A stretch of 64,000 nt of DNA from NCBI RefSeq assembly GCF_000172555.1, contig NZ_ABOX02000033.1, positions 1-64,000 on the forward strand. The letters run 5' to 3'. The notes beneath the pieces were generated by a model. The model saw nothing but the letters and a program-made list of their open reading frames with translations. It did no database searches and had not been told where the DNA came from. The translations under genes and the position numbers were made by a program. Below, in pieces: positions 1 through 64,000 of the stretch (position 1 is the stretch's first letter; each line of letters begins with the position of its first letter). Origin of the DNA: Pedosphaera parvula Ellin514 (GTDB lineage Bacteria > Verrucomicrobiota > Verrucomicrobiia > Limisphaerales > Pedosphaeraceae).

Positions 1-207
1 TGTCTTTTCGTTGATTCCCTCGTAAGTGACAGATGTTCCCATCAGATAAAAAATATGGGAAAGCAGGATGACAAGGGCGATCAAGGCGACAAAAATTACT
101 ACCGGATGCGGAACTTTATTCCCCACCCTTTCAATTCCATCGAGCAGTCGTTGCATGAACGGTTTGCTCTCCTCGGGCGCATGGCCCATGGTTGCTGCAC
201 GTTGCAT
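1..207 (-). CDS. AbgT-family transporter, N-terminal 69 residues (cut by window edge)
   Basis: The reverse strand reads MQRAATMGHAPEES, then RLLDGIERVGNKVPHP, then a hydrophobic helix (VVIFVALIALVILLSH). The ERVGNK-(L/V)P-(H/N)P lead-in followed by TM1 is characteristic of AbgT-type permeases, which import p-aminobenzoyl-glutamate or export antifolates. The ATG at 207 is preceded by a strong AGGAGG (215-220) seven bases upstream, one of the clearest ribosome-binding sites in the window. Only the first helix is visible, so transport direction and substrate cannot be judged. A secreted M20D amidohydrolase of the kind often linked to such transporters lies about 19 kb away, but no operon link is visible. 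Confidence 0.82.
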   Translation of the reverse strand, partial: MQRAATMGHAPEESKPFMQRLLDGIERVGNKVPHPVVIFVALIALVILLSHIFYLMGTSVTYEGINEKT

Positions 208-228
208 AAAAACTCCTCCTTTTTAAGT

Positions 229-423
229 CTAGAACTCCCAGCCTGGACCGAGGATGAACCGGAGATCCCCCTTCTGGCTACTGGGAGCTGGTTGACTATC
301 ATACCAATATTCTACTTCAAAATTCACGAAAAGTCCTTTCGCAATTTTGCGGTTCCCCTCCAACCGTATCCAATTCGCCAGCCTTCCCGGTTCACTCAGA
401 AATAGATTCGCAACCTCCCCCAA
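229..423 (-). pseudogene. Possible C-terminal remnant of an outer-membrane beta-barrel protein
   Basis: This open frame overlaps the last 28 bp of the porin gene above it, and its only start is a TTG. The translation ends in alternating aromatic strands: KIAKGLFVNFEVEYW, then YDSQPAPSSQKGDL, then RFILGPGWEF. A terminal Phe after alternating hydrophobic residues is the usual C-terminal signature of barrel proteins. The QPAP-xx-KxD loop before the last strand resembles DUF481-type barrels. It has no signal peptide and is too short to be a complete barrel. It is either a decayed 3' end or chance. Confidence 0.3.
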
Positions 424-1796
424 AAGGCCCCGACTACATCGGTGCCTGGTGCATCTGAGGGATCGAAAATCGCTTGTGCGCCCACCGAAAACTGAGAGAA
501 CCGGGTCAACTGTAGCCGGTAAAAAGTTTCACACACCTTCTCCTGCCTCAATTCACTATTGCTGGGAAAGGCCCACGAAAACGCCGCACCTACCGTGTCA
601 TTTGCCTCGCGGCCTGCCAAACCGAGCCGGAAGCCGACCCCACCTTGGATGTAGTTACGAATGCCCAAATCGGCTTTCCCTGCATATCCCCATCGTGCGA
701 AAGCCTCAACCACATCATTAAATTGTTGGTCCGCAATGGCGGTCACCCCCCAGTCCGCAGGTTGGCCTAAACTTTCCCGCTCTCCGGCATGCCAGCCAGA
801 AAATGTGTATCGTCCCTCTCCGAGGCCCTCGAATTTCGGAGTCCATCCCAATTCCCCGTAGGAAAAGAAGGTCCATTCATCAACGAGCGAATCGATGTTG
901 ACTCTGGTGGTCGAGCTGAAGGCGTTGGCAGCCCCCGCTGTGATATAGAAATCCTGATCATTCGGCTTGAAGGATATGCCGGCGGCCGGACCGTGCCCCG
1001 GAGCGGCGACAGTCGGGTTTGCGGCAAACATCCGATTCACGAATGAGTTGTTTGCACTCTGCATCCAGGTGGAGCCAAAATAAGCCGTGGAATCCGCGCG
1101 ACCGAACATGAATCGAAACTGGCCGTCCCAGAGTCGCTGTTCCCAGTGGAGGTCACGAAGCGCTAAACCGCGGTCATTGAAAGTGTTGGCGGTGGCTACC
1201 AGCGTGGCGATCTGGGACCCAAGTGAGTTGGGAGTCCGTTCACCGATTTTGAAACGTTCCTCGAGATCGAATATGACCCGGCCTGTGTTCTCTGTGTCCT
1301 TACCTACAAGTGTCCAGGATCCCATCAGGTCGAAATCGCCCGCCCCACCGAACTGATCCCATGGTCCTCCGCTCAGACCTTGGAAGAGCATGGTATAGGC
1401 GGTGCCAATCCGTAGGCCAAGCGCATTGTACAGGTCGTCCAGGCGGTCGTACGTATAATCAAACGGCCTGGAGACTCCAGGAATTTCGAAATAACCTTTG
1501 CGCATCGTGCTGACATCCTCGATTTCGGCCTCGATGGCGGTGGGGGTCAGTCCCGGAGTCCAACCCACATGATCCACGTCTGGCCCCAGGATATAAAAAG
1601 GATGATCTTCATCGGCTGCTAACGCAGCCTGACTCAGAGTCATAGCTGCCCAGACCGGTGCGCCCACCAGCAAGAATGACTTTAAAGAGGATTTAGTTCG
1701 AACCGAAAATAACAAGACGCTCCGTTGGAGGATATGATCGCCAGGCAAAGGATTTAATCTGCAAAGCGAAAGCTTTGATCTTAATGATGATATCAT
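396..1796 (-). CDS. OprB-type carbohydrate-selective porin
   Basis: The product is 466 residues. A basic N-terminal stretch leads into a signal-like segment (KSFLLVGAPVWAAMTLSQAALA, cleavage after ALA about residue 60). The rest has the pattern of an OprB-like barrel: alternating aromatic strands, an EERFKIG/DLHWEQ region, and a C-terminal half with FYRLQL and a final VGAFWGRLRIYF strand ending in Phe. OprB porins let sugars diffuse through the outer membrane. The annotated start gives an unusually long pre-signal region, so translation may begin further in, nearer residues 27-38. It is transcribed toward the AbgT gene, 188 bp away, with a barrel-like remnant between them. Confidence 0.75.
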   Translation of the reverse strand: MISSLRSKLSLCRLNPLPGDHILQRSVLLFSVRTKSSLKSFLLVGAPVWAAMTLSQAALAADEDHPFYILGPDVDHVGWTPGLTPTAIEAEIEDVSTMRKGYFEIPGVSRPFDYTYDRLDDLYNALGLRIGTAYTMLFQGLSGGPWDQFGGAGDFDLMGSWTLVGKDTENTGRVIFDLEERFKIGERTPNSLGSQIATLVATANTFNDRGLALRDLHWEQRLWDGQFRFMFGRADSTAYFGSTWMQSANNSFVNRMFAANPTVAAPGHGPAAGISFKPNDQDFYITAGAANAFSSTTRVNIDSLVDEWTFFSYGELGWTPKFEGLGEGRYTFSGWHAGERESLGQPADWGVTAIADQQFNDVVEAFARWGYAGKADLGIRNYIQGGVGFRLGLAGREANDTVGAAFSWAFPSNSELRQEKVCETFYRLQLTRFSQFSVGAQAIFDPSDAPGTDVVGAFWGRLRIYF

Positions 1797-1953
1797 AGTT
1801 ATGTGTTTTCAATTTATTCCGCACTTAGCCGCCCGGCGTGCATCCACATTTACGAAACCACATACGTCCTTGTGAGGAGTCTAACGTCGACAAAATCATC
1901 AATGAATAGGGTGTCCACCTACTTTCCCACTTGGCAGACGCTGACATTTCCCT

Positions 1954-2823
1954 TCATCGCACTTGCGGTGGAAGCAACTGCGGAAACGCAATCCCTTCAG
2001 CTTTCAACCTGATATTCACCCGCCGATTAAGTTCCCTGCCCACGAGCAGTTGCTGCGATGGCAAAGTTTTGATGCGTGCTTTAAGAATCACGCCCCGATC
2101 CCCGAGACAATCGACACCCATCATCTCAATCCTGGAGAGTATCAGCGAGTGATACTTCTCATCGCCATAAATCTCATCACCGACACCCTCGATAATCGCA
2201 AGCGCGCGGTCCGCATCTGCTCCGTGCGCCACCGTTGTTTCGAAAACATAATAGGAATATTCGCGAGTGAGGTTCGACAACGTGGTGATCGACCCATTGG
2301 AGATCACGTGTACCGCCCCGTTTTCCCCGCGCAACACTGTCGTTCGAAGATCAATCTCCTCGACCACGCCGGTTATCTCATTGATCACCACCAAATCACC
2401 AATGCGGATCTGATCTTCGAGCAGTAGAAAGAATCCTCCCAGCCAATCCTTGATTAGAGTCTGCGCTCCCAACCCCACCGCGATGCCTGCGATGCCCAAT
2501 CCGGCCAGCAGTGGCTCGACATGGTAATTAAACTCCTTGAGAGCGGCTACCACTGCCAATGTCCAGACTACCATGTTTATGGCCTTGCGGAGGGCGGAAC
2601 TCAGCGTCTTGGCGCGCTTTTCCAAGTCGAGAGTGACGCCTTCGCGCCGCCGATCCAGAATGCGGACGATGGAACGACGTAAGCGCGGCAGGAGCCACTT
2701 GGTAAAGCGGGTGAGCAGCCAGGCGATAACCAACACCAGCACGACGCGCCCAACCTGCCCAACCCAACCCCGCCATGCCTCGGGATCCTTCACCTCCTCC
2801 AAGACTTGTTCCGGCGTCGGCAT
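1954..2823 (-). CDS. Mechanosensitive ion channel, MscS family
   Basis: The 289-residue protein has a first TM helix at about 24-45, a second at about 82-100, and the glycine/alanine-rich pore helix TM3 (AGLGIAGIAVGLGAQTLIKDWLGG) at about 108-131. The MscS beta domain follows (RIGDLVVINEITGVVEEIDLRTTVLR), then a mixed alpha/beta C-terminal vestibule. The family releases solutes from the cytoplasm on hypo-osmotic shock. The length matches minimal three-TM MscS channels. The ATG at 2823 has no obvious ribosome-binding site. It is a single gene with gaps on both sides. Confidence 0.93.
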   Translation of the reverse strand: MPTPEQVLEEVKDPEAWRGWVGQVGRVVLVLVIAWLLTRFTKWLLPRLRRSIVRILDRRREGVTLDLEKRAKTLSSALRKAINMVVWTLAVVAALKEFNYHVEPLLAGLGIAGIAVGLGAQTLIKDWLGGFFLLLEDQIRIGDLVVINEITGVVEEIDLRTTVLRGENGAVHVISNGSITTLSNLTREYSYYVFETTVAHGADADRALAIIEGVGDEIYGDEKYHSLILSRIEMMGVDCLGDRGVILKARIKTLPSQQLLVGRELNRRVNIRLKAEGIAFPQLLPPQVR

Positions 2824-3206
2824 TGTCTGAACAATTCGCTAAATAGATATGTGGTTCAAAGATACGCCAGCATGTGTCCAAGGCAACCATACCCGCGCTA
2901 AATTTATGACTTTGTACAGATCAATGGAGGCATCGAAGAAGCAAGTTACGCGGAACCCGCCACCACGTAAACTTGCGGTGCAAGAAACATCGGCTCAGTT
3001 CAAATGGAACAGCCTCCCCCTTCCTACAGTCGATCAACAAAACAATCAAACCCGCTGACACGCACAGCGGACTCCGGTAGTTGCAACGTCGCCAATCGCG
3101 TTAACACAGCCTGATGGGTCATTGCTCACCAAGGCAAACTTTCGCAACGCATTCAAAGCGCAACAGTTTCTCACCGAGCCGTGCGTGTCAGATTGATTGC
3201 GGTGAT
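2824..3206. other. Intergenic gap, 383 bp
   Basis: This lies between the 5' end of the MscS gene and the 3' end of the DUF1269 gene, both on the minus strand. It should hold the MscS promoter. I see no convincing small gene, strong hairpin or repeat in it. Confidence 0.5.
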
Positions 3207-3698
3207 CTAAGCTGGAACTTCGGCCAGTGTGTTCTGGAGTCTCTCCACTTCCTCGTGTGACAGAGATGTTTGCAGGATCTTGCCACCTGTGCCTTTGAGC
3301 TCTTCCAACACTCGATCCGGGGTTGCTTTTCTGACAAGCACGAAGAGAGCGGAACTCTGGGGTTTCATTGTGGAAGCCAGTTCCTTCATGAATTTGTCGT
3401 TGATGCCTAGATCAGTGAGTGCGCCTGACATCGCCCCGGCTGTAGCACCAATCGCCATGCCCACGAAGGGAACCATGAAGATCAGGCCGATCAGTGCCCC
3501 CCAAAATCCGCCGCCCGCCGCTCCTGCGGCTGTCAGATTGACCGTCTGGTGGAGCTTGACCTTGCCTTTGGCATCCTTGACTGCGACGACGGCGTCTTCG
3601 AGATCAATCAAGTATTGGCTTTCCATTTTTTGAAGTTTCAAACGGATTTCTTCCGCCTTGAAGGGATCATCATAACCTACAACTACCAATGTGTTCAT
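3207..3698 (-). CDS. DUF1269-family membrane-associated protein
   Basis: The 163-residue product begins MNTLVVVGYDDPFKAEE. It has a central hydrophobic glycine-rich segment (about 57-98, GAAGGGFWGALIGLIFMVPFVG and AIGATAGAMSGALTDLG) between two alpha/beta regions, the second with SALFVLVRKATPDRVLEEL. This is the layout of DUF1269 proteins, which have no established function. The glycine-zipper middle suggests membrane insertion or oligomerisation (inference). An AGGAAA ribosome-binding site precedes the ATG at 3698. A second protein of similar architecture but different sequence lies at 36569. Confidence 0.85.
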   Translation of the reverse strand: MNTLVVVGYDDPFKAEEIRLKLQKMESQYLIDLEDAVVAVKDAKGKVKLHQTVNLTAAGAAGGGFWGALIGLIFMVPFVGMAIGATAGAMSGALTDLGINDKFMKELASTMKPQSSALFVLVRKATPDRVLEELKGTGGKILQTSLSHEEVERLQNTLAEVPA

Positions 3699-3937
3699 AA
3701 GTTTCCTTTCCTTGGGTCCACGCTAGTTGTCTGGCAGTCCTTGGGTGTGCCTGTGAACGCAGGGTACGAAATCGGCACGTTCCAATTGTAGAAGACATAC
3801 CTTGGACTGTAATTGGGGTGTTCACTGTAGTGCGGAAGCTGGTAATGAACGTTTTCAATTGTTTGAAGTGGATCGTCGATCCACAACTTTATCTCTTTTG
3901 CGTGAATTTTGTTTCGAACTCAGATACAACCTTTCTT

Positions 3938-5641
3938 ATGCTTATTGGTTACGTTAGTGATGAGAACTATTGCGCGCTGAATGATGTAGCCGTCGAATTT
4001 GAACGTGACGGCAGGACTGTTGCGGTAATCCGTTCCTCGCCTTCGGGAGCCGTTAACGGAGATATCTCTGAAGGCCAATACCGAATTATTCTCGTCAAAA
4101 ATGGATATGGTTCCAAACACGTCATGGCTCAAGTTGGCGCAAATGATCCACTTCAGTTGCGCCTCCTCTCGAATTCCTTGTATGGCTACGCGTGGCCGAA
4201 GTGGGTCAAATCCGGGCAGAAAGGTGAATTACGTATCCACTCTCCTGAGCCATATTACCTGACCCTTTGGCGTTATGGTCTAAAGAAGGAATTGGTCCAA
4301 CGGATCGGCTGGTTCGATGAACATGGACCCTGCCCCAACCTACAACGCCTTCCAGATGGTGACTTCTCTCAAACGGGCGTTGGCTGGAATCGTTATGGTT
4401 TCAGTAAAAAGTATAAATCGAATGGCGAATGCAAAAAGCATGGCGCAAATACCCTCCAGTGCACTCCTGAATGTTTTTATCAGTCACAGATGGCGCCCGA
4501 ACAAACAGGTTTGTATTATTTCCACGCCGAAACGCCGTCGGGGAAATTCCTCAGCTTTCCATGGGTTGTCGCACCTGCCAGCCCGCAAGCTCCGATTGCC
4601 GTCATCGCCTCCACCAACACGTGGAATGCCTACAATAACTTTGGAGGACGCAGCAACTACATCAACCCCACCAAACTGCCCCCTCGGCCCACGATTAATT
4701 CACGCCTGGATTTGAGTCGATACGTTGGCGAGTCCAACATTTGGAGTTCCAGAAACTCCGAATATTCTCCGCTCTCGTTTGATCGTCCTGAACCCTTTAA
4801 CCAAATCCCGAGAGATGTCGAGGCAACTGATCCGATTCGCGGCAGACAGCCCTGCCACCTGGCCGAAGCCGAATGGCGTTTGCTCGCCTGGCTGGAACGC
4901 GAGGGTTTTACCTACGACTTTTACTCAGATTACCAACTGCACTCAGGTCTGCTGGATCTGGATGCCTATAAGGCCCTCATCATCAGTACGCATCCTGAAT
5001 ACTGGTCAAAGGATGCTTTTTTGCGGGTCAGGAAATGGGTTTTTGAAAAGGGTGGCAAACTGATGTATCTGGGCGGTAATGGTATTGATTGCGAAGTCGA
5101 GCTGCCCAACGAAGCCACGATGAAGTGCAATACCTGGCTGCCTAATCCCAATGGAGTGCTGCAATTTATTGAGCCCGTTGAAGGCAAAAGATACGATTGC
5201 CGCTTCCATTTTACCGTCGGCTCTCCGGCAGAATTGCTGGGAGTTGTCTTTACTGAAACCGGCGTGGCGACTTCGGCTCCCTACAAGGTAATCGATGCTT
5301 CACATTGGATATTCAGAAACACTGGATTGAAGAACGGTGACATCTTCGGCACGGAAAGCCAGCACGAACGTTGCCCGGGAGGCGCTTCGGGACACGAAAC
5401 GGATAAACGCACCCCTGCTTCTCCCAAAGGCTTGAGCCTGCTCGCACGCGGAATGAATATCAATGACGGCGGCGCAGAAATCATCTTGCATGAAACAAAA
5501 ACCGGTGGGGCGGTCTTTTCGGTCGGCTCCATTACCTGGACCGCCAGCGTCATGGTCGACAAACCAGTTTCAAAGATCACACGTAACGTGCTGGAACGTT
5601 TCTTAAAGAAGGAAAAGAAAAGGAACCGCTCAAAAGTTTAG
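3938..5641 (+). CDS. N,N-dimethylformamidase large-subunit-like protein
   Basis: From the ATG at 3938 (MLIGYVSDENYCALNDV) the product is 567 residues. The reading frame is open upstream to 3818, but that extension is not protein-like. The N-terminal third is a lectin-like beta domain (VAVEFERDG... GYGSKHVMAQVG). The middle holds the cupredoxin-like RIHSPEPYYLTLWRYG and the WNAYNNFGGRSNY stretch. The C-terminal half is glutamine-amidotransferase-like (FYSDYQLHSGLLDLDAYKALIISTHPEYWS, KLMYLGGNG). This order matches the dimethylformamidase large subunit. That family cleaves formamides at a mononuclear Fe site bound by Tyr and Glu residues, which I did not assign here. No small subunit is visible nearby. 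The real substrate is unknown; an amide is likely given the creatininase gene 283 bp downstream on the same strand. Confidence 0.75.
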   Translation: MLIGYVSDENYCALNDVAVEFERDGRTVAVIRSSPSGAVNGDISEGQYRIILVKNGYGSKHVMAQVGANDPLQLRLLSNSLYGYAWPKWVKSGQKGELRIHSPEPYYLTLWRYGLKKELVQRIGWFDEHGPCPNLQRLPDGDFSQTGVGWNRYGFSKKYKSNGECKKHGANTLQCTPECFYQSQMAPEQTGLYYFHAETPSGKFLSFPWVVAPASPQAPIAVIASTNTWNAYNNFGGRSNYINPTKLPPRPTINSRLDLSRYVGESNIWSSRNSEYSPLSFDRPEPFNQIPRDVEATDPIRGRQPCHLAEAEWRLLAWLEREGFTYDFYSDYQLHSGLLDLDAYKALIISTHPEYWSKDAFLRVRKWVFEKGGKLMYLGGNGIDCEVELPNEATMKCNTWLPNPNGVLQFIEPVEGKRYDCRFHFTVGSPAELLGVVFTETGVATSAPYKVIDASHWIFRNTGLKNGDIFGTESQHERCPGGASGHETDKRTPASPKGLSLLARGMNINDGGAEIILHETKTGGAVFSVGSITWTASVMVDKPVSKITRNVLERFLKKEKKRNRSKV

Positions 5642-5924
5642 GCGGATAACGCCTCGCTCGTGTTGGATCTCTGAAATTTCAGCGCAAACCTGTTAATTTT
5701 AGGTGAGTCATAAAGAAGATGCGGGGCCAGACGATGAATCCAGAATGCAGTGCTGGGCGCGGGCGGTGTTCAGCAACGGTTTTTGCTTGGAAGACAAAAT
5801 CGGTTTCATGGGAATTGCTGACATCTCGTCCATTTCCGCCAGCCAAGTCCTGATCCGGCTCTTCATGAACCAGCTTCCATTTTTTCCCCGCCCATGTAAC
5901 TTCTGGTCTTTTACGCCTTTTATT

Positions 5925-6668
5925 ATGAAACTTGCTGAACTTGCCTGGCCCGAGGTGGAACATTTGGATCGAGATATTATCGTCATTTATCCCATCGCCG
6001 CCCTGGAACAACACAGTCGTCATCTCCCTTTCTTTACCGATTCCATACTTTGCGATGGAGTGGCCTCCCGGCTTGAGGCTGCCTTGCCGAATGAAATCCT
6101 ATTATTGCCCGTGCAATGGCTCGGAGCCTCAGCGCATCATCTGGGCATGCCAGGGAGCTTGACAGCCCAGTCGGACACCTATCTAAACATTCTTTGTGAA
6201 CCATTGCGCTGCCTGCTGCAGCACGGCTTCCGTCGAGTGTTTATTCTTAACGGTCATGGTGGCAACATTGACGGTTTCCATCTGGCCCTGCGCCAACTGG
6301 CTCTGGAATTTCCGGACTCGGTGCTTGCAGGCGCCAGTTATTGGGATCTGGCAGATAAAGAGATTGCCGCCATCCTTCAAGGAGAGCGCAAGAATGTAGG
6401 TCACGCCTGCGAGTTTGAAACCTCCATGATGATGTATCTGCGTCCTGAGCTGGTTCGCACTTCGGAAATCGCTGACGACAAAGTTAAGAATACCTCAGAG
6501 GCTCTCAAGGGTATTTATATTCCCCTGGATTTCAAAAGGCACACTCGCCACGGCGGTTCGGGTCAGGCCACCCTCGCCACTGCAGCCAAAGGAAAACAAT
6601 TCATGGACGCAATTGTTCCCAAGTCAGTGGAGATTATAAAGGCAATCAAAGCCAGACCCATCGTCTAG
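5925..6668 (+). CDS. Creatininase-family amidohydrolase
   Basis: The ATG at 5925 gives 247 residues that begin exactly where family similarity begins (MKLAELAWPEVEHLDRD). The longer frame from 5703 adds unrelated sequence. The first metal-binding block is IYPIAALEQHSRHLPFFTDS (E28, H30 and D39 as candidate ligands). The second is the family signature LNGHGGN near residue 110, followed by a conserved CEFETSMMMYLRPELV. Creatininase-type enzymes open cyclic amides or hydrolyse formamides at a binuclear metal site. Ser in EQHS replaces the more usual Gly. It lies downstream of the dimethylformamidase-like gene on the same strand and converges with the large chimera gene. Confidence 0.88.
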   Translation: MKLAELAWPEVEHLDRDIIVIYPIAALEQHSRHLPFFTDSILCDGVASRLEAALPNEILLLPVQWLGASAHHLGMPGSLTAQSDTYLNILCEPLRCLLQHGFRRVFILNGHGGNIDGFHLALRQLALEFPDSVLAGASYWDLADKEIAAILQGERKNVGHACEFETSMMMYLRPELVRTSEIADDKVKNTSEALKGIYIPLDFKRHTRHGGSGQATLATAAKGKQFMDAIVPKSVEIIKAIKARPIV

Positions 6669-6827
6669 ATGTCGCAACGTGGTCGAGTTGGTTCAAGCAA
6701 CCAATATAAGTGATGGGTTGCATTCAGCTGACGATTGGGTCGAAGCCATTGCTGTTCACATTCCAGCTACAGCGTTACTCTGGATTGACAAGTCTTGGGC
6801 ACGAATCATTCATCAGCATTACAGTCC

Positions 6828-9800
6828 TCACTGGTCATGGTGATGGACATGCTCACTGGAGGTAGCCGCCACTGGCAGTGTAGCTTCAGGATGGGCTTGC
6901 AGGTAAGCCTCGACGTCTTTGGTTACGACCAACTGCCCCCACATCACCTGGTAATGGCCAGGGAAAGTGCAGACGTATTCGTGGTCGCCCTCAATGACTG
7001 GAGCTGTGAGCTTTAGCGTCGCTTTCTGACCTGACTCAAGCAGCTTGGTGGCGGCGAGGATGTCAGCAGTTTTAGGAATATAGGCACGACCTTCGCCATC
7101 CAGTTCATCAGGTTTCATGGTGGCAGCCGCATTCCCAACTTTTTCGCGGGTGCCGGGTTTTACAATGACGAAGTTGTGCGGCATGAAATCTCCGTTCTCA
7201 AAGATGATTTCGAATGGCTTGCCAGCTTCCACGACAAGCCGGGGTGAATCATAACGCATCTGTTCGCGGACAGTGCGGATGACGAAGACGGATACCCGCA
7301 ATTCTCGCAAGTCCTTGCGCAATTCCGCGGCCTTTTCCGCCGGAAGCAAGCCGGCAAGGTCGCTGGCGAGCTGGACAGTTTGAACATAATCTTGTGAGGT
7401 GCGATCGCCGGCGGAAACGGTTTTAGCCCAGGCCACTAGTGCCGTTGCCGCAGAACCAGCCTGCGGCTTGGGCCACGAGGCACGCGGAAGCGCGCGCATG
7501 CCCTCGGCAACGGCGGGCACCTGTTCGCCCCTGTCGATCATACCTGCCAGTGCAGTAAAGACAGCTTCCGGTTCAAAATTCATGCTGACACTGGCACGAA
7601 CGGCGGCACGGCGGATCGAACCAATTGGATCGCCACCGATGGCTATACGGGCGCTCCCGATCGGCGCAGGATTTTCCATCTTTTTGAAAACCTCCCTACG
7701 GTCACCACCCAACACGGTTAGGGTGAAGCCTTCCAGACGATTTCCAAACTCGCCTTCGGTTCGATTCCACACCACGATCGAATCGATGTGCTGACTGGAA
7801 CCCAGGTCTACTTCCCACCATGGATGATCTTCGTTCTCCTTCGAATGGGTTTGGGTGCCGCTGCCGAAATCACCATCAGTGCGGCCATCAATCGCTCTTG
7901 CAGCCTCGCCTCCGTTCGTTGTGCTGGATTGTTTTGCCTTGCCTTGAAGCGCGACGTTTTTTCCGTCACTAAAGACCTGTACCTCGGCAAGGGTGAGTGT
8001 CCCCCGACGGGGAAGTTCGATGCGCACAAAGCGACCGGAAAAGTTTTGGCTGTCTTTGGCGAGAGTTTGCAGGTCCGCGGGCAGTTCGGTAAGGAGCGGC
8101 TTCACTTTGCCATAGGCCTTGGCCCGGAAGTCGGAATCATTCAGGAGTGGAATTCCGTTGAGTAAGTCAACCAGCGCTGCTGGAGACTTTGAAGCCGCGC
8201 TCCAGACGGTATCGAACGAATTGTCAGCAAGGGCCAGCCCGGCCCAGGCAGCCTGGCGCACCTCCATGGAGCTCTTTGCGGAAGTGAGTTTGGTCAGATG
8301 CGCGCGCTCCGCCTTCAATTCATCCGGTAGCTGCCAGGGGAGCAGACGGGCAAAACCAGCGGCTGCGGGCGAGTCGGTTTCATTGGCAGAATCAATAGCT
8401 CCAAGCAATACAGAGACGCGAGTGGTTTGGCGCGCCTTGGCGATTTCAGTCAGTGCCGCGAGGCGGTCCGGGTCGGCAGCATCCGGCCGCGCAAAGAGGG
8501 CTTCCAGAACGCCGCGTGTGCGCGGCAGCTTCATTAACTCGGGAGTGTTGATGCTACGAAGCAGGTATTTGAGGCCGTCTGGGTTATCGGCAGCCAAAGG
8601 CTGGCCGGCAGCGATGGCTTTGTGCCAAACAGGATCGAGCTGCCGAAGCGTTTCGTGGAGCGTATAATCGAGATAATAATCTGTCGGGTGTTTAAGCGCG
8701 GTGAGGGCCACATCGACGCTTTCGGCAGTTTGAAAGAAACTTGCGGCACGTACAGCTTCAAGGCGCACGCGCGGGTTCTCGTCGTCAGCCAGGGATTTGA
8801 ACAGGGTAATTGCCTCTGGCACACGATCACGCCAGTAGCAAAGAACCCGGCCAGCGGCGGCACGAGCACGGGGTTCTGGCGAATGGAGCATGCGTTTGAG
8901 GAGATCGGCGTCCACGCTGTTGTGCCATTGATGGACCCATAATGCTTCCATTATATGATGTTCGTAAGCCGGGTCGTTTTTATCAAGCTTCGTGACCCAC
9001 TTCTTCACTGCGGCGATGACTTCTTTCGTATTGCGTTTGCCGAGTTCCACCTTCGCGAGTTCACGGGTGCGGTTTTCCGGTTCCTTCAACAATTCAAGTA
9101 ATGCCGGAATCGGCTGGCCATCAATCTTGGCCGGTTTTAGCAAGGGCCGGCCTTCATACGTGATACGGTAAATGCGACCATGTTCGTGGTCCCGGTTCGG
9201 ATCGCGAAGATGATGCTGCATGTGTCCGATCAGGGGCTTTTGCCAGTCGCAGAAGTAGATGGCGCCATCGGGTCCAATGCTCACCGCGGATGGTCGAAAA
9301 TTCGGATCGCTCGAACTGATGAGATTTTCCTGTGTTTCGCCTTTCAGCCCTGAACCCTCTTCAGTGACTTTCACAAGGTAAATGCCCTGGAAGCCAATGA
9401 CATTAAGGTTCATAAAATTCCCCTGGAACTCCTCCGGGAAGTGACGGCTGTTTATTATTCCCGTGCCGGGACAAGGGCGTGATGGACGGTTCCAAAACTC
9501 CTTCATGCTGGAATGCTTGGCGGGATAATCGATGTGGCCACTGAATGCAGGACCGAAATAAGTGTTATTTCCGGTGGCATCAGTGATTAGATCATTGCCC
9601 CAATAATCAAAAACCCGGCCATGCGGATTCGCAAAACCATACGAAACATAAGTTTCGAACCTGCCGGTGCGAGGCTCGTAACGATAAATCGCGGCGTCAT
9701 TATTACGGACAGGGCCTTTGGCGGTTTCCACCTGCGAGCGATGAAACACGCCGTCACTCAAATAAATCGAACCGCCGGGATCAAGACAGATGGCGTTCGC

Positions 9801-11300
9801 GGTATGGTGAGAATCGGCTGAATCCATGCCCATAAGCACGCGTTCCTTCCAATCGGCTTTTCCATCACCGTTCCTATCACGCACGAACCACAGATCGGGC
9901 GCCTGCATGAGCAGCACGCCGTCCTTGTAAAACTGGAAGCCCGTGGGAGCGTTCAAGTCACCAATGAACTCAGTGCATTTGTCCGCCTTGCCGTCGCCAT
10001 TGGTATCTTCCAGGATGATGAGGCTATCCCCCACTTTGCTGTCAGGCGTGCGCTCGGGATAGTTCCTCCAGGCAGCAACCCAGAGACGGCCCTTGGTATC
10101 CCAGGCCATTTGCACAGGGTTGGCGAGTTCGGGAAACTGTTCCTCACTCGCAAACAGGTTCACCTTCATACCGGAATGGACGGTCATTTTCGCGATGGCA
10201 GCTTCGCCACCGAGGAAGGGATAAGATTCATCCGGATTCGACCCTGGACGATTGGAACGGACTTTTTCGACGGGTGGCAGATTGGAATCATCCACGACAA
10301 GATCGCCTCCCTTGGCGACCGCCCAGACCCGTTTATCACGATTGGCCGTGAGGACATCACGTTGTGACATTTCTTCCTGCATGACCCGATAATTGGAGAT
10401 ATAAGGTGCTGAAGCATTGCGATCGGAAATAAACCCGCCCTTTCCGGGCTCATAGGCAAGGGCCGACCGTCCTCCATAGACATTGTAACCATCCACGGTG
10501 CGGTAACGTGCATGCCATTCAGCATTCTTCTCGTTCACCGCCAAACGCAGTCTCTCAAAGTTTCCGGTGCGCAGTTCAATACTGGTTGCAGGAATTTTCT
10601 CCCCGAAAAGCCCTTGAAACATCGCATCGGCAAGTAGCTTGTCGCCTGCTTCGCTGAGATGGAAGCCATCGACTGTGAGGGATTGTTTTCGTTGGCCGAC
10701 CTCAGCGTAGAGATGTTGGGATGGGCCAAAAAGATCGATGAACTGAACGCCATTGGCTCGTGCCACTTCCGCCATGGCTGCTGTGTATTCCTGGAGGTTT
10801 GCATTGTTTTGAATTGGATCCGGCAAATTGGAATCTTGATGCTTTTCACAGGCGATGGGCGAAAACAACACGATGCGCGGATGCCCTTTGCCGGAATAGT
10901 CGTTCGCCAGGGTGTCTTTCAGGAACTTGTCCAGGTCGGCCTTGAACTTCCCAACACCATCATGGCCTTTGAAAGACTCATTAAAGCCGAAAAAGGCGAG
11001 GATCACGTCAGCCTTTGTCTTTTTGAGCCATTCGTCAGGGGAACCAAAATTTTCCGAACGGTTACGAACGGAAATCTCGTCTCCTGCGACCGCCAGATTG
11101 CGAAAGACAAGATCGTGCTGCGGATACTTTGAGTAGATCAGGGTTTCAAGCCAGCCGGAATGCTGAAAACGATCCGCCAAACCATTGCCAATGATGGCAA
11201 TATGATCACCTTTCTTGAGTTCCAGTTTTGATGACGGTTGCGCCTGGGTGAATGAAGCGCAGAAAGCAATCAGCAGAATGGTTAAAGTTTTAAGCTTCAT
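6828..11300 (-). CDS. Secreted chimera: SGNH hydrolase, PVC dehydrogenase propeller, HEAT, discoidin-like, azurin-like copper domain
   Basis: The product is 1490 residues with a signal peptide (MKLKTLTILLIAFCASFTQA). Residues about 30-235 are an SGNH/GDSL-like domain (IAIIGNGLADR, FFGFNES, DGFHLSEAGD). Residues about 365-715 are the PVC membrane-bound dehydrogenase propeller (MAWDTKGRLWVAAWRNYPE, NPHGRVFDYWG, IGPDGAIYFCDW). Residues about 740-1070 are HEAT-like helices. Residues about 1088-1207 are an F5/8 type C-like domain (AIDGRTDGDF, HPWWEVDLGS). Residues about 1330-1462 are a blue-copper domain with H1375 in MPHNF, then C1444, H1449 and M1453 in CTFPGHYQVM. That spacing matches azurin. 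The tail is His-rich (HVHHHDQ). There is no CxxCH, unlike its two paralogues here. It probably oxidises a carbohydrate-derived substrate outside the cytoplasm and passes electrons to copper (inference). Confidence 0.88.
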   Translation of the reverse strand: MKLKTLTILLIAFCASFTQAQPSSKLELKKGDHIAIIGNGLADRFQHSGWLETLIYSKYPQHDLVFRNLAVAGDEISVRNRSENFGSPDEWLKKTKADVILAFFGFNESFKGHDGVGKFKADLDKFLKDTLANDYSGKGHPRIVLFSPIACEKHQDSNLPDPIQNNANLQEYTAAMAEVARANGVQFIDLFGPSQHLYAEVGQRKQSLTVDGFHLSEAGDKLLADAMFQGLFGEKIPATSIELRTGNFERLRLAVNEKNAEWHARYRTVDGYNVYGGRSALAYEPGKGGFISDRNASAPYISNYRVMQEEMSQRDVLTANRDKRVWAVAKGGDLVVDDSNLPPVEKVRSNRPGSNPDESYPFLGGEAAIAKMTVHSGMKVNLFASEEQFPELANPVQMAWDTKGRLWVAAWRNYPERTPDSKVGDSLIILEDTNGDGKADKCTEFIGDLNAPTGFQFYKDGVLLMQAPDLWFVRDRNGDGKADWKERVLMGMDSADSHHTANAICLDPGGSIYLSDGVFHRSQVETAKGPVRNNDAAIYRYEPRTGRFETYVSYGFANPHGRVFDYWGNDLITDATGNNTYFGPAFSGHIDYPAKHSSMKEFWNRPSRPCPGTGIINSRHFPEEFQGNFMNLNVIGFQGIYLVKVTEEGSGLKGETQENLISSSDPNFRPSAVSIGPDGAIYFCDWQKPLIGHMQHHLRDPNRDHEHGRIYRITYEGRPLLKPAKIDGQPIPALLELLKEPENRTRELAKVELGKRNTKEVIAAVKKWVTKLDKNDPAYEHHIMEALWVHQWHNSVDADLLKRMLHSPEPRARAAAGRVLCYWRDRVPEAITLFKSLADDENPRVRLEAVRAASFFQTAESVDVALTALKHPTDYYLDYTLHETLRQLDPVWHKAIAAGQPLAADNPDGLKYLLRSINTPELMKLPRTRGVLEALFARPDAADPDRLAALTEIAKARQTTRVSVLLGAIDSANETDSPAAAGFARLLPWQLPDELKAERAHLTKLTSAKSSMEVRQAAWAGLALADNSFDTVWSAASKSPAALVDLLNGIPLLNDSDFRAKAYGKVKPLLTELPADLQTLAKDSQNFSGRFVRIELPRRGTLTLAEVQVFSDGKNVALQGKAKQSSTTNGGEAARAIDGRTDGDFGSGTQTHSKENEDHPWWEVDLGSSQHIDSIVVWNRTEGEFGNRLEGFTLTVLGGDRREVFKKMENPAPIGSARIAIGGDPIGSIRRAAVRASVSMNFEPEAVFTALAGMIDRGEQVPAVAEGMRALPRASWPKPQAGSAATALVAWAKTVSAGDRTSQDYVQTVQLASDLAGLLPAEKAAELRKDLRELRVSVFVIRTVREQMRYDSPRLVVEAGKPFEIIFENGDFMPHNFVIVKPGTREKVGNAAATMKPDELDGEGRAYIPKTADILAATKLLESGQKATLKLTAPVIEGDHEYVCTFPGHYQVMWGQLVVTKDVEAYLQAHPEATLPVAATSSEHVHHHDQ

Positions 11301-11885
11301 CTTGAGATGCGAGTTTGTGAAATTGGGTGCATTAGGTCTAGTGCACGGGTTCGTTTATGGGAACTCATGCTTACATTTGAACAAGTAACATTTTAAAATA
11401 AGGATGCCGATACGGAACGATTCGTCACGGACTCGAGTTACAGTGCCAGGCACAACCTTCTTCATTATATAAAAAATGTTCCGGAACTTACTTGAGTAAT
11501 TCAGTCGAAATAACAGTGCTTTGTAAAGGAAAATGAAAAGTCCGTGCTAAATCCGGAGCCGCCGATCGATAATACTGTTTCACGCTGTTCATTTAATGGG
11601 CATGGTACGAGTCTTCAGGGAACGCTGCTTAAGACTTCCCAGAAGGTAATTCTATTCAATTTCAGCCGTGGCAGCTTACCGGTTGCCAACTTGATTGTTA
11701 CGTTATTTCAATATTCCACTGGCATCAGTTAGGCTGGCTGGAAATAGCTTGCTCCCATCAAAAAAGGCTTGGACTGGTGATCATTTCTCCTTGATTCGCC
11801 AATAAAGTTAAGCACCTTTGTTGCAAGAAGACAAACGCATGAAGCTCAGTCCAGTAGTAACGTTGATAAAACAGAACTTTTGATC
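11301..11885. other. Intergenic gap, 585 bp
   Basis: This divergent gap lies between the large chimera (minus) and a coiled-coil gene (plus). It contains two short perfect palindromes, GTGCCAGGCAC at 11443-11453 and GTTCCGGAAC at 11478-11487, only 24 bp apart. They may be regulator sites. A 62-codon frame at 11544-11732 shows no protein-like character. Confidence 0.45.
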
Positions 11886-12293
11886 ATGTCCTCGTTCAAA
11901 CAACTGAAGCAGGCTGAAAAGGCCGTCCTCCAACAACAAGAGGTGGTGTTGGAACTGAATGCGCTCGGCCGCCAGGTTGAGCGCTGTACGGAAACGATCA
12001 ATGCTCTGCAGGCCGAACTGGCCGCAGTCAATGCAAAGTATCCGGCCACGCGAACCACGGGTGAGGACATCGCGTTTCTTACCGACTTGCTCAAATGCGC
12101 GAATAAGAAACTGGCTTGGGAAAAACAGATCGCGAGTTTGCAAAAGCGCACACCTGCCATCATGGAAAAAATGTCTGCTCTTCTCAACGACTCGAAGGCT
12201 CCTCCCACCGAACAAACACGCGTGGAGATGCTCCAGGCATTGCAGACTGTTCAGGCTGCGATGGATCGCCTCCAAAATCTAAACCTGAGCTGA
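11886..12293 (+). CDS. Small coiled-coil protein, unknown function
   Basis: The ATG at 11886 gives 135 residues (MSSFKQLKQAEKAVLQQQ). The sequence is almost entirely helical, with heptad-like spacing of Leu/Ile/Val and many Gln, Lys and Glu. A hinge near residues 54-60 (YPATRTTGED) separates two helical halves. It has no signal peptide, TM segment or catalytic motif. I do not recognise a family. Composition favours this strand over the overlapping minus-strand frame at 11808-12275, which reads as low-quality sequence. A small lipoprotein gene follows 114 bp downstream on the same strand. Confidence 0.6.
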   Translation: MSSFKQLKQAEKAVLQQQEVVLELNALGRQVERCTETINALQAELAAVNAKYPATRTTGEDIAFLTDLLKCANKKLAWEKQIASLQKRTPAIMEKMSALLNDSKAPPTEQTRVEMLQALQTVQAAMDRLQNLNLS

Positions 12294-12407
12294 TTCTGTC
12301 CGCAACCCCATTGTCAGCGGCAGGAAGGTGGAAGGGAATATTTGCTGGCTGTCTGATTGGCTTAAATCCCCATTTGTGAATAGGATGAACCCGGTCCAGT
12401 TTATTTC

Positions 12408-12926
12408 ATGAGTGCAAAACTGACTTTCTCTTTAACCGTGATCACGGCGGTCGTTTTCCTTGTTGGCTGTCAATCCATTCCGCCCGGTGCGGAACGCGGT
12501 CCCGACGGCACCATGGCTTATGATGTATTGGTCGATGCTTCCGCGCCGGGCGCGAGAATCAGGGCAAATGGTACTGACCTGGGCAATACGCCTGTGCATT
12601 TAAAAATATTCGGAGATCCGGACGGAACCTTTCACGACTTTGGTTCCTATTACTACGTGGTCGAGGCATTGCCTCTCACCACAAACCAGTTTCCACAATC
12701 ACGGTATTTTCGCACAGGCCACTTGATGTCTCCAGAGGACCACATTCCACAGCAAATCTACTTTGACATGAACCAGAATACACCGGTTTACGGCTATCCC
12801 AATCCAGCGCCGCCGGTTTATTATGGCGCACCTCCGCCAACCTACTACGTTCCGCCACCCTACTACTATGGCCCCGGAGTTGGGGTCTATATCGGCCCGA
12901 GCTACCGCTATCACCGGCATTGGTAA
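12408..12926 (+). CDS. Lipoprotein with Pro/Tyr-rich C-terminus
   Basis: The 172-residue product has a lipoprotein signal (MSAKLTFSLTVITAVVFLVGC, Cys at 21). A conserved-looking beta region follows (AYDVLVDASAPGARIRANGTDLGNTPVHLKIFGD), similar to PEGA-type motifs in which a small beta domain carries the phrase GxxLGxTPv. The last 45 residues are almost only Pro, Tyr, Gly and Val (PPVYYGAPPPTYYVPPPYYYG) and end HRHW. Such tails are typical of surface-exposed or cell-wall-adjacent lipoproteins. The function is unknown. Confidence 0.8.
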   Translation: MSAKLTFSLTVITAVVFLVGCQSIPPGAERGPDGTMAYDVLVDASAPGARIRANGTDLGNTPVHLKIFGDPDGTFHDFGSYYYVVEALPLTTNQFPQSRYFRTGHLMSPEDHIPQQIYFDMNQNTPVYGYPNPAPPVYYGAPPPTYYVPPPYYYGPGVGVYIGPSYRYHRHW

Positions 12927-13043
12927 GCTTTATTGCTTAAGCGAGCTGGAGGACAGCCTCTGGGGTGCTCATCCTTTTATATTGTAGAGGGCAACAGCAA
13001 GTTGATTTTCCTCTGCAAGACTGAAATTTGGATGCTGTTCCTG

Positions 13044-13217
13044 CTATACAGGCATCGTCAAGGAGACTAAGGGCAATGAGCCATCCAGTCTGTTTTGTTG
13101 ATTCAGCATGTAGAGCAATATCCCGAAGGCGATGCACAAGGCTATTCCTACGCTGATAGCCACAGCAATCATTTTCGGATTTTGTCTGGATCGATGTGCT
13201 CCGGACCTGCGCTTCAT
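13044..13217 (-). CDS. Small predicted single-pass membrane protein, 57 aa
   Basis: The frame from ATG 13217 to TAG 13044 encodes a basic N-terminus (MKRRSGAHRSRQNPK), one clear TM helix (MIAVAISVGIALCIAFGILLYML, residues 16-38) and a short polar tail. A basic start directly before a hydrophobic helix is unlikely by chance. The overlapping longer frame at 12937-13233 is not protein-like. There is no good ribosome-binding site. It is divergent from another small membrane protein gene at 13396. I recognise no family. Confidence 0.45.
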   Translation of the reverse strand: MKRRSGAHRSRQNPKMIAVAISVGIALCIAFGILLYMLNQQNRLDGSLPLVSLTMPV

Positions 13218-13395
13218 TCGTTCGACTATTCATGAAAATACTGAGTTGGTCAACGCTTTCAGTGCCGGAACCCTGGCCCTTAATAACAACTTGAACATTT
13301 CATGATAAAAGTTGTCTGATTTCCAGAACCACCAGCATTTCACAGAGGCACGTCGTTCCAGCGTTGAATTAGGAAGTGAATAGATCCTTAATCTT

Positions 13396-13590
13396 ATGAG
13401 CAGGATAACTGACAACTTCGAAGGATTTTTTATCTGGTCTGTTGTGCTCGGTTGCGTGGCACTGTTCTTTTACATCTGCTATCTCCAGCACCGAAAAATT
13501 CGAAGGCGGCGACGTTACTGGCGCCACATGGAACGCCGGTCGCGCGTTACGAATTTTCCAACGATGTCAGGCAATAATCAAATGCGATAG
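13396..13590 (+). CDS. Small membrane protein with Arg-rich cytoplasmic tail, 64 aa
   Basis: The ATG at 13396 gives MSRITDNFEGFF, followed by one TM helix (FIWSVVLGCVALFFYICYL, residues 12-30) and a strongly basic stretch (QHRKIRRRRRYWRHMERRSR). The charge pattern fits an N-out, C-in single-pass protein. I recognise no family. A GGGGT/ACCCC hairpin at 13621-13636 and a good terminator at 13696-13717 follow it. Confidence 0.5.
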   Translation: MSRITDNFEGFFIWSVVLGCVALFFYICYLQHRKIRRRRRYWRHMERRSRVTNFPTMSGNNQMR

Positions 13591-13620
13591 ATTGGATGCC
13601 CGCAGTAATTTCTATAAAGC

Positions 13621-13636
13621 TGGGGTGAATACCCCA
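13621..13636 (+). other. Short perfect hairpin TGGGGT-gaat-ACCCCA
   Basis: A six-base-pair stem with a four-base loop lies 30 bp after the small membrane protein gene. No T-tract follows it. A similar ATGGGG/CCCCAT hairpin lies at 46754-46775, upstream of the DUF3185 gene. Confidence 0.4.
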
Positions 13637-13695
13637 TACCATCCAGCACCTGTTTTTGATTAATAATTATCTCGTAATGATGGTCAGTTAGGTTC

Positions 13696-13725
13696 GGCGG
13701 CCCTGAGTGGGGCCGCCATTTTATT
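13696..13725 (+). terminator. Rho-independent terminator
   Basis: A perfect 8-bp GC-rich stem (GGCGGCCC at 13696-13703 with GGGCCGCC at 13710-13717) has a six-base loop and is followed by ATTTTATTT. It can end the transcript of the small membrane protein at 13396. Confidence 0.75.
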
Positions 13726-13836
13726 TCCACTGATCGCAAGCAGTGCCGCGGAGTAACTCAACGTTTGCCCATCACACTTTAACCGTCTGCTTCCAGCGTT
13801 TCTATGGCACGCAAACGAATTGTATAAGCTCTGTTA

Positions 13837-14571
13837 TCATTGAAGCGGATACAGATCCAACCGCCGGAAGAAGACCTCCGCACCCTCGGTTTGAAGCAGT
13901 ATCTTACCCGCGTTAGGGATCGCGTTAGTTCCGGCCAAAGTCCTATGACCATTAACGCTAATCGCTACCGTGTTGCCGTCACAGATGACCTTGATTGTAT
14001 TCCACTCGCCATGTGGCTTCTCGATTTCATGCGGGCCGCGGAAACCAAGTTCATCCTTCCATGGGTTTCGACCCGGCCTGTCAAAACGCTCAATCCTTGG
14101 TCCCTTCGTTACTCCATCCACCGTGAGGTAAGCGCCGCTCACCACCAAAATATCTCCTGTGCCGCCTTCAATCATCTGGCATTCAATCGACTTTGGCCAC
14201 ACCTGGTCCTTGCCCACCGCATGCACCAAAATGCCACTATCCCGCGCATTCTTTTGACGTGGTTCCCAGGCTTTTTCACCCCATTTAAATTCAGCAATCA
14301 GGCAGTAGTTCGAATAATCCTTCTTTGTGGCCAAATAACCAAAATCCTGGCCGCTGACACGCAACACCCCGTTGGTAATTGTGAAAACTCCATATGGATC
14401 GTTGGTTGTCCCCTGCCCCTTGAGGAATGAATAAAACGGCCCTAAATCCTTTCCATTCAGCAGGTGAACAACCTTGGTTTGTTCCTTGTGTGTCGTCGTT
14501 GAACACGCACTGGCCAGAAGCACAAAGATTAAAACGGACAAGTTTTTTAGATAACTATTGGGATTTTGCAT
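13837..14571 (-). CDS. DUF1080 (3-keto-disaccharide hydrolase-like) lipoprotein
   Basis: The ATG at 14571 gives MQNPNSYLKNLSVLIFVLLASAC, a lipoprotein signal with Cys at 23, and a 244-residue product. The longer frame from 14637 starts with unrelated sequence. The body is the concanavalin-like DUF1080 fold: LNGKDLGPFYSFL, GYLATKKDYSNYCLIAEFKWG, NARDSGILVHAVGKDQVWPKSIECQMIEGGTGD and a final GKILLQTEGAEVFFRRLDLYP. The family is expanded in PVC and Bacteroidetes genomes, where some members cleave 3-keto-glycosides. It follows the PVC dehydrogenase on the same strand with a 71-bp gap, so a pathway of sugar oxidation and then cleavage of the keto-sugar is plausible (inference). Confidence 0.88.
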   Translation of the reverse strand: MQNPNSYLKNLSVLIFVLLASACSTTTHKEQTKVVHLLNGKDLGPFYSFLKGQGTTNDPYGVFTITNGVLRVSGQDFGYLATKKDYSNYCLIAEFKWGEKAWEPRQKNARDSGILVHAVGKDQVWPKSIECQMIEGGTGDILVVSGAYLTVDGVTKGPRIERFDRPGRNPWKDELGFRGPHEIEKPHGEWNTIKVICDGNTVAISVNGHRTLAGTNAIPNAGKILLQTEGAEVFFRRLDLYPLQ

Positions 14572-14642
14572 GCAAATTGAATTAGAAGCCGCGAAAGTTA
14601 TCCGGGCAAGCAAGAAAATGCAGGCAACCGCTTTCACTGTTC

Positions 14643-17600
14643 TTAATGTTTGTGAGCTTCCAGGAATTCATTTCCATTCTGGGCTTGAAGGAAAGCCAAT
14701 AGATCCAGCAATTCCGATTTTGTAAGTGCAGTATCCAGGCCTTCCGGCATGATTGAAATTGTGCCGGCAGTTAAGGAACGAATTTCCTTGCGCGGAATTC
14801 TCAACTCGGTGTTCGCTGCCGTTTTTAGAATCACCACATCCGCAGTTTCGCCCGCTATGAGCCCGGTATAGGTCTCGTCTCTGGTTTCAATTCGAAAAGG
14901 CTCGTAACCGGGCACGAAGCTGGCGCTGGGGAATACAATCGCCTCAAGAATATCACGACCGGAGCGGATGGAACCGATCGAGGTCAGGTCAGGTGCGAGC
15001 GTTGCTCCTTCTTTGCCGATTGCATGACAAGTTGAGCAACTGGCCTTGGGACCAAAGAATATTCTCCGGCCGCGTCCCACATCGCCACCGCTGAGCAACG
15101 ACTCCATTTCATTCAATCGCTGGATTCGCGCGACTTGCTGACCCTGGATGCGGGCCAGCAGGGGCTTGGCTGCCATTTGCACCCTTTTCGGAAAATGTTG
15201 TAAAAGCTGCTCCAGTTTTCCGCCACTAAGCAGATTAATATCCATCTTGGATTGAGTCAGTGATTCCACCAATGCCTGTCCCGTCCCATCGCTCCCTGCA
15301 TTCCGAAATGCATCCAGCAATGGCGTCACGGTCAAGGCGTCTGCCTGCATCAATGGGCCATTCGCGACCCGGAGCAGATCTGCATCGCTCAGTCTGGCTT
15401 GTCTGAGGACATGTGCGGCTGAAACCCTTAGAGTTGCATCGATTCCCGGCTGGAATTGGGCCAGCAACAATTCCATGGCAGCTTCAGTCAGTTGTGGTTG
15501 GCGGTTTACGATAGTGGATAGTGTAGCCACTCGCAACGCGGTGGGTTCATTATTGGCAGCAACAATCTCTTTCAAGCTCGCATCCAGATCAGCAATGTTT
15601 CGACTACGCAGCAGCGTCACCACGCGGAGGCGCTCTCTGTCATCTTTCGCGTGAAGCAGTTTATCGAATTGCGCGATCCAGGGTGCTGGAAACGGTTGGA
15701 TGGCGCAACGGTCCATCACGTCCAGCAGGAACAGCTTTCGATCAACGCTCAAGGCTTCATTTCCAAGCAATTCCGCCAACATCTTTTGCAAGTCCTTATT
15801 GCCGCTCAACGAGAGCAAGGCTTCCCGGACAGAATCAGCTTCATCGGCGGGCAATTTCTCTTCGCTGAGCCGGGACTGCAAGACGTTTACCACTTCGCCG
15901 GACCAGTCTGGGTGATGCGAAACAACCCACAGGGCTGCGCGCCACAGTTCCTTGTCCTTACTCTGGAGAAGAGGCGCCATTGTCCCCTGCTGTAGTGGAC
16001 TTCCGTCCATTTGATCAAGCGCGATCAGCGCAGCTCTTTGTCGGCCGGAATTGGGAACCTTCAAAGCCTCCATCAGTTGCGCAGGCTCCTTCAGTTGGAT
16101 GAGCGCGTAAATCACCGCGTGCTCCTCAAACCGATCACTCATCTTCGTCGCAGCTTCCAACAACGCCGGCACGCAGCCGGGATCACCCATTCGCCCCAGG
16201 GCAGTCGCAGTCTCCCGGCGAACTGCTGGATCTGCGGTTTTGACCAATTTTATCAGGGATCCTGCCGCAGCTTTGTCTTTCGCCAGTCCCAACGCTTTGA
16301 TCGCGGCAATCTGAACTTCCAAATGACCATCATTAATTGCCTCCTGCAAGACTCCCTGCGCCTGGGGTGAACCAATCCGCATTAAAGCCCAAACCACAGC
16401 GCAATGCGCCTCAACTGATGGTGAACTTCCGCGTAATCGTGCCAATTCTATAACTGAATCTTCTCCGCGCTGCACGGCCATCTCCTGCGCCCGCTCACGC
16501 ACTTTCGGGCGCGCATCCTCAAATAATCCCACTAATTCATGCGGACTCATTTTATCAAAATTCAACTTCAATCCTCGCGGATCAGCCACCTGCGCAACGT
16601 CATTCTTTCGAATGCGATATATTCCGCCGCGTTTTTCGGGCTTCGACACCCGTGACAATGGACATTGATCCACGTACCAACCCCCCGTATCCACCACCAG
16701 CAAGCTCCCATCAGCATCCTCCAGAATATCCGTGGGATGAAAATCCGGGTCGGTCGAGGTCAAAAAATCTTCATCTTCAGTGCGAAATGTCGCGCCGTCG
16801 CGGAACAGTCGATGCCGCTGAACGCGATGCGGATTGAACTGGGCGCTAAAAAGATTGCCCTGATACTCGCTGCCGAAACTGGTGCCCTCATACCTGGCCA
16901 GTCCTGCCGGCGCGATCCGCGCAAATTTTGTCATGGGCGGCATCAGGTCTCCCGTCAGTTTGAATTCTTTGACGCAATCATGATATTTCCGGTAAACCCC
17001 GCCTTCGATCCAGTGCATCAAAGCGTCACGTTGACCATTCATAGGATCGGTGAAATACGTCATCGTTCCGAACATTTCCCCGCTCGGTGCAAATACAAGC
17101 TCCACTGGATTATCAAAACCGCCGCCACAAAATGATTCCAGTTTGCTTCCGTCGGGTTGCAGTCGCCATATTCGCGAGGCCAATCCTTTCAACTCAGTCT
17201 CTTCTTTCGTTTTGATATCGAAGCCATGCCGTCCATCAGTGAGATACAACCAGCCGTCCGGACCGAAAAATGGCCCATGCAAACTGGCAGTCCCGCGCAC
17301 GTTCCAACCCGTCAAAAGTACCGTTCGTTGCTCCGCCACTCCATCCCCATCCTTATCATCGAAGCGCAACAAATCTGGCGGTGATGCCACATATATGGAA
17401 CCTCCATGACAGGCGATTCCCATCGGAATGCCGACCTTATCTGCATAAACCGTCACCCGGTCATACAAACCATTTCCCTTGGTGTCCTCCAACATCAAGA
17501 TCCGACACTCTGGCTTTTGGGCCATGTCGAGCCCGTGGATATTCTTGCCGGAAGATTGCGTTATGAAAAGTCTGCCGCGATCATCAAATGCGCCAAACAT

Positions 17601-17771
17601 CGCGTACGGCACCTGGTCCAGCCCGGCGGCCTGTTCCACACTAAAGCCCTTTGGCACGCGAATCACAAACTCACCGGTTGTTTTCAGCTCACCAGCGGCC
17701 AATTGATCGCTGGGCGCAGTGATGCACAACATAATTATCGCCGTGAAAACTTTGACTGCGCTTAGTCTCAT
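14643..17771 (-). CDS. PVC-type secreted dehydrogenase with HEAT repeats and C-terminal haem c
   Basis: The ATG at 17771 gives 1042 residues with a signal peptide (MRLSAVKVFTAIIMLCITAPSDQLAAG). The GTG four codons upstream is a weaker start. Residues about 45-400 form the PVC dehydrogenase propeller (AMFGAFDDRGRLFITQS, MGIACHGGSIYVASPPDLLRF, LHGPFFGPDGWLYLTDGRHG). Residues about 410-880 are HEAT repeats (RRETATALGRMGDPGCVPALL). The C-terminal domain carries one haem-binding CSTCH (C912, C915, H916) and the PVC-type LAPDLTSIGS and SASFVPGYEPFRIETRDE segments. It should act in the periplasm as a quinoprotein-like oxidase passing electrons to haem c (inference; substrate unknown). It lies 105 bp after the gamma-glutamyltransferase gene and before the DUF1080 gene. 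Confidence 0.9.
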   Translation of the reverse strand: MRLSAVKVFTAIIMLCITAPSDQLAAGELKTTGEFVIRVPKGFSVEQAAGLDQVPYAMFGAFDDRGRLFITQSSGKNIHGLDMAQKPECRILMLEDTKGNGLYDRVTVYADKVGIPMGIACHGGSIYVASPPDLLRFDDKDGDGVAEQRTVLLTGWNVRGTASLHGPFFGPDGWLYLTDGRHGFDIKTKEETELKGLASRIWRLQPDGSKLESFCGGGFDNPVELVFAPSGEMFGTMTYFTDPMNGQRDALMHWIEGGVYRKYHDCVKEFKLTGDLMPPMTKFARIAPAGLARYEGTSFGSEYQGNLFSAQFNPHRVQRHRLFRDGATFRTEDEDFLTSTDPDFHPTDILEDADGSLLVVDTGGWYVDQCPLSRVSKPEKRGGIYRIRKNDVAQVADPRGLKLNFDKMSPHELVGLFEDARPKVRERAQEMAVQRGEDSVIELARLRGSSPSVEAHCAVVWALMRIGSPQAQGVLQEAINDGHLEVQIAAIKALGLAKDKAAAGSLIKLVKTADPAVRRETATALGRMGDPGCVPALLEAATKMSDRFEEHAVIYALIQLKEPAQLMEALKVPNSGRQRAALIALDQMDGSPLQQGTMAPLLQSKDKELWRAALWVVSHHPDWSGEVVNVLQSRLSEEKLPADEADSVREALLSLSGNKDLQKMLAELLGNEALSVDRKLFLLDVMDRCAIQPFPAPWIAQFDKLLHAKDDRERLRVVTLLRSRNIADLDASLKEIVAANNEPTALRVATLSTIVNRQPQLTEAAMELLLAQFQPGIDATLRVSAAHVLRQARLSDADLLRVANGPLMQADALTVTPLLDAFRNAGSDGTGQALVESLTQSKMDINLLSGGKLEQLLQHFPKRVQMAAKPLLARIQGQQVARIQRLNEMESLLSGGDVGRGRRIFFGPKASCSTCHAIGKEGATLAPDLTSIGSIRSGRDILEAIVFPSASFVPGYEPFRIETRDETYTGLIAGETADVVILKTAANTELRIPRKEIRSLTAGTISIMPEGLDTALTKSELLDLLAFLQAQNGNEFLEAHKH

Positions 17772-17876
17772 GATTAATCGCACATTCGTTGTACAGCTAT
17801 AAAATCGTTCCGGAGCCTCAATGCCGAAAAACGATTTCTCCCAAGCTTATTCAGACCACCATTTCTGCTTTGATAT

Positions 17877-19556
17877 TCAATCCAATGGCTGAGGAATAGC
17901 CGCCCCGTCTTTCCGGGGGTCAGATGCGCCATAATTGACACCGGTCCCGAAATCTCTCATGACGGCCTGGCCACCTCCGACTGATTGCGTAAAATCACCG
18001 CGCAAATAGATATCATGTCCTTTGGCTGCGAGTTCTTCGCGCACTTCATGTGGAATGCGCCCTTCAAACTGCACATCGCAATTATCGAACGTTAGTTTCG
18101 TAAATCGCGGTGCTTCCAACGCCGCCTGCACGTTCATGTTATGGTCCACCACGTTTGATACAAATTGGGCATGCGCCTGCGATTGATTCCATCCCCCCAT
18201 GATTCCGAAGGCAATCCGCACGTCACCCTTGGCCATCATGGCCGGAATGATGGTATGCAACGGTCTCTTGTGGCCTGCCAGCACATTCGGACTTCCGGGA
18301 TCCAGGCTGAACAAGGCACCGCGATTGTGCAGCACAAACCCCGTTCCGTCCGCGACCAGTCCCGAGCCGAAAGAAGAGTAGTTGCTCTGAATGAACGACA
18401 CCATGTTCCCCTCTGCATCCACCACGCATAAATACGTCGTGTCCTTGCCGGGCTCCAACGGCTTGCCTGCTTCAACCTCACAATTGGCATGCTCCTCATC
18501 GATTTGTACAGCCCTTTTCAACGCGTAACTTTTGGACAATAATTCCGTAGCCGGCACCTGGCTAAACTTGGGATCTGCCACGTACCGCAGCATATCTGCA
18601 TACGCCAGTTTTTTCGCTTCAATCATCACATGCAAAGCCTTGGCGGAATTGTGTCCGTATTCCCACAACGGAAATTTTTCCATCACGTTCAACATTTCCA
18701 GGGCGGCGATACCCTGCCCGTTTGGCGGCATTTCATATACAGTCCAGCCACGATACGTCGTGGAGATCGGCTCAACCCATTCACTCGAATATTTCGCCAA
18801 GTCCTGCATTGTCATGGTTCCACCCATGCGTGCCGAGTACGCCACCAACCGTTTTGCTATCTCCCCCTCATAGAATGCCTTGCGACCGTGTGACGCCAAC
18901 TGCTTCAATGACCATGCCAAATCCGGATTTCTAAAAACTTCACCCACCGCCAATGGATGATTATTTGGCAAATAGGTGTGCGTTGCATTTTTGTCGTTCC
19001 TCAATAACTCCTCGCTGTCCTTCCAATAGATGCTCACCATTTCGGTCACTGGATATCCATCCTCCGCATAGCTAATCGCCGGTTCCAACAACGTTGATAG
19101 CTTCTTTTTCCCAAATCGTTTCAGCATCTTTTCCCAGCCATCCACAACCCCTGGCACGGTCACGCAATCAATTCCAGTCTTCGGCATTTCTGTCGTGCCC
19201 CGCTTCTGCAATTCTTCCCGTGTCAACCGCGCCGGAGTCCACCCGCTCGCATTGATACCGTAAAGCTTCTTCGTCTTTGCCTCGTAAATGATCGCGAACA
19301 TGTCGCCACCCATTCCATTCATCATCGGTGAAACTACCCCCATGACCGCATTCGCCGCGATCGCCGCATCGACTGCATTGCCACCCTTTGCCAAAATCGT
19401 TGCACCGGCCTGCGATGCCAAAGGCGATTCAGTCGCCACCACTCCACGCCGCGAGATCACCATCGACCTCGCCTGCGTCCGATCCTGCGCCAACAACATC
19501 CCTGGCCAGAGAACCACCAACAAAATTGTAAAGAACCACTGATCTTTCGCCCTCAT
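17877..19556 (-). CDS. ggt: Gamma-glutamyltransferase (secreted)
   Basis: The product is 559 residues with a signal peptide (MRAKDQWFFTILLVVLWPGMLLAQ). The large-subunit part has GVVATESPLASQAGATILAKGGNAVDAAIAANA and NGMGGDMFAIIYE. The autocatalytic cleavage site sits before T373 in KDTTYLCVVDAEGN, and the small subunit continues with SSFGSGLVADGTGFVLHNRG and HTIIPAM. The enzyme removes or transfers gamma-glutamyl groups from glutathione and related peptides in the periplasm. Its ATG overlaps the stop of the upstream amidohydrolase gene (ATGA, 19553-19556), so translation is probably coupled. GGT homologues also include cephalosporin acylases, so substrate class is less certain than the fold. 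Confidence 0.93.
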   Translation of the reverse strand: MRAKDQWFFTILLVVLWPGMLLAQDRTQARSMVISRRGVVATESPLASQAGATILAKGGNAVDAAIAANAVMGVVSPMMNGMGGDMFAIIYEAKTKKLYGINASGWTPARLTREELQKRGTTEMPKTGIDCVTVPGVVDGWEKMLKRFGKKKLSTLLEPAISYAEDGYPVTEMVSIYWKDSEELLRNDKNATHTYLPNNHPLAVGEVFRNPDLAWSLKQLASHGRKAFYEGEIAKRLVAYSARMGGTMTMQDLAKYSSEWVEPISTTYRGWTVYEMPPNGQGIAALEMLNVMEKFPLWEYGHNSAKALHVMIEAKKLAYADMLRYVADPKFSQVPATELLSKSYALKRAVQIDEEHANCEVEAGKPLEPGKDTTYLCVVDAEGNMVSFIQSNYSSFGSGLVADGTGFVLHNRGALFSLDPGSPNVLAGHKRPLHTIIPAMMAKGDVRIAFGIMGGWNQSQAHAQFVSNVVDHNMNVQAALEAPRFTKLTFDNCDVQFEGRIPHEVREELAAKGHDIYLRGDFTQSVGGGQAVMRDFGTGVNYGASDPRKDGAAIPQPLD

Positions 19557-20854
19557 TTAATCCCTTCCTTGTTTGAATGATCGTTCAAGAAATCAATCAC
19601 CAGATTTGACATGACCTTTACCCCCACCGGTAGGCATTCTTCATCGATATCAAAACCTGGTGTGTGAATGTCGGCCGTAATTCCCTTGGCCTTGTTACCG
19701 GAGCCCAATCGATATAAAAATCCCGGAACAACTTCCTGATAACATGAGAAATCCTCCGCCCCCATCCGTGGCGTCACTTCCACCACATTAGTTGCTCCAA
19801 CCACCCGTCGGATCGTCGGCAAGACTTCCACCACCAACGTCGGATCATTGTAAACGACGCTCGTGATTGGCTCGAATTTCACCTCATACGTCGCCCCATA
19901 GGCTTTCGTCACCCCGTCCAGCGTCTCGTTCACCAATGCCTCCACCTTCTTTCTCACCTCTGGGCTGAAAGTCCGCAACGTCCCTTCCATCTTCACTTCA
20001 TCGGTCATGATGTTGCGCCGTGTCCCGCCATGAATTGTCCCAATGGTCAATATCACCGGATCGAAGGTGTCAACGCGCCGACTCTTGATGCTCTGCAGCG
20101 CGGTCACACACTGTGCCGCCACTACGATCGTATCAATGCCCCGGTCGGGATGCGCCGCATGCCCCATCTTGCCATGCAAAACAATATCCATGTTATCCGC
20201 TGAAGCCTGTGCTGCGCCTGAACAGAACCCAATCTGCCCCGCTTCCAATTCAGGCGACACATGCAACCCAAATATCGCCAGCGGCTTTGGATTCTCCAGT
20301 GCCCCCTGTTTGATCATCAATGCCGCGCCACCCTCCTCACCGGGCGGCGTCCCTTCTTCGGCTGGCTGAAAAATAAACTTCACCGAGCCCGGCAACTGGT
20401 CTTTCATCCGGCTTAAAACCTCCGCCACACCCAATTCAATTGTTGTATGCGCATCATGCCCACACGCATGTTTAACTCCCGGCACCAGCGATTTATAAGG
20501 CACCGCATTCGTCTCCGTAATTGGCAACGCATCCATGTCCGCCCGCACAGCTACCACTGGCCCCGGCTTTCCTCCCTTCAACAAACCCACTACTCCATGC
20601 CCTGCCACATTCGTCCTCACCTCATCAAATCCCAATGCCCGCAACCGCTCCGCCACTATCTGCGACGTCCTCACCTCACGATTCCCCAATTCGGGATGCA
20701 TGTGGATATCCCGCCTTTGTTCCACTAACTTGGATTGCATTGCCGTCACCGCCCTCTCGATATTCGCCGTATTTCCCCCCAACGCTCCCGTTTGCGCCAT
20801 CACAGTCGTCACCAGGCTCGCGCTCACCATGCCCGCATAGAAAATTGATTTCAT
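19553..20854 (-). CDS. Secreted M20D-family amidohydrolase
   Basis: The ATG at 20854 gives 433 residues with a signal peptide (MKSIFYAGMVSASLVTTVMAQ). The frame is open to 21160, but that extension is not protein-like. Metal and catalytic motifs are RRDIHMHPELGNRE, VAVRADMDALPI, KHACGHDAHT, FQPAEEG and the late TPRMGAEDFSCYQ. M20D enzymes (hippuricase, IAA-amino-acid hydrolase, AbgA/B-like) split N-acyl or aminobenzoyl amino acids. Most are cytoplasmic, so a secreted form is notable. It shares a 4-bp overlap with the ggt gene. The pair suggests stepwise extracytoplasmic breakdown of acylated or gamma-glutamyl amino acids (inference). Confidence 0.9.
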   Translation of the reverse strand: MKSIFYAGMVSASLVTTVMAQTGALGGNTANIERAVTAMQSKLVEQRRDIHMHPELGNREVRTSQIVAERLRALGFDEVRTNVAGHGVVGLLKGGKPGPVVAVRADMDALPITETNAVPYKSLVPGVKHACGHDAHTTIELGVAEVLSRMKDQLPGSVKFIFQPAEEGTPPGEEGGAALMIKQGALENPKPLAIFGLHVSPELEAGQIGFCSGAAQASADNMDIVLHGKMGHAAHPDRGIDTIVVAAQCVTALQSIKSRRVDTFDPVILTIGTIHGGTRRNIMTDEVKMEGTLRTFSPEVRKKVEALVNETLDGVTKAYGATYEVKFEPITSVVYNDPTLVVEVLPTIRRVVGATNVVEVTPRMGAEDFSCYQEVVPGFLYRLGSGNKAKGITADIHTPGFDIDEECLPVGVKVMSNLVIDFLNDHSNKEGIK

Positions 20855-21181
20855 CGGATACCCTCTATTCAAATCGAACTCGCCCCAATCCGCAATCGCT
20901 TTCGATGGTCCTCCCACCCCTTCGCCACGCGATCTGATGGAGCTGAGATCCCATTTCGATTCTGGATTTGGCATTCTGCATTCTGGTGTCGAGAAAATTT
21001 TACCTTCCGGACCCCGATTCACCCAGTAATTCAGAAATCGGCACAAATATTTCCCGGTGCGCTCATAAATGGTCCTCAAATTCCTGGCGACCATTTTGCC
21101 AAAAGGGGATGGACCTACGCTGTCCACCCGCGGAATTATCTTTCTTTGATCCGCAACCACATAGGTGGAAATAGAAATTTA
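20855..21181. other. Intergenic gap, 327 bp
   Basis: This lies between the amidohydrolase gene and the upstream lipoprotein gene, both on the minus strand. It probably holds the promoter of the amidohydrolase-ggt pair. I see no strong hairpin, repeat or small gene. Confidence 0.45.
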
Positions 21182-22165
21182 CTACTGGTGAGCCTCTGCA
21201 GATTCCGGCCAGATAAAACGATATTTGTGACGCTCCAGCAAACTGGCTTTTCTGGCATTGGGCAGTTCTTGAATATCCTCAACTTTATAGCTGGCCACCG
21301 AAGGCATCAAACTCTTAGTATCAGTGATGACTTCCGCCCGCATTTCCCGTCGTATTTCGGGGGTTTCAGCCCGGGTCACTTTCTCTGCTCGAGCCTCCTT
21401 GCTTGCAATAGGGGATACTGTGTTACTGACCGATCCAACCGTTTCGGTGCGCGCTGCCAGCTCTCGCCGTCTCAGAAAAACAAAATTTGCATTGGTCGGG
21501 ACTGCTCCAAAATTTTCTATGACCGGCTCAAACTGGTTATTATCCGTTCCGACCCGGGATTGCGCCGCACTCGGGCGTACAGTCCTCTTGCCCGCCTCCA
21601 GACCAATCCAGGCTTCAACCCAGGCATTCCAGCATCGCGAGATCATCTGCTCACACATGCTTCGCGCTGCCGGATCATCCACTGCTTGAGAAATATCCTG
21701 ATGGCTTCCCCCACTAAGGTTGGTGGACGCCTTATCCGCCATCTCGCTTGCATGATTGAATGATTCAGAAATGTTCCCACCTCCCAGAAAATGGCCCGCT
21801 CGGCTGATGCGCATGGGAGGCAACGAGCGATATACCGCGCTGGCCAACTCCGCCGCCTTCTTCGATTCTGGTGTGTTGATCGGATGTTTGTTTACAGTTT
21901 TCACTTCTACGTCCAACCAGCGAAGCACGAGTTCATCGTTCCGATTTGTCTCGAGTAATAACGTGTGCAAAAACTTGATTCGCTCACCATCCCGTTGAAC
22001 CTGCTCCTCAACCTGAAATTTCACCGGGACTGGCCAGGCAAACTCCAATCTATGCGTCGGCTTCGCGCTCGTGCTCACCTCTGCCGGCTCTCTGGCACAG
22101 CCAATAAGAACACTGGCCAAAACAGCTCCCAATATTAACAACATATTTTCGATCTCATTTTTCAT
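21182..22165 (-). CDS. Lipoprotein of unknown function
   Basis: The product is 327 residues with a lipoprotein signal (MLLILGAVLASVLIGC, Cys near residue 23). The first half reads like a DUF6263-type or surface lipoprotein core (HRLEFAWPVPVKFQVEEQVQRDGERIKF, LLLETNRNDELVLRWLDVEV). The centre contains WNAWVEAWIGLEAGKR. The second half is charged and rich in Glu, Arg and Ala (ASKEARAEKVTRAETPEIRREMRAE), probably extended or helical. I cannot assign a family. It is transcribed in the direction of the amidohydrolase-ggt pair, 327 bp upstream of it. Confidence 0.75.
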   Translation of the reverse strand: MKNEIENMLLILGAVLASVLIGCAREPAEVSTSAKPTHRLEFAWPVPVKFQVEEQVQRDGERIKFLHTLLLETNRNDELVLRWLDVEVKTVNKHPINTPESKKAAELASAVYRSLPPMRISRAGHFLGGGNISESFNHASEMADKASTNLSGGSHQDISQAVDDPAARSMCEQMISRCWNAWVEAWIGLEAGKRTVRPSAAQSRVGTDNNQFEPVIENFGAVPTNANFVFLRRRELAARTETVGSVSNTVSPIASKEARAEKVTRAETPEIRREMRAEVITDTKSLMPSVASYKVEDIQELPNARKASLLERHKYRFIWPESAEAHQ

Positions 22166-22548
22166 TTATCAACGCCTCAATACTGCATTTAAGCCAGTTA
22201 CCGGAGGAATCTCAAACACAGAATCGCTTCCTGGCTCTTCTCCAGGCAATCCCGGGATTCAACAAACCTGTGGCTTGCGGCTCATCGCCTCCGTCACCTT
22301 GCGCTCCACAATCACATCGACGTTATTCCGGTCCGATTAGGCGGCGAATTGAAATTTCTCCGTCTCATTCCATTCATCCGCGAGCTTTCATTTTGGCCCC
22401 CGGCAGGCAAGTTTCACCATGGTCCTATTTGTCCGGGTAATTTCGTGATTCCTGCTTCTTCCTCATGTTTGGACACAGAAAATACCTGCGATATATCGAT
22501 AGCTGTTACCCATTGGCGTGAAACCCTTTTCGAACTATACTGGAAGCA
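22166..22548. other. Intergenic gap, 383 bp, divergent promoters
   Basis: This divergent region between the lipoprotein (minus) and the histidine kinase (plus) must hold both promoters. A 10-bp perfect palindrome CGATATATCG lies at 22489-22498, 50 bp before the kinase start. I see no small gene. Confidence 0.4.
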
Positions 22549-24273
22549 ATGAGTAACGTCCCATCCGGGGAATCGAAACGTGAAGCAGGTGTGACGATTA
22601 GCGCCGCAAATTCAGTGCATTATCTCGAGGCTGTTTGTAATCATGCCACGGTTGCCTTATTTATCGTCAATGAGCATCGGCAATGTGTTTACATGAATCC
22701 CGCCGCCGAAAAGCTTACTGGTTTTTCCTTCGCCGAAGTGCATGGCCAAATCCTGCATGAGCTGATGCATCACACCCATCCGAATGGAACTCCCTACCTG
22801 GCGAAGGACTGCCCCCTCGACCGATCCGTGCCGGAAAAGCACCAGCTTCATGGCGAGGATATCTTCATTCATAAGGACGGTCACTTTTACCCGGTCGCTT
22901 ATACCGTCAGCCCCATTCATCATCAAAGCGGCGGACTCGTCGGAAGCGTGGTTGAACTCACAGATATTTCCCAACGCAAAAAGGACGAGAATATTCTTCA
23001 CGAACAAACCCGTTCCTTGCAAGTCATCAATCGCGTAGGTGCACTGCTTGCCGCTGAACTCGATCTGCAAAAAATTGTCCAGGCGGCCACCGATGCCGGT
23101 CGCGAAATCACTGGAGCACAATTCGGTGCCTTCTTCTACAACGTCACTGACCGCCATGGGGACAATTACACTCTCTACACGCTCTCCGGCATTCCGCGCG
23201 AAGCCTTTGCAAAATTCCCGATGCCCCGTGCCACCCACCTCTTCGGCCCCACTTTCCGTGGGGAAGGCATCGTCCGCATCGGCGACGTCCTCAAGGACCC
23301 CCGCTATGGCAGGAACGCACCTTATCACGGCATGCCCAAAGGCCATCTTCCCGTGCGCAGTTATCTCGCTGTTCCCGTCATTTCACGTTCGGGCGAAGTG
23401 CTCGGTGGTCTGTTCTTCGGCCATGCAGAACCTGATGTCTTCACCGCCAACGCTGAGAACATCCTCAAAGCGATTGCGGGTCAGGCCGCCATCGCCATTG
23501 ATAACGCTCAACTCTACGCCAAGGTTCAGCATCAGGCGGAAGAACTGGAAGAAAAGGTGCAAAAACGCACCGAGTCCCTGCGCGAAGCTCTCGCTCAGAT
23601 GCAGGAGTTTTCCTACAGCGTCTCCCATGATCTGCGCGCCCCGCTCCGCGCAATACAAGGTTACTCGCGGGTTCTGCTCGATGAATATGCCGAAAAGCTC
23701 GGCACAGAAGGCCGTTCCTATCTGACACGAATGGCCCTCAGCTCCGAGCGCCTCGACCAATTAACTCGGGACGTGCTTACATTGAGCCGACTCGGCCGCG
23801 AGGATGTGGAACTTAAACCCATCCAACTCAAACCAATTATTCAGGATATCGTCCAAACCTATCCCCGACTCCAACCACCCCAGACCGAACTCACCATTGT
23901 CGAATCCCTTTTAGACGTGATCGGCCATGAATCGTTGCTAACCCAGGTCATCTCCAATCTCCTCGTCAACGCTTCTAAATTTGTCGCAGCCGACATCCAA
24001 CCCTGCATTCGCATCTGGACCGAGGCTGACGGCGACCACGTTCGATTGTGGATTGAAGACAACGGCATGGGCATTAAACCCGAACATCACGAAAGGATCT
24101 TCCGCATCTTCGAGCGCGGCCAGGCCGACAGCTCCTACGAAGGCACCGGCATAGGCCTCGCCATCGTCCGCCGCGCCGTCGAGCGCATGGAAGGAACCGT
24201 CGGCGTCGAATCCGACGGCGCCACCGGCAGCCGCTTTTGGGTCCAACTACCAAAAGCCCCCGCCGTAGCTTAA
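22549..24273 (+). CDS. PAS-GAF sensor histidine kinase
   Basis: The product is 574 residues with no TM segment, so it is cytoplasmic. Residues about 20-145 are a PAS domain (FIVNEHRQCVYMNPAAEKLTG) with its C-terminal PAC strand ending TDISQRKK. Residues about 165-325 are a GAF domain (LDLQKIVQAATDAGREITGAQFG, YLAVPVISRSGEVLGGLFFG). A coiled-coil linker (about 330-350) leads to the HisKA helix with H360 in SYSVSHDLRAPLRAI. The HATPase domain has an N box (NLLVNASKF), DNGMGI, an FERG segment and GTGIGLAIVRR. The kinase type is close to bacteriophytochrome-like orphan kinases. No response regulator is adjacent; two single-domain receivers lie at 37.7-38.6 kb and could be partners (speculative). 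Confidence 0.92.
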   Translation: MSNVPSGESKREAGVTISAANSVHYLEAVCNHATVALFIVNEHRQCVYMNPAAEKLTGFSFAEVHGQILHELMHHTHPNGTPYLAKDCPLDRSVPEKHQLHGEDIFIHKDGHFYPVAYTVSPIHHQSGGLVGSVVELTDISQRKKDENILHEQTRSLQVINRVGALLAAELDLQKIVQAATDAGREITGAQFGAFFYNVTDRHGDNYTLYTLSGIPREAFAKFPMPRATHLFGPTFRGEGIVRIGDVLKDPRYGRNAPYHGMPKGHLPVRSYLAVPVISRSGEVLGGLFFGHAEPDVFTANAENILKAIAGQAAIAIDNAQLYAKVQHQAEELEEKVQKRTESLREALAQMQEFSYSVSHDLRAPLRAIQGYSRVLLDEYAEKLGTEGRSYLTRMALSSERLDQLTRDVLTLSRLGREDVELKPIQLKPIIQDIVQTYPRLQPPQTELTIVESLLDVIGHESLLTQVISNLLVNASKFVAADIQPCIRIWTEADGDHVRLWIEDNGMGIKPEHHERIFRIFERGQADSSYEGTGIGLAIVRRAVERMEGTVGVESDGATGSRFWVQLPKAPAVA

Positions 24274-24495
24274 TGCCCGCTCTTCTTTTTTTACTCCTTT
24301 CCCCCTCAACCGCTCTGTGTAAACCCAATGGGGAAACGCCCCAGAACCCTTTCCACTAACACACCCGTGGCTCATCCATGATTTGGCAGGAAATGCTCTG
24401 AGAAGCACCAGTAGTTCAAAGCTTGGGAAACACTTACAATCGCAAACCGACCATAAACACCACCCCATTTTACAAGCGCCACTCTCCTGGACAAA

Positions 24496-25239
24496 TCACA
24501 CCTCCACCACCAACGCCGGATCGAACCCTTCCACCCTCTCTTCAGGATACCCACGTGGGTTGGCCAACACTCTCGTCCAACCAATCATATAATCCGAACG
24601 CGAATGAATATGACCATGCACCCATAATTTTGCGCCGCTGCGCTCAACGAAATCTTCCATGTCGGAGGCGAACGCTCCATTGAGCGGATCACCGCGGAAC
24701 CTTTCGGTAACTGACTTCCCACTCGGCGAATGATGTGTCACGACCACAATTTTTTTATCGCGATATTTCTCCACCTGCTCGACAAGCCATTGTTTGGATT
24801 CCTCATGATACCTCCTTGTATCGGCAGGCCGCAATACGGCGTCCTCCGGCAGTGTCCGAATCTGCTGATAATCTGCCATGCCCACCTTCGCTGCTGTTGC
24901 TCCAAGGATGGGATCTCCCTCAAGCCGAAAATCTGTCCACAAAGTCGCTCCCAGAAAAACCACATCATCGATCCTGACCACATCATTTTCGAGTACATGG
25001 ACATTTGTCCCGGCAGTGAGACGCTTCAATTTTCGTCAGTTCGGGAATCCTATTTCCATAGACTCATGATTACCCAGCACATACACCACCGGCGTCCCTT
25101 CATCAAAAGCTCCAACACCAATTCAAACACTTAACCCGTTATGAATATCCCCAGCCAGCACAATGGCATCAGCCTTACCATTCGGCGGCTTAAAATCAGC
25201 AAACTCGATGTGTAAATCACTTAGAACTCGGACCCTCAT
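24496..25239 (-). pseudogene. Metallophosphoesterase, disrupted
   Basis: The minus strand starts MRVRVLSDLHIEFADF at 25239 with LAGDIH, the first two calcineurin-like metal motifs, then hits TGA after GLSV. In the same frame the family sequence resumes (AFDEGTPVVYVLGNHES). At the NHE motif one base is missing (GNHE-FYGNRIPELTK is only readable after a frame change). A third change is needed at a run of A before LKRLTAGTNVHVLEND. From 25029 the frame is intact to 24496 (VVVTHHSPSG, WVHGHIHSR). At least three lesions fall within about 100 bp while the C-terminal two-thirds look healthy. It is either a recent pseudogene or a cluster of sequencing errors. Confidence 0.82.
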
Positions 25240-25513
25240 CGTCTAAAGAGCGTAATGCAACTGCGTCCACAATCTCAAATATCAAATTCGAACGCCACGC
25301 ACCCGGCCTCACATTTCATTCTCCGCCCGGCAACGAGCATTTTCCCGTCCCTTATCCTGTTTGACGTCTTGAAATGAGACAATTCCGAGGTTTGCCGCGA
25401 TTCAGGATGGCCAATCAATTGTTGGCGAGTCATCGGCATGGAGAATGCTGCCCAACCCTGACTTATGGTTTGCAACACAATCATCACAAACAGGCTGCTT
25501 TTATTCAATATCC

Positions 25514-26965
25514 ATGGTTTTTAGTTCACCCATATTTCTTTTCCTGTTTTTGCCGATCGTCCTGACGTTGTATTCTGTTCTTCCTGGACTGCGCGCGAGA
25601 AACCTTTGGCTGCTCGTGGTGAGCGTTGTTTTCTATGCCTGGGGAGAGGTTGATTTTGTCTTCCTGATGCTCGGCTCCACTTTCATGAATTACCTGCTCG
25701 GGTTGTGGGTGGATCATGAAATCGAACTTGTCCGCCGCAAGTGGGCCGTTGGTCTCGCAGTTGCCATCAATATCGGTCTGCTTGCCTTTTTCAAATACGC
25801 CAACTTTTTCGTGTCCAACCTCAATTCACTTTTGGGAGTTTTACACGTCGGCTTCGTTCATTTGGCCACAGTACGTCTGCCTATTGGAATCTCGTTCTTT
25901 ACTTTTCACGCGCTCTCCTACGTCATCGATATCTACCGTCAAAAGAGCAAAGCCGCAAGAAACCCTGCCGATGTGGCATTTTATATTTTTTTCTTCCCAC
26001 AACTGATCGCCGGCCCAATTCTCCGCTGGAGCGCCATCGCCCCCCAGATTGCACGACGTTTCGTCACGCGTGCAGGCTTGACTGAAGGGATCCGGCGTTT
26101 TATCTGGGGGCTTGCCAAAAAAATGCTTTTGGCAAATAGCCTGGCTGGTCCGGCCGATCAAATCTTTGCCTTGCCCGCAGATGGCCTTTCCCCCGCTCTC
26201 GCCTGGACCGGTGCGCTCTGCTACACCTTGCAGATCTACTTCGATTTCTCCGGTTATTCGGACATGGCAATCGGCTTGGGCAAGATGTTTGGCTTCGAGT
26301 TCATTGAGAATTTCAACTATCCGTACACCGCCACATCAATCAAAGACTTCTGGCACCGCTGGCATATCTCCCTCTCAACCTGGTTCCGCGATTATCTTTA
26401 TTTTCCGCTCGGAGGTAATCGCTGTTCCCCTGCCCGCACCGGTCTCAATCTTGTCATCGTCTTTTTTCTCTGTGGCCTCTGGCATGGAGCCAGTTGGACG
26501 TTCGTGATCTGGGGACTTTATCATGGACTTTTTCTCGTCCTGGAACGCACTTCTTTTGGACCGTTGATGGAATCAATCCCCCGCCCCATGCGTCACCTCT
26601 ACACCCTGATTGCCGTCGTCGTCGGTTGGGTTCTATTTCGAGCGGACTCATTGTCACAAGCCCTCTCTTTCATTGGCACAATGTTTTGCCTCCACCCTGC
26701 CACCACCAGCCAGCCTCTGTTACGGTATTTGACTAATCAGGCAATTTTCGGTTTGAACTTCGGCGTCATTCTCTCAACTCCATTTTGGCCTGTCTTGAAG
26801 GAGGCATGCGTTCGCCGCGGGCAGACGCTTCCAAACTCAATTCGCCCTCTGACACAGTCGTTGGCCACGTTTGCTGAGCCGGTTCTCCTGATTGTTACTC
26901 TCTTGCTCGCCGCTTCCTGCCTGGCTGCCGGAACCTACAATCCATTCATTTACTTCAGGTTTTGA
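25514..26965 (+). CDS. MBOAT O-acyltransferase, AlgI-like
   Basis: The ATG at 25514 (MVFSSPIFLFLFLPIVLTLY) gives 483 residues with about 10 or more TM helices. The frame is open to 25445, but the membrane protein begins at this Met. MBOAT signatures are present: LPIGISFFTFHALSYVIDIYR, FFPQLIAGPI, FWHRWHISLSTWFRDYLYFPLGGNR (H281, H284) and the catalytic-His segment LCGLWHGASWTF (H324). AlgI-like proteins pass acetyl groups across the membrane for O-acetylation of exopolysaccharide. The next gene starts 5 bp downstream and encodes the AlgJ-like partner. Confidence 0.94.
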   Translation: MVFSSPIFLFLFLPIVLTLYSVLPGLRARNLWLLVVSVVFYAWGEVDFVFLMLGSTFMNYLLGLWVDHEIELVRRKWAVGLAVAINIGLLAFFKYANFFVSNLNSLLGVLHVGFVHLATVRLPIGISFFTFHALSYVIDIYRQKSKAARNPADVAFYIFFFPQLIAGPILRWSAIAPQIARRFVTRAGLTEGIRRFIWGLAKKMLLANSLAGPADQIFALPADGLSPALAWTGALCYTLQIYFDFSGYSDMAIGLGKMFGFEFIENFNYPYTATSIKDFWHRWHISLSTWFRDYLYFPLGGNRCSPARTGLNLVIVFFLCGLWHGASWTFVIWGLYHGLFLVLERTSFGPLMESIPRPMRHLYTLIAVVVGWVLFRADSLSQALSFIGTMFCLHPATTSQPLLRYLTNQAIFGLNFGVILSTPFWPVLKEACVRRGQTLPNSIRPLTQSLATFAEPVLLIVTLLLAASCLAAGTYNPFIYFRF

Positions 26966-26970
26966 AAAGA

Positions 26971-28146
26971 ATGAACGACCAACCCAGCCAACCAAGGGAA
27001 CCCAACAGTCCGGCGCAAATGGCATTGATCATCGCATTTGTTCTTTTCCTCTGGCTGCCAACGTTGAGTATCTTTTTCCATTGGGATCATTCGCGCAAAC
27101 TCAATGAAAAGCGTAAACTGGCCGAATTTCCCGCCTGGCATGCCGGCTCCAACAGGATTAGTAACTTCATCATCGGATTGGATAAATATTATAGCGACCA
27201 CTTCGGCTTTCGCAAGCAACTGATCCTCTTCGAGCACGCCTGGAAACGCCAAATATACAAGGAATCCCCGTTCCCTGATGTTTTGATCGGCAAGTACGAC
27301 TGGCTCTACTATTCCGGAGACCACATGATCGAAAATTGCCAGGGTTCAGATCTGTTCTGTCTACAAGAACTTCATGATTGGCAGTCCTTGTTGGAATGTC
27401 GGCGCGACTGGCTCGCGCGTCAGGGAATTCATTATATCTTCGTGATTCCACCCGACAAACATCGCATCTATCCTGAGTATCTCCCTGAATGGATCGCTCA
27501 CCTCGGTCCCACCTCCAAGTTGGACCAATTCTTTGGCTATATGAAAACCAATTCATCAGTGGAGGTCCTGGATTTGCGTCCGGCACTGATGGAGGCGAAA
27601 CACTCCCGGTTCACTTATTTGCGCAACGACACGCATTGGAATGAATATGGCGCGTTTGTGGGCTATCAAGCTCTTCTTCAAAAGCTCTCCTGCCAGATGC
27701 CCCATTTGAAGCCGCTGTCTCCGGATTGCTTTCAACTCCAATATTCCGATAAACCCGGCGGCGACCTGGCTACAATGCTCGGGCAGGAGCAGACCCTGCA
27801 TGAAAAAGAAGCTGTATCCTTATCGCCCCGGCCTCCGCTTCAGTTACTCCAAATTTCAAATGCTCCAAATCTGCTGGGAAAATATTGGAACCCGGAGAGG
27901 CTGCCGGTCATAACGACCAATCCATCAGCCCGGGGAAACGCCATAGTATTCCGTGACTCGTTCTCGATCGCCTGGATTCCTTACATCGGTCACAACTTCA
28001 ACAAAGTCACCTACCTCTGGCAACGCGAACTTGATCTTCCTTTCATTCAGGCTGAAAAGCCCGACGTGGTCGTGGACGAAATTCTCGAACGGTTCTTTTG
28101 CCGTTCGAACCCACACGAACTGAAATTATCCGAAGGCTGGAGATAG
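26971..28146 (+). CDS. AlgJ/AlgX-like SGNH acetyltransferase
   Basis: The ATG at 26971 gives 391 residues. A TTG at 26962 overlapping the previous stop is an alternative. One N-terminal TM anchor (MALIIAFVLFLWLPTLSIFF) leads to a periplasmic SGNH-type domain: the AlgJ/X-like LIGKYDWLYYSGD, the Asp-His pair in NDTHWNEYG (D220, H222) and the nucleophile Ser in FRDSF (S330). The protein should transfer acetyl from the AlgI-like partner to a secreted polysaccharide. No alginate or cellulose synthase is visible nearby, so the polymer is unknown. Confidence 0.9.
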   Translation: MNDQPSQPREPNSPAQMALIIAFVLFLWLPTLSIFFHWDHSRKLNEKRKLAEFPAWHAGSNRISNFIIGLDKYYSDHFGFRKQLILFEHAWKRQIYKESPFPDVLIGKYDWLYYSGDHMIENCQGSDLFCLQELHDWQSLLECRRDWLARQGIHYIFVIPPDKHRIYPEYLPEWIAHLGPTSKLDQFFGYMKTNSSVEVLDLRPALMEAKHSRFTYLRNDTHWNEYGAFVGYQALLQKLSCQMPHLKPLSPDCFQLQYSDKPGGDLATMLGQEQTLHEKEAVSLSPRPPLQLLQISNAPNLLGKYWNPERLPVITTNPSARGNAIVFRDSFSIAWIPYIGHNFNKVTYLWQRELDLPFIQAEKPDVVVDEILERFFCRSNPHELKLSEGWR

Positions 28147-28189
28147 TTTGGCCGCTTGGTGCCTCTCTCCCAGCGTCGTTCAACGGAGC

Positions 28190-29350
28190 TTAGATCGCAT
28201 AACTGTCCATCGAACTTGCACCGTTCACCTTCCGCACTTGCACATCAATCGGCTGCACGTGGGTAATCACATAGGTTCCGCGATGCATGTCGCGATCCAT
28301 TGGTTGGGTGTTTCCATGAGCATCAGTAGCGCGCGCCATCACGGTATAACGCCCCGGCTGCGACGGTGTGCTCCAATGATACTCCCACAAGCGCCAGGCA
28401 TACCTCACCGGATCGCCCAGCAACTGCGCGGGTTGCCAGCTTTTCGCGCCATCAGTGCTGACCTCCACCTTGACGACGTCTGATTCTCCCGTCCAGGCTG
28501 CTCCGAACATCCGATAGACTGAATCGGCCGGAACCACTTCATGCAAACCTGGCCGCGAAATCTCCGCCTTCACTTCGATTTCACTCACAGGAAACAACTG
28601 GACTGGCATGCCATCCTGTTTGTTCCAATAGGTATAATCTGTCGTTTGGAAATAGCCGCGAAATTCACGGTCGAGCAAGATAATCCGATTCAACCATTTC
28701 ACTGACGCCATGCCATAGTGGCCCGGCACGATTGCGCGCACAGGAAAGCCGTGCGCCGGCGTCAAATCTTCGCCATTCATTTGGTAAGCGAGGATAACTT
28801 CCGGGCTCATCGCCTTGGTCAGCGAGATGCTCCGTGCATAACTGATCTTCCCGGGAGATACAGGTTCCTTTTTGATTTCCCCGCGATCCATTCCTTCCAG
28901 CACCACTTCAACAGCTCCCGCCTTTACCCCTGCTTTCTTTAAAACCTCAGACAGCGGCACACCAGTCCATTCAGTGTTTCCCACCGCGCCCAGTTCCCAC
29001 TGCAATCCACTTACCTTTGGGTTCAAAAAGATTCGACTGTTACCGGCGCATTCCAGCACCATTGTGACCGACCGCGATGGCATCCCGCGCAGTTCTTCAA
29101 GCGTCAGTGACACTGGCTTGTCAACTAATCCCTCCACCTCCAAACGCCAGGTCTGCAAATCCACCTTGGGCACCGGGAAATGACTCCGCACGAAGAACTG
29201 TTCATTGGGCATGATCCAACTGCTAAGCGCAGAGAATGGAAACTCCAAATTCTCCGGTTCCCTGTCGCGCGTGATCAATCCCGTAAATGGCCTCGCATTC
29301 GCATTTGCGTCAGCAAGGGTTCCTTGGTTTGTTGAGGTGCTGGTGCTCAT
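28190..29350 (-). CDS. Sulfite-oxidase-family molybdopterin oxidoreductase
   Basis: The ATG at 29350 gives 386 residues. The molybdopterin domain has NEQFFVRSHFPVP and SVTMVLECAGNSR, with C101 as the Mo-ligand cysteine, then GVPLSEVLKKAGV, HGFPVRAIVPGHYGMASVKWL and a Mo-Co dimerisation domain (AWTGESDVVKVEVSTDGAKSW, WEYHWSTPSQPGRYTVMARATD). There is no signal peptide and no haem domain, so it resembles stand-alone cytoplasmic or plant-like sulfite oxidases. The electron acceptor is unknown. It converges with the AlgJ-like gene and is divergent from the ceramidase-like gene. Confidence 0.9.
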   Translation of the reverse strand: MSTSTSTNQGTLADANANARPFTGLITRDREPENLEFPFSALSSWIMPNEQFFVRSHFPVPKVDLQTWRLEVEGLVDKPVSLTLEELRGMPSRSVTMVLECAGNSRIFLNPKVSGLQWELGAVGNTEWTGVPLSEVLKKAGVKAGAVEVVLEGMDRGEIKKEPVSPGKISYARSISLTKAMSPEVILAYQMNGEDLTPAHGFPVRAIVPGHYGMASVKWLNRIILLDREFRGYFQTTDYTYWNKQDGMPVQLFPVSEIEVKAEISRPGLHEVVPADSVYRMFGAAWTGESDVVKVEVSTDGAKSWQPAQLLGDPVRYAWRLWEYHWSTPSQPGRYTVMARATDAHGNTQPMDRDMHRGTYVITHVQPIDVQVRKVNGASSMDSYAI

Positions 29351-29519
29351 CACTATTTAATTTCAACACACAATAGTACCCAAATTATGCTGCGGTCAAG
29401 CGCTCCAAAATATAAGCAACCTTCATTGTTTGCTTAACAAAGGAGAGCTTTCTTGTGACGGAATTCCAGAATAAACTTGATGCATTCAAAGACCTTATTC
29501 ATCGTCAGGGATATTTTTC

Positions 29520-30947
29520 ATGAAAGCAAAGCTCTTGAGTCCTCAGGGTCTTCCGATACTGCTGCTCCTTTTCACCCTCACCAGCTGTTCGACGAGTCGG
29601 CAAAAGGATGCCGCCTCATCGCAATTACGAGCTGGCATGGCCGAGGTGGATATCACCCCGCCGGTCGGATATCGCATGGCTGGATATTATGATGAGCGTT
29701 TTTCCACCGGAGTTCATGACCCGCTTAAAACCAAGGCCATTGTCCTGCAGCAAGGTAATGAAAAGATTGCCCTGGTTTTTTGCGATCTCGTTGGCGTATC
29801 CCTGCATGTCACCACCAATGCGCGTGCTCTCTCCAGCAAGATTACCGGAATCCCCGTCTCAAATATTGTCGTGGCTGCCACTCACAGCCATACCGGCCCG
29901 TTGTTCGATGACGTTCGCCGAGCTTACTTCCACAAGACAGCTATTGAAAAGTTTGGCAACGATCCCCACGAAAAAATTTACTACCCCGACTTTCTGGCTG
30001 GTTGCATTGCCAAAGTTGTCACGGAGGCAAATGCCAATCTCTCAACTGCGGAGGTGGACGCCGGCATTGCCACTCAGGAGGGCATGCCGTTCAATCGCCG
30101 CTACTACATGAAAAATGGCCGGGTGGCCTTTAATCCCGGCCAACTGAATACCAACATAGTATCTCCCGCCGGGCCGGTTGACCATGATGTCGGAATTCTT
30201 ACGGTCAGGAAAAAGAATAAATCCATCGGTGGCCTCACTGTCTTCGCCATGCATGCCGACACCATTAGTGGCACCGAATTCAGCGCTGATTACCCGTTTT
30301 ATATCCAACAGACCCTTCGCAAAGCTTTCGGTCCTGATTATATCTCTGCTTTTGGAGCCGGCACCTGCGGCGACTTGAACAATATCAATGTCAACGTTAA
30401 GGAACCCTACAAAGGCCACGAGGTCTCTGAAATGCTTGGCACGAAAATCGGCAAAACAGTTCTGAGTGCGCAAAACAACTTGCAACCAATCCATGCCGCT
30501 TTTGCCAGCAGAAGCACGACTCTTATGCTCCCGCTGCAGGAGGTCAATCCCAAGGATTTGGACGAAGCCAAAAAGAATATCGCCCATCTGGCTGATGACA
30601 CCGTCGACTTCTTTGTCAAGGTGCGCGCAGTGAAGGCTCTTGATCTTGAGGCTCGCGGCACCAAAGTCTGGCCCATGGAAATTCAGGTGTTCCGGCTGGA
30701 TGGCGACACTGCGGTCGTGTGTCTTCCGGCGGAAATATTTGTCCAGTTTGGTCTCAACATAAAGAAAGCCTCGCCGTTTAAGAAAACCATTGTCATCTCA
30801 ATCTGCAACGACCGTCCTTGCTACATGCCGACTGAACAAGCATTCAAGGAAGGCAGTTACGAGACGGTCAATTCCCGCCTGAAGCCAGGCAGCGGGGAAG
30901 CGATGGTTGAAACCGCCATCAAACTCCTGAACGAACTGAAGCAATAA
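29520..30947 (+). CDS. Neutral/alkaline ceramidase N-terminal-domain lipoprotein
   Basis: The product is 475 residues with a lipoprotein signal (LPILLLLFTLTSC, Cys at 23). The body has the neutral ceramidase N-terminal fold: LRAGMAEVDITPPVGYRMAGY, a zinc-binding VAATHSHTGP, FAMHADTISGTEFSADYPFYIQQ and GAGTCGDLNNINV. It lacks the C-terminal immunoglobulin-like domain of true ceramidases, so it is the short form that is common in PVC genomes and whose substrate is not established. The next gene, a PVC dehydrogenase, starts 68 bp downstream on the same strand. Confidence 0.88.
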   Translation: MKAKLLSPQGLPILLLLFTLTSCSTSRQKDAASSQLRAGMAEVDITPPVGYRMAGYYDERFSTGVHDPLKTKAIVLQQGNEKIALVFCDLVGVSLHVTTNARALSSKITGIPVSNIVVAATHSHTGPLFDDVRRAYFHKTAIEKFGNDPHEKIYYPDFLAGCIAKVVTEANANLSTAEVDAGIATQEGMPFNRRYYMKNGRVAFNPGQLNTNIVSPAGPVDHDVGILTVRKKNKSIGGLTVFAMHADTISGTEFSADYPFYIQQTLRKAFGPDYISAFGAGTCGDLNNINVNVKEPYKGHEVSEMLGTKIGKTVLSAQNNLQPIHAAFASRSTTLMLPLQEVNPKDLDEAKKNIAHLADDTVDFFVKVRAVKALDLEARGTKVWPMEIQVFRLDGDTAVVCLPAEIFVQFGLNIKKASPFKKTIVISICNDRPCYMPTEQAFKEGSYETVNSRLKPGSGEAMVETAIKLLNELKQ

Positions 30948-31015
30948 TGGATTACTTTCATCCGAGAGATGCCTGGAAGGTGTTAACAAAGAAAATCTTT
31001 TAGCTGGTACTGACC

Positions 31016-33928
31016 ATGAAAAAAACTGTCCTCTTCACCGCCTCATTGCTCACGGCAGTCCTCGTTCACGCTGTAACGGATGGGCCGCTTACACCCGAAC
31101 AAGCCATCGCCTCGTTCCGACTCGATCCCGGTCTGAAAATAGAATGTGTCGCCCAGGAACCGATGGTCGTTAGCCCCGTTGCTGCCGCATGGGATGAAAA
31201 AGGCCGGATGTATGTGGTGGAAGATCGCGGTTATCCCGTCGGTCCCGGCAAGGGCAAGAAGCCCGTTGGCCAGGTGGTTCTCCTCGAAAGCACTCACCAC
31301 GACGGCCATTATGATAAACGCACGGTCTTTGCGGATGGACTCACCTTTCCCAATGGCGTCATGTGTTGGAAGGGCGGCGTTTATGTCACCTGTGCTCCCT
31401 ATCTTTATTATTTTAAGGACACCGATGGCGATGGCGTGGCGGATGTGAAACAAATTGTCTTCAAAGGTTTTCAAGACCTTTCCACCACGCAATTGCGTGT
31501 GAGCCATCCCATTCTAAATGTCGATGGTTGGGTTTATCTCACTTCGGGTTTAACCAGCGCCAAGGTTTCCTCACCTATTTACACCAATCATCCAGTCGTA
31601 TTCTGCAATCGCACCGATTTTCGTTTCAAACCTGACACCGACCAGTTTGAACCCACCGCCGGTACTGCGCAATTTGGCGAAACGTTCGATAGTTTTGGCC
31701 ACAAGTTCATTTGCTCGAATCGCAATCATAATCAAGCGGTAATGATGCAGTTGAAGTATCTCAATCGAAACACAAACGCCGCTCTTGCTGATATCGTGGA
31801 GGATATTCCTGATCACGGCGCAGCCTCCAAACTTTATCCTCTCAGCGACAACATCACGACCAGTGCCTTGCACACAGGCTTTTTTACCTCGGCGTGCGGC
31901 ATTAATTATTATCGTGGCACCGCATTGCCGGACGATTACAAGGACAATTCGTTTACCTGCGAACCCGCTGGCAATCTGGTGCACCGCGATGTCATCTCTC
32001 CCACGAATACCAGCTTCGTCGCCAAACGCGCGCAGGATGGTGTCGATTTCCTCGCCTCGCCTGACAATTGGTTTCGTCCGGTCAATCTCGCTACCGGGCC
32101 GGACGGTGCGCTTTACGTCTGCGACATGTATCGCAAGACCATTGAACATCCGGAATACCTCCCGGAAGCCACGCGTAAAATCACCGACTTTGAAAGCGGC
32201 AAGGATAAAGGTCGCATCTACCGCATCACAGCTGCGAGCTACAAGGTTCAGACTAAACAGTTTGATGTTTCGACCTCGAAGGAGCTCTGCGAGCTATTAA
32301 ATAGCCCGGATGCATGGTGGCGCACCACGGCCCAGCGTCTTCTATTGGAACGGCAGGACAAGTCTGTTGCATCCACGTTAAAGAAGATGGTCAAGAGCGG
32401 AAAAATTCCCGAAGCCCGTGTATTGGCTCTCCGGTTGTTGGAGTGCTTGAACTCCTTGGAGGATCAACAAATTCTTACTGCGCTTTCCGACAAAAATGTC
32501 TCGGTCCGCGAAAATGCCATGCAAGTTGCCGAGCCACGTCTGTCGCAATCTTCAAGGCTGACCGAGCGGCTCCTGGCCATGGCCAATGACTCCGATGCAC
32601 GCGTCCGTTTCCAATGCGCCCTATCCCTTGGTGAACTGCATGATGCCAAAATCATTCCCGCCCTCGCGAAAATTCTTGATCAAAACAACGACGATAAATG
32701 GACCCGTGAAGCGGTTTTAAGCGCTGTCGACAACCACGCAGACGTATTGCTGAAAACCCTGCTCGCCGGAAAAAATAAGGATGCCGCCGGAATGTCCGCC
32801 ATGTTGGTTGAACTCTGCCGCATTCTTGGAACGAGTGAAACGCCTGACAAACTGGCTTCGTTGCTAAACCAGGTTACTGCATCCAACTCGGATGCGGATG
32901 CTGCCTGGCAACAAGCCGCTGTCACCGGTATTGCCGAAGGCATCCGGGTTCGTGGTCTGGTCGGTAAGGATCAATCCCCGCTCCTCAGCCTTACCAGCGG
33001 TGATTCTACAGAGGCCAAACTTACCCGCGTTCGTGTTGAAGAACTTGTGCAACGCGCAGTCAGCTCAGTCAAAGATGCCAACGCCTCCTTAAGCCAGCGC
33101 CTGGCTGCGGTTGGTTTGCTTGCTCAATCTGAGTTCTCGGTCAGTGGGAAAACTCTGCAAAGCCTTATTGATCCGCAACAACCCGCGGAGCTTCAAGTTG
33201 CTGCCGTCCGCGCCTTGGGTCGGATGCCGGATGCAGACGCCGGTACGGTTCTGGTCAGGAAGGATCGTTGGAGCAGTTATAGCCCTCCGGTTCGGGATGC
33301 CGCTCTCACCTCGATCATGGCCAAACCCCGGCTTATCCAAACCATGCTTATCGCCATCGAATCCGGCGACGTCCCGGCATGGACAGTCAATGAAGACCGC
33401 CGAACCCAGTTAATGCATAACAAGGATGAATCCATCGCCAAACGCGCGAGCGCCATCTTCAAAGATATGCAAGCTGGTGACCGTATGAAGGTGTATGAAG
33501 AATATAAATCCGTCCTGGCCTTCAAACCTGATTCGAAGAACGGCCATGCCATTTTCACAAAAACCTGCACTGGCTGCCACGTGGTGTCGGGCGAAGGCAA
33601 GACCGTCGGACCGGATCTCACCGGCATACGCAATCAGCCCAGCGACGTTCTCCTCCTCCACATCATCGTACCCGAATACGAGATCATGCCCACTTACACC
33701 TGCTATAATGTAGAGACGAAGGATGGGCGTTCTCTAACTGGACTCCTGGCTGCAGAATCAGCTTCAAACATCACGCTCAGACAGGCTTTGGGGCACGAGG
33801 AAATCATTCCCCGCTCGAACATTGCTTCCATGTCCGCCAGCAGCCTCTCGCTCATGCCTGATGAATTGGAGAAGACTATGAGCAAACAGGACATGGCCGA
33901 TCTGGTCGGGTTCTTGAAGGGAATGTAG
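31016..33928 (+). CDS. PVC-type secreted dehydrogenase with HEAT repeats and C-terminal haem c
   Basis: The product is 970 residues with a signal peptide (MKKTVLFTASLLTAVLVHAV). Residues about 30-410 are the dehydrogenase propeller (VSPVAAAWDEKGRMYVVEDRGYP, FPNGVMCWKGGVYVTCAPYLYYFKDTDGDG, NLATGPDGALYVCDMYRKTIEHPEYLP). Residues about 420-800 are HEAT repeats. The C-terminal haem site is CTGCH (C851, C854, H855), followed by TVGPDLTGIRNQP and the tail SLSLMPDELEKTMSKQDMADLVGFLKGM. It is the second cytochrome-type paralogue of the window and the partner of the ceramidase-like gene. Confidence 0.92.
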   Translation: MKKTVLFTASLLTAVLVHAVTDGPLTPEQAIASFRLDPGLKIECVAQEPMVVSPVAAAWDEKGRMYVVEDRGYPVGPGKGKKPVGQVVLLESTHHDGHYDKRTVFADGLTFPNGVMCWKGGVYVTCAPYLYYFKDTDGDGVADVKQIVFKGFQDLSTTQLRVSHPILNVDGWVYLTSGLTSAKVSSPIYTNHPVVFCNRTDFRFKPDTDQFEPTAGTAQFGETFDSFGHKFICSNRNHNQAVMMQLKYLNRNTNAALADIVEDIPDHGAASKLYPLSDNITTSALHTGFFTSACGINYYRGTALPDDYKDNSFTCEPAGNLVHRDVISPTNTSFVAKRAQDGVDFLASPDNWFRPVNLATGPDGALYVCDMYRKTIEHPEYLPEATRKITDFESGKDKGRIYRITAASYKVQTKQFDVSTSKELCELLNSPDAWWRTTAQRLLLERQDKSVASTLKKMVKSGKIPEARVLALRLLECLNSLEDQQILTALSDKNVSVRENAMQVAEPRLSQSSRLTERLLAMANDSDARVRFQCALSLGELHDAKIIPALAKILDQNNDDKWTREAVLSAVDNHADVLLKTLLAGKNKDAAGMSAMLVELCRILGTSETPDKLASLLNQVTASNSDADAAWQQAAVTGIAEGIRVRGLVGKDQSPLLSLTSGDSTEAKLTRVRVEELVQRAVSSVKDANASLSQRLAAVGLLAQSEFSVSGKTLQSLIDPQQPAELQVAAVRALGRMPDADAGTVLVRKDRWSSYSPPVRDAALTSIMAKPRLIQTMLIAIESGDVPAWTVNEDRRTQLMHNKDESIAKRASAIFKDMQAGDRMKVYEEYKSVLAFKPDSKNGHAIFTKTCTGCHVVSGEGKTVGPDLTGIRNQPSDVLLLHIIVPEYEIMPTYTCYNVETKDGRSLTGLLAAESASNITLRQALGHEEIIPRSNIASMSASSLSLMPDELEKTMSKQDMADLVGFLKGM

Positions 33929-34134
33929 AATTTATGTTCTGGTTTTGTTCCTATTCCAGCCGGATTAAATTCCCTGCACGATGGTCATCAGTCTTGTAAC
34001 GAAGTCGCTCAAGCGCTAATCTGCTCGCCATCGAAAATAGCACCAATCAATCCATCCTGGAAACAAAGCCGAAACCAGAGGTTCGGCAATCGACTTCAGG
34101 ACTGCTTCCTACGCTAGGTCTTTTCACCACGATT

Positions 34135-35541
34135 ATGATGGTGGTCGGCGGCGTCATCGGCTCCGGCATTTTCCGTAAAGCAGGGGTCATGGCCGGCGAG
34201 GTCGGCTCACCTACTCTGCTCCTGGCCGTCTGGTTGATCGCGGGCACCATTACACTCTTTGGCGCGCTGACAAATTCCGAAGTTGCCGGCATGATCCCGG
34301 AAACCGGTGGGCAATACGTTTACTTCGACCGCATGTTTGGCCCTTTTGTAGCTTATCTTTACGGCTGGGCTGTCTTTGCGGTAATTCAAACCGGCTCCAT
34401 CGCAGCCGTGGCCTATGTCTTTGCGGAGTATTCCACTCAATTCATCAAGTTGCCCGAGTTTAACAGTTCGATAGCCGCACTCGGGTTTCATGTCCCGTTC
34501 ATCGGAGACGTCCTGCCACTGAAAGACATTGGCACCAAGGGAGTCGCCGCGATTCTTGTGATTGGATTGACAGCAGTAAACTACGTCGGCGTTAAGTTTG
34601 GCGGTCTGGTTCAAAATATCTTCACGATCGCCAAGGTAATTGCCATGGCTCTGCTTTTTCTGGGCGCATTCCTTCTCCCCACCGGTGGCTCGATCTCGAA
34701 TCTTACGAACAGCAGCTCAGTCATCCATCCGACCGGACTGGCGCTTTTCCTCGCCTTGGCTGCCGCCATGCAAGGTGCGTTTTGGGCCTACGATGGCTGG
34801 AACAAATTGACCTACATCGCGGGCGAAATTAAGGAACCTCAAAGGAACGTCCCACGAGGGCTTATCATAGGCATGCTCATTGTTACCGGAATTTACATGC
34901 TAATAAACCTCGCATACTCCTACGTTTTACCTGTCGACGTGATGGCCGGCTCCAAACTGGTGGCCGCTGACGTGGCAGAAAAATGTTTCAAAGGCGGTGG
35001 GCGCTGGATCGCCGCAGCCGTGATGGTTTCGACCTTTGGCACCACCAACTCCATCATTCTCGCCAGCGCCCGTGTTTACTTTTCAATGTCCCGCCGCAAC
35101 GTCTTCCCCCAACTCCTGGGCGTCGCACATCCTAAATTTCATACACCCGCCGCCTCGTTGGTTGTTCAAGGTATCTGGAGCGTCCTGCTGCTTTTCAGCG
35201 GCACATTCGATACACTTACCGACACTTTGATTTTTGTAAGTTGGATTTTTTACGCGCTAAGTGCCTATGGTGTTTTCGTCCTCCGTCGCAAAGAACCCGG
35301 CACCCCGCGTCCATATCGAGTGCCTGGGTATCCTTTTATACCTTGGATTTTTATCGCCTTCTCCGCCCTTTATTTGGTGCTGACGGTTTACAACGATTTG
35401 GTTGGCTATCGCGAGGCTGTTGCTGCCGGGAAACCGGCCATTATCAACTCGGCTTTTGGCGTAGCCTTGGTTCTCGTCGGCACTCCGATTTACTGGTTTT
35501 ATCGGAGAAAAAGTTATTCTTCGAAATCCGGTCCGCCTTGA
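34135..35541 (+). CDS. APC-family amino acid permease; true start probably further upstream
   Basis: The ATG at 34135 gives 468 residues with about 12 TM helices. The APC signature is present (MMVVGGVIGSGIFRKAGVMAGEVGSP), as are GMIPETGGQYVYFDRMFG and AFWAYDGWNKLTYIAGEIKEPQRNVPRG, which is closest to LAT/SteT-like exchangers. The family helix normally begins before this Met. In the same frame, upstream codons back to a TAA at 33997 read ...SGLLPTLGLFTTI, which fits the family, yet they contain no ATG, GTG or TTG. A CTG at 34021 or a sequence error could supply the start. It converges with the OB-fold gene. Confidence 0.9.
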   Translation: MMVVGGVIGSGIFRKAGVMAGEVGSPTLLLAVWLIAGTITLFGALTNSEVAGMIPETGGQYVYFDRMFGPFVAYLYGWAVFAVIQTGSIAAVAYVFAEYSTQFIKLPEFNSSIAALGFHVPFIGDVLPLKDIGTKGVAAILVIGLTAVNYVGVKFGGLVQNIFTIAKVIAMALLFLGAFLLPTGGSISNLTNSSSVIHPTGLALFLALAAAMQGAFWAYDGWNKLTYIAGEIKEPQRNVPRGLIIGMLIVTGIYMLINLAYSYVLPVDVMAGSKLVAADVAEKCFKGGGRWIAAAVMVSTFGTTNSIILASARVYFSMSRRNVFPQLLGVAHPKFHTPAASLVVQGIWSVLLLFSGTFDTLTDTLIFVSWIFYALSAYGVFVLRRKEPGTPRPYRVPGYPFIPWIFIAFSALYLVLTVYNDLVGYREAVAAGKPAIINSAFGVALVLVGTPIYWFYRRKSYSSKSGPP

Positions 35542-35594
35542 TTCAGGAACAGACCTGCGGCTAAATCCCTCAAATGAAGGAAGCCGGTTCTGAC

Positions 35595-36152
35595 TCAATC
35601 CTTCTTGTCTGCTTTCTTCTCTTCTGATTCGACCAACTTGATCTGGTCCACGTTCGTCAGAATGATTTCTGGTCTCCCTTGAAAATCAATCAGCTTTCCA
35701 GCAACCAGCACATCTTTGCCCACCAGGGTTTTCAGGTCTGGGAATTTCGAAAAGTTTTCGTTTCGAACCACCGCAGTCATTGCGGTCTTATACTGCGGAT
35801 CAAAATTCAGAATTGCCATGGCATTTCCTTTTGGTTCGTACACCCCACTCACTGTCCCTTTGAAGCCACTCGCCTTATCAGCCTGCTTGAGAGCTGCCTC
35901 GAGCTCATGCGCATCCAGGGCAGATTTGTAAGCCTCGTCCGTTTTGGAAATCTTGCCAAAGGTTGCGGTTTTTGAAGCGGATTCGCTTTGCGACTGCCTG
36001 GCAGTTTTCCTGCCCTCACCGGAATCCGGTTTGGCCACGGTTGCTCCCGATTTCTCAGCCTTTGCTGCGGGTTTGTCGTCTTCTGCTTTTGCCGTGATTG
36101 AAATCATTGTGAAAGATGCAACCGCCAGTGCGAGGAGTTTATTTTTGAGCAT
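35595..36152 (-). CDS. Periplasmic OB-fold-like protein
   Basis: The product is 185 residues with a signal peptide (MLKNKLLALAVASFTMISITAKA). A low-complexity charged linker spans about 25-65. The C-terminal domain (about 95-175) has an OB-type beta pattern: FKGTVSGVYEPKGNAMAILNF, LKTLVGKDVLVAGKLIDFQGRPEIILTN. This resembles DNA-binding-type OB domains found in exported proteins of this phylum. The tail is Lys/Asp-rich. The ligand is unknown. Confidence 0.7.
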   Translation of the reverse strand: MLKNKLLALAVASFTMISITAKAEDDKPAAKAEKSGATVAKPDSGEGRKTARQSQSESASKTATFGKISKTDEAYKSALDAHELEAALKQADKASGFKGTVSGVYEPKGNAMAILNFDPQYKTAMTAVVRNENFSKFPDLKTLVGKDVLVAGKLIDFQGRPEIILTNVDQIKLVESEEKKADKKD

Positions 36153-36332
36153 AGGTTGTTAGTTTTGCCCTTCTTTACTCCCATGGACGAAACGTTGCAA
36201 GCGGGAATGACCTTCCGGGCTGGATGACTTTCCCCATCATGGTGGAGTCAAATCCCCATGGCATCGCCTTCCTTCCGGTGCGAACTGTATGAAAGCTTGA
36301 AATGGTTCGAGAACAGCGGAGAAGTTTTGAGA

Positions 36333-36539
36333 GTGAAATTCATGTGGGTTGCGCTCAGCACGGCGGTCCTTTTGGCCGCGTGCAAAAAGGAGGGTCCACC
36401 GGAGAAGAACTTCGGCAGCGGCGACAACCCGGTGGTAACTGACTCCACCAATGTGGCTCCTGGCCCGGCTCCAGGACACAGTAAATCCAACGAAGTAACA
36501 GCCCCTTCTTCGCATCAGGCTGACCAACTACCCAAGTGA
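36333..36539 (+). CDS. Small lipoprotein
   Basis: The GTG at 36333 has GGAGAAG (36318-36324) eight bases upstream and gives a 68-residue product: VKFMWVALSTAVLLAAC, a lipoprotein signal with Cys at 17, then a polar Pro/Ser-rich tail. An ATG three codons later is the alternative start. The frame is open to 36258 but not protein-like there. It lies 29 bp before the glycine-rich stress-type gene and may be cotranscribed with it. Confidence 0.6.
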   Translation: MKFMWVALSTAVLLAACKKEGPPEKNFGSGDNPVVTDSTNVAPGPAPGHSKSNEVTAPSSHQADQLPK

Positions 36540-36568
36540 CTGGACCAATCAAAGAAAGCGAAAACAAT

Positions 36569-37249
36569 ATGGCAAAAAAATCCGTCTTCGGTCTGGTCAG
36601 AAGTGAGAATAGCGCTTCTGACATCGTCGAAAGCCTGCAATCAGCAGGCTTCTCCAGCAATGACATTTCCGTACTTTTCCCGGATAAAACGGGCACGCGG
36701 GACTTTGCGCATGAAAAAAATACCAAGGCCCCTGAAGGCGCCACCACCGGTGCCGGGACCGGATTGGTCCTCGGCGGTGCGCTTGGTTGGATTGCGGGTA
36801 TCGGTGCTCTGGCAATACCTGGAGTTGGACCTTTTATCGCCGCTGGCCCAATCATGGCCGCGCTCAGTGGCGCCGCCGTCGGGGCCGCGGTCGGTGGCAT
36901 TGCCGGTGCTCTGATCGGCATGGGTATTCCTGAATACGAAGCAAAGCGTTATGAAGGGCGCATAAAAGAGGGCAACATCCTTATCTCAGTTCACACCGAA
37001 GATTCCGATCAGGCCAGTCGGGCGAAGCAAATTCTTGAGCAAGGTGGTGCTGAAGATATCGCCACAGCTACTGAGTCGAGCGTGAAGGAAGGTAATGCTA
37101 CAAAGGCTCGGTCCACCACTGGAACCACGGTTAGATCAGGAACTGGAGCGACCTCCGAAACAACGTCAAGCGAACGGACCACCAGCGAAAGGACGGTTTA
37201 CGAAGCGCGTCCAAAACCAGGCGTAAAGCGGAAGGACGATACTTACTAA
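36569..37249 (+). CDS. Stress-type protein with glycine-zipper membrane segment
   Basis: The ATG at 36569 gives 226 residues. The N-terminus (MAKKSVFGLVRSENSASDIVESLQSAGFSSNDISVLFPD) is the alpha/beta start seen in YflT-like general stress proteins. The middle (about 65-125) is a long Gly/Ala-rich hydrophobic stretch (VLGGALGWIAGIGALAIPG, AALSGAAVGAAVGGIAGALIG). A beta-alpha-beta end follows (ILISVHTEDSDQASRAKQILEQGGAEDI), then a Ser/Thr/Arg-rich tail with repeated RTTSERT-like units. The role is unknown; heat- or osmotic-stress induction is typical of relatives. A strong terminator follows. Confidence 0.72.
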   Translation: MAKKSVFGLVRSENSASDIVESLQSAGFSSNDISVLFPDKTGTRDFAHEKNTKAPEGATTGAGTGLVLGGALGWIAGIGALAIPGVGPFIAAGPIMAALSGAAVGAAVGGIAGALIGMGIPEYEAKRYEGRIKEGNILISVHTEDSDQASRAKQILEQGGAEDIATATESSVKEGNATKARSTTGTTVRSGTGATSETTSSERTTSERTVYEARPKPGVKRKDDTY

Positions 37250-37284
37250 GTAGTTTCCCCAAATACAGTAGATTACGATTCAAG

Positions 37285-37309
37285 AGCGGCACTCCAGTGC
37301 CGCTTTTTC
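37285..37309 (+). terminator. Rho-independent terminator
   Basis: A perfect 9-bp stem, AGCGGCACT at 37285-37293 and AGTGCCGCT at 37296-37304, is followed by a T-tract (37304-37309). It lies 36 bp after the stress-type gene and ends its transcript. Confidence 0.88.
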
Positions 37310-37710
37310 TTTGAGGAACGCAAGCACCAGCTTTCTCACTCTTCACCTCTTTGACTTCTTTTATCCGAAGCAGGAAAGCAGCTCGGACTACTCCGCCGAT
37401 ATTCAACAAGCGTACTGATTGGGCACCAATTCGTACATCTTGATAACCTGCAATCCGGGAAAACTCGACCATACCGTTGCCACTACGATGAACTATGATT
37501 GAAAATTAATATTGCGCCGAATAGGAAGATAAATCCTTAACCTGACAATCGCCAAAACAATCCACGACTGTCTCGATTTCATTCGCTAATGCTCGAAACT
37601 GGGACAGCGACCAATTATTTGTTTATGTATTACGTGCTCCCAAATCGATATTGATTGCCCAGACCTAAAATTAGCTCGCATTCCGCATTGTTATTTTTTT
37701 ATAAGGGGTA
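37310..37710. other. Intergenic gap, about 400 bp
   Basis: After the terminator no gene is visible until the response regulator. The region just before 37711 is AT-rich and holds AAGGGG as a probable ribosome-binding site. The minus-strand frame at 37131-37472 crosses the terminator and is not protein-like. Confidence 0.45.
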
Positions 37711-38136
37711 ATGCCGCAACCCATAAAAGTTATTGTTGCTGATGATGACGAGGAAGACCGGCTCTTCCTTCGCGAGTGTTTACATTCGACAACGAATCTT
37801 AGGGTTTTCCACGAACTCTCCAATGGTAGTGAAGTGATTGACTACCTGAGCGGCAAAAAGCCTTTTGAAGACCGTAATCTTCACCCATTTCCCGAGGTAC
37901 TTATTCTCGATGCCATCATGCCCGCCATTGAAGCCAATGAAATCTTGCATTGGATCAAGGGCCACCCGGTAAGCGGCATGAAAACCATCGTATTCAGCGG
38001 CTATCCCACTTCGAACATCGGTGCTGGCTATATTAAAATCGGGGCTCACGCTTTCTTCTATAAAACTTCAGACGTGAACCAGCTTAAAACCATCGCCAGG
38101 GAAATTGAGACTCTCGTCACCAAAGCCAGTCACTAG
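37711..38136 (+). CDS. Single-domain response regulator
   Basis: The product is 141 residues, one receiver domain and no output domain. The acidic triad is in IVADDDEED, the phosphorylated Asp is D67 in LILDAIMP, and K118 (FFYKTS) is in place. The switch Thr is replaced by Ser (S96 in IVFSGYP), an accepted variant. It is about the size of CheY- or Rcp1-like regulators that act by protein contact. A ribosome-binding site (AAGGGG) precedes it. The next gene is a paralogue, so the two arose by tandem duplication. Confidence 0.9.
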   Translation: MPQPIKVIVADDDEEDRLFLRECLHSTTNLRVFHELSNGSEVIDYLSGKKPFEDRNLHPFPEVLILDAIMPAIEANEILHWIKGHPVSGMKTIVFSGYPTSNIGAGYIKIGAHAFFYKTSDVNQLKTIAREIETLVTKASH

Positions 38137-38213
38137 GTTGGCCTTCAGAAATGGAAAAAGGTGCAGGCAATTATAGGCTGGAAACTTTCGGCAGGTTCCT
38201 GTAAACCAAGTCC

Positions 38214-38639
38214 ATGAGGAAATTGACGGTCATCATTGCTGACGACGACGACGAGGATAGGGAATTCCTCAGGCTTGCGCTTGGGGCCAACGAAAATTTC
38301 GAACTCATCAATGAACTAAAGAATGGTGCGGAGGCACTCCATTATGTCAGTGGCGCCGGGGCTTACCATAATCGAGTTTTCCATCCCCTTCCCGACCTGC
38401 TGATTATCGACGCAGTTATGCCCTCGTTTCATGTACGTGAAATCCTGGCATATCTGGCACTTTATCCGGCTGAAAAAATGAAGATCGTCATCGTTACTGG
38501 AGTTCCCGATACTCAACTCCGTGCTGAGTGCCTGCGCTTGGGCGCAAATGCTTTCTACTACAAGCCGGCTGAACTCGAGCAGCTTCTTGCCATGATCAAA
38601 GAGATTGAGACGAACTTGCTGGAAGGTCGCTACGGCTGA
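38214..38639 (+). CDS. Single-domain response regulator (tandem paralogue)
   Basis: The product is 141 residues, exactly the length of the previous gene, and clearly related (IIADDDDEDREFLRLAL; ELKNGAEALHYVSG; FHPLPDLLIIDAVMP). The phosphorylated Asp is D66, the switch Thr T95 and the Lys K117 (FYYKPAE). There is no output domain. The gap between the two genes is 77 bp, so one transcript is likely. The two have diverged enough to take signals from different kinases (inference). Confidence 0.9.
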   Translation: MRKLTVIIADDDDEDREFLRLALGANENFELINELKNGAEALHYVSGAGAYHNRVFHPLPDLLIIDAVMPSFHVREILAYLALYPAEKMKIVIVTGVPDTQLRAECLRLGANAFYYKPAELEQLLAMIKEIETNLLEGRYG

Positions 38640-38951
38640 TTGTGCCGCACTCTTCAATCTCTCTGCTAAAAGCTTCCCGACGCTGTAACACGCCCGGTTC
38701 CCTTGTCACCCCAACGATATTAAAGGGGTGCAAACCGCAGCAACCGAAAATCGTTTTAAATACTCTTCTGATCAACTTACCGAAATGGTCGGCGTCACCA
38801 TGGAATTTTGGAAAATCTGCCAGAAGCCCAGGGTTCCCTCCAAATGTTTGTTCAGTGAGCCCGCTTTTCTCCTAGCCATCACCTCCTCTGCCGTTACTGA
38901 CGGATTACCGAAAACCTTTGTGACTGGGAGCGCTTTCATTACCATTCCCGT
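38640..38951. other. Intergenic gap, 312 bp
   Basis: This follows the second response regulator and precedes the PQQ-type propeller gene, all on the plus strand. I see no terminator-like hairpin. Frames here do not look like protein. Confidence 0.45.
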
Positions 38952-40442
38952 ATGAACGCAGAACTGAAACGATCGTTAGGGATGAGATTCAGCACCCTTC
39001 TATTTCCCCCTGCTGGACTGGTCGTTCTCTGGCGCAGTACACTTGGGAAGGGAAGGAAACTCTTCGGAACTTTCTTCGTTCTGCTTTATTGCATTCCTTA
39101 TACTGCTCTTATTGTTTGGCTGATGATACGCTTTACCGGTTTGCAGGTGGAATGGCGTGGTGGATTTCCCCCTGTGCTTACTTATTCAAAAACGCTCCCA
39201 AACTTTGAAGCTCTGGAAAAGAATCGTGCTCAACATGCTCAACAAACCTCAAGCAATATCTCCGCGCCGACAAATAATTCCATTCCTTACTGGACGGATT
39301 TCCGTGGACCAAGGCGAGATGGAATTTATGATGAGACTCCCATCCGGACCAACTGGCCAGCCAAAGGACTGATCGAACTCTGGCATCAGCCGATAGGCGG
39401 CGGCTATGGTTCTTTCGTTGTGGCACACGGTCTGGCCTTTACCATGGAACAACGCCGCGACTGTGAAGTCGCCACCGCGTATGATCTGCAAACAGGTCGC
39501 GAAGTTTGGACTAATGGCTGGGCCGGTTACTTTCAGGAATCCATGGGCGGAGACGGTCCCCGCGCCACACCTGTCTCTGACGGGGATAAAATCTACGCCC
39601 AGGGCGCAGAAGGGGAATTACGATGCATTGAGGCATTGAATGGAAAAACAATTTGGTCAAAAAACATTCTGACCGACAATGGTGCCTCGGAACTTGCCTA
39701 TGGCATGGCTTCTTCCCCATTGATAGTTGGAGAAAAGCTGATCGTGCAACCCGGTGGTCCTAATGGCAGATCTGTCGTGGCTTACAACAAGCACACCGGC
39801 GCTGTCATTTGGAAGTCGCTTGATGACCCCGCCGCATACAGTTCACCCATGCGGGTAAACCTCGCCGGCAAAGAACAATTACTCATCGTCACCGCAACCC
39901 GTGCCGTTGGATTGGACGTGGAATCCGGCAAACTGCTCTGGGAACAACCTTGGGTGGTAAATCTCAACAATCGCAATATTGCCCAACCGGTTGTGCTGAG
40001 CAGCAATCAATTCTTACTTTCCGCAGGATACAATACCGGCTGCCAGGCTGTCGAAATTACCAGGTCTGAATCAGGCTTTGCCGCCCGGACGATTTGGAAA
40101 AATAAATTCCTGAAAAACAAATTTACCAGTTCGGTCGTCTCGAATGGCTACATTTACGGTTTGGATGAAGACATACTGACTTGTCTGGACGCCCGTTCCG
40201 GTGAGCGAAAATGGAAGGATGGCCGGTACGGCTACGGTCAACTGCTGCTCGCGGAAGGCCGCCTGATCATCCTGACTGGCGAAGGTGAACTGGCATTGGT
40301 TATAGCCACCCCTGAAAGGCATGAAGAATTGGCGCGATTTCAAGCAATTCATGGAAAAACCTGGAATCATCCCGCCATCGACCATGGTAAACTCCTGGTC
40401 CGTAATGCCGTGGAAATGGCCTGTTTTAACCTGACACCATGA
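38952..40442 (+). CDS. PQQ-type beta-propeller protein with N-terminal membrane helix
   Basis: The product is 496 residues. A hydrophobic helix at about 38-60 (TFFVLLYCIPYTALIVWLMI) anchors it. A linker rich in Ser and Asn leads to a propeller starting WTDFRGPRRDGIYDE, the phrase typical of PVC PQQ-like proteins, and repeating blade motifs such as TAYDLQTGREVWTNGW, RCIEALNGKTIWSKN, VAYNKHTGAVIWKSL and TCLDARSGERKWKDG. The family binds PQQ or simply forms a scaffold like BamB. No quinoprotein catalytic calcium site could be identified by eye, so a catalytic role is unproven. Confidence 0.85.
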   Translation: MNAELKRSLGMRFSTLLFPPAGLVVLWRSTLGKGRKLFGTFFVLLYCIPYTALIVWLMIRFTGLQVEWRGGFPPVLTYSKTLPNFEALEKNRAQHAQQTSSNISAPTNNSIPYWTDFRGPRRDGIYDETPIRTNWPAKGLIELWHQPIGGGYGSFVVAHGLAFTMEQRRDCEVATAYDLQTGREVWTNGWAGYFQESMGGDGPRATPVSDGDKIYAQGAEGELRCIEALNGKTIWSKNILTDNGASELAYGMASSPLIVGEKLIVQPGGPNGRSVVAYNKHTGAVIWKSLDDPAAYSSPMRVNLAGKEQLLIVTATRAVGLDVESGKLLWEQPWVVNLNNRNIAQPVVLSSNQFLLSAGYNTGCQAVEITRSESGFAARTIWKNKFLKNKFTSSVVSNGYIYGLDEDILTCLDARSGERKWKDGRYGYGQLLLAEGRLIILTGEGELALVIATPERHEELARFQAIHGKTWNHPAIDHGKLLVRNAVEMACFNLTP

Positions 40443-40549
40443 AGCGAACACATAAACCACGACGTCATGAAACCTAATTTCCATTCATTCCGTGACGAAA
40501 AAACATTGCGTACTCTCTGTTCCTCCTTCAAATTACCCCTGTTGCTGTC

Positions 40550-40638
40550 GGAGAGATGGCTGAGTGGTTTAAGGCGCACGCCTGGAAAGCGTGAGTACCT
40601 AAAAAGTACCGTGGGTTCGAATCCCTCTCTCTCCGCCA
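40550..40638 (+). tRNA. tRNA-Ser (anticodon GGA)
   Basis: The acceptor stem GGAGAGA (40550-40556) pairs with TCTCTCC (40628-40634). The anticodon stem CACGC/GCGTG encloses CTGGAAA, with anticodon GGA at 40584-40586. A long variable arm with GTACC...GGTAC-type pairing (near 40595-40610), typical of class II tRNAs, and the T-loop GGTTCGAATCC are present. The 3' CCA is encoded (40636-40638). It reads UCC and UCU codons. Confidence 0.96.
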
Positions 40639-40750
40639 ACGTCATTCTTCATCTTTGATGCTCTTCCGATATTCTTTTTCAGGTTTCCATTATTTGACTC
40701 GGCAAAAGTTTTTGGATGGCAACCAGACAGAATCCTCCTATAATTTCCTC

Positions 40751-42082
40751 ATGCCCTCGCCCACAACAGAAACCAAATCTACCAGGCAGGGAGATGCATC
40801 TGCTTCTTCCTCCCCATGGTATCGTGGTGTGACTTCCTATCAATGGCTCGTGCTTGCAATCGCTTCGGCCGGTTGGGTTTTTGACTCCTTTGAAGGACAG
40901 GTTTTTAACCTCACTCGCGATCATCTGCTCACTGATATTCTGCATCTCGGCATCAACGCTCCTGAAATCAAGCAGTATGGTGACATTTTGCTCGCCGTTT
41001 TCCTTGTCGGAGGCACGGTAGGCGGACTTCTGTTCGGCTCGGTCGCAGATAAGTGGGGCCGCCGTCCCGCGATGGCTGCGACAATTTTGATGTATTCCGT
41101 TTTTTCAGGCCTGACGTTCTTTGCGACCAACTTGTGGCACGTGGGAGTGTTGCGCTTCCTTGTCGCCATGGGGGTGGGTGGTGAATGGGCTGTTGCTGCA
41201 AGCTTGGTAGCTGAGATTTTCCCCGCCCGCTCACGAGCCCATGCGTCAGGAATATTTCACGCAACAAGTGTTTTGGGAACCTGGTGCGCAGCACTCGCAG
41301 GAATGGCTGTGGGTGCTCAATGGCGCTACGCTTATCTAATCGGAATCCTTCCAGCTTTGCTGATCTTGTGGGTCAGGTCATCCGTGCAGGAACCGGAGAG
41401 CTGGAAGCAGGCCGGGACCAAGGCCGCGTCAGGGGAAGGAAAACAACTGGGCAGCTTTCGTGACCTCCTGCTGAATCCTCAATGGAATCGTCGCGCACTT
41501 CTGGGGATGCTTTTGGCCGCCATCGGCCTTGGGAGTTTCTGGGGTGTCACCGTTGCTGGACAAGATCTGGTCAAACAGCTTCTCCTTTCAAATGGGGTTG
41601 ATCTGGAGACAGCCCGCAAGAAGGCGCAGTTCGCCTATGGAATCGTACAAACCATCGGAGGCGGACTTGGTCTGGTTTCGTTTGGTCCTCTATGCGTCTG
41701 GCTCGGTCGCAAACGAGCATTCATGCTGATGCATATCGCAGCATTCATTATCGTCCCGGTCACCTGCTACCTGCCCTCGACCTATACCCAATTGCTCATC
41801 CTACTTCCGATTTTCGGATTTCTAACACTCAGCATCCACGCAGGCTACGCCATTTACTTTCCAGAGCTGTTCCCCAATCATCTTCGCGCCACTGGAACAG
41901 GATTCTGCTTCAACGGTGGCCGCATCCTTGCAGCCTCTATTCTGGTAATCTCAGGTTGGCTGAAGGCAATGCCCGGAATGGATTTGCGACTGGCAATCAC
42001 CATCCTGGGATGCCTCTTCCCATTAGGCGTGATCGTAATTTATTTCCTTCCAGAAACCAAGGGTCAGCAACTGCCTGAATAA
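40751..42082 (+). CDS. MFS transporter (sugar/organic-acid type)
   Basis: The ATG at 40751 gives 443 residues with 12 predicted TM helices. The frame opens upstream at 40655, directly after the tRNA, but the protein starts here (MPSPTTETKSTRQGD). MFS signatures are present: the GSVADKWGRRPAM loop between TM2 and TM3, the RFLVAMGVGGEWAVAASLVAEIFPARSRAHASG stretch and the YFPELFPNHLRATGTGFCFNGGR near the end. This places it with the NanT/AAHS/proline-betaine-like group of H+ symporters. The substrate cannot be inferred. It converges with the PIG-L gene, 27 bp apart. Confidence 0.9.
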   Translation: MPSPTTETKSTRQGDASASSSPWYRGVTSYQWLVLAIASAGWVFDSFEGQVFNLTRDHLLTDILHLGINAPEIKQYGDILLAVFLVGGTVGGLLFGSVADKWGRRPAMAATILMYSVFSGLTFFATNLWHVGVLRFLVAMGVGGEWAVAASLVAEIFPARSRAHASGIFHATSVLGTWCAALAGMAVGAQWRYAYLIGILPALLILWVRSSVQEPESWKQAGTKAASGEGKQLGSFRDLLLNPQWNRRALLGMLLAAIGLGSFWGVTVAGQDLVKQLLLSNGVDLETARKKAQFAYGIVQTIGGGLGLVSFGPLCVWLGRKRAFMLMHIAAFIIVPVTCYLPSTYTQLLILLPIFGFLTLSIHAGYAIYFPELFPNHLRATGTGFCFNGGRILAASILVISGWLKAMPGMDLRLAITILGCLFPLGVIVIYFLPETKGQQLPE

Positions 42083-42109
42083 ATTAATCAAGCCGGCATA
42101 GGGCAGGAA

Positions 42110-42820
42110 CTACCACGCTCGCACACGTTTGAATGCAAGATGTGCCCGGAAAGCTTCAGCGGCAGCAACACCGCTTTCCGATCCACGCGTCGTAAACTGC
42201 AATTGCAACAGTTCTGACAAAGGTGAAAAGTCTCTGTCGTCTCCACGCAACAACTGGCTCTTGTGACAAGCCAGCATCTCCGTCTTCAAAGCCGCATAAC
42301 GTGAAACATCCACATAAAAACCAGGTGTAAACCCCAGCATGTTGATCGCGTCCATCCACCACAGCACTGGAGCCGACGCCATCGCTGTTGAACGCGTTTT
42401 TTGCCCACGCGAGGCGCAAAACCACGAAGCAGCTTCCGCCAGTTGACCCGCCGCCCGATGATCCGGATGATAATCTGCAAGATCGTGCGCGAGCACCAAT
42501 GTCGGTTTGAATTGGCGATAAATCTCAACCAACTTCAACCTCTTTGCCAGATCATCCACCAACTCGCCATCAGGACTTTCGCCAAAGTATAATTTAGCTC
42601 CCAACAACTTGCCTGCCGCAGACATTTCCCTGCGACGAACAGCAGCCAGATTTTTTATTGGCTGGCTGGGCTGACCTTTGTCACCACGACACATGACGCA
42701 TACTCCAATTTCTGCTCCCTCCGCTTTTGCGCGCGCCAACGTGCCGGCACAAAGTAACTCGGCATCATCCGGATGAGCCACTACGGCCAGAACTCTCTCT
42801 CTGCCAAAATCTAATTTCAT
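42110..42820 (-). CDS. PIG-L/LmbE-family deacetylase
   Basis: The product is 236 residues. The zinc site motifs are VVAHPDDAELLCAG at about 14-26 and DYHPDHRAAGQLAE at about 118-131. The core also has CRGDKGQPS and AVRRREMSAAGKLLGAK. The family removes N-acetyl groups from sugar-amine conjugates such as bacillithiol or mycothiol precursors. It is upstream-adjacent to a GH43-like gene and the Gfo/Idh/MocA gene on the same strand, which suggests a shared amino-sugar pathway (inference). Confidence 0.92.
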   Translation of the reverse strand: MKLDFGRERVLAVVAHPDDAELLCAGTLARAKAEGAEIGVCVMCRGDKGQPSQPIKNLAAVRRREMSAAGKLLGAKLYFGESPDGELVDDLAKRLKLVEIYRQFKPTLVLAHDLADYHPDHRAAGQLAEAASWFCASRGQKTRSTAMASAPVLWWMDAINMLGFTPGFYVDVSRYAALKTEMLACHKSQLLRGDDRDFSPLSELLQLQFTTRGSESGVAAAEAFRAHLAFKRVRAW

Positions 42821-42864
42821 TCTCGTCTTAGGGAATATTTGGAGAAGTTGCCGAGGTCTTGCAA

Positions 42865-43857
42865 TTAGCGTTTCGCTAACAATTTCAACAGCGTAGCAAA
42901 ATTATCTGGCTCGGCACGAACGAGACGCAAGTCATGAGCTCCATCGTGACGGGCAAATTCGTAAAAGAGATAAACAACCCCATCAAGGATCTGCGCATCC
43001 ATGTAGCGGACGGATTTCGAATGGTTGGGACTTGTCCAAAATGGTGCTTCCGGCGTTAATGTTCGCCACGCCCGCAGGTCACTCGATACGGCATTTGCAG
43101 CCTTCTCTTCATAATTCTCCGCCTCGCTTGCGCTACCGTCATAAAAGGCGAAATACTTTCCATCGAGCTTTAGCACGCTATTGATCCGCCGGCAATATCG
43201 GTCCCAACCTGACTCGCCAGGCTTTAGAATGATACCTTGCCATTCCCACGAGTTGAGATCAGTCGAAGTCGCCAGGCCGGTCGCTGAAACACACTCACCC
43301 GTGTTAAAAATATCAAGAGTATCATGCGACTCTTTACGAGTCTTGGGCGTCGCCACCGCAACACTGAGGAACATGTAATAAACTCCGTTCTCCTCATAAA
43401 TCCAGGGATCTTTAATTCCTTCCAATCCCAACGGCGCAGCCGAAAACACGCGTTCCACTTTTTTTGGATCCAAATTTGCAATCTCCCCTGACTTTATCTG
43501 GGCAACACACCAGCGACCATCCATTGGATCCACGTAACTGGTAAAATAATGACATTGTCCATTGCGCCCTTTGTAGATGGCACTCCGTTCAATCGACGCG
43601 CTCTCGTACTGATCCTTGGTAACAGACCAAATATCTTCGAAATGCTTCAAGTCAGTGGATCGAGCAATGCGCGCTTCTCCACCGCGATCGGGTGACACAC
43701 CTCTCGGCCTCCGTAAACGATAGGTCAGATAAAAAGCCTTCTCTACTTTGTCGTAAAAGAAGCCCGGCGCGCCCGCCCAATATCCTGGTTCAAATCCGAC
43801 TGGCTCACGAACAATCTGTCCGCCAGCGAACCCTTCAGGACTAAATATCTCGTTCAT
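42865..43857 (-). CDS. GH43-like five-bladed propeller glycosidase/lyase
   Basis: The product is 330 residues with no signal peptide. The repeated blade pattern is AGAPGFFYDKVEKAFYLTYRLRRP, RIARSTDLKHFEDIW, IERSAIYKGRNGQCHYFTS, GIKDPWIYEENGVYYMFLSV and SVRYMDAQILDGVVYLFYEF. This is the layout of GH43/GH130-like proteins, where catalytic residues sit on blades one to three. I cannot name the catalytic acids with certainty. It starts 57 bp after the Gfo/Idh/MocA gene in the direction of transcription. Confidence 0.72.
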   Translation of the reverse strand: MNEIFSPEGFAGGQIVREPVGFEPGYWAGAPGFFYDKVEKAFYLTYRLRRPRGVSPDRGGEARIARSTDLKHFEDIWSVTKDQYESASIERSAIYKGRNGQCHYFTSYVDPMDGRWCVAQIKSGEIANLDPKKVERVFSAAPLGLEGIKDPWIYEENGVYYMFLSVAVATPKTRKESHDTLDIFNTGECVSATGLATSTDLNSWEWQGIILKPGESGWDRYCRRINSVLKLDGKYFAFYDGSASEAENYEEKAANAVSSDLRAWRTLTPEAPFWTSPNHSKSVRYMDAQILDGVVYLFYEFARHDGAHDLRLVRAEPDNFATLLKLLAKR

Positions 43858-43914
43858 AATTCTTAAGTTTTAAGCGATTCCCACTGACGCGTTCTTTCTT
43901 TCAAAATCCGCACT

Positions 43915-44952
43915 CTACAATTCAACAATTGCTTTCTTTCGAATCGACTCTTCAGCCGCGATTGCCAGCAATGTCCCGTCCACACAATCACGAACGGTCG
44001 TGAGCGGCCTTTTGCCTTCCAAGACGGCTTTTATGAAGGCCTCGTGTATCTCATCAAATCCGAGATGATTCCCCCACCCTGTTCCGCGCCTGGCTTCAAC
44101 ATCATAAACAACAGGCTCCTTTTTCTCAGCATTGCGTTTCCATAATAGGATCTGGATTTTGGAGATGCGGGTTTGAATGATTCCTTTGTCCCCCACGATT
44201 CCCATTTCGAGATCCTCACCCTGCAACTCCGGTGCAAACATGCAAAGTTGCAATGTTCCTCGCACGTCATTTTCATATTCCCACGACACCGTGGCATGAT
44301 CGAGCACCTGATGCTCGCCTCCGATCACCCGCTCCACTGCGTTGCCACCAAAGGCACAAACTCTCTTTGGACGCGCCCCCACCCACCAGTTCATCAGATC
44401 GAAGTGATGACAATTTTTGTCCACCAAAGCACCGCCCGATTTTCGAGAGTCCTGTATCCAATCGTGGGACTTCTTTTGAAACGGCCCGCGAAACTCCTTG
44501 CACCAAACCATTCGTGGAACTCCAATTTCACCGGCATCCAGCAGTTCCTTGATTTTTTGGAAATAAGCGGAGTAACGCAGCTCATGACCAATCATGAGCA
44601 CACGGTCAGTTTTATCGGCCATTGCCAGCAATTCTCCGCATTCTTCCTTATTAACCCCTACAGCCTTCTCTAAAAAAAGATGCTTGCCTGCTCTCAATGT
44701 TTCCAATGCCAGTGGCACATGCGTAAAGTTCGGCGTGGAGACAACCACCGCATCCAAGTCGGAATGAATAACTTCTTCGCTGCTTTTGTAAACCCCTGCT
44801 TTCGGAGCAATTGCTAATGCTTTTGCAATATTGATTTCATTGCTGGAACAGATCGCCACCGCTTCAGCCTGCTGCCCACAACCTTCATGAAAGGATTTCA
44901 CATGGCTTAAGCCCATGGCCCCGATTCCAATAAATCCGAGTTTTAATTTCAT
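43915..44952 (-). CDS. Gfo/Idh/MocA-family oxidoreductase
   Basis: The ATG at 44952 (MKLKLGFIGIGAMGLSH) gives 345 residues. The TTG four codons upstream is a weaker start. The Rossmann motif GFIGIGAMGLSHVKSF is at the start, the VVVSTPNFTHVPLALETLRAGKHLFLEKAV signature holds the conserved Lys, and GGALVDKNCHHFDLMNWWVG carries the catalytic-type Asp/His. The family oxidises or rearranges sugars with NAD(P). It appears to head a run with the GH43-like and PIG-L genes. Confidence 0.9.
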   Translation of the reverse strand: MKLKLGFIGIGAMGLSHVKSFHEGCGQQAEAVAICSSNEINIAKALAIAPKAGVYKSSEEVIHSDLDAVVVSTPNFTHVPLALETLRAGKHLFLEKAVGVNKEECGELLAMADKTDRVLMIGHELRYSAYFQKIKELLDAGEIGVPRMVWCKEFRGPFQKKSHDWIQDSRKSGGALVDKNCHHFDLMNWWVGARPKRVCAFGGNAVERVIGGEHQVLDHATVSWEYENDVRGTLQLCMFAPELQGEDLEMGIVGDKGIIQTRISKIQILLWKRNAEKKEPVVYDVEARRGTGWGNHLGFDEIHEAFIKAVLEGKRPLTTVRDCVDGTLLAIAAEESIRKKAIVEL

Positions 44953-45208
44953 GAGTTTACCCAAACATGTATTCAGACGCTCACTTCCTAGCCAACATCA
45001 AATTCGATTTCATGCAGCCTTATTGCGTAGCGAGCAGGCAGGTTTTCAAGTCACGTCAGATTTGTCAAAGCCCAATCTTTGAAACGCGTCATACTTATGA
45101 TTCAGAAATTAACATCAGAAAACCGGACATTTCCTAGAAATATTAAAAACAGAAAGTTTTCCTGTCAGCAATACTTGACTTCACCTTACGGCTCGGTTCA
45201 ATGCACTA

Positions 45209-46429
45209 ATGAATTTTGTCACTCACCTTGAATGCGCCAATTGCGGCAAGCGCTATGAAGCTAATCTGGTCCACAATCTTTGCACCGCCTGTCAGCGTCC
45301 CCTCTGGGTCAAATATGACCTCGAAGCATTGAAAACCAAGTTTCCGAAGAAGGCTCTCCTGGGTCGCCCATCAACCATGTGGCGCTACTTGGAAATGCTC
45401 CCCATTCAAGACCCGGACAAAATCGTTTCCCTCACCGAAACCACCACCCCCATCCTCCAAACCAAACGTCTTGCTGCTTCGTTCGGCTTGGACAACCTGT
45501 TCGTTAAGGATGAAAGCCGACTGCCAACCGGCAGCTTTAAATCCCGTGGCATGACCATGGCCATCTCGAAGGCCAACGAATTCGGCATTAAGAAAGTCGC
45601 GGTTCCAACTGCAGGCAATGCCGGTGGCGCGATGGCTGCCTATGCGGCTCGTGCCGGCATGGAAGCTTACGTCTTCATGCCCGAAGATACGCCGGCGATT
45701 AACAAGAAAGAATGCTATCTGGCCGGTGCCAAAACCTTTCTGGTGAACGGCCTGATTACCGATTGCGGTCGCATTGTCGGTGAAGGCAAGCAGATCAAAA
45801 ACTGGTTTGATGTCTCCACGCTCAAGGAGCCGTATCGCATCGAAGGCAAAAAAACCATGGGTCTCGAACTCGCAGAACAGTTCGACTGGGAATTGCCCGA
45901 CGTTATACTCTATCCAACCGGCGGCGGCACCGGATTGATTGGCATGTGGAAGGCATTTGCGGAATTGGAAGCCATGGGCTGGTTGAAGACTTCCAAAAAA
46001 CCGAAAATGATCTCCTGTCAGAGCGAAGGTTGCGCCCCTATCTCAACCGCCTTCGAAAAGGGCGAACGGTTTGCTCCCAAATTCGAAAACGCCTCCACCA
46101 TCGCCAGTGGAATTCGCGTCCCTGCCGCTGTTGGAGACTTTATGATTCTTGACGCTGTGCGTCAAAGCGGTGGCGTGGCTCTGGCAACACCGGAGGCTGA
46201 TATTCCGAAATGGATGCAATTGGCTGCATCGATGGAAGGCATTGCTCTCTGTCCCGAAACAGCAGTTTGCCTGGGTGCCCTTGAAGTGTTGCTCAAACGC
46301 GGTACCATCAAAAATACAGACCGCATTCTAATCTTCAACACCGGGGCTTCCCAAAAATACCCGGAAGCGGTGAACGAGCAGTTGTCCCGCATTGATATCA
46401 AGAAACCCATCGACTGGGCTCAGATATAG
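45209..46429 (+). CDS. thrC: Threonine synthase
   Basis: The product is 406 residues. An N-terminal zinc-ribbon-like pair (C9, C12 and C25, C28 in ECANCGKRYE and LCTACQRP) precedes the PLP fold. The PLP Lys is K111 in LPTGSFKSRGMTMA. The phosphate-binding PTAGNAGGAMAAYAARAG and the glycine-rich LYPTGGGTGLIGMWKA are present. It converts O-phosphohomoserine to threonine. This short class with a zinc ribbon is common in deep-branching bacteria and archaea. There is no evident ribosome-binding site. A good terminator follows. Confidence 0.93.
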   Translation: MNFVTHLECANCGKRYEANLVHNLCTACQRPLWVKYDLEALKTKFPKKALLGRPSTMWRYLEMLPIQDPDKIVSLTETTTPILQTKRLAASFGLDNLFVKDESRLPTGSFKSRGMTMAISKANEFGIKKVAVPTAGNAGGAMAAYAARAGMEAYVFMPEDTPAINKKECYLAGAKTFLVNGLITDCGRIVGEGKQIKNWFDVSTLKEPYRIEGKKTMGLELAEQFDWELPDVILYPTGGGTGLIGMWKAFAELEAMGWLKTSKKPKMISCQSEGCAPISTAFEKGERFAPKFENASTIASGIRVPAAVGDFMILDAVRQSGGVALATPEADIPKWMQLAASMEGIALCPETAVCLGALEVLLKRGTIKNTDRILIFNTGASQKYPEAVNEQLSRIDIKKPIDWAQI

Positions 46430-46455
46430 GCCGCGCGCCTTAATGGCTTTACGAC

Positions 46456-46487
46456 AATGGAGCTGGCTCTGGCCCGCTCCATTTTTG
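46456..46487 (+). terminator. Rho-independent terminator after thrC
   Basis: An 8-bp stem (AATGGAGC at 46456-46463 with GCTCCATT at 46476-46483) has a 12-base loop that can itself pair weakly, and is followed by TTTT. It sits 26 bp after thrC and before the convergent DUF3185 gene. Confidence 0.78.
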
Positions 46488-46497
46488 TTCCTGCTTG

Positions 46498-46704
46498 TTA
46501 CAACCTCGAACCGCCACGCAGACTCATGACCAGGCCTGCAATGGCAGCCACGGCGCCGCCAACAATCATCCACACCGATTTGTCCGTGGGCGAGCCCGTG
46601 AAGGTTCTCGACACATCCGAACTGAATGAGTGCGAGGCTTGAAAGCCGAAGATTAACAATACGATCCCGCCGACGAGCAGTGCTAAACCAATTGCTTTAT
46701 TCAT
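46498..46704 (-). CDS. DUF3185-family small membrane protein
   Basis: The ATG at 46704, with AGGAA shortly upstream, gives 68 residues. There are two TM helices (MNKAIGLALLVGGIVLLIFGF and SVWMIVGGAVAAIAGLVMSL) separated by a polar loop (HSFSSDVSRTFTGSPTDK). This matches DUF3185, two-TM proteins of unknown function common in environmental bacteria. A hairpin ATGGGG/CCCCAT at 46754-46775 lies 50 bp upstream of its start. Confidence 0.85.
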   Translation of the reverse strand: MNKAIGLALLVGGIVLLIFGFQASHSFSSDVSRTFTGSPTDKSVWMIVGGAVAAIAGLVMSLRGGSRL

Positions 46705-46753
46705 GTGTTCCTTTCGATGCACCACCATCATAAACATAACACACTGAACGCCC

Positions 46754-46775
46754 ATGGGGTATATCCATGCCCCAT
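46754..46775 (-). other. Hairpin ATGGGG/CCCCAT upstream of the DUF3185 gene
   Basis: Six base pairs enclose a ten-base loop, in the 128-bp gap between the NQO-type gene and the DUF3185 gene, with no T-tract. It may be a regulator site or a leader hairpin of the DUF3185 transcript. A related hairpin lies at 13621-13636. Confidence 0.35.
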
Positions 46776-46832
46776 ACTCCCGCCTCTCGCAGTAACGTGA
46801 GAATTACTCGATTCGGGCAATCCAGTTAACCT

Positions 46833-47645
46833 TCAGGATTCTCCCCCGTAGCTTTTAACACGAGGATTAATTTGATGAATCGCCAAGCCTGTAATTCCTT
46901 TGCCCTCACGGCCGGGTTTTAAGACTTGTTGCCCATCATAGTCGCCCCCGTTCTGTGAGCGATACTGGATGATTGGAGTTGTCTCAAGGGTAAGCAGTCT
47001 TTCTCTGTAATTAAATTTGATCTTCTCAAATTCTTCAGGCGTGGTTCTATGACCCACTTCAAAAGGCGTGAAAGCAGGCAACGAATCCATGCCTGGATAA
47101 AAGAAAATCCCGTGCTGAATCGGCCAAAGCAAATCCTCCATGTATCCATTGACGCCACGAGGGCGATAATGAGGCTCCCGTCCACCCGCGGTCGTTACAA
47201 TCATTGCTTTACGGCCTTTGAGGGTGCCTTCGCCAAAACGGTCTCCCCACCTTTCTCCACCGTGCTCACCGATACCGTAGGCGAAATAATAAGTGTAAAC
47301 CCTCTCGACCCAGCCCTTCAAAATTGCAGGCATCGAATACCACCAGAGAGGAAATTGGAAAATGACGAAATCGGCCCACAGAAGCTTCTCCTGCTCAGCT
47401 TCAATTTCTGGCAGCTGCTTTTTCAGTGTGAAAGCCTCACCTGATGCGGTCGCATAATCGAGCCGCTCATCATGACTCAGCCACGGAAAATCATCACGGT
47501 CAGCAACTGCTTTCCATTTCATTGCATAGAGGTCCGAAACTTGAACTTCGTGGCCATCCTCTTTTAGCACTTGAACCGAAAATTTCAAAAGCTCGGCATT
47601 AAGCGATTTCGGTTCCGGGTGAGCATATACGATGAACACTTTCAT
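46833..47645 (-). CDS. NAD(P)H quinone reductase (NQO1/flavodoxin-fold)
   Basis: The ATG at 47645 gives 270 residues. The flavodoxin-like start MKVFIVYAHPEPKSLNAEL is the FMN/FAD-binding signature. FPLWWYSMPAILKGWVERVYTYYFAYG is the NQO1/MdaB-type active-site stretch, and TTAGGREPHYRPRG is a third family motif. The enzyme makes two-electron reductions of quinones. It is divergent from an HxlR regulator gene, a pairing typical of electrophile- and quinone-responsive genes. Confidence 0.92.
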   Translation of the reverse strand: MKVFIVYAHPEPKSLNAELLKFSVQVLKEDGHEVQVSDLYAMKWKAVADRDDFPWLSHDERLDYATASGEAFTLKKQLPEIEAEQEKLLWADFVIFQFPLWWYSMPAILKGWVERVYTYYFAYGIGEHGGERWGDRFGEGTLKGRKAMIVTTAGGREPHYRPRGVNGYMEDLLWPIQHGIFFYPGMDSLPAFTPFEVGHRTTPEEFEKIKFNYRERLLTLETTPIIQYRSQNGGDYDGQQVLKPGREGKGITGLAIHQINPRVKSYGGES

Positions 47646-47854
47646 AATTCTTCTTTGTAGATTTGGAGGATTGTTGCTGGATTTTCCTAACGTGGCCTTC
47701 CGCATTAATTATGCACGCTTGGTCCATGAAGAAGGGATGCGAGCCGCTTGCTATCTTTGGCTCGTCATGCGTGTGAACAATTAAAACTCGTGTCACGGCA
47801 GATAAACTGTCATCGTGCTTTCTGATTTACAAGTACCCACCATTTTATCCTATA

Positions 47855-47870
47855 GTAACTAAAAAGTGTA
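47855..47870 (+). promoter_or_regulatory. Candidate HxlR-type operator
   Basis: The sequence GTAACTAAAAAGTGTA has an ACT-AAAA-AGT core with partly matching flanks. HxlR/YodB-type regulators bind such ACT/AGT inverted repeats. It ends 11 bases before the HxlR ATG and lies in the divergent gap to the NQO-type gene, where an autoregulating repressor would sit. The match was made by eye only. Confidence 0.4.
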
Positions 47871-47881
47871 ATTTGCTTGTT

Positions 47882-48196
47882 ATGAACTACAACGAATGTC
47901 CAATCACGAGAACTTTGGAGGTAATTGGAGGCAAGTGGAAACCAATCATTCTTCATTACCTTGCCGAATGCCCTCGCCGTTCCGGCGAGCTTGCCCGCCT
48001 TATTCCACACGCCAGCGGAAAGATGCTTACCCAGCAATTACGCGAACTGGAAGTTGATAGAATTGTTCGAAGAAAAGTCTATCGTGAAGTGCCACCCAGG
48101 GTGGAATATTCCCTTTCTCCCTTGGGCGAATCACTCAGGCCGATTATGATCGCCATGTGCGCTTGGGGTGACGCCAATCCAAAATCGCGCCGTTGA
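47882..48196 (+). CDS. HxlR-family redox regulator
   Basis: The ATG at 47882 gives 104 residues. The winged-helix motif is MNYNECPITRTLEVIGGKWKPIILHYL, with C6 at the same place as the redox-active Cys of YodB-type regulators. GELARLIPHASGKMLTQQLRELEVDRIVRRKVYREVPPRVEYSLSPLG matches the wing. These proteins sense quinones or electrophiles through the Cys and repress reductase genes. The divergent NQO-type gene is the likely target. Confidence 0.93.
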   Translation: MNYNECPITRTLEVIGGKWKPIILHYLAECPRRSGELARLIPHASGKMLTQQLRELEVDRIVRRKVYREVPPRVEYSLSPLGESLRPIMIAMCAWGDANPKSRR

Positions 48197-48377
48197 CACA
48201 AATTAATCGCGCGGCAACTGCCAACCAACCCACGCACTCCATCCGTGCGACTTTCAATTCCGTGTGCCGGGGCATTCTACATAAGCCTCTTCATGGTTCG
48301 AACGCCCTTCTCCCATTCCCCAGATTTCTTGACCCGCCCTGCCCCCTGTCCCATGCTATCCGCAACGATTTGTCCTT

Positions 48378-49760
48378 ATGGCTCCAGGCGAACTTATACT
48401 TTCTGAATTGCGGCAGTTGGTGGGATTGGAAAACGTCCTTATCAAGCCGGAAGACCTTATCTCCTATTCCTTCGACGGCACAGCCGCGATGCAACAACTC
48501 CCCGGCTGCGTGGTCTTCGTCACCACCACTGAACAAATTTCCGCGCTCCTTAAATTCGCCAATAAAACCAAAACTGCGGTGGTCACGCGCGGCTCCGGCA
48601 CCGGCCTCAGCGGCGGCAGTCTGCCCAGTAAGGACTGCATCGTCATGTGCACCGCCCGCATGGATAAGATTCTCGAAGTGGACCGCGCGAACCTGACCAT
48701 GCTCGTCGAACCCGGTGTCACCACGCTCTCCATCGCCGACACTGCGACCGCAGCCGGACTCTTTTACCCACCTGACCCCGGCTCCATGAAGATTTCCACC
48801 ATCGGTGGCAATGTCGCCGAAAACTCGGGCGGCCTGCGCGGCCTGAAGTACGGGGTCACGCGCAACTACGTCATGGGCATGGAAGTCGTTCTCCCCGATG
48901 GCGAAGTCATGTGGCTCGGCAACAAGTGCGTAAAGGATGTCGCCGGTTATTCCCTGAAGGACCTCTTCGTTGGCTCGGAAGGCACCCTCGGCGTCATCAC
49001 TAAGGTGTTGCTCCGCCTCATCCCAAAGCCCCAGGCAAAGAAGACAATGGTCGCCACGTTCTCACAAATGGACCAGGCCGCCGAAGCCGTCTCTGCCATC
49101 ATTGCCGCCCAAGTGATTCCCTGCACCCTTGAGTTTCTTGATCGCATGACCATCAAGTGCGTCGAAGATTTTGCCAAAATCGGACTGCCCCTCGATTGCG
49201 AAGCCTTGTTGCTAATGGAAACCGACGGCCATCCCGCCGTCGTCGCCGAAGAAGCCGCTCAAATGGAAAAATGTTGTCGCGACTGCGGCTGCATCGAAGT
49301 CCGCGTGGCCAAGGACGATGCCGAAGCCAATAAGCTCGCGAGCGCCCGCCGCTCCGCCTTCTCAGCGCTGGCACGCATTTCCCCCACCACCATCCTCGAA
49401 GACGCCACCGTCCCTCGCAGCGAACTCGCCAAAATGATTCGCTTCGTCGAAGCCATTGCCAAAAAATACAATCTAAAAGTTGGCACGTTCGGACACATGG
49501 GTGACGGCAACCTGCACCCCACCTTCCTGACCGACGAACGCAACAAGGAGGAAATGCATCGAGTCGAAGAAGCCTTCAAGGAAATCTTTGACGAAGCCAT
49601 CCGCCTCGGCGGCACCATCACCGGCGAACACGGAGTCGGCCTCGCCAAAAAATCCTTCCTCCCCAAATTCCTCGGCGACGCCCAAATGCGCGTCCTCCGC
49701 GACCTCCGCAAGAGCCTTGATCCGCACGGAATCCTAAACCCCGGTAAGATGTTCGATTAA
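48378..49760 (+). CDS. glcD: Glycolate oxidase FAD-binding subunit
   Basis: The product is 460 residues. The FAD-binding PCMH-type domain has VVTRGSGTGLSGGSLP, LTMLVEPGVTTLSI and FYPPDPGSMKISTIGGNVAENSGGLRGLKYGVTRNYVMG. The C-terminal part has FGHMGDGNLHPTF and GGTITGEHGVGLAKKSFL, the GlcD/LDH2 substrate motifs. It oxidises glycolate or D-2-hydroxy acids together with the Fe-S subunit GlcF, whose gene is 3.7 kb further on the same strand. No glcE is seen. A perfect terminator follows. Confidence 0.92.
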   Translation: MAPGELILSELRQLVGLENVLIKPEDLISYSFDGTAAMQQLPGCVVFVTTTEQISALLKFANKTKTAVVTRGSGTGLSGGSLPSKDCIVMCTARMDKILEVDRANLTMLVEPGVTTLSIADTATAAGLFYPPDPGSMKISTIGGNVAENSGGLRGLKYGVTRNYVMGMEVVLPDGEVMWLGNKCVKDVAGYSLKDLFVGSEGTLGVITKVLLRLIPKPQAKKTMVATFSQMDQAAEAVSAIIAAQVIPCTLEFLDRMTIKCVEDFAKIGLPLDCEALLLMETDGHPAVVAEEAAQMEKCCRDCGCIEVRVAKDDAEANKLASARRSAFSALARISPTTILEDATVPRSELAKMIRFVEAIAKKYNLKVGTFGHMGDGNLHPTFLTDERNKEEMHRVEEAFKEIFDEAIRLGGTITGEHGVGLAKKSFLPKFLGDAQMRVLRDLRKSLDPHGILNPGKMFD

Positions 49761-49769
49761 AATAAAAAT

Positions 49770-49800
49770 GAGAGGAAACCTTGGTTTCCTCTCCTGGCTT
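49770..49800. terminator. Bidirectional terminator between glcD and pirin gene
   Basis: A perfect 11-bp inverted repeat, GAGAGGAAACC at 49770-49780 and GGTTTCCTCTC at 49783-49793, is flanked by A-rich and T-rich sequence. It can end both the plus-strand glcD transcript and the minus-strand DoxX-DUF5069-pirin transcript. Confidence 0.82.
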
Positions 49801-49816
49801 TTGTCCTTACTGAACC

Positions 49817-50515
49817 TCAGTTCAGGTCAAACAACAACACCTGCGCCGGTTCCTTGCCTTCGAACGACAAGTTCCGTTCGTCGTTGACCGCTGCCCCATC
49901 ACCAGCCTTCAACTCCTGGCCGTTCAACGTGACCTTGCCTTCGGCCACCTGCACCCAGGCATGACGGTTCGGCTTCAGTTCATACGAAGCCTTGTCACCC
50001 GGATTGAATTTGCCGATGAGCAAGTCCATATCCTGATGGATTTTCAGCGCACCGTTTTTCGGCTCTTTCGATACCACCGGGACCAGCTTGCCCGGCGTCA
50101 ATTCCGAGGTGAACGATTTCTGTTCATAACCCGGCTTCAGGGATTGCTGTTCCGGTAGAATCCAGATTTGCAGCAGATGCACCGGCTCAATCGGCGAGTA
50201 ATTCTTCTCGCTATGCAGCACACCCGTACCCGCCGTCATGCGCTGAACATCGCCCGGTTTCATCACCGCACCGTTGCCCATGCTGTCGCGATGTTCCAGC
50301 GCGCCCGACAGGAGATACGTGACGATTTCCATGTCGCGATGCGGATGCATGCCGAAGCCTGCGCCACCCGATACCTTATCATCATTGATGACTCTCAGGC
50401 TGCGATAGCCCATGAACTTTGGATCATAATAATCCGCAAATGAAAAGCTGTGGTAAGAATCCAACCAACCATGATTGGCATGTCCTCTTTCGTCCGATTT
50501 TCTAATTGTGATCAT
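49817..50515 (-). CDS. Pirin-family protein (quercetin dioxygenase-like)
   Basis: The ATG at 50515 gives 232 residues (MITIRKSDERGHANHGWLDS). The frame extends upstream to 50563 without protein-like sequence. The bicupin fold shows the metal-binding FGMHPHRDMEIVTYLLSG, and QRMTAGTGVLHSEKN with the second His. Relatives such as YhhW bind iron or nickel and can cleave quercetin; others act as redox-linked regulators. It is the last gene of a three-gene operon after DoxX and DUF5069. Confidence 0.92.
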   Translation of the reverse strand: MITIRKSDERGHANHGWLDSYHSFSFADYYDPKFMGYRSLRVINDDKVSGGAGFGMHPHRDMEIVTYLLSGALEHRDSMGNGAVMKPGDVQRMTAGTGVLHSEKNYSPIEPVHLLQIWILPEQQSLKPGYEQKSFTSELTPGKLVPVVSKEPKNGALKIHQDMDLLIGKFNPGDKASYELKPNRHAWVQVAEGKVTLNGQELKAGDGAAVNDERNLSFEGKEPAQVLLFDLN

Positions 50516-50585
50516 ATTTATTACCTTTCTTTTGTTTGTATACAGTTTCTGTCGCGGCCACAACCGGACCGCCTTTATTTAGTCG

Positions 50586-51038
50586 TCAAATCCGTTCTTC
50601 TTCCAAATCAAACACATCAAACCAGTGATACACCGGCCGATTCCGCGGCACGTACTTCTGGACATAATCTTCCATGTACTCCTGCGTTTCGGGCGGCAAA
50701 TCGCTCAACCGCGTGTCCCGTTCTTTGTTGTTCCACTGCACGATCTCTGTGCGCGAACGCTTCTTCGCATGTTGCTGAACCCAGTTGGCGATCTCGTCAT
50801 CGGTCGCACCCGTCGCCACAAACGCCTTCAATTCTTCCGGATTTATTTCCGCGAACTTTAACCAACGCTGGTCCAGCGGACAGGCATAATGATACTCGCC
50901 TTGCGTTTCATTCAACACCGCCCGGCATTTATCGATGCATCGTGCCGCCAAAACATAACCGCCCAACGTCTCCCGCGGACTCCGCGGATATTCCTTCGTC
51001 AAATCCTTCGCCAGTAATTTCAATTTTTCTTTGCTCAT
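50586..51038 (-). CDS. DUF5069-family protein
   Basis: The ATG at 51038 (MSKEKLKLLAKDLTKEYPRSPRE) gives 150 residues. Core phrases are LGGYVLAARCIDKCRAVL, YHYACPLDQRWLKF and FVATGATDDEIANWV, the DUF5069 pattern. No function is established. It sits between the DoxX and pirin genes on the same strand, with 28-bp and 70-bp gaps. Confidence 0.85.
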   Translation of the reverse strand: MSKEKLKLLAKDLTKEYPRSPRETLGGYVLAARCIDKCRAVLNETQGEYHYACPLDQRWLKFAEINPEELKAFVATGATDDEIANWVQQHAKKRSRTEIVQWNNKERDTRLSDLPPETQEYMEDYVQKYVPRNRPVYHWFDVFDLEEERI

Positions 51039-51066
51039 AATATTCTTTCTTTCTTTTTGGTTAAAC

Positions 51067-51576
51067 TTATCGGGCAACCGCCACCTGTTGTTTCTGCGCT
51101 GACGCTTTCACAACTTCTGTTCGTTCCAACTGCCGTGCAATCACCGAATCCAACGCCCACTTGCCGCCGCCTTTGATTACCACCGCCAGGGCGATCACCG
51201 CCATCAGGATATGATACTCAACACCTTCACCCTTCTGGTTCCCAAACCAGTTCATAAAAAACCCGTTTGGCAATGCCACCGTGAATGCTGCCACAGATAT
51301 GGTGAAGCCGATTCCAAATGCCGCGACCCGGCTCAGCAATCCAAACACCAGGGCAATGGGACCAAGGAACTCAGCAGTCATCGCCAGGGCTGCCAGCGGC
51401 GCAGGTATGTGCATGGTCTGAGTGAAAAAGTTCATCGTGCCTGTAAATCCATACCCACCAAACCACCCAAGCACTTTCTGCGCACCATGCGGAAACATTA
51501 CCGCCGCCAAACCCAGACGAAGCACCAGCGCGCCATTGTCATCAGTAGTCTTAAAAAGAGATTTTAATGTTTTCAT
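51067..51576 (-). CDS. DoxX-family membrane protein
   Basis: The product is 169 residues with four TM helices: LVLRLGLAAVMFPHGAQKVLGWFGGYG, APLAALAMTAEFLGPIALVFGLLSR, AAFGIGFTISVAAFTVALPNG and EYHILMAVIALAVVIKGGGKW. The FPHGAQKVLGWFGG and EFLGPIALVFG stretches are DoxX signatures. DoxX proteins are linked to thiol and oxidative-stress systems and often neighbour pirin genes. It heads the operon. A candidate sigma-54 promoter lies 47-63 bp upstream of its start. Confidence 0.92.
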   Translation of the reverse strand: MKTLKSLFKTTDDNGALVLRLGLAAVMFPHGAQKVLGWFGGYGFTGTMNFFTQTMHIPAPLAALAMTAEFLGPIALVFGLLSRVAAFGIGFTISVAAFTVALPNGFFMNWFGNQKGEGVEYHILMAVIALAVVIKGGGKWALDSVIARQLERTEVVKASAQKQQVAVAR

Positions 51577-51622
51577 ATTTCGTTCAGTTGTTTATTCAAA
51601 TTTCAATCTGCATCTCCCTCTA

Positions 51623-51639
51623 ATGCTTACCGCATGCCA
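51623..51639 (-). promoter_or_regulatory. Candidate sigma-54 (-24/-12) promoter of the DoxX operon
   Basis: On the minus strand TGGCATGCGGTAAGCAT has GG (51637-51638) and GC (51625-51626) separated by exactly ten bases, the invariant sigma-54 spacing, with the TGGCA of the -24 element intact. Transcription would start near 51614, about 38 bp before the DoxX ATG at 51576. The -12 element departs from TTGC (AAGC here). Confidence 0.5.
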
Positions 51640-51727
51640 GCCATTGAAATTACTTGCAATATGCATACAAGCACTTACCCATAAGATAGTTACATTATTA
51701 ATCAATCCGTTTAACAGGAAACAAACT

Positions 51728-51764
51728 AACAACGATTTCTCGTTATTCACTCACTTTCGTTGTT
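51728..51764. promoter_or_regulatory. Candidate upstream activator sites
   Basis: The inverted pair AACAACGA (51728-51735) and TCGTTGTT (51757-51764) has a third TCGTT half at 51740-51744. The block lies about 115-150 bp upstream of the predicted sigma-54 start, where enhancer-binding proteins normally bind, and just before the activator gene at 51817. Confidence 0.4.
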
Positions 51765-51816
51765 ACCATCACTATTTTGCGTTGCACTTGTCTGCCAATG
51801 GCCTTATCTCATTTTC

Positions 51817-53322
51817 ATGGCGACGGAAGTTTCCCAAAACACACCAGTTCAGGACGAAGTAGAGCTGCTGCGGAATCGCATCACCGAATTGGAAGGACTC
51901 CTTGGCGGCCAGCAGAATCTGAAAAATCTCCTCGGCCAACGAGAAGAGTTTTACCGCACCGTCATTGAAAGCCTTGCCGAAGGATTGCTTATCACCGACC
52001 CGAACGATCATGTCATCTACGCCAATTTGCGCATGGAAGAAATCACCGGCTACCCAGTCAGCGAACTCATCGGTGCCGTCGCTTACGAACTACTCACCGA
52101 TAAGGCGCAATGGCCACAAATGACGAAGCGCAACCAGGAACGCGTCGCCGGTAAAAGCGAATTCTACGAACATCAACTGCTCCGCAAGGACGGCACACGC
52201 CATTGGGTTTCCGTAAAAGCGACCCCTTACAAAAACAGCAAAGGCGAAATCATCGGCACCGTCGGTGCGGTGAGTTGCATCCAAACACAGAAGAGCCTCG
52301 AACTTGAAAACGAATACCTGCTCGATGAAATCCGTAGCGAACGTTTCGGTGCCATTATCGCCAGCAGTCCGGCTCTCAAAAAAGTTCTGCAACAAATCGA
52401 AGTCGTTGCCCCCACTCAAGCAAACGTTCTAATCCTGGGCGAATCCGGCACTGGCAAGGAACTGGTCGCTCGCGCCATTCACGATCTTAGCGAACGAAAG
52501 GGCAAACCACTGGTCCGTGTCAACTGCGCCTCCATTCCCAAGGAACTCTTTGAAAGCGAATTCTTCGGCCACGTTCGCGGCGCTTTCACGGGCGCGATCA
52601 AGGACCGCGTCGGCCGATTCGAACTGGCCAACGGCGGCAGCCTGTTTCTCGACGAAATCGGTGAAATCCCGCTCGACCTTCAAAGCAAATTGCTTCGTGT
52701 TCTGCAGGAAGGTCAATTCGAACGCGTTGGTGAAGACCGCACCCGAACTGTAAATGTCCGCATCATCGCCGCCACCAACCGCGATTTGCTGACCGAAGCC
52801 AAAGCCGGTCGTTTCCGCCTCGATCTCTACTACCGTCTGAGTGTGTTCCCCATCGAAATCCCAGCTTTACGTGAGCGCCCCGAAGACATCGGCCCACTCG
52901 CCGAGCACTTCGTCAAGCAATCCGCGAATCGCCTGGGTGTCACGCGACCCCGCTTAACCAAAGCCGATGTCCGTGAACTTGAAGGTTACGATTGGCCCGG
53001 GAATGTTCGCGAACTCCAGAACGTCGTGGAACGCGCCGTCATCCTCGCGCGCAGTGGACGCCTGAAATTCGAACTCGGCAACAACAGCGAGAGACCGTTT
53101 CCACCCTCAGCCCGTGTCCCCGCTCCAGATGGCTCAATTGACCACCAACCTTCCCTGGGCGAACTCAAACAACAGGAAAAGCAGGTGATTCTCAACGCCC
53201 TCAAGCAGGCGCAAGGTCGCATTTATGGAGAAGAAGGTGCCGCCGCCATTCTTAGCATGAAACCAACCACCCTGGCATCACGCATCCAGCGATACGGCTT
53301 GAAGAAAGCCGATTTCAAGTAG
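51817..53322 (+). CDS. PAS-domain sigma-54-dependent activator
   Basis: The ATG at 51817 gives 501 residues. The frame opens at 51760, but the protein starts [14 protein letters not shown]. After a short coiled coil, a PAS domain (about 45-165, [28 protein letters not shown]) is the sensor. The AAA+ domain (about 180-405) has Walker A GESGTGKE near 208, GAFTGA at 255-260 contacting sigma-54, and the Walker B region [13 protein letters not shown] Fis-type HTH ends it ([21 protein letters not shown]). There is no receiver domain, so it responds to a ligand or redox state rather than to phosphorylation. It is divergent from the DoxX operon and 107 bp before glcF. Confidence 0.93.
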
Positions 53323-53429
53323 CACAAATACCAAAGATTGTTGCTTTTGGTGCGCGCCCCATGAAACAATCAAAACCGTTCTGCATTACTATAGGCAGCA
53401 GGCTAGTGAACAGTTTTTAAAGAACGCAA

Positions 53430-54761
53430 ATGTCAGCATCGACGTCATCAACTGCACGGGCAACAGGTCATTCCCATTTGAAAGACCTGGATTACTCCGT
53501 GGTGCAACAATGCATGCACTGCGGGCTCTGCCTGCCCACCTGCCCAACCTACGACGCCACCAAGCTGGAGCGCAACAGCCCGCGTGGTCGCATCTCCTTG
53601 ATGCGCGCCATCGCTGATGGCAGGCTCGAACCTACGCAGACTTTTGCCGACGAAATGTATTTCTGTCTCGGCTGTCTGGCCTGCATGACCGCCTGCCCCG
53701 CCGGCGTCAATTACGCCGAACTATTTGAACACGCCCGTGCCGAAGCCGAACAGAGCGGAGTTTTGCAGTCGCCACAACGCTCAATTATTCGCGGTTTCAC
53801 ACTTCGCTGGCTGTTCATGGATTTGCACCGCTTACATCTGCTCGGCTATGCCATGCGGCTTTACCAACAGCTCGGCCTCCAGACTTTTCTCAGGCGTAGC
53901 GGCATCCTCAAGCTCCTCCCCAAACGGCTTCAGGAGTTGGAAGCCATAACACCTCCCATCCAACCTGATTTCTCAGCCGATTTAATTGCGCCGGTCACCC
54001 CCTCTGTCGGCCCAAAGAAATATAAGGTCGCCGTCCTTACCGGTTGCGCCCAGGATTTGATTTTCAGTGATGTGAATCGTGACACCGTTGAAGTGCTCGC
54101 CCGCAACGGTTGCGAAATCGTCACGCCACCTGTGCAACTCTGCTGCGGCTCCCTGCACGCACACAATGGCGAATGGGAACTCGCCCAGCAACTGGCCCGC
54201 AAACAAATCGACCAATTTCCTCCGGAACAATTCGATGCGATTATTACCAACGCCGCTGGCTGTGGCTCCCATCTTAAACATTATGCCAAGCTTCTGGAGC
54301 ATGATCCCGCCTACTTTAAGCGCGCCGAACTCTGGGACCAAAAAGTAAAAGACATACATGAGTGGCTGGCCCAAATTGGCATCGCCTTCCCAGCTGCCAC
54401 AGGCGCACCCGAACAGGTTGTCACCTATCACGAAGCCTGTCATCTCTGTCATGGCCAGAAGATAACCGCACAACCCCGCCAAATCTTAAAAGCCATCCCT
54501 AATCTGAAGCTGGTTGAGCTTCCCGAGAGCACCTGGTGCTGCGGCAGCGCCGGTATTTACAATCTGATCCAGCCGGAAATGGCCGGTGACCTTCTGACTC
54601 GTAAATTGCGCCATATCAAGAGCACCCATGCAACTGTCGTCGCTACGGGTAATCCTGGGTGTATGCTGCAGATCATTAACGGTGCGAAGGAGCAGAAGCT
54701 GGCTTTGCGCATCGCACATCCCATCACGCTGCTTGCTGAGGCTTATCGCAAGTCTGAGTAA
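53430..54761 (+). CDS. glcF: Glycolate oxidase iron-sulfur subunit
   Basis: The product is 443 residues. Two 4Fe-4S motifs occur near the N-terminus (CMHCGLCLPTCPTYD and CLGCLACMTACPAGVNY). Two CCG-type cysteine-rich domains follow (VQLCCGSLHAHNGE, AAGCGSHLKHY; ESTWCCGSAGIYN), the arrangement of GlcF. It accepts electrons from GlcD and passes them to quinone. It lies apart from glcD, behind the sigma-54 activator gene on the same strand, so the activator may also control glycolate use (inference). Confidence 0.93.
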   Translation: MSASTSSTARATGHSHLKDLDYSVVQQCMHCGLCLPTCPTYDATKLERNSPRGRISLMRAIADGRLEPTQTFADEMYFCLGCLACMTACPAGVNYAELFEHARAEAEQSGVLQSPQRSIIRGFTLRWLFMDLHRLHLLGYAMRLYQQLGLQTFLRRSGILKLLPKRLQELEAITPPIQPDFSADLIAPVTPSVGPKKYKVAVLTGCAQDLIFSDVNRDTVEVLARNGCEIVTPPVQLCCGSLHAHNGEWELAQQLARKQIDQFPPEQFDAIITNAAGCGSHLKHYAKLLEHDPAYFKRAELWDQKVKDIHEWLAQIGIAFPAATGAPEQVVTYHEACHLCHGQKITAQPRQILKAIPNLKLVELPESTWCCGSAGIYNLIQPEMAGDLLTRKLRHIKSTHATVVATGNPGCMLQIINGAKEQKLALRIAHPITLLAEAYRKSE

Positions 54762-54844
54762 TTGAAAGGTGGGGGAACGCCGGGAACTGGTCCGATAAGC
54801 CCTTTTGCGCTTGTAAAGTCTTTGGCTTAGCTTAGCGTCAATAT

Positions 54845-55708
54845 ATGCCAGAGATCAATGGTATTACTAATACCGCTTCTGGAAGAATTACGCATCGCTG
54901 CTACCTGGACCCAGGCTTTACTCTCATCGAGTTGTTGGTTGCGATTGCTATTATTGCGATATTGGCCAGCCTGCTCCTGCCTGCGCTGACACAAGCCAAG
55001 GCGAAGGCAAAACGTATTCAGTGCATCACCAACCTACGTCAACTTGGCGTAACGTGGGTTATGTATGCCACGGACAATAACGATCTTCTTGTTTCCAATG
55101 GACAGCCTAATAGCGGGGGCTCTGTCAACCCCAAATTCTGGGTGCAGGGAGTTTTCTTTAATCCTCCTGATAATACCAACACCGCGCTCATTTTGGATCC
55201 GAATTACGCGCTGTTCGCAACTTATTTGAAGTCAGCCGGCGTTTTTCGTTGCCCATCTGATCGACAGACAGTCAAGGTCAGTGGCAAGGATTATCCCAGG
55301 CAACGCAGCTATTCTCTGAATGCCTATACCGGCTGGATTTATACTTGGGATGACCGGCTTTCAGCCAGTAACGCGTACAGGATATTTCACAAAACAACAG
55401 AAATCACCAGCCTTCCCGCCTCTTCCCTTTTTACCTTTCAGGATGTTTTTCCCGACAGTATTTGTTGGCCTTATTTCGGGGTGTATATGGGAAATCCGGG
55501 GGCAGAAAGGTTTTTCAATTTCCCTGCGGTTTCGCACAACGGCGGCGGTGTGGTGAGTTTTGCAGATGGTCACGCGGAGGGGCACCGCTGGCGGGATCCC
55601 CGCACTTTGGTCCCCAAGTCTTCGGATTATCACCAGCATAATGATTCTTCTCCACGCAATGCAGATATTGTCTGGATGCAGGAACACGCAACGATTGTAA
55701 ACCATTAA
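54845..55708 (+). CDS. Prepilin-like protein with PVC H-X9-DG domain
   Basis: The product is 287 residues. The prepilin signal [25 protein letters not shown] follows a polar leader of about 23 residues. The body has the PVC-type [21 protein letters not shown] and the C-terminal [16 protein letters not shown] that gives the family its name. These are pseudopilins or pilin-like proteins, cleaved and methylated by a prepilin peptidase and probably part of a type II secretion or pilus-like apparatus. The signal is in the standard class III position. Confidence 0.87.
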
Positions 55709-55808
55709 GGGCGTTAATACTCGCGCTCCGCTGCCGTCGCCTCCCGCCTTTTTTGCAGTATCCAAAATCCTTTACCAGCCATGCCCCTTTTAATAACATG
55801 AATTCGTG

Positions 55809-56432
55809 ATGAGCCCATCCGAATTTCGTGTGCGACGTGCCACCGTGGATGACTTGCAAAAGCTGGTCTCACTGTGGAATTCCATGAAGTTTACCGGCGA
55901 CGACCTGGAAAAGCGCCTGACTGAATTTCAAATTGCTGAAACTGCCGAAGGCCAGTTACTCGGAGCGATAGGAGTTCAGATCATCGGACGACATGGCCGG
56001 TTGCATGGCGAAGGGTTTACCGATTTTGCCCTGGCCGATCACCTCCGCCCCCACCTTTGGGAAAGGGTGCAATCTCTCGCCAGGAACCATGGGTTGGTTC
56101 GTCTTTGGACCCAGGAAGAGGCTCCATTTTGGAAACAGGCTGGGCTCCAGCCTTCCTCGGCTGAGGTGCTTGGCAAATTACCACCTGCCTGGGCCTCCCC
56201 TGGTGCGGAATGGCTGACGTTACAACTTCGGGATGAGCAAGCGGTGGAAGTGGATTTGGATAAGGAATTCACCAGGTTTATGGAGACGGAAAAACTAAAG
56301 ACCACCGGCATAATGCGCCAGGCACGCACTTTAAAGCAGTTAGCCATGATCCTGGGGATCATTCTGGCAGGTGGCGTCCTGGTGATATCAATTTTCATTC
56401 TGAAAAACCGCTTCGCATTTCCTTCTCACTAG
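55809..56432 (+). CDS. GNAT-like protein with C-terminal membrane anchor
   Basis: The ATG at 55809 gives 207 residues. The GNAT fold is suggested by EFRVRRATVDDLQKLVSLWNSMKF, a central EGQLLGAIGVQIIGRHGRLHGEGF and a later WKQAGLQPSSAE. A TM helix follows near the end (AMILGIILAGGVLVISIFILKN), leaving only a short tail. GNAT enzymes are usually soluble, so a tail-anchored form is unusual. Acetyl-CoA-binding R/Q-x-x-G-x-G/A is not obvious, so activity is uncertain. Confidence 0.65.
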   Translation: MSPSEFRVRRATVDDLQKLVSLWNSMKFTGDDLEKRLTEFQIAETAEGQLLGAIGVQIIGRHGRLHGEGFTDFALADHLRPHLWERVQSLARNHGLVRLWTQEEAPFWKQAGLQPSSAEVLGKLPPAWASPGAEWLTLQLRDEQAVEVDLDKEFTRFMETEKLKTTGIMRQARTLKQLAMILGIILAGGVLVISIFILKNRFAFPSH

Positions 56433-56475
56433 TCATGTACGTGCGAGCGTCCCCATGACCCAATGTTTCAGCACT

Positions 56476-57282
56476 TCATTCGCCTGGATAACCCGGCACG
56501 GGCGGTTGCGATCCCGGTTCTCGAAAATTGCTTACACGCAATTGTAAAGGTTTGATGATTTCGGCATGACCGTCATAGAAGAGGCCATTGAATCCTGCTC
56601 CATGTCGCGTAGGATAGTGGCTGGTATTGTCAAAAGGAACCCACGGAGGACGCGGTGCCGCCGTCACACGTGAGTCTGAGCAACCTGGGCTGCGGCGATG
56701 ATCCCAAATAATTAGACGCTCAGCGGCGTGAGTAACAAATCCGTCCGGTTTCACCATGGGACTGCCCTCGCTATAGTTCATGCCATATCCGCATTGCCAT
56801 TGTTGCTCGACCGGGCACTTGAAAATATTGGTAACGTTCAAATACGGAAACAGGAGTCCGGTTTTAAACCCAGCTCCAGGGACGCCGTCGGGAACCTGGG
56901 TGGGATCATAAGGCGCCCACCATATTTCATTAGGGCCGGTCGGCGGTGGACTATTTGGCCCGTTTCCAGATGGGACGCCCGCCGTACTACCATAGGGATC
57001 AGTTGGCGTATCGGGGCAATACCGATAAGGCACATTGATATCTCCGTTGTCGTCGCGATAAAGAATATACCCGATGCCAATTTGCTTCAGATTGTTTAAA
57101 CAACTCGTTTGCTTCGCCTTCTCCTTGGCTCGAGTCAGAGCCGGTAATAGCAGTCCCGCCAAAATGGCAATGATGGCTATCACGACGAGCAGCTCGATCA
57201 AAGTAAATCCCTCCACAATCATATCTTTTGCCTGAATGACCCCAACTCGTTCGTCAGAGATGGATTTGAAGCGCGCTCGCAT
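56476..57282 (-). CDS. Prepilin-like protein with PVC-type C-terminus
   Basis: The product is 268 residues. The signal [25 protein letters not shown] lies near residue 25 after a basic leader. The body has [21 protein letters not shown] and a C-terminal [19 protein letters not shown]. It belongs to the same pseudopilin-like class as the gene at 54845. It is convergent with the GNAT-like gene and follows a ModE-like gene on the same strand. Confidence 0.87.
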
Positions 57283-57362
57283 CCGTGTATTAATATCAAT
57301 CCGTTATATTCTGTCAAATATATCGCGGCGCCGCTTTGACCGGAGATACCCAACGAGGAAAA

Positions 57363-57725
57363 TCAATCCGCGAGGAACTTAACCATTTGAGCCCAGGTTT
57401 TGGCGCTTGCCTTTAAGCTCTTTGCTTCCAATTCCCGGTAAAGTCGGAGCACTTTTTCACCCGCAGCAGAAAGTCCAGCACCGCCACCCTTTGATCCACC
57501 ACGAGTCGCCAAGACCAGAGGTTCCTTGAAGCATTCTTCCATGGTCTTGATTAGTTTCCAGGCTCGCATATACGACATCCCAAGATTCTGCGCAGCGTCG
57601 GCGATGGATCCGGTCTTCTGCAACTGCTCCAGAAGCTCCGCCTTACCGGGGCCCATCGCAATTTCCTTCCCACAAAGAATTCGGAAGCGGGGTTGAAGCT
57701 TCTTGGATCGAGGACTGGCTTTCAC
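57363..57725 (-). CDS. ModE-type winged-helix DNA-binding protein without ligand domain
   Basis: The GTG at 57725 gives 120 residues. The N-terminal ModE pattern is present (LCGKEIAMGPGKAELLEQLQKTGSIADAAQNLGMSYMRAWKLIKTMEECFKEPLVLATRGGSKGGGAGLSAAGEKVLRLY). There is no molbindin domain, so the usual molybdate sensing is missing or served by another protein. A short ModE-like protein can act as a repressor of unknown signal. It follows lipA by 68 bp on the same strand. Confidence 0.88.
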   Translation of the reverse strand: MKASPRSKKLQPRFRILCGKEIAMGPGKAELLEQLQKTGSIADAAQNLGMSYMRAWKLIKTMEECFKEPLVLATRGGSKGGGAGLSAAGEKVLRLYRELEAKSLKASAKTWAQMVKFLAD

Positions 57726-57793
57726 GGGTTTAAGCTAGCAATATTTCGAGTAAGAGCTAATGGAAATCAATAAGCGTAAAGGATCGAAGGTTA

Positions 57794-58696
57794 TCACGAG
57801 CCTTCCGGCAGGTGAAATTCGTCCGCATGATAGGAACTTCTGACCATCGGACCACTGGCGACGTGCACAAAACCCATCTTCTCGGCAACTGTTTTATACT
57901 CCGCAAACTTCGTCGGGTTTACAAATTCCACAACTGGCAAATGCTTCAACGTGGGTTGCAGGTATTGGCCCAACGTCAGAATATCGCAGTCCGAACGGCG
58001 TAAATCCTCCATGGCGGTGAACAGCTCCGCTTCGGTTTCTCCCAATCCAAGCATGAGTCCCGACTTGGTATGGATGCCATCGCCACGTTTGGCTTTAACC
58101 TTGGCCAAAACACTCAGGGAACGATCATAGGTTGCCCGCGAACGCACTGAAGGGGTCAAACGACGCACAGTCTCAAGATTATGATTAAAAATGTGCGGAT
58201 TGGCTGAGAGGACGGTGTCGATGGCAGCATCTTTCTCCAGGAAATCCGGAGTGAGCACTTCAATGATAATCCCCGGGTTCAATGTGCGAACGGCTTCAAT
58301 CGTCTGGCGAAAGTGATCAGCTCCGCCGTCGTGCAAATCATCGCGGGCCACAGCCGTGATCACCACATGCTTTAATCGCATGCGACGGGTTGCTTCCGCA
58401 ACCCGATTAGGTTCGTCGGACTCAAGCACCAACGGCTTGGCAGTGGAAACCGCACAGAAACCGCAGGCGCGGGTGCAGCGGTCACCTGCGATCATGAAGG
58501 TGGCGGTTCCTTTGCTCCAGCATTCCCAGTGGTTGGGGCACTTCGCACTCTCGCACACGGTGTGGAGTTTCAGTTCATCCAGCAAGCCCCGGGTATGGGA
58601 GAAGGTATCCGAAGTCGGCAGTTTGATGCGCAACCATTCCGGCAGGCGTGGGCGTGGTTGGGAACCTGTCTGGGGTGGAGAAATTATGTCAGGCAT
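57794..58696 (-). CDS. lipA: Lipoyl synthase
   Basis: The ATG at 58696 gives 300 residues (MPDIISPPQTGSQPRPRLP). The auxiliary-cluster cysteines are in CESAKCPNHWECW and the radical-SAM CxxxCxxC is CTRACGFCAV. GDGIHTKSGLMLGLGE and the final SGPMVRSSYHADEF are family motifs. It inserts two sulfurs into protein-bound octanoyl groups, making the lipoyl arm of GcvH and of the 2-oxoacid dehydrogenases. Its start overlaps the glutaredoxin-like gene by 8 bp. Confidence 0.95.
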   Translation of the reverse strand: MPDIISPPQTGSQPRPRLPEWLRIKLPTSDTFSHTRGLLDELKLHTVCESAKCPNHWECWSKGTATFMIAGDRCTRACGFCAVSTAKPLVLESDEPNRVAEATRRMRLKHVVITAVARDDLHDGGADHFRQTIEAVRTLNPGIIIEVLTPDFLEKDAAIDTVLSANPHIFNHNLETVRRLTPSVRSRATYDRSLSVLAKVKAKRGDGIHTKSGLMLGLGETEAELFTAMEDLRRSDCDILTLGQYLQPTLKHLPVVEFVNPTKFAEYKTVAEKMGFVHVASGPMVRSSYHADEFHLPEGS

Positions 58697-58952
58697 TGCC
58701 TTGCTCCAGCTTTTTCCAAAAACGCGCGAGTTCGTCCGGGCCGAAGTCTGCGAGAATTCTCCCATGAACATCAATGACGGGAGCGAGTTCCTGTCCGGAT
58801 AGTTTCACCATTTCGTCAAAAGCATCATCGTTGGCAATAACGTCCACAACTTCGTATTCCACATCATGGTCATCCAGCCATTTGGTGGCCTTATGACACC
58901 AACCGCAGTAAGGTTTGATAAACAGGCGAATCTTTTTCTCGTTCACGGCCAT
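58689..58952 (-). CDS. Glutaredoxin-like protein
   Basis: The ATG at 58952 gives 87 residues. The active site is KPYCGWCHKA, a dithiol CxxC near residue 15, and a cis-Pro (LAPVIDVHG) is in place. The family reduces disulfides or delivers iron-sulfur clusters. It overlaps lipA by 8 bp, which suggests a role in keeping LipA or the glycine-cleavage thiols reduced (inference). Confidence 0.9.
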   Translation of the reverse strand: MAVNEKKIRLFIKPYCGWCHKATKWLDDHDVEYEVVDVIANDDAFDEMVKLSGQELAPVIDVHGRILADFGPDELARFWKKLEQGNA

Positions 58953-58995
58953 AACTTGCAGGAGGAAACGACAGATTTCAATGGCTGGCAACGAA

Positions 58996-59382
58996 TTAAG
59001 CTCCGCCGATTTGCGCGGTATACTGCTCTGGACTCATGAGATTGCTCGTTTCCCCAGGCTGGCTCAGTTTAATTTTGTAAAACCAACCGCCGGAATAGGG
59101 TTCAGTATTAACCAAACCAGGATTGTCCACCACAGCCTTGTTTACTTCAATGATCTGGCCGCTGACTGGCGAATAAATATCGCTCGCCGTCTTCACGGAT
59201 TCGACCACGGCGCACGCTTCCCCGGCCTTGACCTGTCGGTTTGCTTCTGGAAGCTCCACAAACACAACATCGGTCAGTTCATGTTGGGCATGATCAGTAA
59301 TACCGATTACCGCGGTATCACCGCTTACGCGCACCCATTCGTGGGATTTGGCGTATTTGAGATCAGAAGGAACATTTGACAT
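58996..59382 (-). CDS. gcvH: Glycine cleavage system H protein
   Basis: The product is 128 residues. It is a lipoyl-bearing beta sandwich with the lipoylated Lys K64 in VVESVKTASDIYSPVSG, and an N-terminal KYAKSHEWVRVSGD that matches GcvH. It carries the methylamine intermediate between P, T and L proteins. The gene lies 31 bp after gcvT and 43 bp before the glutaredoxin-like gene, in a run that ends with lipA, which makes its cofactor. Confidence 0.95.
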   Translation of the reverse strand: MSNVPSDLKYAKSHEWVRVSGDTAVIGITDHAQHELTDVVFVELPEANRQVKAGEACAVVESVKTASDIYSPVSGQIIEVNKAVVDNPGLVNTEPYSGGWFYKIKLSQPGETSNLMSPEQYTAQIGGA

Positions 59383-59413
59383 AGGAGGATTGAGTCAGGG
59401 ACTCTGGTTTTGG

Positions 59414-60556
59414 TCAAACAGGTTTTTTGTAGAGAGGTTTCGAAACTATGAGCGCGGCAGCACGTTTGCCGCGGATTTCAATTTCTATCGGCGTCTGAGC
59501 TTTGGCAAATTCTGTCTTTACGTAACCCATGCCAATCCCATTACCAAGCGAGGGACTCTGGGTTCCGCTGACAACTTCTCCGATCTGCACCGGATTCGGT
59601 CCTGTGCTCCAGATTGGATAGTGCGGTCTGGGAGGAGCAGATTTGTCGGTCATTTTGAAAGCAATGCATTTTTTTGTCACGCCGCTGGCTTTTTGCCCGG
59701 CCAGGACTGCGCGTCCAACGAAGTCTCCTTTATCGAACGAAACAAAGAACCCAAGTCCGGCCTCAATAGGCGTGGTCTGCTCATCCAGTTCATGTCCATA
59801 CAAAGGATAACAGACTTCTGTCCGCAACGTATCCCGTGCCCCAAGTCCAGCCGGCTGCAGACAGTACTGATGTCCGATTGTCATAATCCTGGACCATACC
59901 TCGCCGATGATCTCGGCAGGAGCCACGATTTCAAAGCCATCCTCACCAGTGTAGCCAGTGCGCGAAACCCACACTGGTTTGCCAGAGAAACTAAACCGGG
60001 CAATCTGGTTTTTCTTAAGTTCAGATGGGCTGGCAACAGCAGTTCCACCGCTGGCAGTTCCCGGAAAACACTGGTTGATAAATTCAGAAACACGCGGTCC
60101 TTGCAACGCCACCGCGCCAGTCTGTTCGGACGTGTTTTTAAGCGTTACTGAATTCTTTTTGGCAAAGGCAGCCAGTTGACTTTCCAACCAGGGCACATCC
60201 ACGTCTATGCGGGAAGCGTTGATTATTAGAAGATACTCCTCCCCGGCCAGCCGATAGGCATACAGGTCATCAATGACCCCGCCCTGCTCATTACACATCA
60301 AAGTATATTGCCCGCCTCCCACTGCCAGTTTTCGGATGTCGTTCGTCAATGTGTGATTCAGGAATTCTTCGGCTCCCGAACCACTCACCAGCACTTCGCC
60401 CATGTGCGAGATATCGAACAACCCGCCCGCCTTCCGAACAACCTGATGCTCATCCATGATGCTGGTGTATTGGACAGGCATTTCCCAGCCGCCAAACTCA
60501 ACCAGGCGGCCACCAAGCTTTTGGTGGATATCGAAAAGTGGAGTGCGCTTCAACAT
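59414..60556 (-). CDS. gcvT: Glycine cleavage system T protein (aminomethyltransferase)
   Basis: The product is 380 residues. The T-protein signatures are TPLFDIHQKLGGRLVEFGGWEMPVQYTSI, FDISHMGEVLVSG, WVSRTGYTGEDGFEI and LGARDTLRTEVCYPLYGHEL. It transfers the methylene unit to tetrahydrofolate and releases ammonia. The product is the folate-dependent partner of GcvH in the same operon. No gcvP is present in the window. Confidence 0.95.
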   Translation of the reverse strand: MLKRTPLFDIHQKLGGRLVEFGGWEMPVQYTSIMDEHQVVRKAGGLFDISHMGEVLVSGSGAEEFLNHTLTNDIRKLAVGGGQYTLMCNEQGGVIDDLYAYRLAGEEYLLIINASRIDVDVPWLESQLAAFAKKNSVTLKNTSEQTGAVALQGPRVSEFINQCFPGTASGGTAVASPSELKKNQIARFSFSGKPVWVSRTGYTGEDGFEIVAPAEIIGEVWSRIMTIGHQYCLQPAGLGARDTLRTEVCYPLYGHELDEQTTPIEAGLGFFVSFDKGDFVGRAVLAGQKASGVTKKCIAFKMTDKSAPPRPHYPIWSTGPNPVQIGEVVSGTQSPSLGNGIGMGYVKTEFAKAQTPIEIEIRGKRAAALIVSKPLYKKPV

Positions 60557-60607
60557 GTTATGGATTCTAATTTAACGACCCGCAAACTGCAAAGGGTCGC
60601 AAGCGAA

Positions 60608-60859
60608 TTATTTGTCTACCTTGACGATCCCTTCCTCGTCACATGGAATATTCAAGGCCGCACAGACAGCTTCAGGATTCGTGGTTTCAATGTAACCACC
60701 CAGATCTCTCATGAAGAAAAAGAGCCATTCACTAAAATGCTCAGTGCTGGTATCCAGCACGATCTTGAGTTCAGGGTTGGACGATTCAGTGTGATGAACG
60801 GCAAGGGGCTGTGACACCTTCCTGCCATCTTTTGTGAAAACAATGAGTCTGGCTGTCAT
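60608..60859 (-). CDS. Hypothetical protein, 83 aa
   Basis: The ATG at 60859, with GGAGAA upstream, gives MTARLIVFTKDGRKVSQPLAVHH, a small beta-alpha protein (SNPELKIVLDTSTEHFSEWLFFFMRDLGGYIE). I recognise no family. It is between the FNR-like gene (62 bp) and gcvT (51 bp) on the same strand, so it probably belongs to the operon. Confidence 0.7.
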   Translation of the reverse strand: MTARLIVFTKDGRKVSQPLAVHHTESSNPELKIVLDTSTEHFSEWLFFFMRDLGGYIETTNPEAVCAALNIPCDEEGIVKVDK

Positions 60860-60921
60860 ATTTTTCTCCGTAATTCGATGGCCTGTTTGTGGCGCCCCAT
60901 AGTCCCGGTTGTAAGAAGGTC

Positions 60922-61665
60922 TCAGCCCCACTTCTCAAGGAGCATTTGCGCCTTGGGAACACCCATATCGTGAACCACCATGCGCTCGGTGTTCTCTACC
61001 AATTCCGTAGGACCGCAGGCATAAAAGACTGTGTTCGCCAGGTCCTTGATGTTCTCTTTAACCCAATTTACATCAATTCTGCCGCGCCGGCCGCTCCATG
61101 GATCGTTCTCTGGCAGGCGCGTGCAGGTGACATGAAATTTGAAGTTTGGATTTTCCTCTTCCAACTGGCGAAACTCAGTGTTGAAAATGATGTCGTTGGT
61201 GGTACGAACGCTATACAGAATCGTTATCTTTGTTTCCAGCTTGCGCTTTGTTGCGTCGCGAACAAATCCGCGAAAAGGCGTCACACCGGAACCACCGGCA
61301 ATGCAGATCAAATGCTTATTTGGTTCGAACACCGGCAAAAACCTCCCGGTTGGCGGGATCACAACCATTCTATCTCCCACCTTGGCCCAATCGACGATTC
61401 GTGTTCCCATTTTTCCATCACGTTTTACCGTAACTTCAAAAAAACCCCGGTCGAGTGCACAGGACGACAATGAATAGGCCCGCTTATAGTTGGGCGTATC
61501 CGGCCAATACACGGTGATGAATTGGCCCGTCTTAAATTCAATGTCATAGCCTTCAGGCCACTTAAATTTCACCGTTTTCGTATCAGGCAGCTCCATCGTG
61601 GCTGCGTCGATTAACATTTCGGCAATTACTTTAGCCATAGGTATCCGTAGATTCGTGTCAGACAT
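60922..61665 (-). CDS. FAD-dependent ferredoxin/flavodoxin reductase-like oxidoreductase
   Basis: The product is 247 residues. The FAD site is RAYSLSS (62-68), the NAD(P) site GGSGVTPF (about 124-131) and the C-terminal YACGPTELVENTERM is the family ending. It lacks a 2Fe-2S domain, so it resembles ferredoxin-NADP reductase or the reductase part of dioxygenase systems. A second Met (MAKVIAEML) at 61638 is a possible alternative start. It is the first gene of the same-strand run that includes gcvT, gcvH and lipA, so it may supply electrons to that pathway (inference). Confidence 0.9.
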   Translation of the reverse strand: MSDTNLRIPMAKVIAEMLIDAATMELPDTKTVKFKWPEGYDIEFKTGQFITVYWPDTPNYKRAYSLSSCALDRGFFEVTVKRDGKMGTRIVDWAKVGDRMVVIPPTGRFLPVFEPNKHLICIAGGSGVTPFRGFVRDATKRKLETKITILYSVRTTNDIIFNTEFRQLEEENPNFKFHVTCTRLPENDPWSGRRGRIDVNWVKENIKDLANTVFYACGPTELVENTERMVVHDMGVPKAQMLLEKWG

Positions 61666-62200
61666 TAAGAAGGAAACCTGAAGACTGGGAAGCTTGCACC
61701 AAAAAAATGAGACAAAATGTCTTCATTCATCCGTTTCACTGCCTTGAGTTTTCCTTACTCACACTATAAATTGCAGCCGAACGAGGTGCCAACCCGAACT
61801 TTAGGCTTCCCTGTATGACTTGCAAATCGTGCACTTACCAATCCTGTTTTCCAGTTTACTTCACTCTCGAAGACTCAAATTATCACTCTTTTATCAGGAA
61901 AGCTCGGTGCATTTATTGATTCCAATCAAAACCGCTCCCTTTGCTGTCTTCTGGCATGAACATCAGAGAAGAGCAATGCTGCTGAGAATGGCACCAGTCT
62001 GAAAATACGGACGCCGCCGTCCGAGCGCTCCCCAGGTGCGATTACTCATGCGCCCGATCTGTGTTTTTGGGTTCACCGGTGTCCACAGATGTTTCGGAGG
62101 ACATGGTATCACCTCAACATTTTGAGAGCTCAGGCAAATTTATTCCTGCAGGAATAAAGCTACGGTGACAAATCCTAAAGGGCAGTATTAAATTGCCCGT
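61666..62200. other. Intergenic gap, 535 bp, divergent promoters
   Basis: This divergent region separates the FNR-like operon (minus) and the GH31 gene (plus). It contains an imperfect inverted repeat near 61707-61726 (ATGAGACA...TGTCTTCAT) and the perfect palindrome listed below. The 62-bp segment before the GH31 ATG ends with GGGCA...TGCCC at 62180-62198. No glycine riboswitch-like fold is evident by eye. Confidence 0.45.
62139..62158. promoter_or_regulatory. Perfect 20-bp palindrome, candidate operator
   Basis: TTTATTCCTGCAGGAATAAA is a perfect palindrome centred on CTGCAG, 42 bp upstream of the GH31 start. Its size, symmetry and position fit a dimeric transcriptional regulator site. No regulator gene is adjacent. 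Confidence 0.5.
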
Positions 62201-64000
62201 ATGAGCAAGTTCAACGGGGCTACGGTTAAGTCCATCGGCCAACTGCAGGTTCGGGATATCGGTTCGCAAGCTGCATTGGTCCAATCGTCCCGTGATACCG
62301 TTCAAATTACTGCTTTGGCACCAGATTTATTTCGTTTACGAATTGCACGGGCAAGGAGCTTTTCTGAGCGTCCTTCCTGGGCTGTGAGCAAAACCGAATG
62401 GCCTGCTCATGTAACGAAGATAACCCAAAGTGGAGGCGAAATCGTCCTGGCAACTGAAAAAGGCAGGCTATCGCTCAATCTGAAAAACGGACAATGGAAG
62501 CTGTGCGACCTGCATGGGAATGTTGCTTTTGACTCACTGGCAGGCGCTACAGGTTTTCAGGTCACCAAGGCTGGAGTCACTCTGAAATTAACCGCTGACG
62601 AAAGCATCTTCGGATTAGGCGAAACCACCGGCACCTATAATAAACGTGGCCTCATCAGAGAACTGTGGAACATCGATGTCCTTGGACACGCGAAGGCAAT
62701 CTACCCAGGCTTGCGCAGTCTGTACGTTTCAATCCCTTTTGTTATCTCACTTCGACAAGGTAGCGCGGCAGGTCTCTTCTGGGATAACCCTGCACGCCAA
62801 CTTTGGGATATCGGCCAGACAAACCAGGATAACTGGCAGATGACTGCGGCATCAGGTGAAATTGATTTGTATCTTTTCCTCGGCCCAGAAGTCGGCGACG
62901 TGGTTGCCCGTTACACCGAATTGACTGGTCGCATGCCTATGCCCCCGATGTGGGCTTTGGGATATCAACAATGTCGTTATAGCTATGAAACAGCCAGGCG
63001 GACTGAAGAAGTCGCGAAAACTTTCCGTGACAAAAAAATACCTTGCGATGTGATTTACCTCGACATCCATCACATGGATGGCTACCGCGTTTTCACTTTT
63101 GGCAAAACTTATCCCAAGCCCGGACAACTGATGTCGAGATTGGCAAAAAAGGGATTCAAGGTGGTCACTATTGTGGATCCTGGTGTCAAGGATGATCCCG
63201 ATTTCAACGTGCTGAAGCGCGGCCTCAAAGAAAATGCCTTCGTGAAAGATCCGCAAGGCAGGAAGGATTATGTTGGTCGCGTTTGGCCAGGACGGTCGCG
63301 CTTTCCGGACTTCCTTCGGCGGAACGTCCGCGAATGGTGGGGACGCGAACAAAACAAGCTTTTGGAACTAGGTGTTGCCGGTTTTTGGAATGACATGAAT
63401 GAGCCGGCAAATTTTGCACTGCCCACCAAAACCCTTCCTGAAAAATGTCCTCACCATACCGACGTGGGCCTCATGCCGCACAGTGACGCACATAATCTTT
63501 ACGGAATGCAAATGGCCCGTGCTTCGCGCGAAGGAGCCCTCGCTCACCAACCGAACGAACGCCCCTTCGTCATCAGCCGGGCCGGATACGCAGGCGTGCA
63601 ACGCTACGCCATGGTTTGGACTGGCGATAACAGTTCCGTCTGGGATCACCTGAACGATGCGATTCAGATGTTTCTCAACTTGAGCATCAGCGGATTGGCT
63701 TTTTGCGGTGGCGACATCGGGGGGTTTCTGGACAACACCACTCCGGAACTTTTGCTGCGCTGGTTTCAGATGGCAACCTTCACCCCTTTTTATCGCAATC
63801 ATACCAACATCAAAACTATTGACCAGGAACCCTGGGCTTTTGGTCCGAAAGTGGAAGCAATCTGCCGTCGCTACATTGAATTGCGTTACCAACTGCTGCC
63901 GTACCTCTACGGGCTTTTCAGTGAAGCCCATCGTAATGGCACTCCGATCATGCGGCCATTATTTTGGCATTATCAGGATGATCCTGTCGCCACCGCCGCC
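62201..64000 (+). CDS. GH31 alpha-glucosidase-like hydrolase, 3' end outside window
   Basis: The ATG at 62201 starts a frame that stays open to the window edge, 600 residues. An N-terminal beta-sandwich domain (about 1-205) precedes the catalytic barrel. The nucleophile-bearing WNDMNEP motif lies near residue 398 and the second active-site stretch is YAMVWTGDNSSVWDHLNDAIQM. The order GYQQCRYSY, VIYLDIHHMDGY, FPDF, WNDMNEP, ISRAGYAGVQRYA, FCGGDIGGF and FQMATFTPFYRNH is that of GH31. It has no signal peptide, so it is likely cytoplasmic and acts on imported oligosaccharides. A short inverted repeat GGGCA/TGCCC sits just before the start codon. Confidence 0.93.
   Translation, partial: MSKFNGATVKSIGQLQVRDIGSQAALVQSSRDTVQITALAPDLFRLRIARARSFSERPSWAVSKTEWPAHVTKITQSGGEIVLATEKGRLSLNLKNGQWKLCDLHGNVAFDSLAGATGFQVTKAGVTLKLTADESIFGLGETTGTYNKRGLIRELWNIDVLGHAKAIYPGLRSLYVSIPFVISLRQGSAAGLFWDNPARQLWDIGQTNQDNWQMTAASGEIDLYLFLGPEVGDVVARYTELTGRMPMPPMWALGYQQCRYSYETARRTEEVAKTFRDKKIPCDVIYLDIHHMDGYRVFTFGKTYPKPGQLMSRLAKKGFKVVTIVDPGVKDDPDFNVLKRGLKENAFVKDPQGRKDYVGRVWPGRSRFPDFLRRNVREWWGREQNKLLELGVAGFWNDMNEPANFALPTKTLPEKCPHHTDVGLMPHSDAHNLYGMQMARASREGALAHQPNERPFVISRAGYAGVQRYAMVWTGDNSSVWDHLNDAIQMFLNLSISGLAFCGGDIGGFLDNTTPELLLRWFQMATFTPFYRNHTNIKTIDQEPWAFGPKVEAICRRYIELRYQLLPYLYGLFSEAHRNGTPIMRPLFWHYQDDPVATAA

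Follow-up and report, generated by a model that had tools for sequence, protein, structure and literature searches.

The minus-strand gene at 6828-11300 in Pedosphaera parvula Ellin514, a soil-type member of the Verrucomicrobiota, encodes a member of the DUF7133/TIGR02604 family that lacks that family's haem, and its 1490-residue product ends in a predicted blue-copper domain. The window is the whole stretch of DNA analyzed, 64,000 nucleotides of contig NZ_ABOX02000033.1, and positions refer to it unless another locus is named. We give roughly even chances to the interpretation that the product is a secreted PVC/DUF7133 propeller dehydrogenase that combines a non-catalytic SGNH domain, a tethered blue-copper relay, and an optional carbohydrate-binding discoidin domain, and that acts on a probably sugar-like substrate.

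Gene and domain architecture

The open reading frame begins at an ATG codon, and the probability that it would stay open by chance at this composition is ~5e-27. Scans of the predicted secreted, multidomain product against Pfam and NCBIfam matched Lipase_GDSL_2 at residues 44-221 (1.3e-12), DUF7133 at 366-580 (2.8e-66) together with TIGR02604 (7.9e-63), HEAT_2 at 799-877, F5_F8_type_C_2 at 1135-1196 (1.3e-11), and Copper-bind at 1345-1459 (7.4e-9). A plain Sec-type signal peptide (MKLKTLTILLIAFCASFTQA) was recognized by eye. The length and the domains given in the initial annotation were therefore recovered, in the order signal peptide, SGNH domain, helical region, DUF7133/TIGR02604 propeller, HEAT repeats, discoidin domain, HEAT repeats, and cupredoxin (Table 1). 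The discoidin domain interrupts the HEAT solenoid and is optional; it is missing from some orthologs in which the remaining domains are intact, and in the structural model the helices restart behind it.

Table 1. Features of the gene for the predicted copper-ended dehydrogenase, in window coordinates
Feature	Position	Strand	Basis or remark
Whole gene	6828..11300	(-)	1490 aa, secreted (predicted), multidomain
Signal peptide, residues 1-20	11241..11300	(-)	By eye
Degenerate SGNH domain, residues 22-235	10596..11237	(-)	Pfam; fold, Z 20.2 to 7br2; active-site residues
Gly40 at SGNH nucleophile position	codon 11181-11183	(-)	Alignment
Helical accessory region, residues 236-340	10281..10595	(-)	7br2 fold match reaches into the region
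DUF7133/TIGR02604 propeller, residues 366-720	9141..10205	(-)	Pfam, NCBIfam, fold comparison
Propeller H498	codon 9807-9809	(-)	Aligns with motif His of glucose/sorbosone dehydrogenase
HEAT solenoid, residues 735-1075	8076..9098	(-)	Pfam, model
Discoidin domain (F5/8 type C), residues 1086-1219	7644..8045	(-)	Pfam; optional insertion in HEAT solenoid
Second HEAT stretch, residues 1220-1335	7296..7643	(-)	Model, relatives
Auracyanin/azurin-type blue-copper domain (predicted), residues 1336-1465	6906..7295	(-)	Fold, ligands, alignment
Copper ligand H1375	codon 7176-7178	(-)	
Copper ligand C1444	codon 6969-6971	(-)	
Copper ligand H1449	codon 6954-6956	(-)	
Copper ligand M1453	codon 6942-6944	(-)	
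His-rich C-terminal tail EHVHHHDQ	6831..6854	(-)	Similar HxH tails in many relatives

The C-terminal copper domain

The initial annotation had reported copper ligands in azurin spacing and no CxxCH motif, and both observations hold: CxxCH is absent from the entire chain, and H1375, C1444, H1449, and M1453 are all intact and fall on the type 1 copper ligands when the domain is aligned with auracyanin and azurin. A sequence search identified auracyanin A (2aan, E 4e-13) as the nearest solved relative, followed by other auracyanins and azurins. Structure prediction and alignment of the C-terminal residues, proposed earlier as checks, returned a cupredoxin fold; when modeled with AlphaFold as part of residues 340-1490, the domain superimposes on auracyanin 6kol with a Z score of 14.8 (rmsd 2.1 over 116 residues, 32% identity), on 2aan with a Z score of 14.5 (rmsd 2.0-2.1 over 116 residues for the two auracyanins), and on azurins with Z scores of ~13-14. 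Across 71 distinct aligned rows, the His, Cys, and His ligands are invariant and the Met is kept in 70. The match to the azurin model TIGR02695 reaches 33 of 105.1 bits, under the equivalog cut-off. The copper-site assignment is carried by fold and alignment, which make the C terminus a predicted type 1 copper domain with auracyanin, rather than azurin proper, as its nearer relative.

Haem-type relatives and the two-gene layout

A C-terminal CxxCH haem domain is part of the NCBI name of family TIGR02604. As had been annotated, the two other PVC dehydrogenases in the window (14643-17783 and 31016-33928) end in CxxCH haem domains, here matched by TIGR02603. The genome holds ~21 PVC dehydrogenases, among which the 6828-11300 product is the sole azurin-ended one; a CxxCH motif is present in nearly all of the rest.

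The initial annotation suggested that the electron acceptor had been swapped. It is correct that the 1490-residue protein has an azurin-like domain where its relatives have haem c, but the idea of simple replacement is contradicted by a set of relatives in which the protein is divided between two genes. In 12 of 58 genomes of an order-level sample, the dehydrogenase half terminates at the equivalent of residues 888-889. Ten of these 12 genomes, and one further locus (L055), yielded a second protein, which begins at about residue 906 and consists of HEAT repeats, azurin, and then a TIGR02603-type haem c domain. The partner gene lies 38-454 bp downstream in L074 and L076-L079, overlaps in L083, is 1968 bp away in L055, and is on another contig in G024, G043, and G051. 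The apparent two-ORF state of another genome (G033) was discarded as an artifact of a run of N's. In the nearest relatives with two genes, a single polypeptide retains both azurin and haem c, which fits an added or upstream copper relay better than a simple exchange of haem for copper.

Trees of the two halves disagree on how the fused and split forms branch. In the tree of the propeller half, the split clade falls inside the fused set, with monophyly of the fused proteins not rejected (p-AU 0.33), and in the tree of the C-terminal half, the fused set forms one clade (100/100) and the nested tree is rejected (p 0.0007).

Many fused proteins end in His-rich tails (e.g., EHVHHHDQ, GHVHQHGE, EHKH, and DHGH). 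Such tails also end many of the split azurin-haem partners, despite the intervening haem domain. They possibly have a role in copper loading.

The degenerate SGNH domain

Structure comparison assigned the N-terminal domain to the SGNH alpha/beta/alpha fold, with a Z score of 20.2 to BT4096 (7br2) over 280 residues and ~15 to Axe2-type esterases; the 7br2 alignment covers model residues 1-311 and thus also takes in part of the helical region at 236-340. The initial annotation regarded the domain as an active hydrolase and joined hydrolase, oxidase, and electron carrier into an all-in-one degradation enzyme. That scheme, with all three working on one substrate, is favored by the fold and by the retention of the oxyanion-hole residues Gly73 and Asn107 and of the block V pair D211/H214 (Asp-x-x-His), but it founders on the nucleophile. 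The block I Ser, on which all members of the family depend (PMC9487903), is replaced by Gly40 within G38-N39-G40, which the initial annotation had overlooked, and the column is variable among 59 aligned sequences (Ala 23, Ser 12, Thr 9, Gly 9, Glu 2, Val 2, Met 1, and Leu 1). In block V, Asn takes the place of the Asp in 54 of 61 aligned sequences, and the His is gone in 15 of 61. True SGNH proteins of the same phylum aligned with the same profile, four of them free-standing and one a partial frame (L181, L184, L187, L188, and L190), show GDS at the nucleophile column. An active esterase was therefore rejected and the label "hydrolase" is unsafe; judged from its residues, the domain is probably catalytically dead, and the all-in-one enzyme is highly improbable.

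Away from the nucleophile position, the degenerate group shows strong conservation (R44, D74-E75, and N107-E108-S109), which suggests a retained binding function. The annotation "GDSL hydrolase" on such SGNH-propeller proteins is probably wrong. Degenerate SGNH domains with GNT or GGT in place of GDS also occur in short frames without a dehydrogenase (L177-L180, L182, L183, L185, and L186).

The propeller and its cofactor

The propeller scores well over the curated cut-offs of TIGR02604 (213 of 122 bits) and DUF7133 (225 of 27 bits). Fold comparison matched it, at Z scores of 13-14, with the six-bladed PQQ propellers of AA12 pyranose dehydrogenases and soluble glucose dehydrogenase, in a model of which about half has a pLDDT of <50. 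Searched as a profile against the PDB, the propeller returned weak matches only, to glucose/sorbosone dehydrogenase. In a weak profile alignment to the glucose/sorbosone dehydrogenase of L161, H498 (in D-S-H-H) falls on the motif His, and the Arg of the G-x-R-N motif corresponds to Ala. A search for PqqC found none in the window genome (G000), which is 95.9% complete, and none in 17 of the 19 further genomes sampled. Because of the Ala at the motif Arg and the PqqC result, PQQ is doubtful as a cofactor unless it is scavenged.

The degenerate SGNH domain, a propeller with no proven cofactor site, the many binding-type domains, and the His-rich tail would also suit a surface protein with no enzymatic activity, in which the propeller, SGNH, and discoidin domains would be glycan binders and the cupredoxin would have a structural role or serve to store or sense copper. 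We consider such a protein unlikely, given that the full set of copper ligands is retained in nearly every aligned row, that no other domain is as conserved as the propeller (90% identity within the genus; 71-85% for the remaining fused orthologs in the order sample), and that the split layout fuses azurin to haem c.

Indications of the substrate

Gene context provides no substrate, because no conserved operon was found around the fused gene; its neighbors in the window (a creatininase family gene and DMFA2_C) do not recur. Indications come instead from related proteins. In three genomes of one family (L129:2142-6298, L133:2362-6303, and L143:3822-8958), a 3-keto-disaccharide hydrolase, a blue-copper domain, and PA14 are fused in one protein whose gene adjoins a DUF7133 propeller gene. 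In the window, a 3-keto-disaccharide hydrolase gene (13837-14637) lies 5 bp from the haem-type PVC dehydrogenase gene at 14643-17783 on the same strand. In the literature searched, the only assayed PVC dehydrogenase found was Lac161_ORF7 (PVC dehydrogenase-HEAT-haem), which was purified and reported as a beta-galactosidase that hydrolyzed lactose with a Km of 1.8 mM (PMC5342196). From these three analogies, a sugar or glycoside is the probable substrate, and the azurin-3-keto-disaccharide hydrolase fusion supplies a concrete candidate substrate class.

The lactose hydrolysis and the same fusions could also be taken to mean that the propeller cleaves glycosides as Lac161_ORF7 does, via transient oxidation of the sugar, and that the copper merely resets a redox cofactor. 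Net and transient oxidation are not separable by sequence, the hydrolysis is a single report concerning a haem-type relative, and the Pfam scan found no glycosidase signature in the 1490-residue protein; we consider glycoside cleavage of this kind quite improbable.

Distribution of the fused form

The fused SGNH-propeller-HEAT-azurin protein was detected in 16 of the 58 genomes of the order-level sample, in some of them without the discoidin domain, and these orthologs share 57-76% identity where one stretch spans the chain. Natural relatives also include a shorter protein of 964 aa (L117) and an ortholog of 1475 aa in G308, whose genome is a single contig. Among 288 genomes sampled across the phylum, an azurin match was present in 46, of which 17 were in frames of >800 codons; SGNH, propeller, and azurin occurred in one chain in 13 genomes besides the window genome, and none of these chains contains CxxCH. 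The one pattern scan that reached outside Verrucomicrobiota returned matches from Verrucomicrobia only. Within class Verrucomicrobiae, SGNH-propeller proteins that end in azurin are common. The initial annotation had asked whether the domain order was both common and already described: it is common, and in literature that included a minority of subscription journals, no description of the combination of TIGR02604 with azurin was found. The word "fused" does not occur in a survey that examined 3147 Verrucomicrobia genomes and counted azurin genes in 238 of them (PMC8779525).

Azurin-like domains also end other large proteins. In L089, two adjacent genes are azurin-ended (1729-4656 and 5781-8384); one encodes a short SGNH-propeller-azurin protein of 975 aa and the second a DUF6797 protein in which the copper Met is Thr (CTFPGHWQVTRG). 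A second group of large azurin-ended proteins has a weak propeller match (L122, L127, L128, L130, L131, L134, L137, L138, L140, and L142). The members scanned (L122, L127, and L128) contain DUF6797, and L122 and L128 also a xylose-isomerase-like barrel.

Proposed mechanism

In the mechanism that we propose, the propeller would oxidize a small, probably sugar-like substrate, and electrons would move from it to the blue-copper domain tethered at its own C terminus through the HEAT solenoid. The copper domain would then reduce a separate acceptor, either a cytochrome c or a terminal oxidase; the window genome has heme-copper oxidases, which could be the end acceptor. In the split relatives, the acceptor would be the haem that shares a chain with the copper. 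The N-terminal SGNH domain would have no catalytic role and would serve in docking or binding, and the discoidin domain would be an optional carbohydrate-binding insert. A dehydrogenase role for the propeller is proposed because of its likeness to AA12 and PQQ dehydrogenases, which lies partly in a low-confidence region of the model, and because of the aligned motif His. The relay is proposed because the domain has an azurin/auracyanin fold with four ligands and because the split partner is a HEAT-azurin-haem c protein. The C-terminal copper is placed at the electron exit because other PVC dehydrogenases hold haem c there, the usual site of electron exit.

More broadly, and with somewhat less than even confidence, we propose that cupredoxin-terminated dehydrogenases form an undescribed group extending across class Verrucomicrobiae, with a copper exit of their own, a two-gene copper-to-haem wire, and a dead esterase reused for substrate binding. 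The coupling of copper domain to haem in some relatives hints at an electron wire that is seemingly undescribed. PVC dehydrogenases are numerous in the window genome, and one assayed member was found in the literature; the copper-ended subfamily and its natural copper-haem partner make the electron path directly testable by spectroscopy.

Comparison with known systems

The 1490-residue protein resembles haem c PVC dehydrogenases (TIGR02604 with HEAT and TIGR02603, as in Lac161_ORF7 and the 14643-17783 and 31016-33928 products) in its DUF7133 propeller, HEAT repeats, and C-terminal redox domain, and differs from them in the predicted blue copper in place of haem c, the N-terminal degenerate SGNH domain, and the discoidin insert. 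Its likeness to the AA12 pyranose dehydrogenases and to soluble glucose dehydrogenase with PQQ (6h7t, 6jt5, and 1cq1) would lie in a propeller fold, modeled partly at low confidence, and in the motif His, placed by a weak alignment; the sequences are barely related, and the PQQ-contact Arg does not appear to be kept. The N-terminal domain has the fold of the BT4096-type SGNH hydrolase (7br2), with a match that runs into the helical region behind it, but not the nucleophile Ser. The copper domain shares its predicted fold, the His-Cys-His-Met site, and the C-x4-H-x3-M loop (here CTFPGHYQVM) with auracyanins A and B and with azurin (2aan, 6kol, 1qhq, and P. aeruginosa azurin); unlike those small free proteins, it is tethered to a dehydrogenase, and the axial Gly of azurin is Pro1374.
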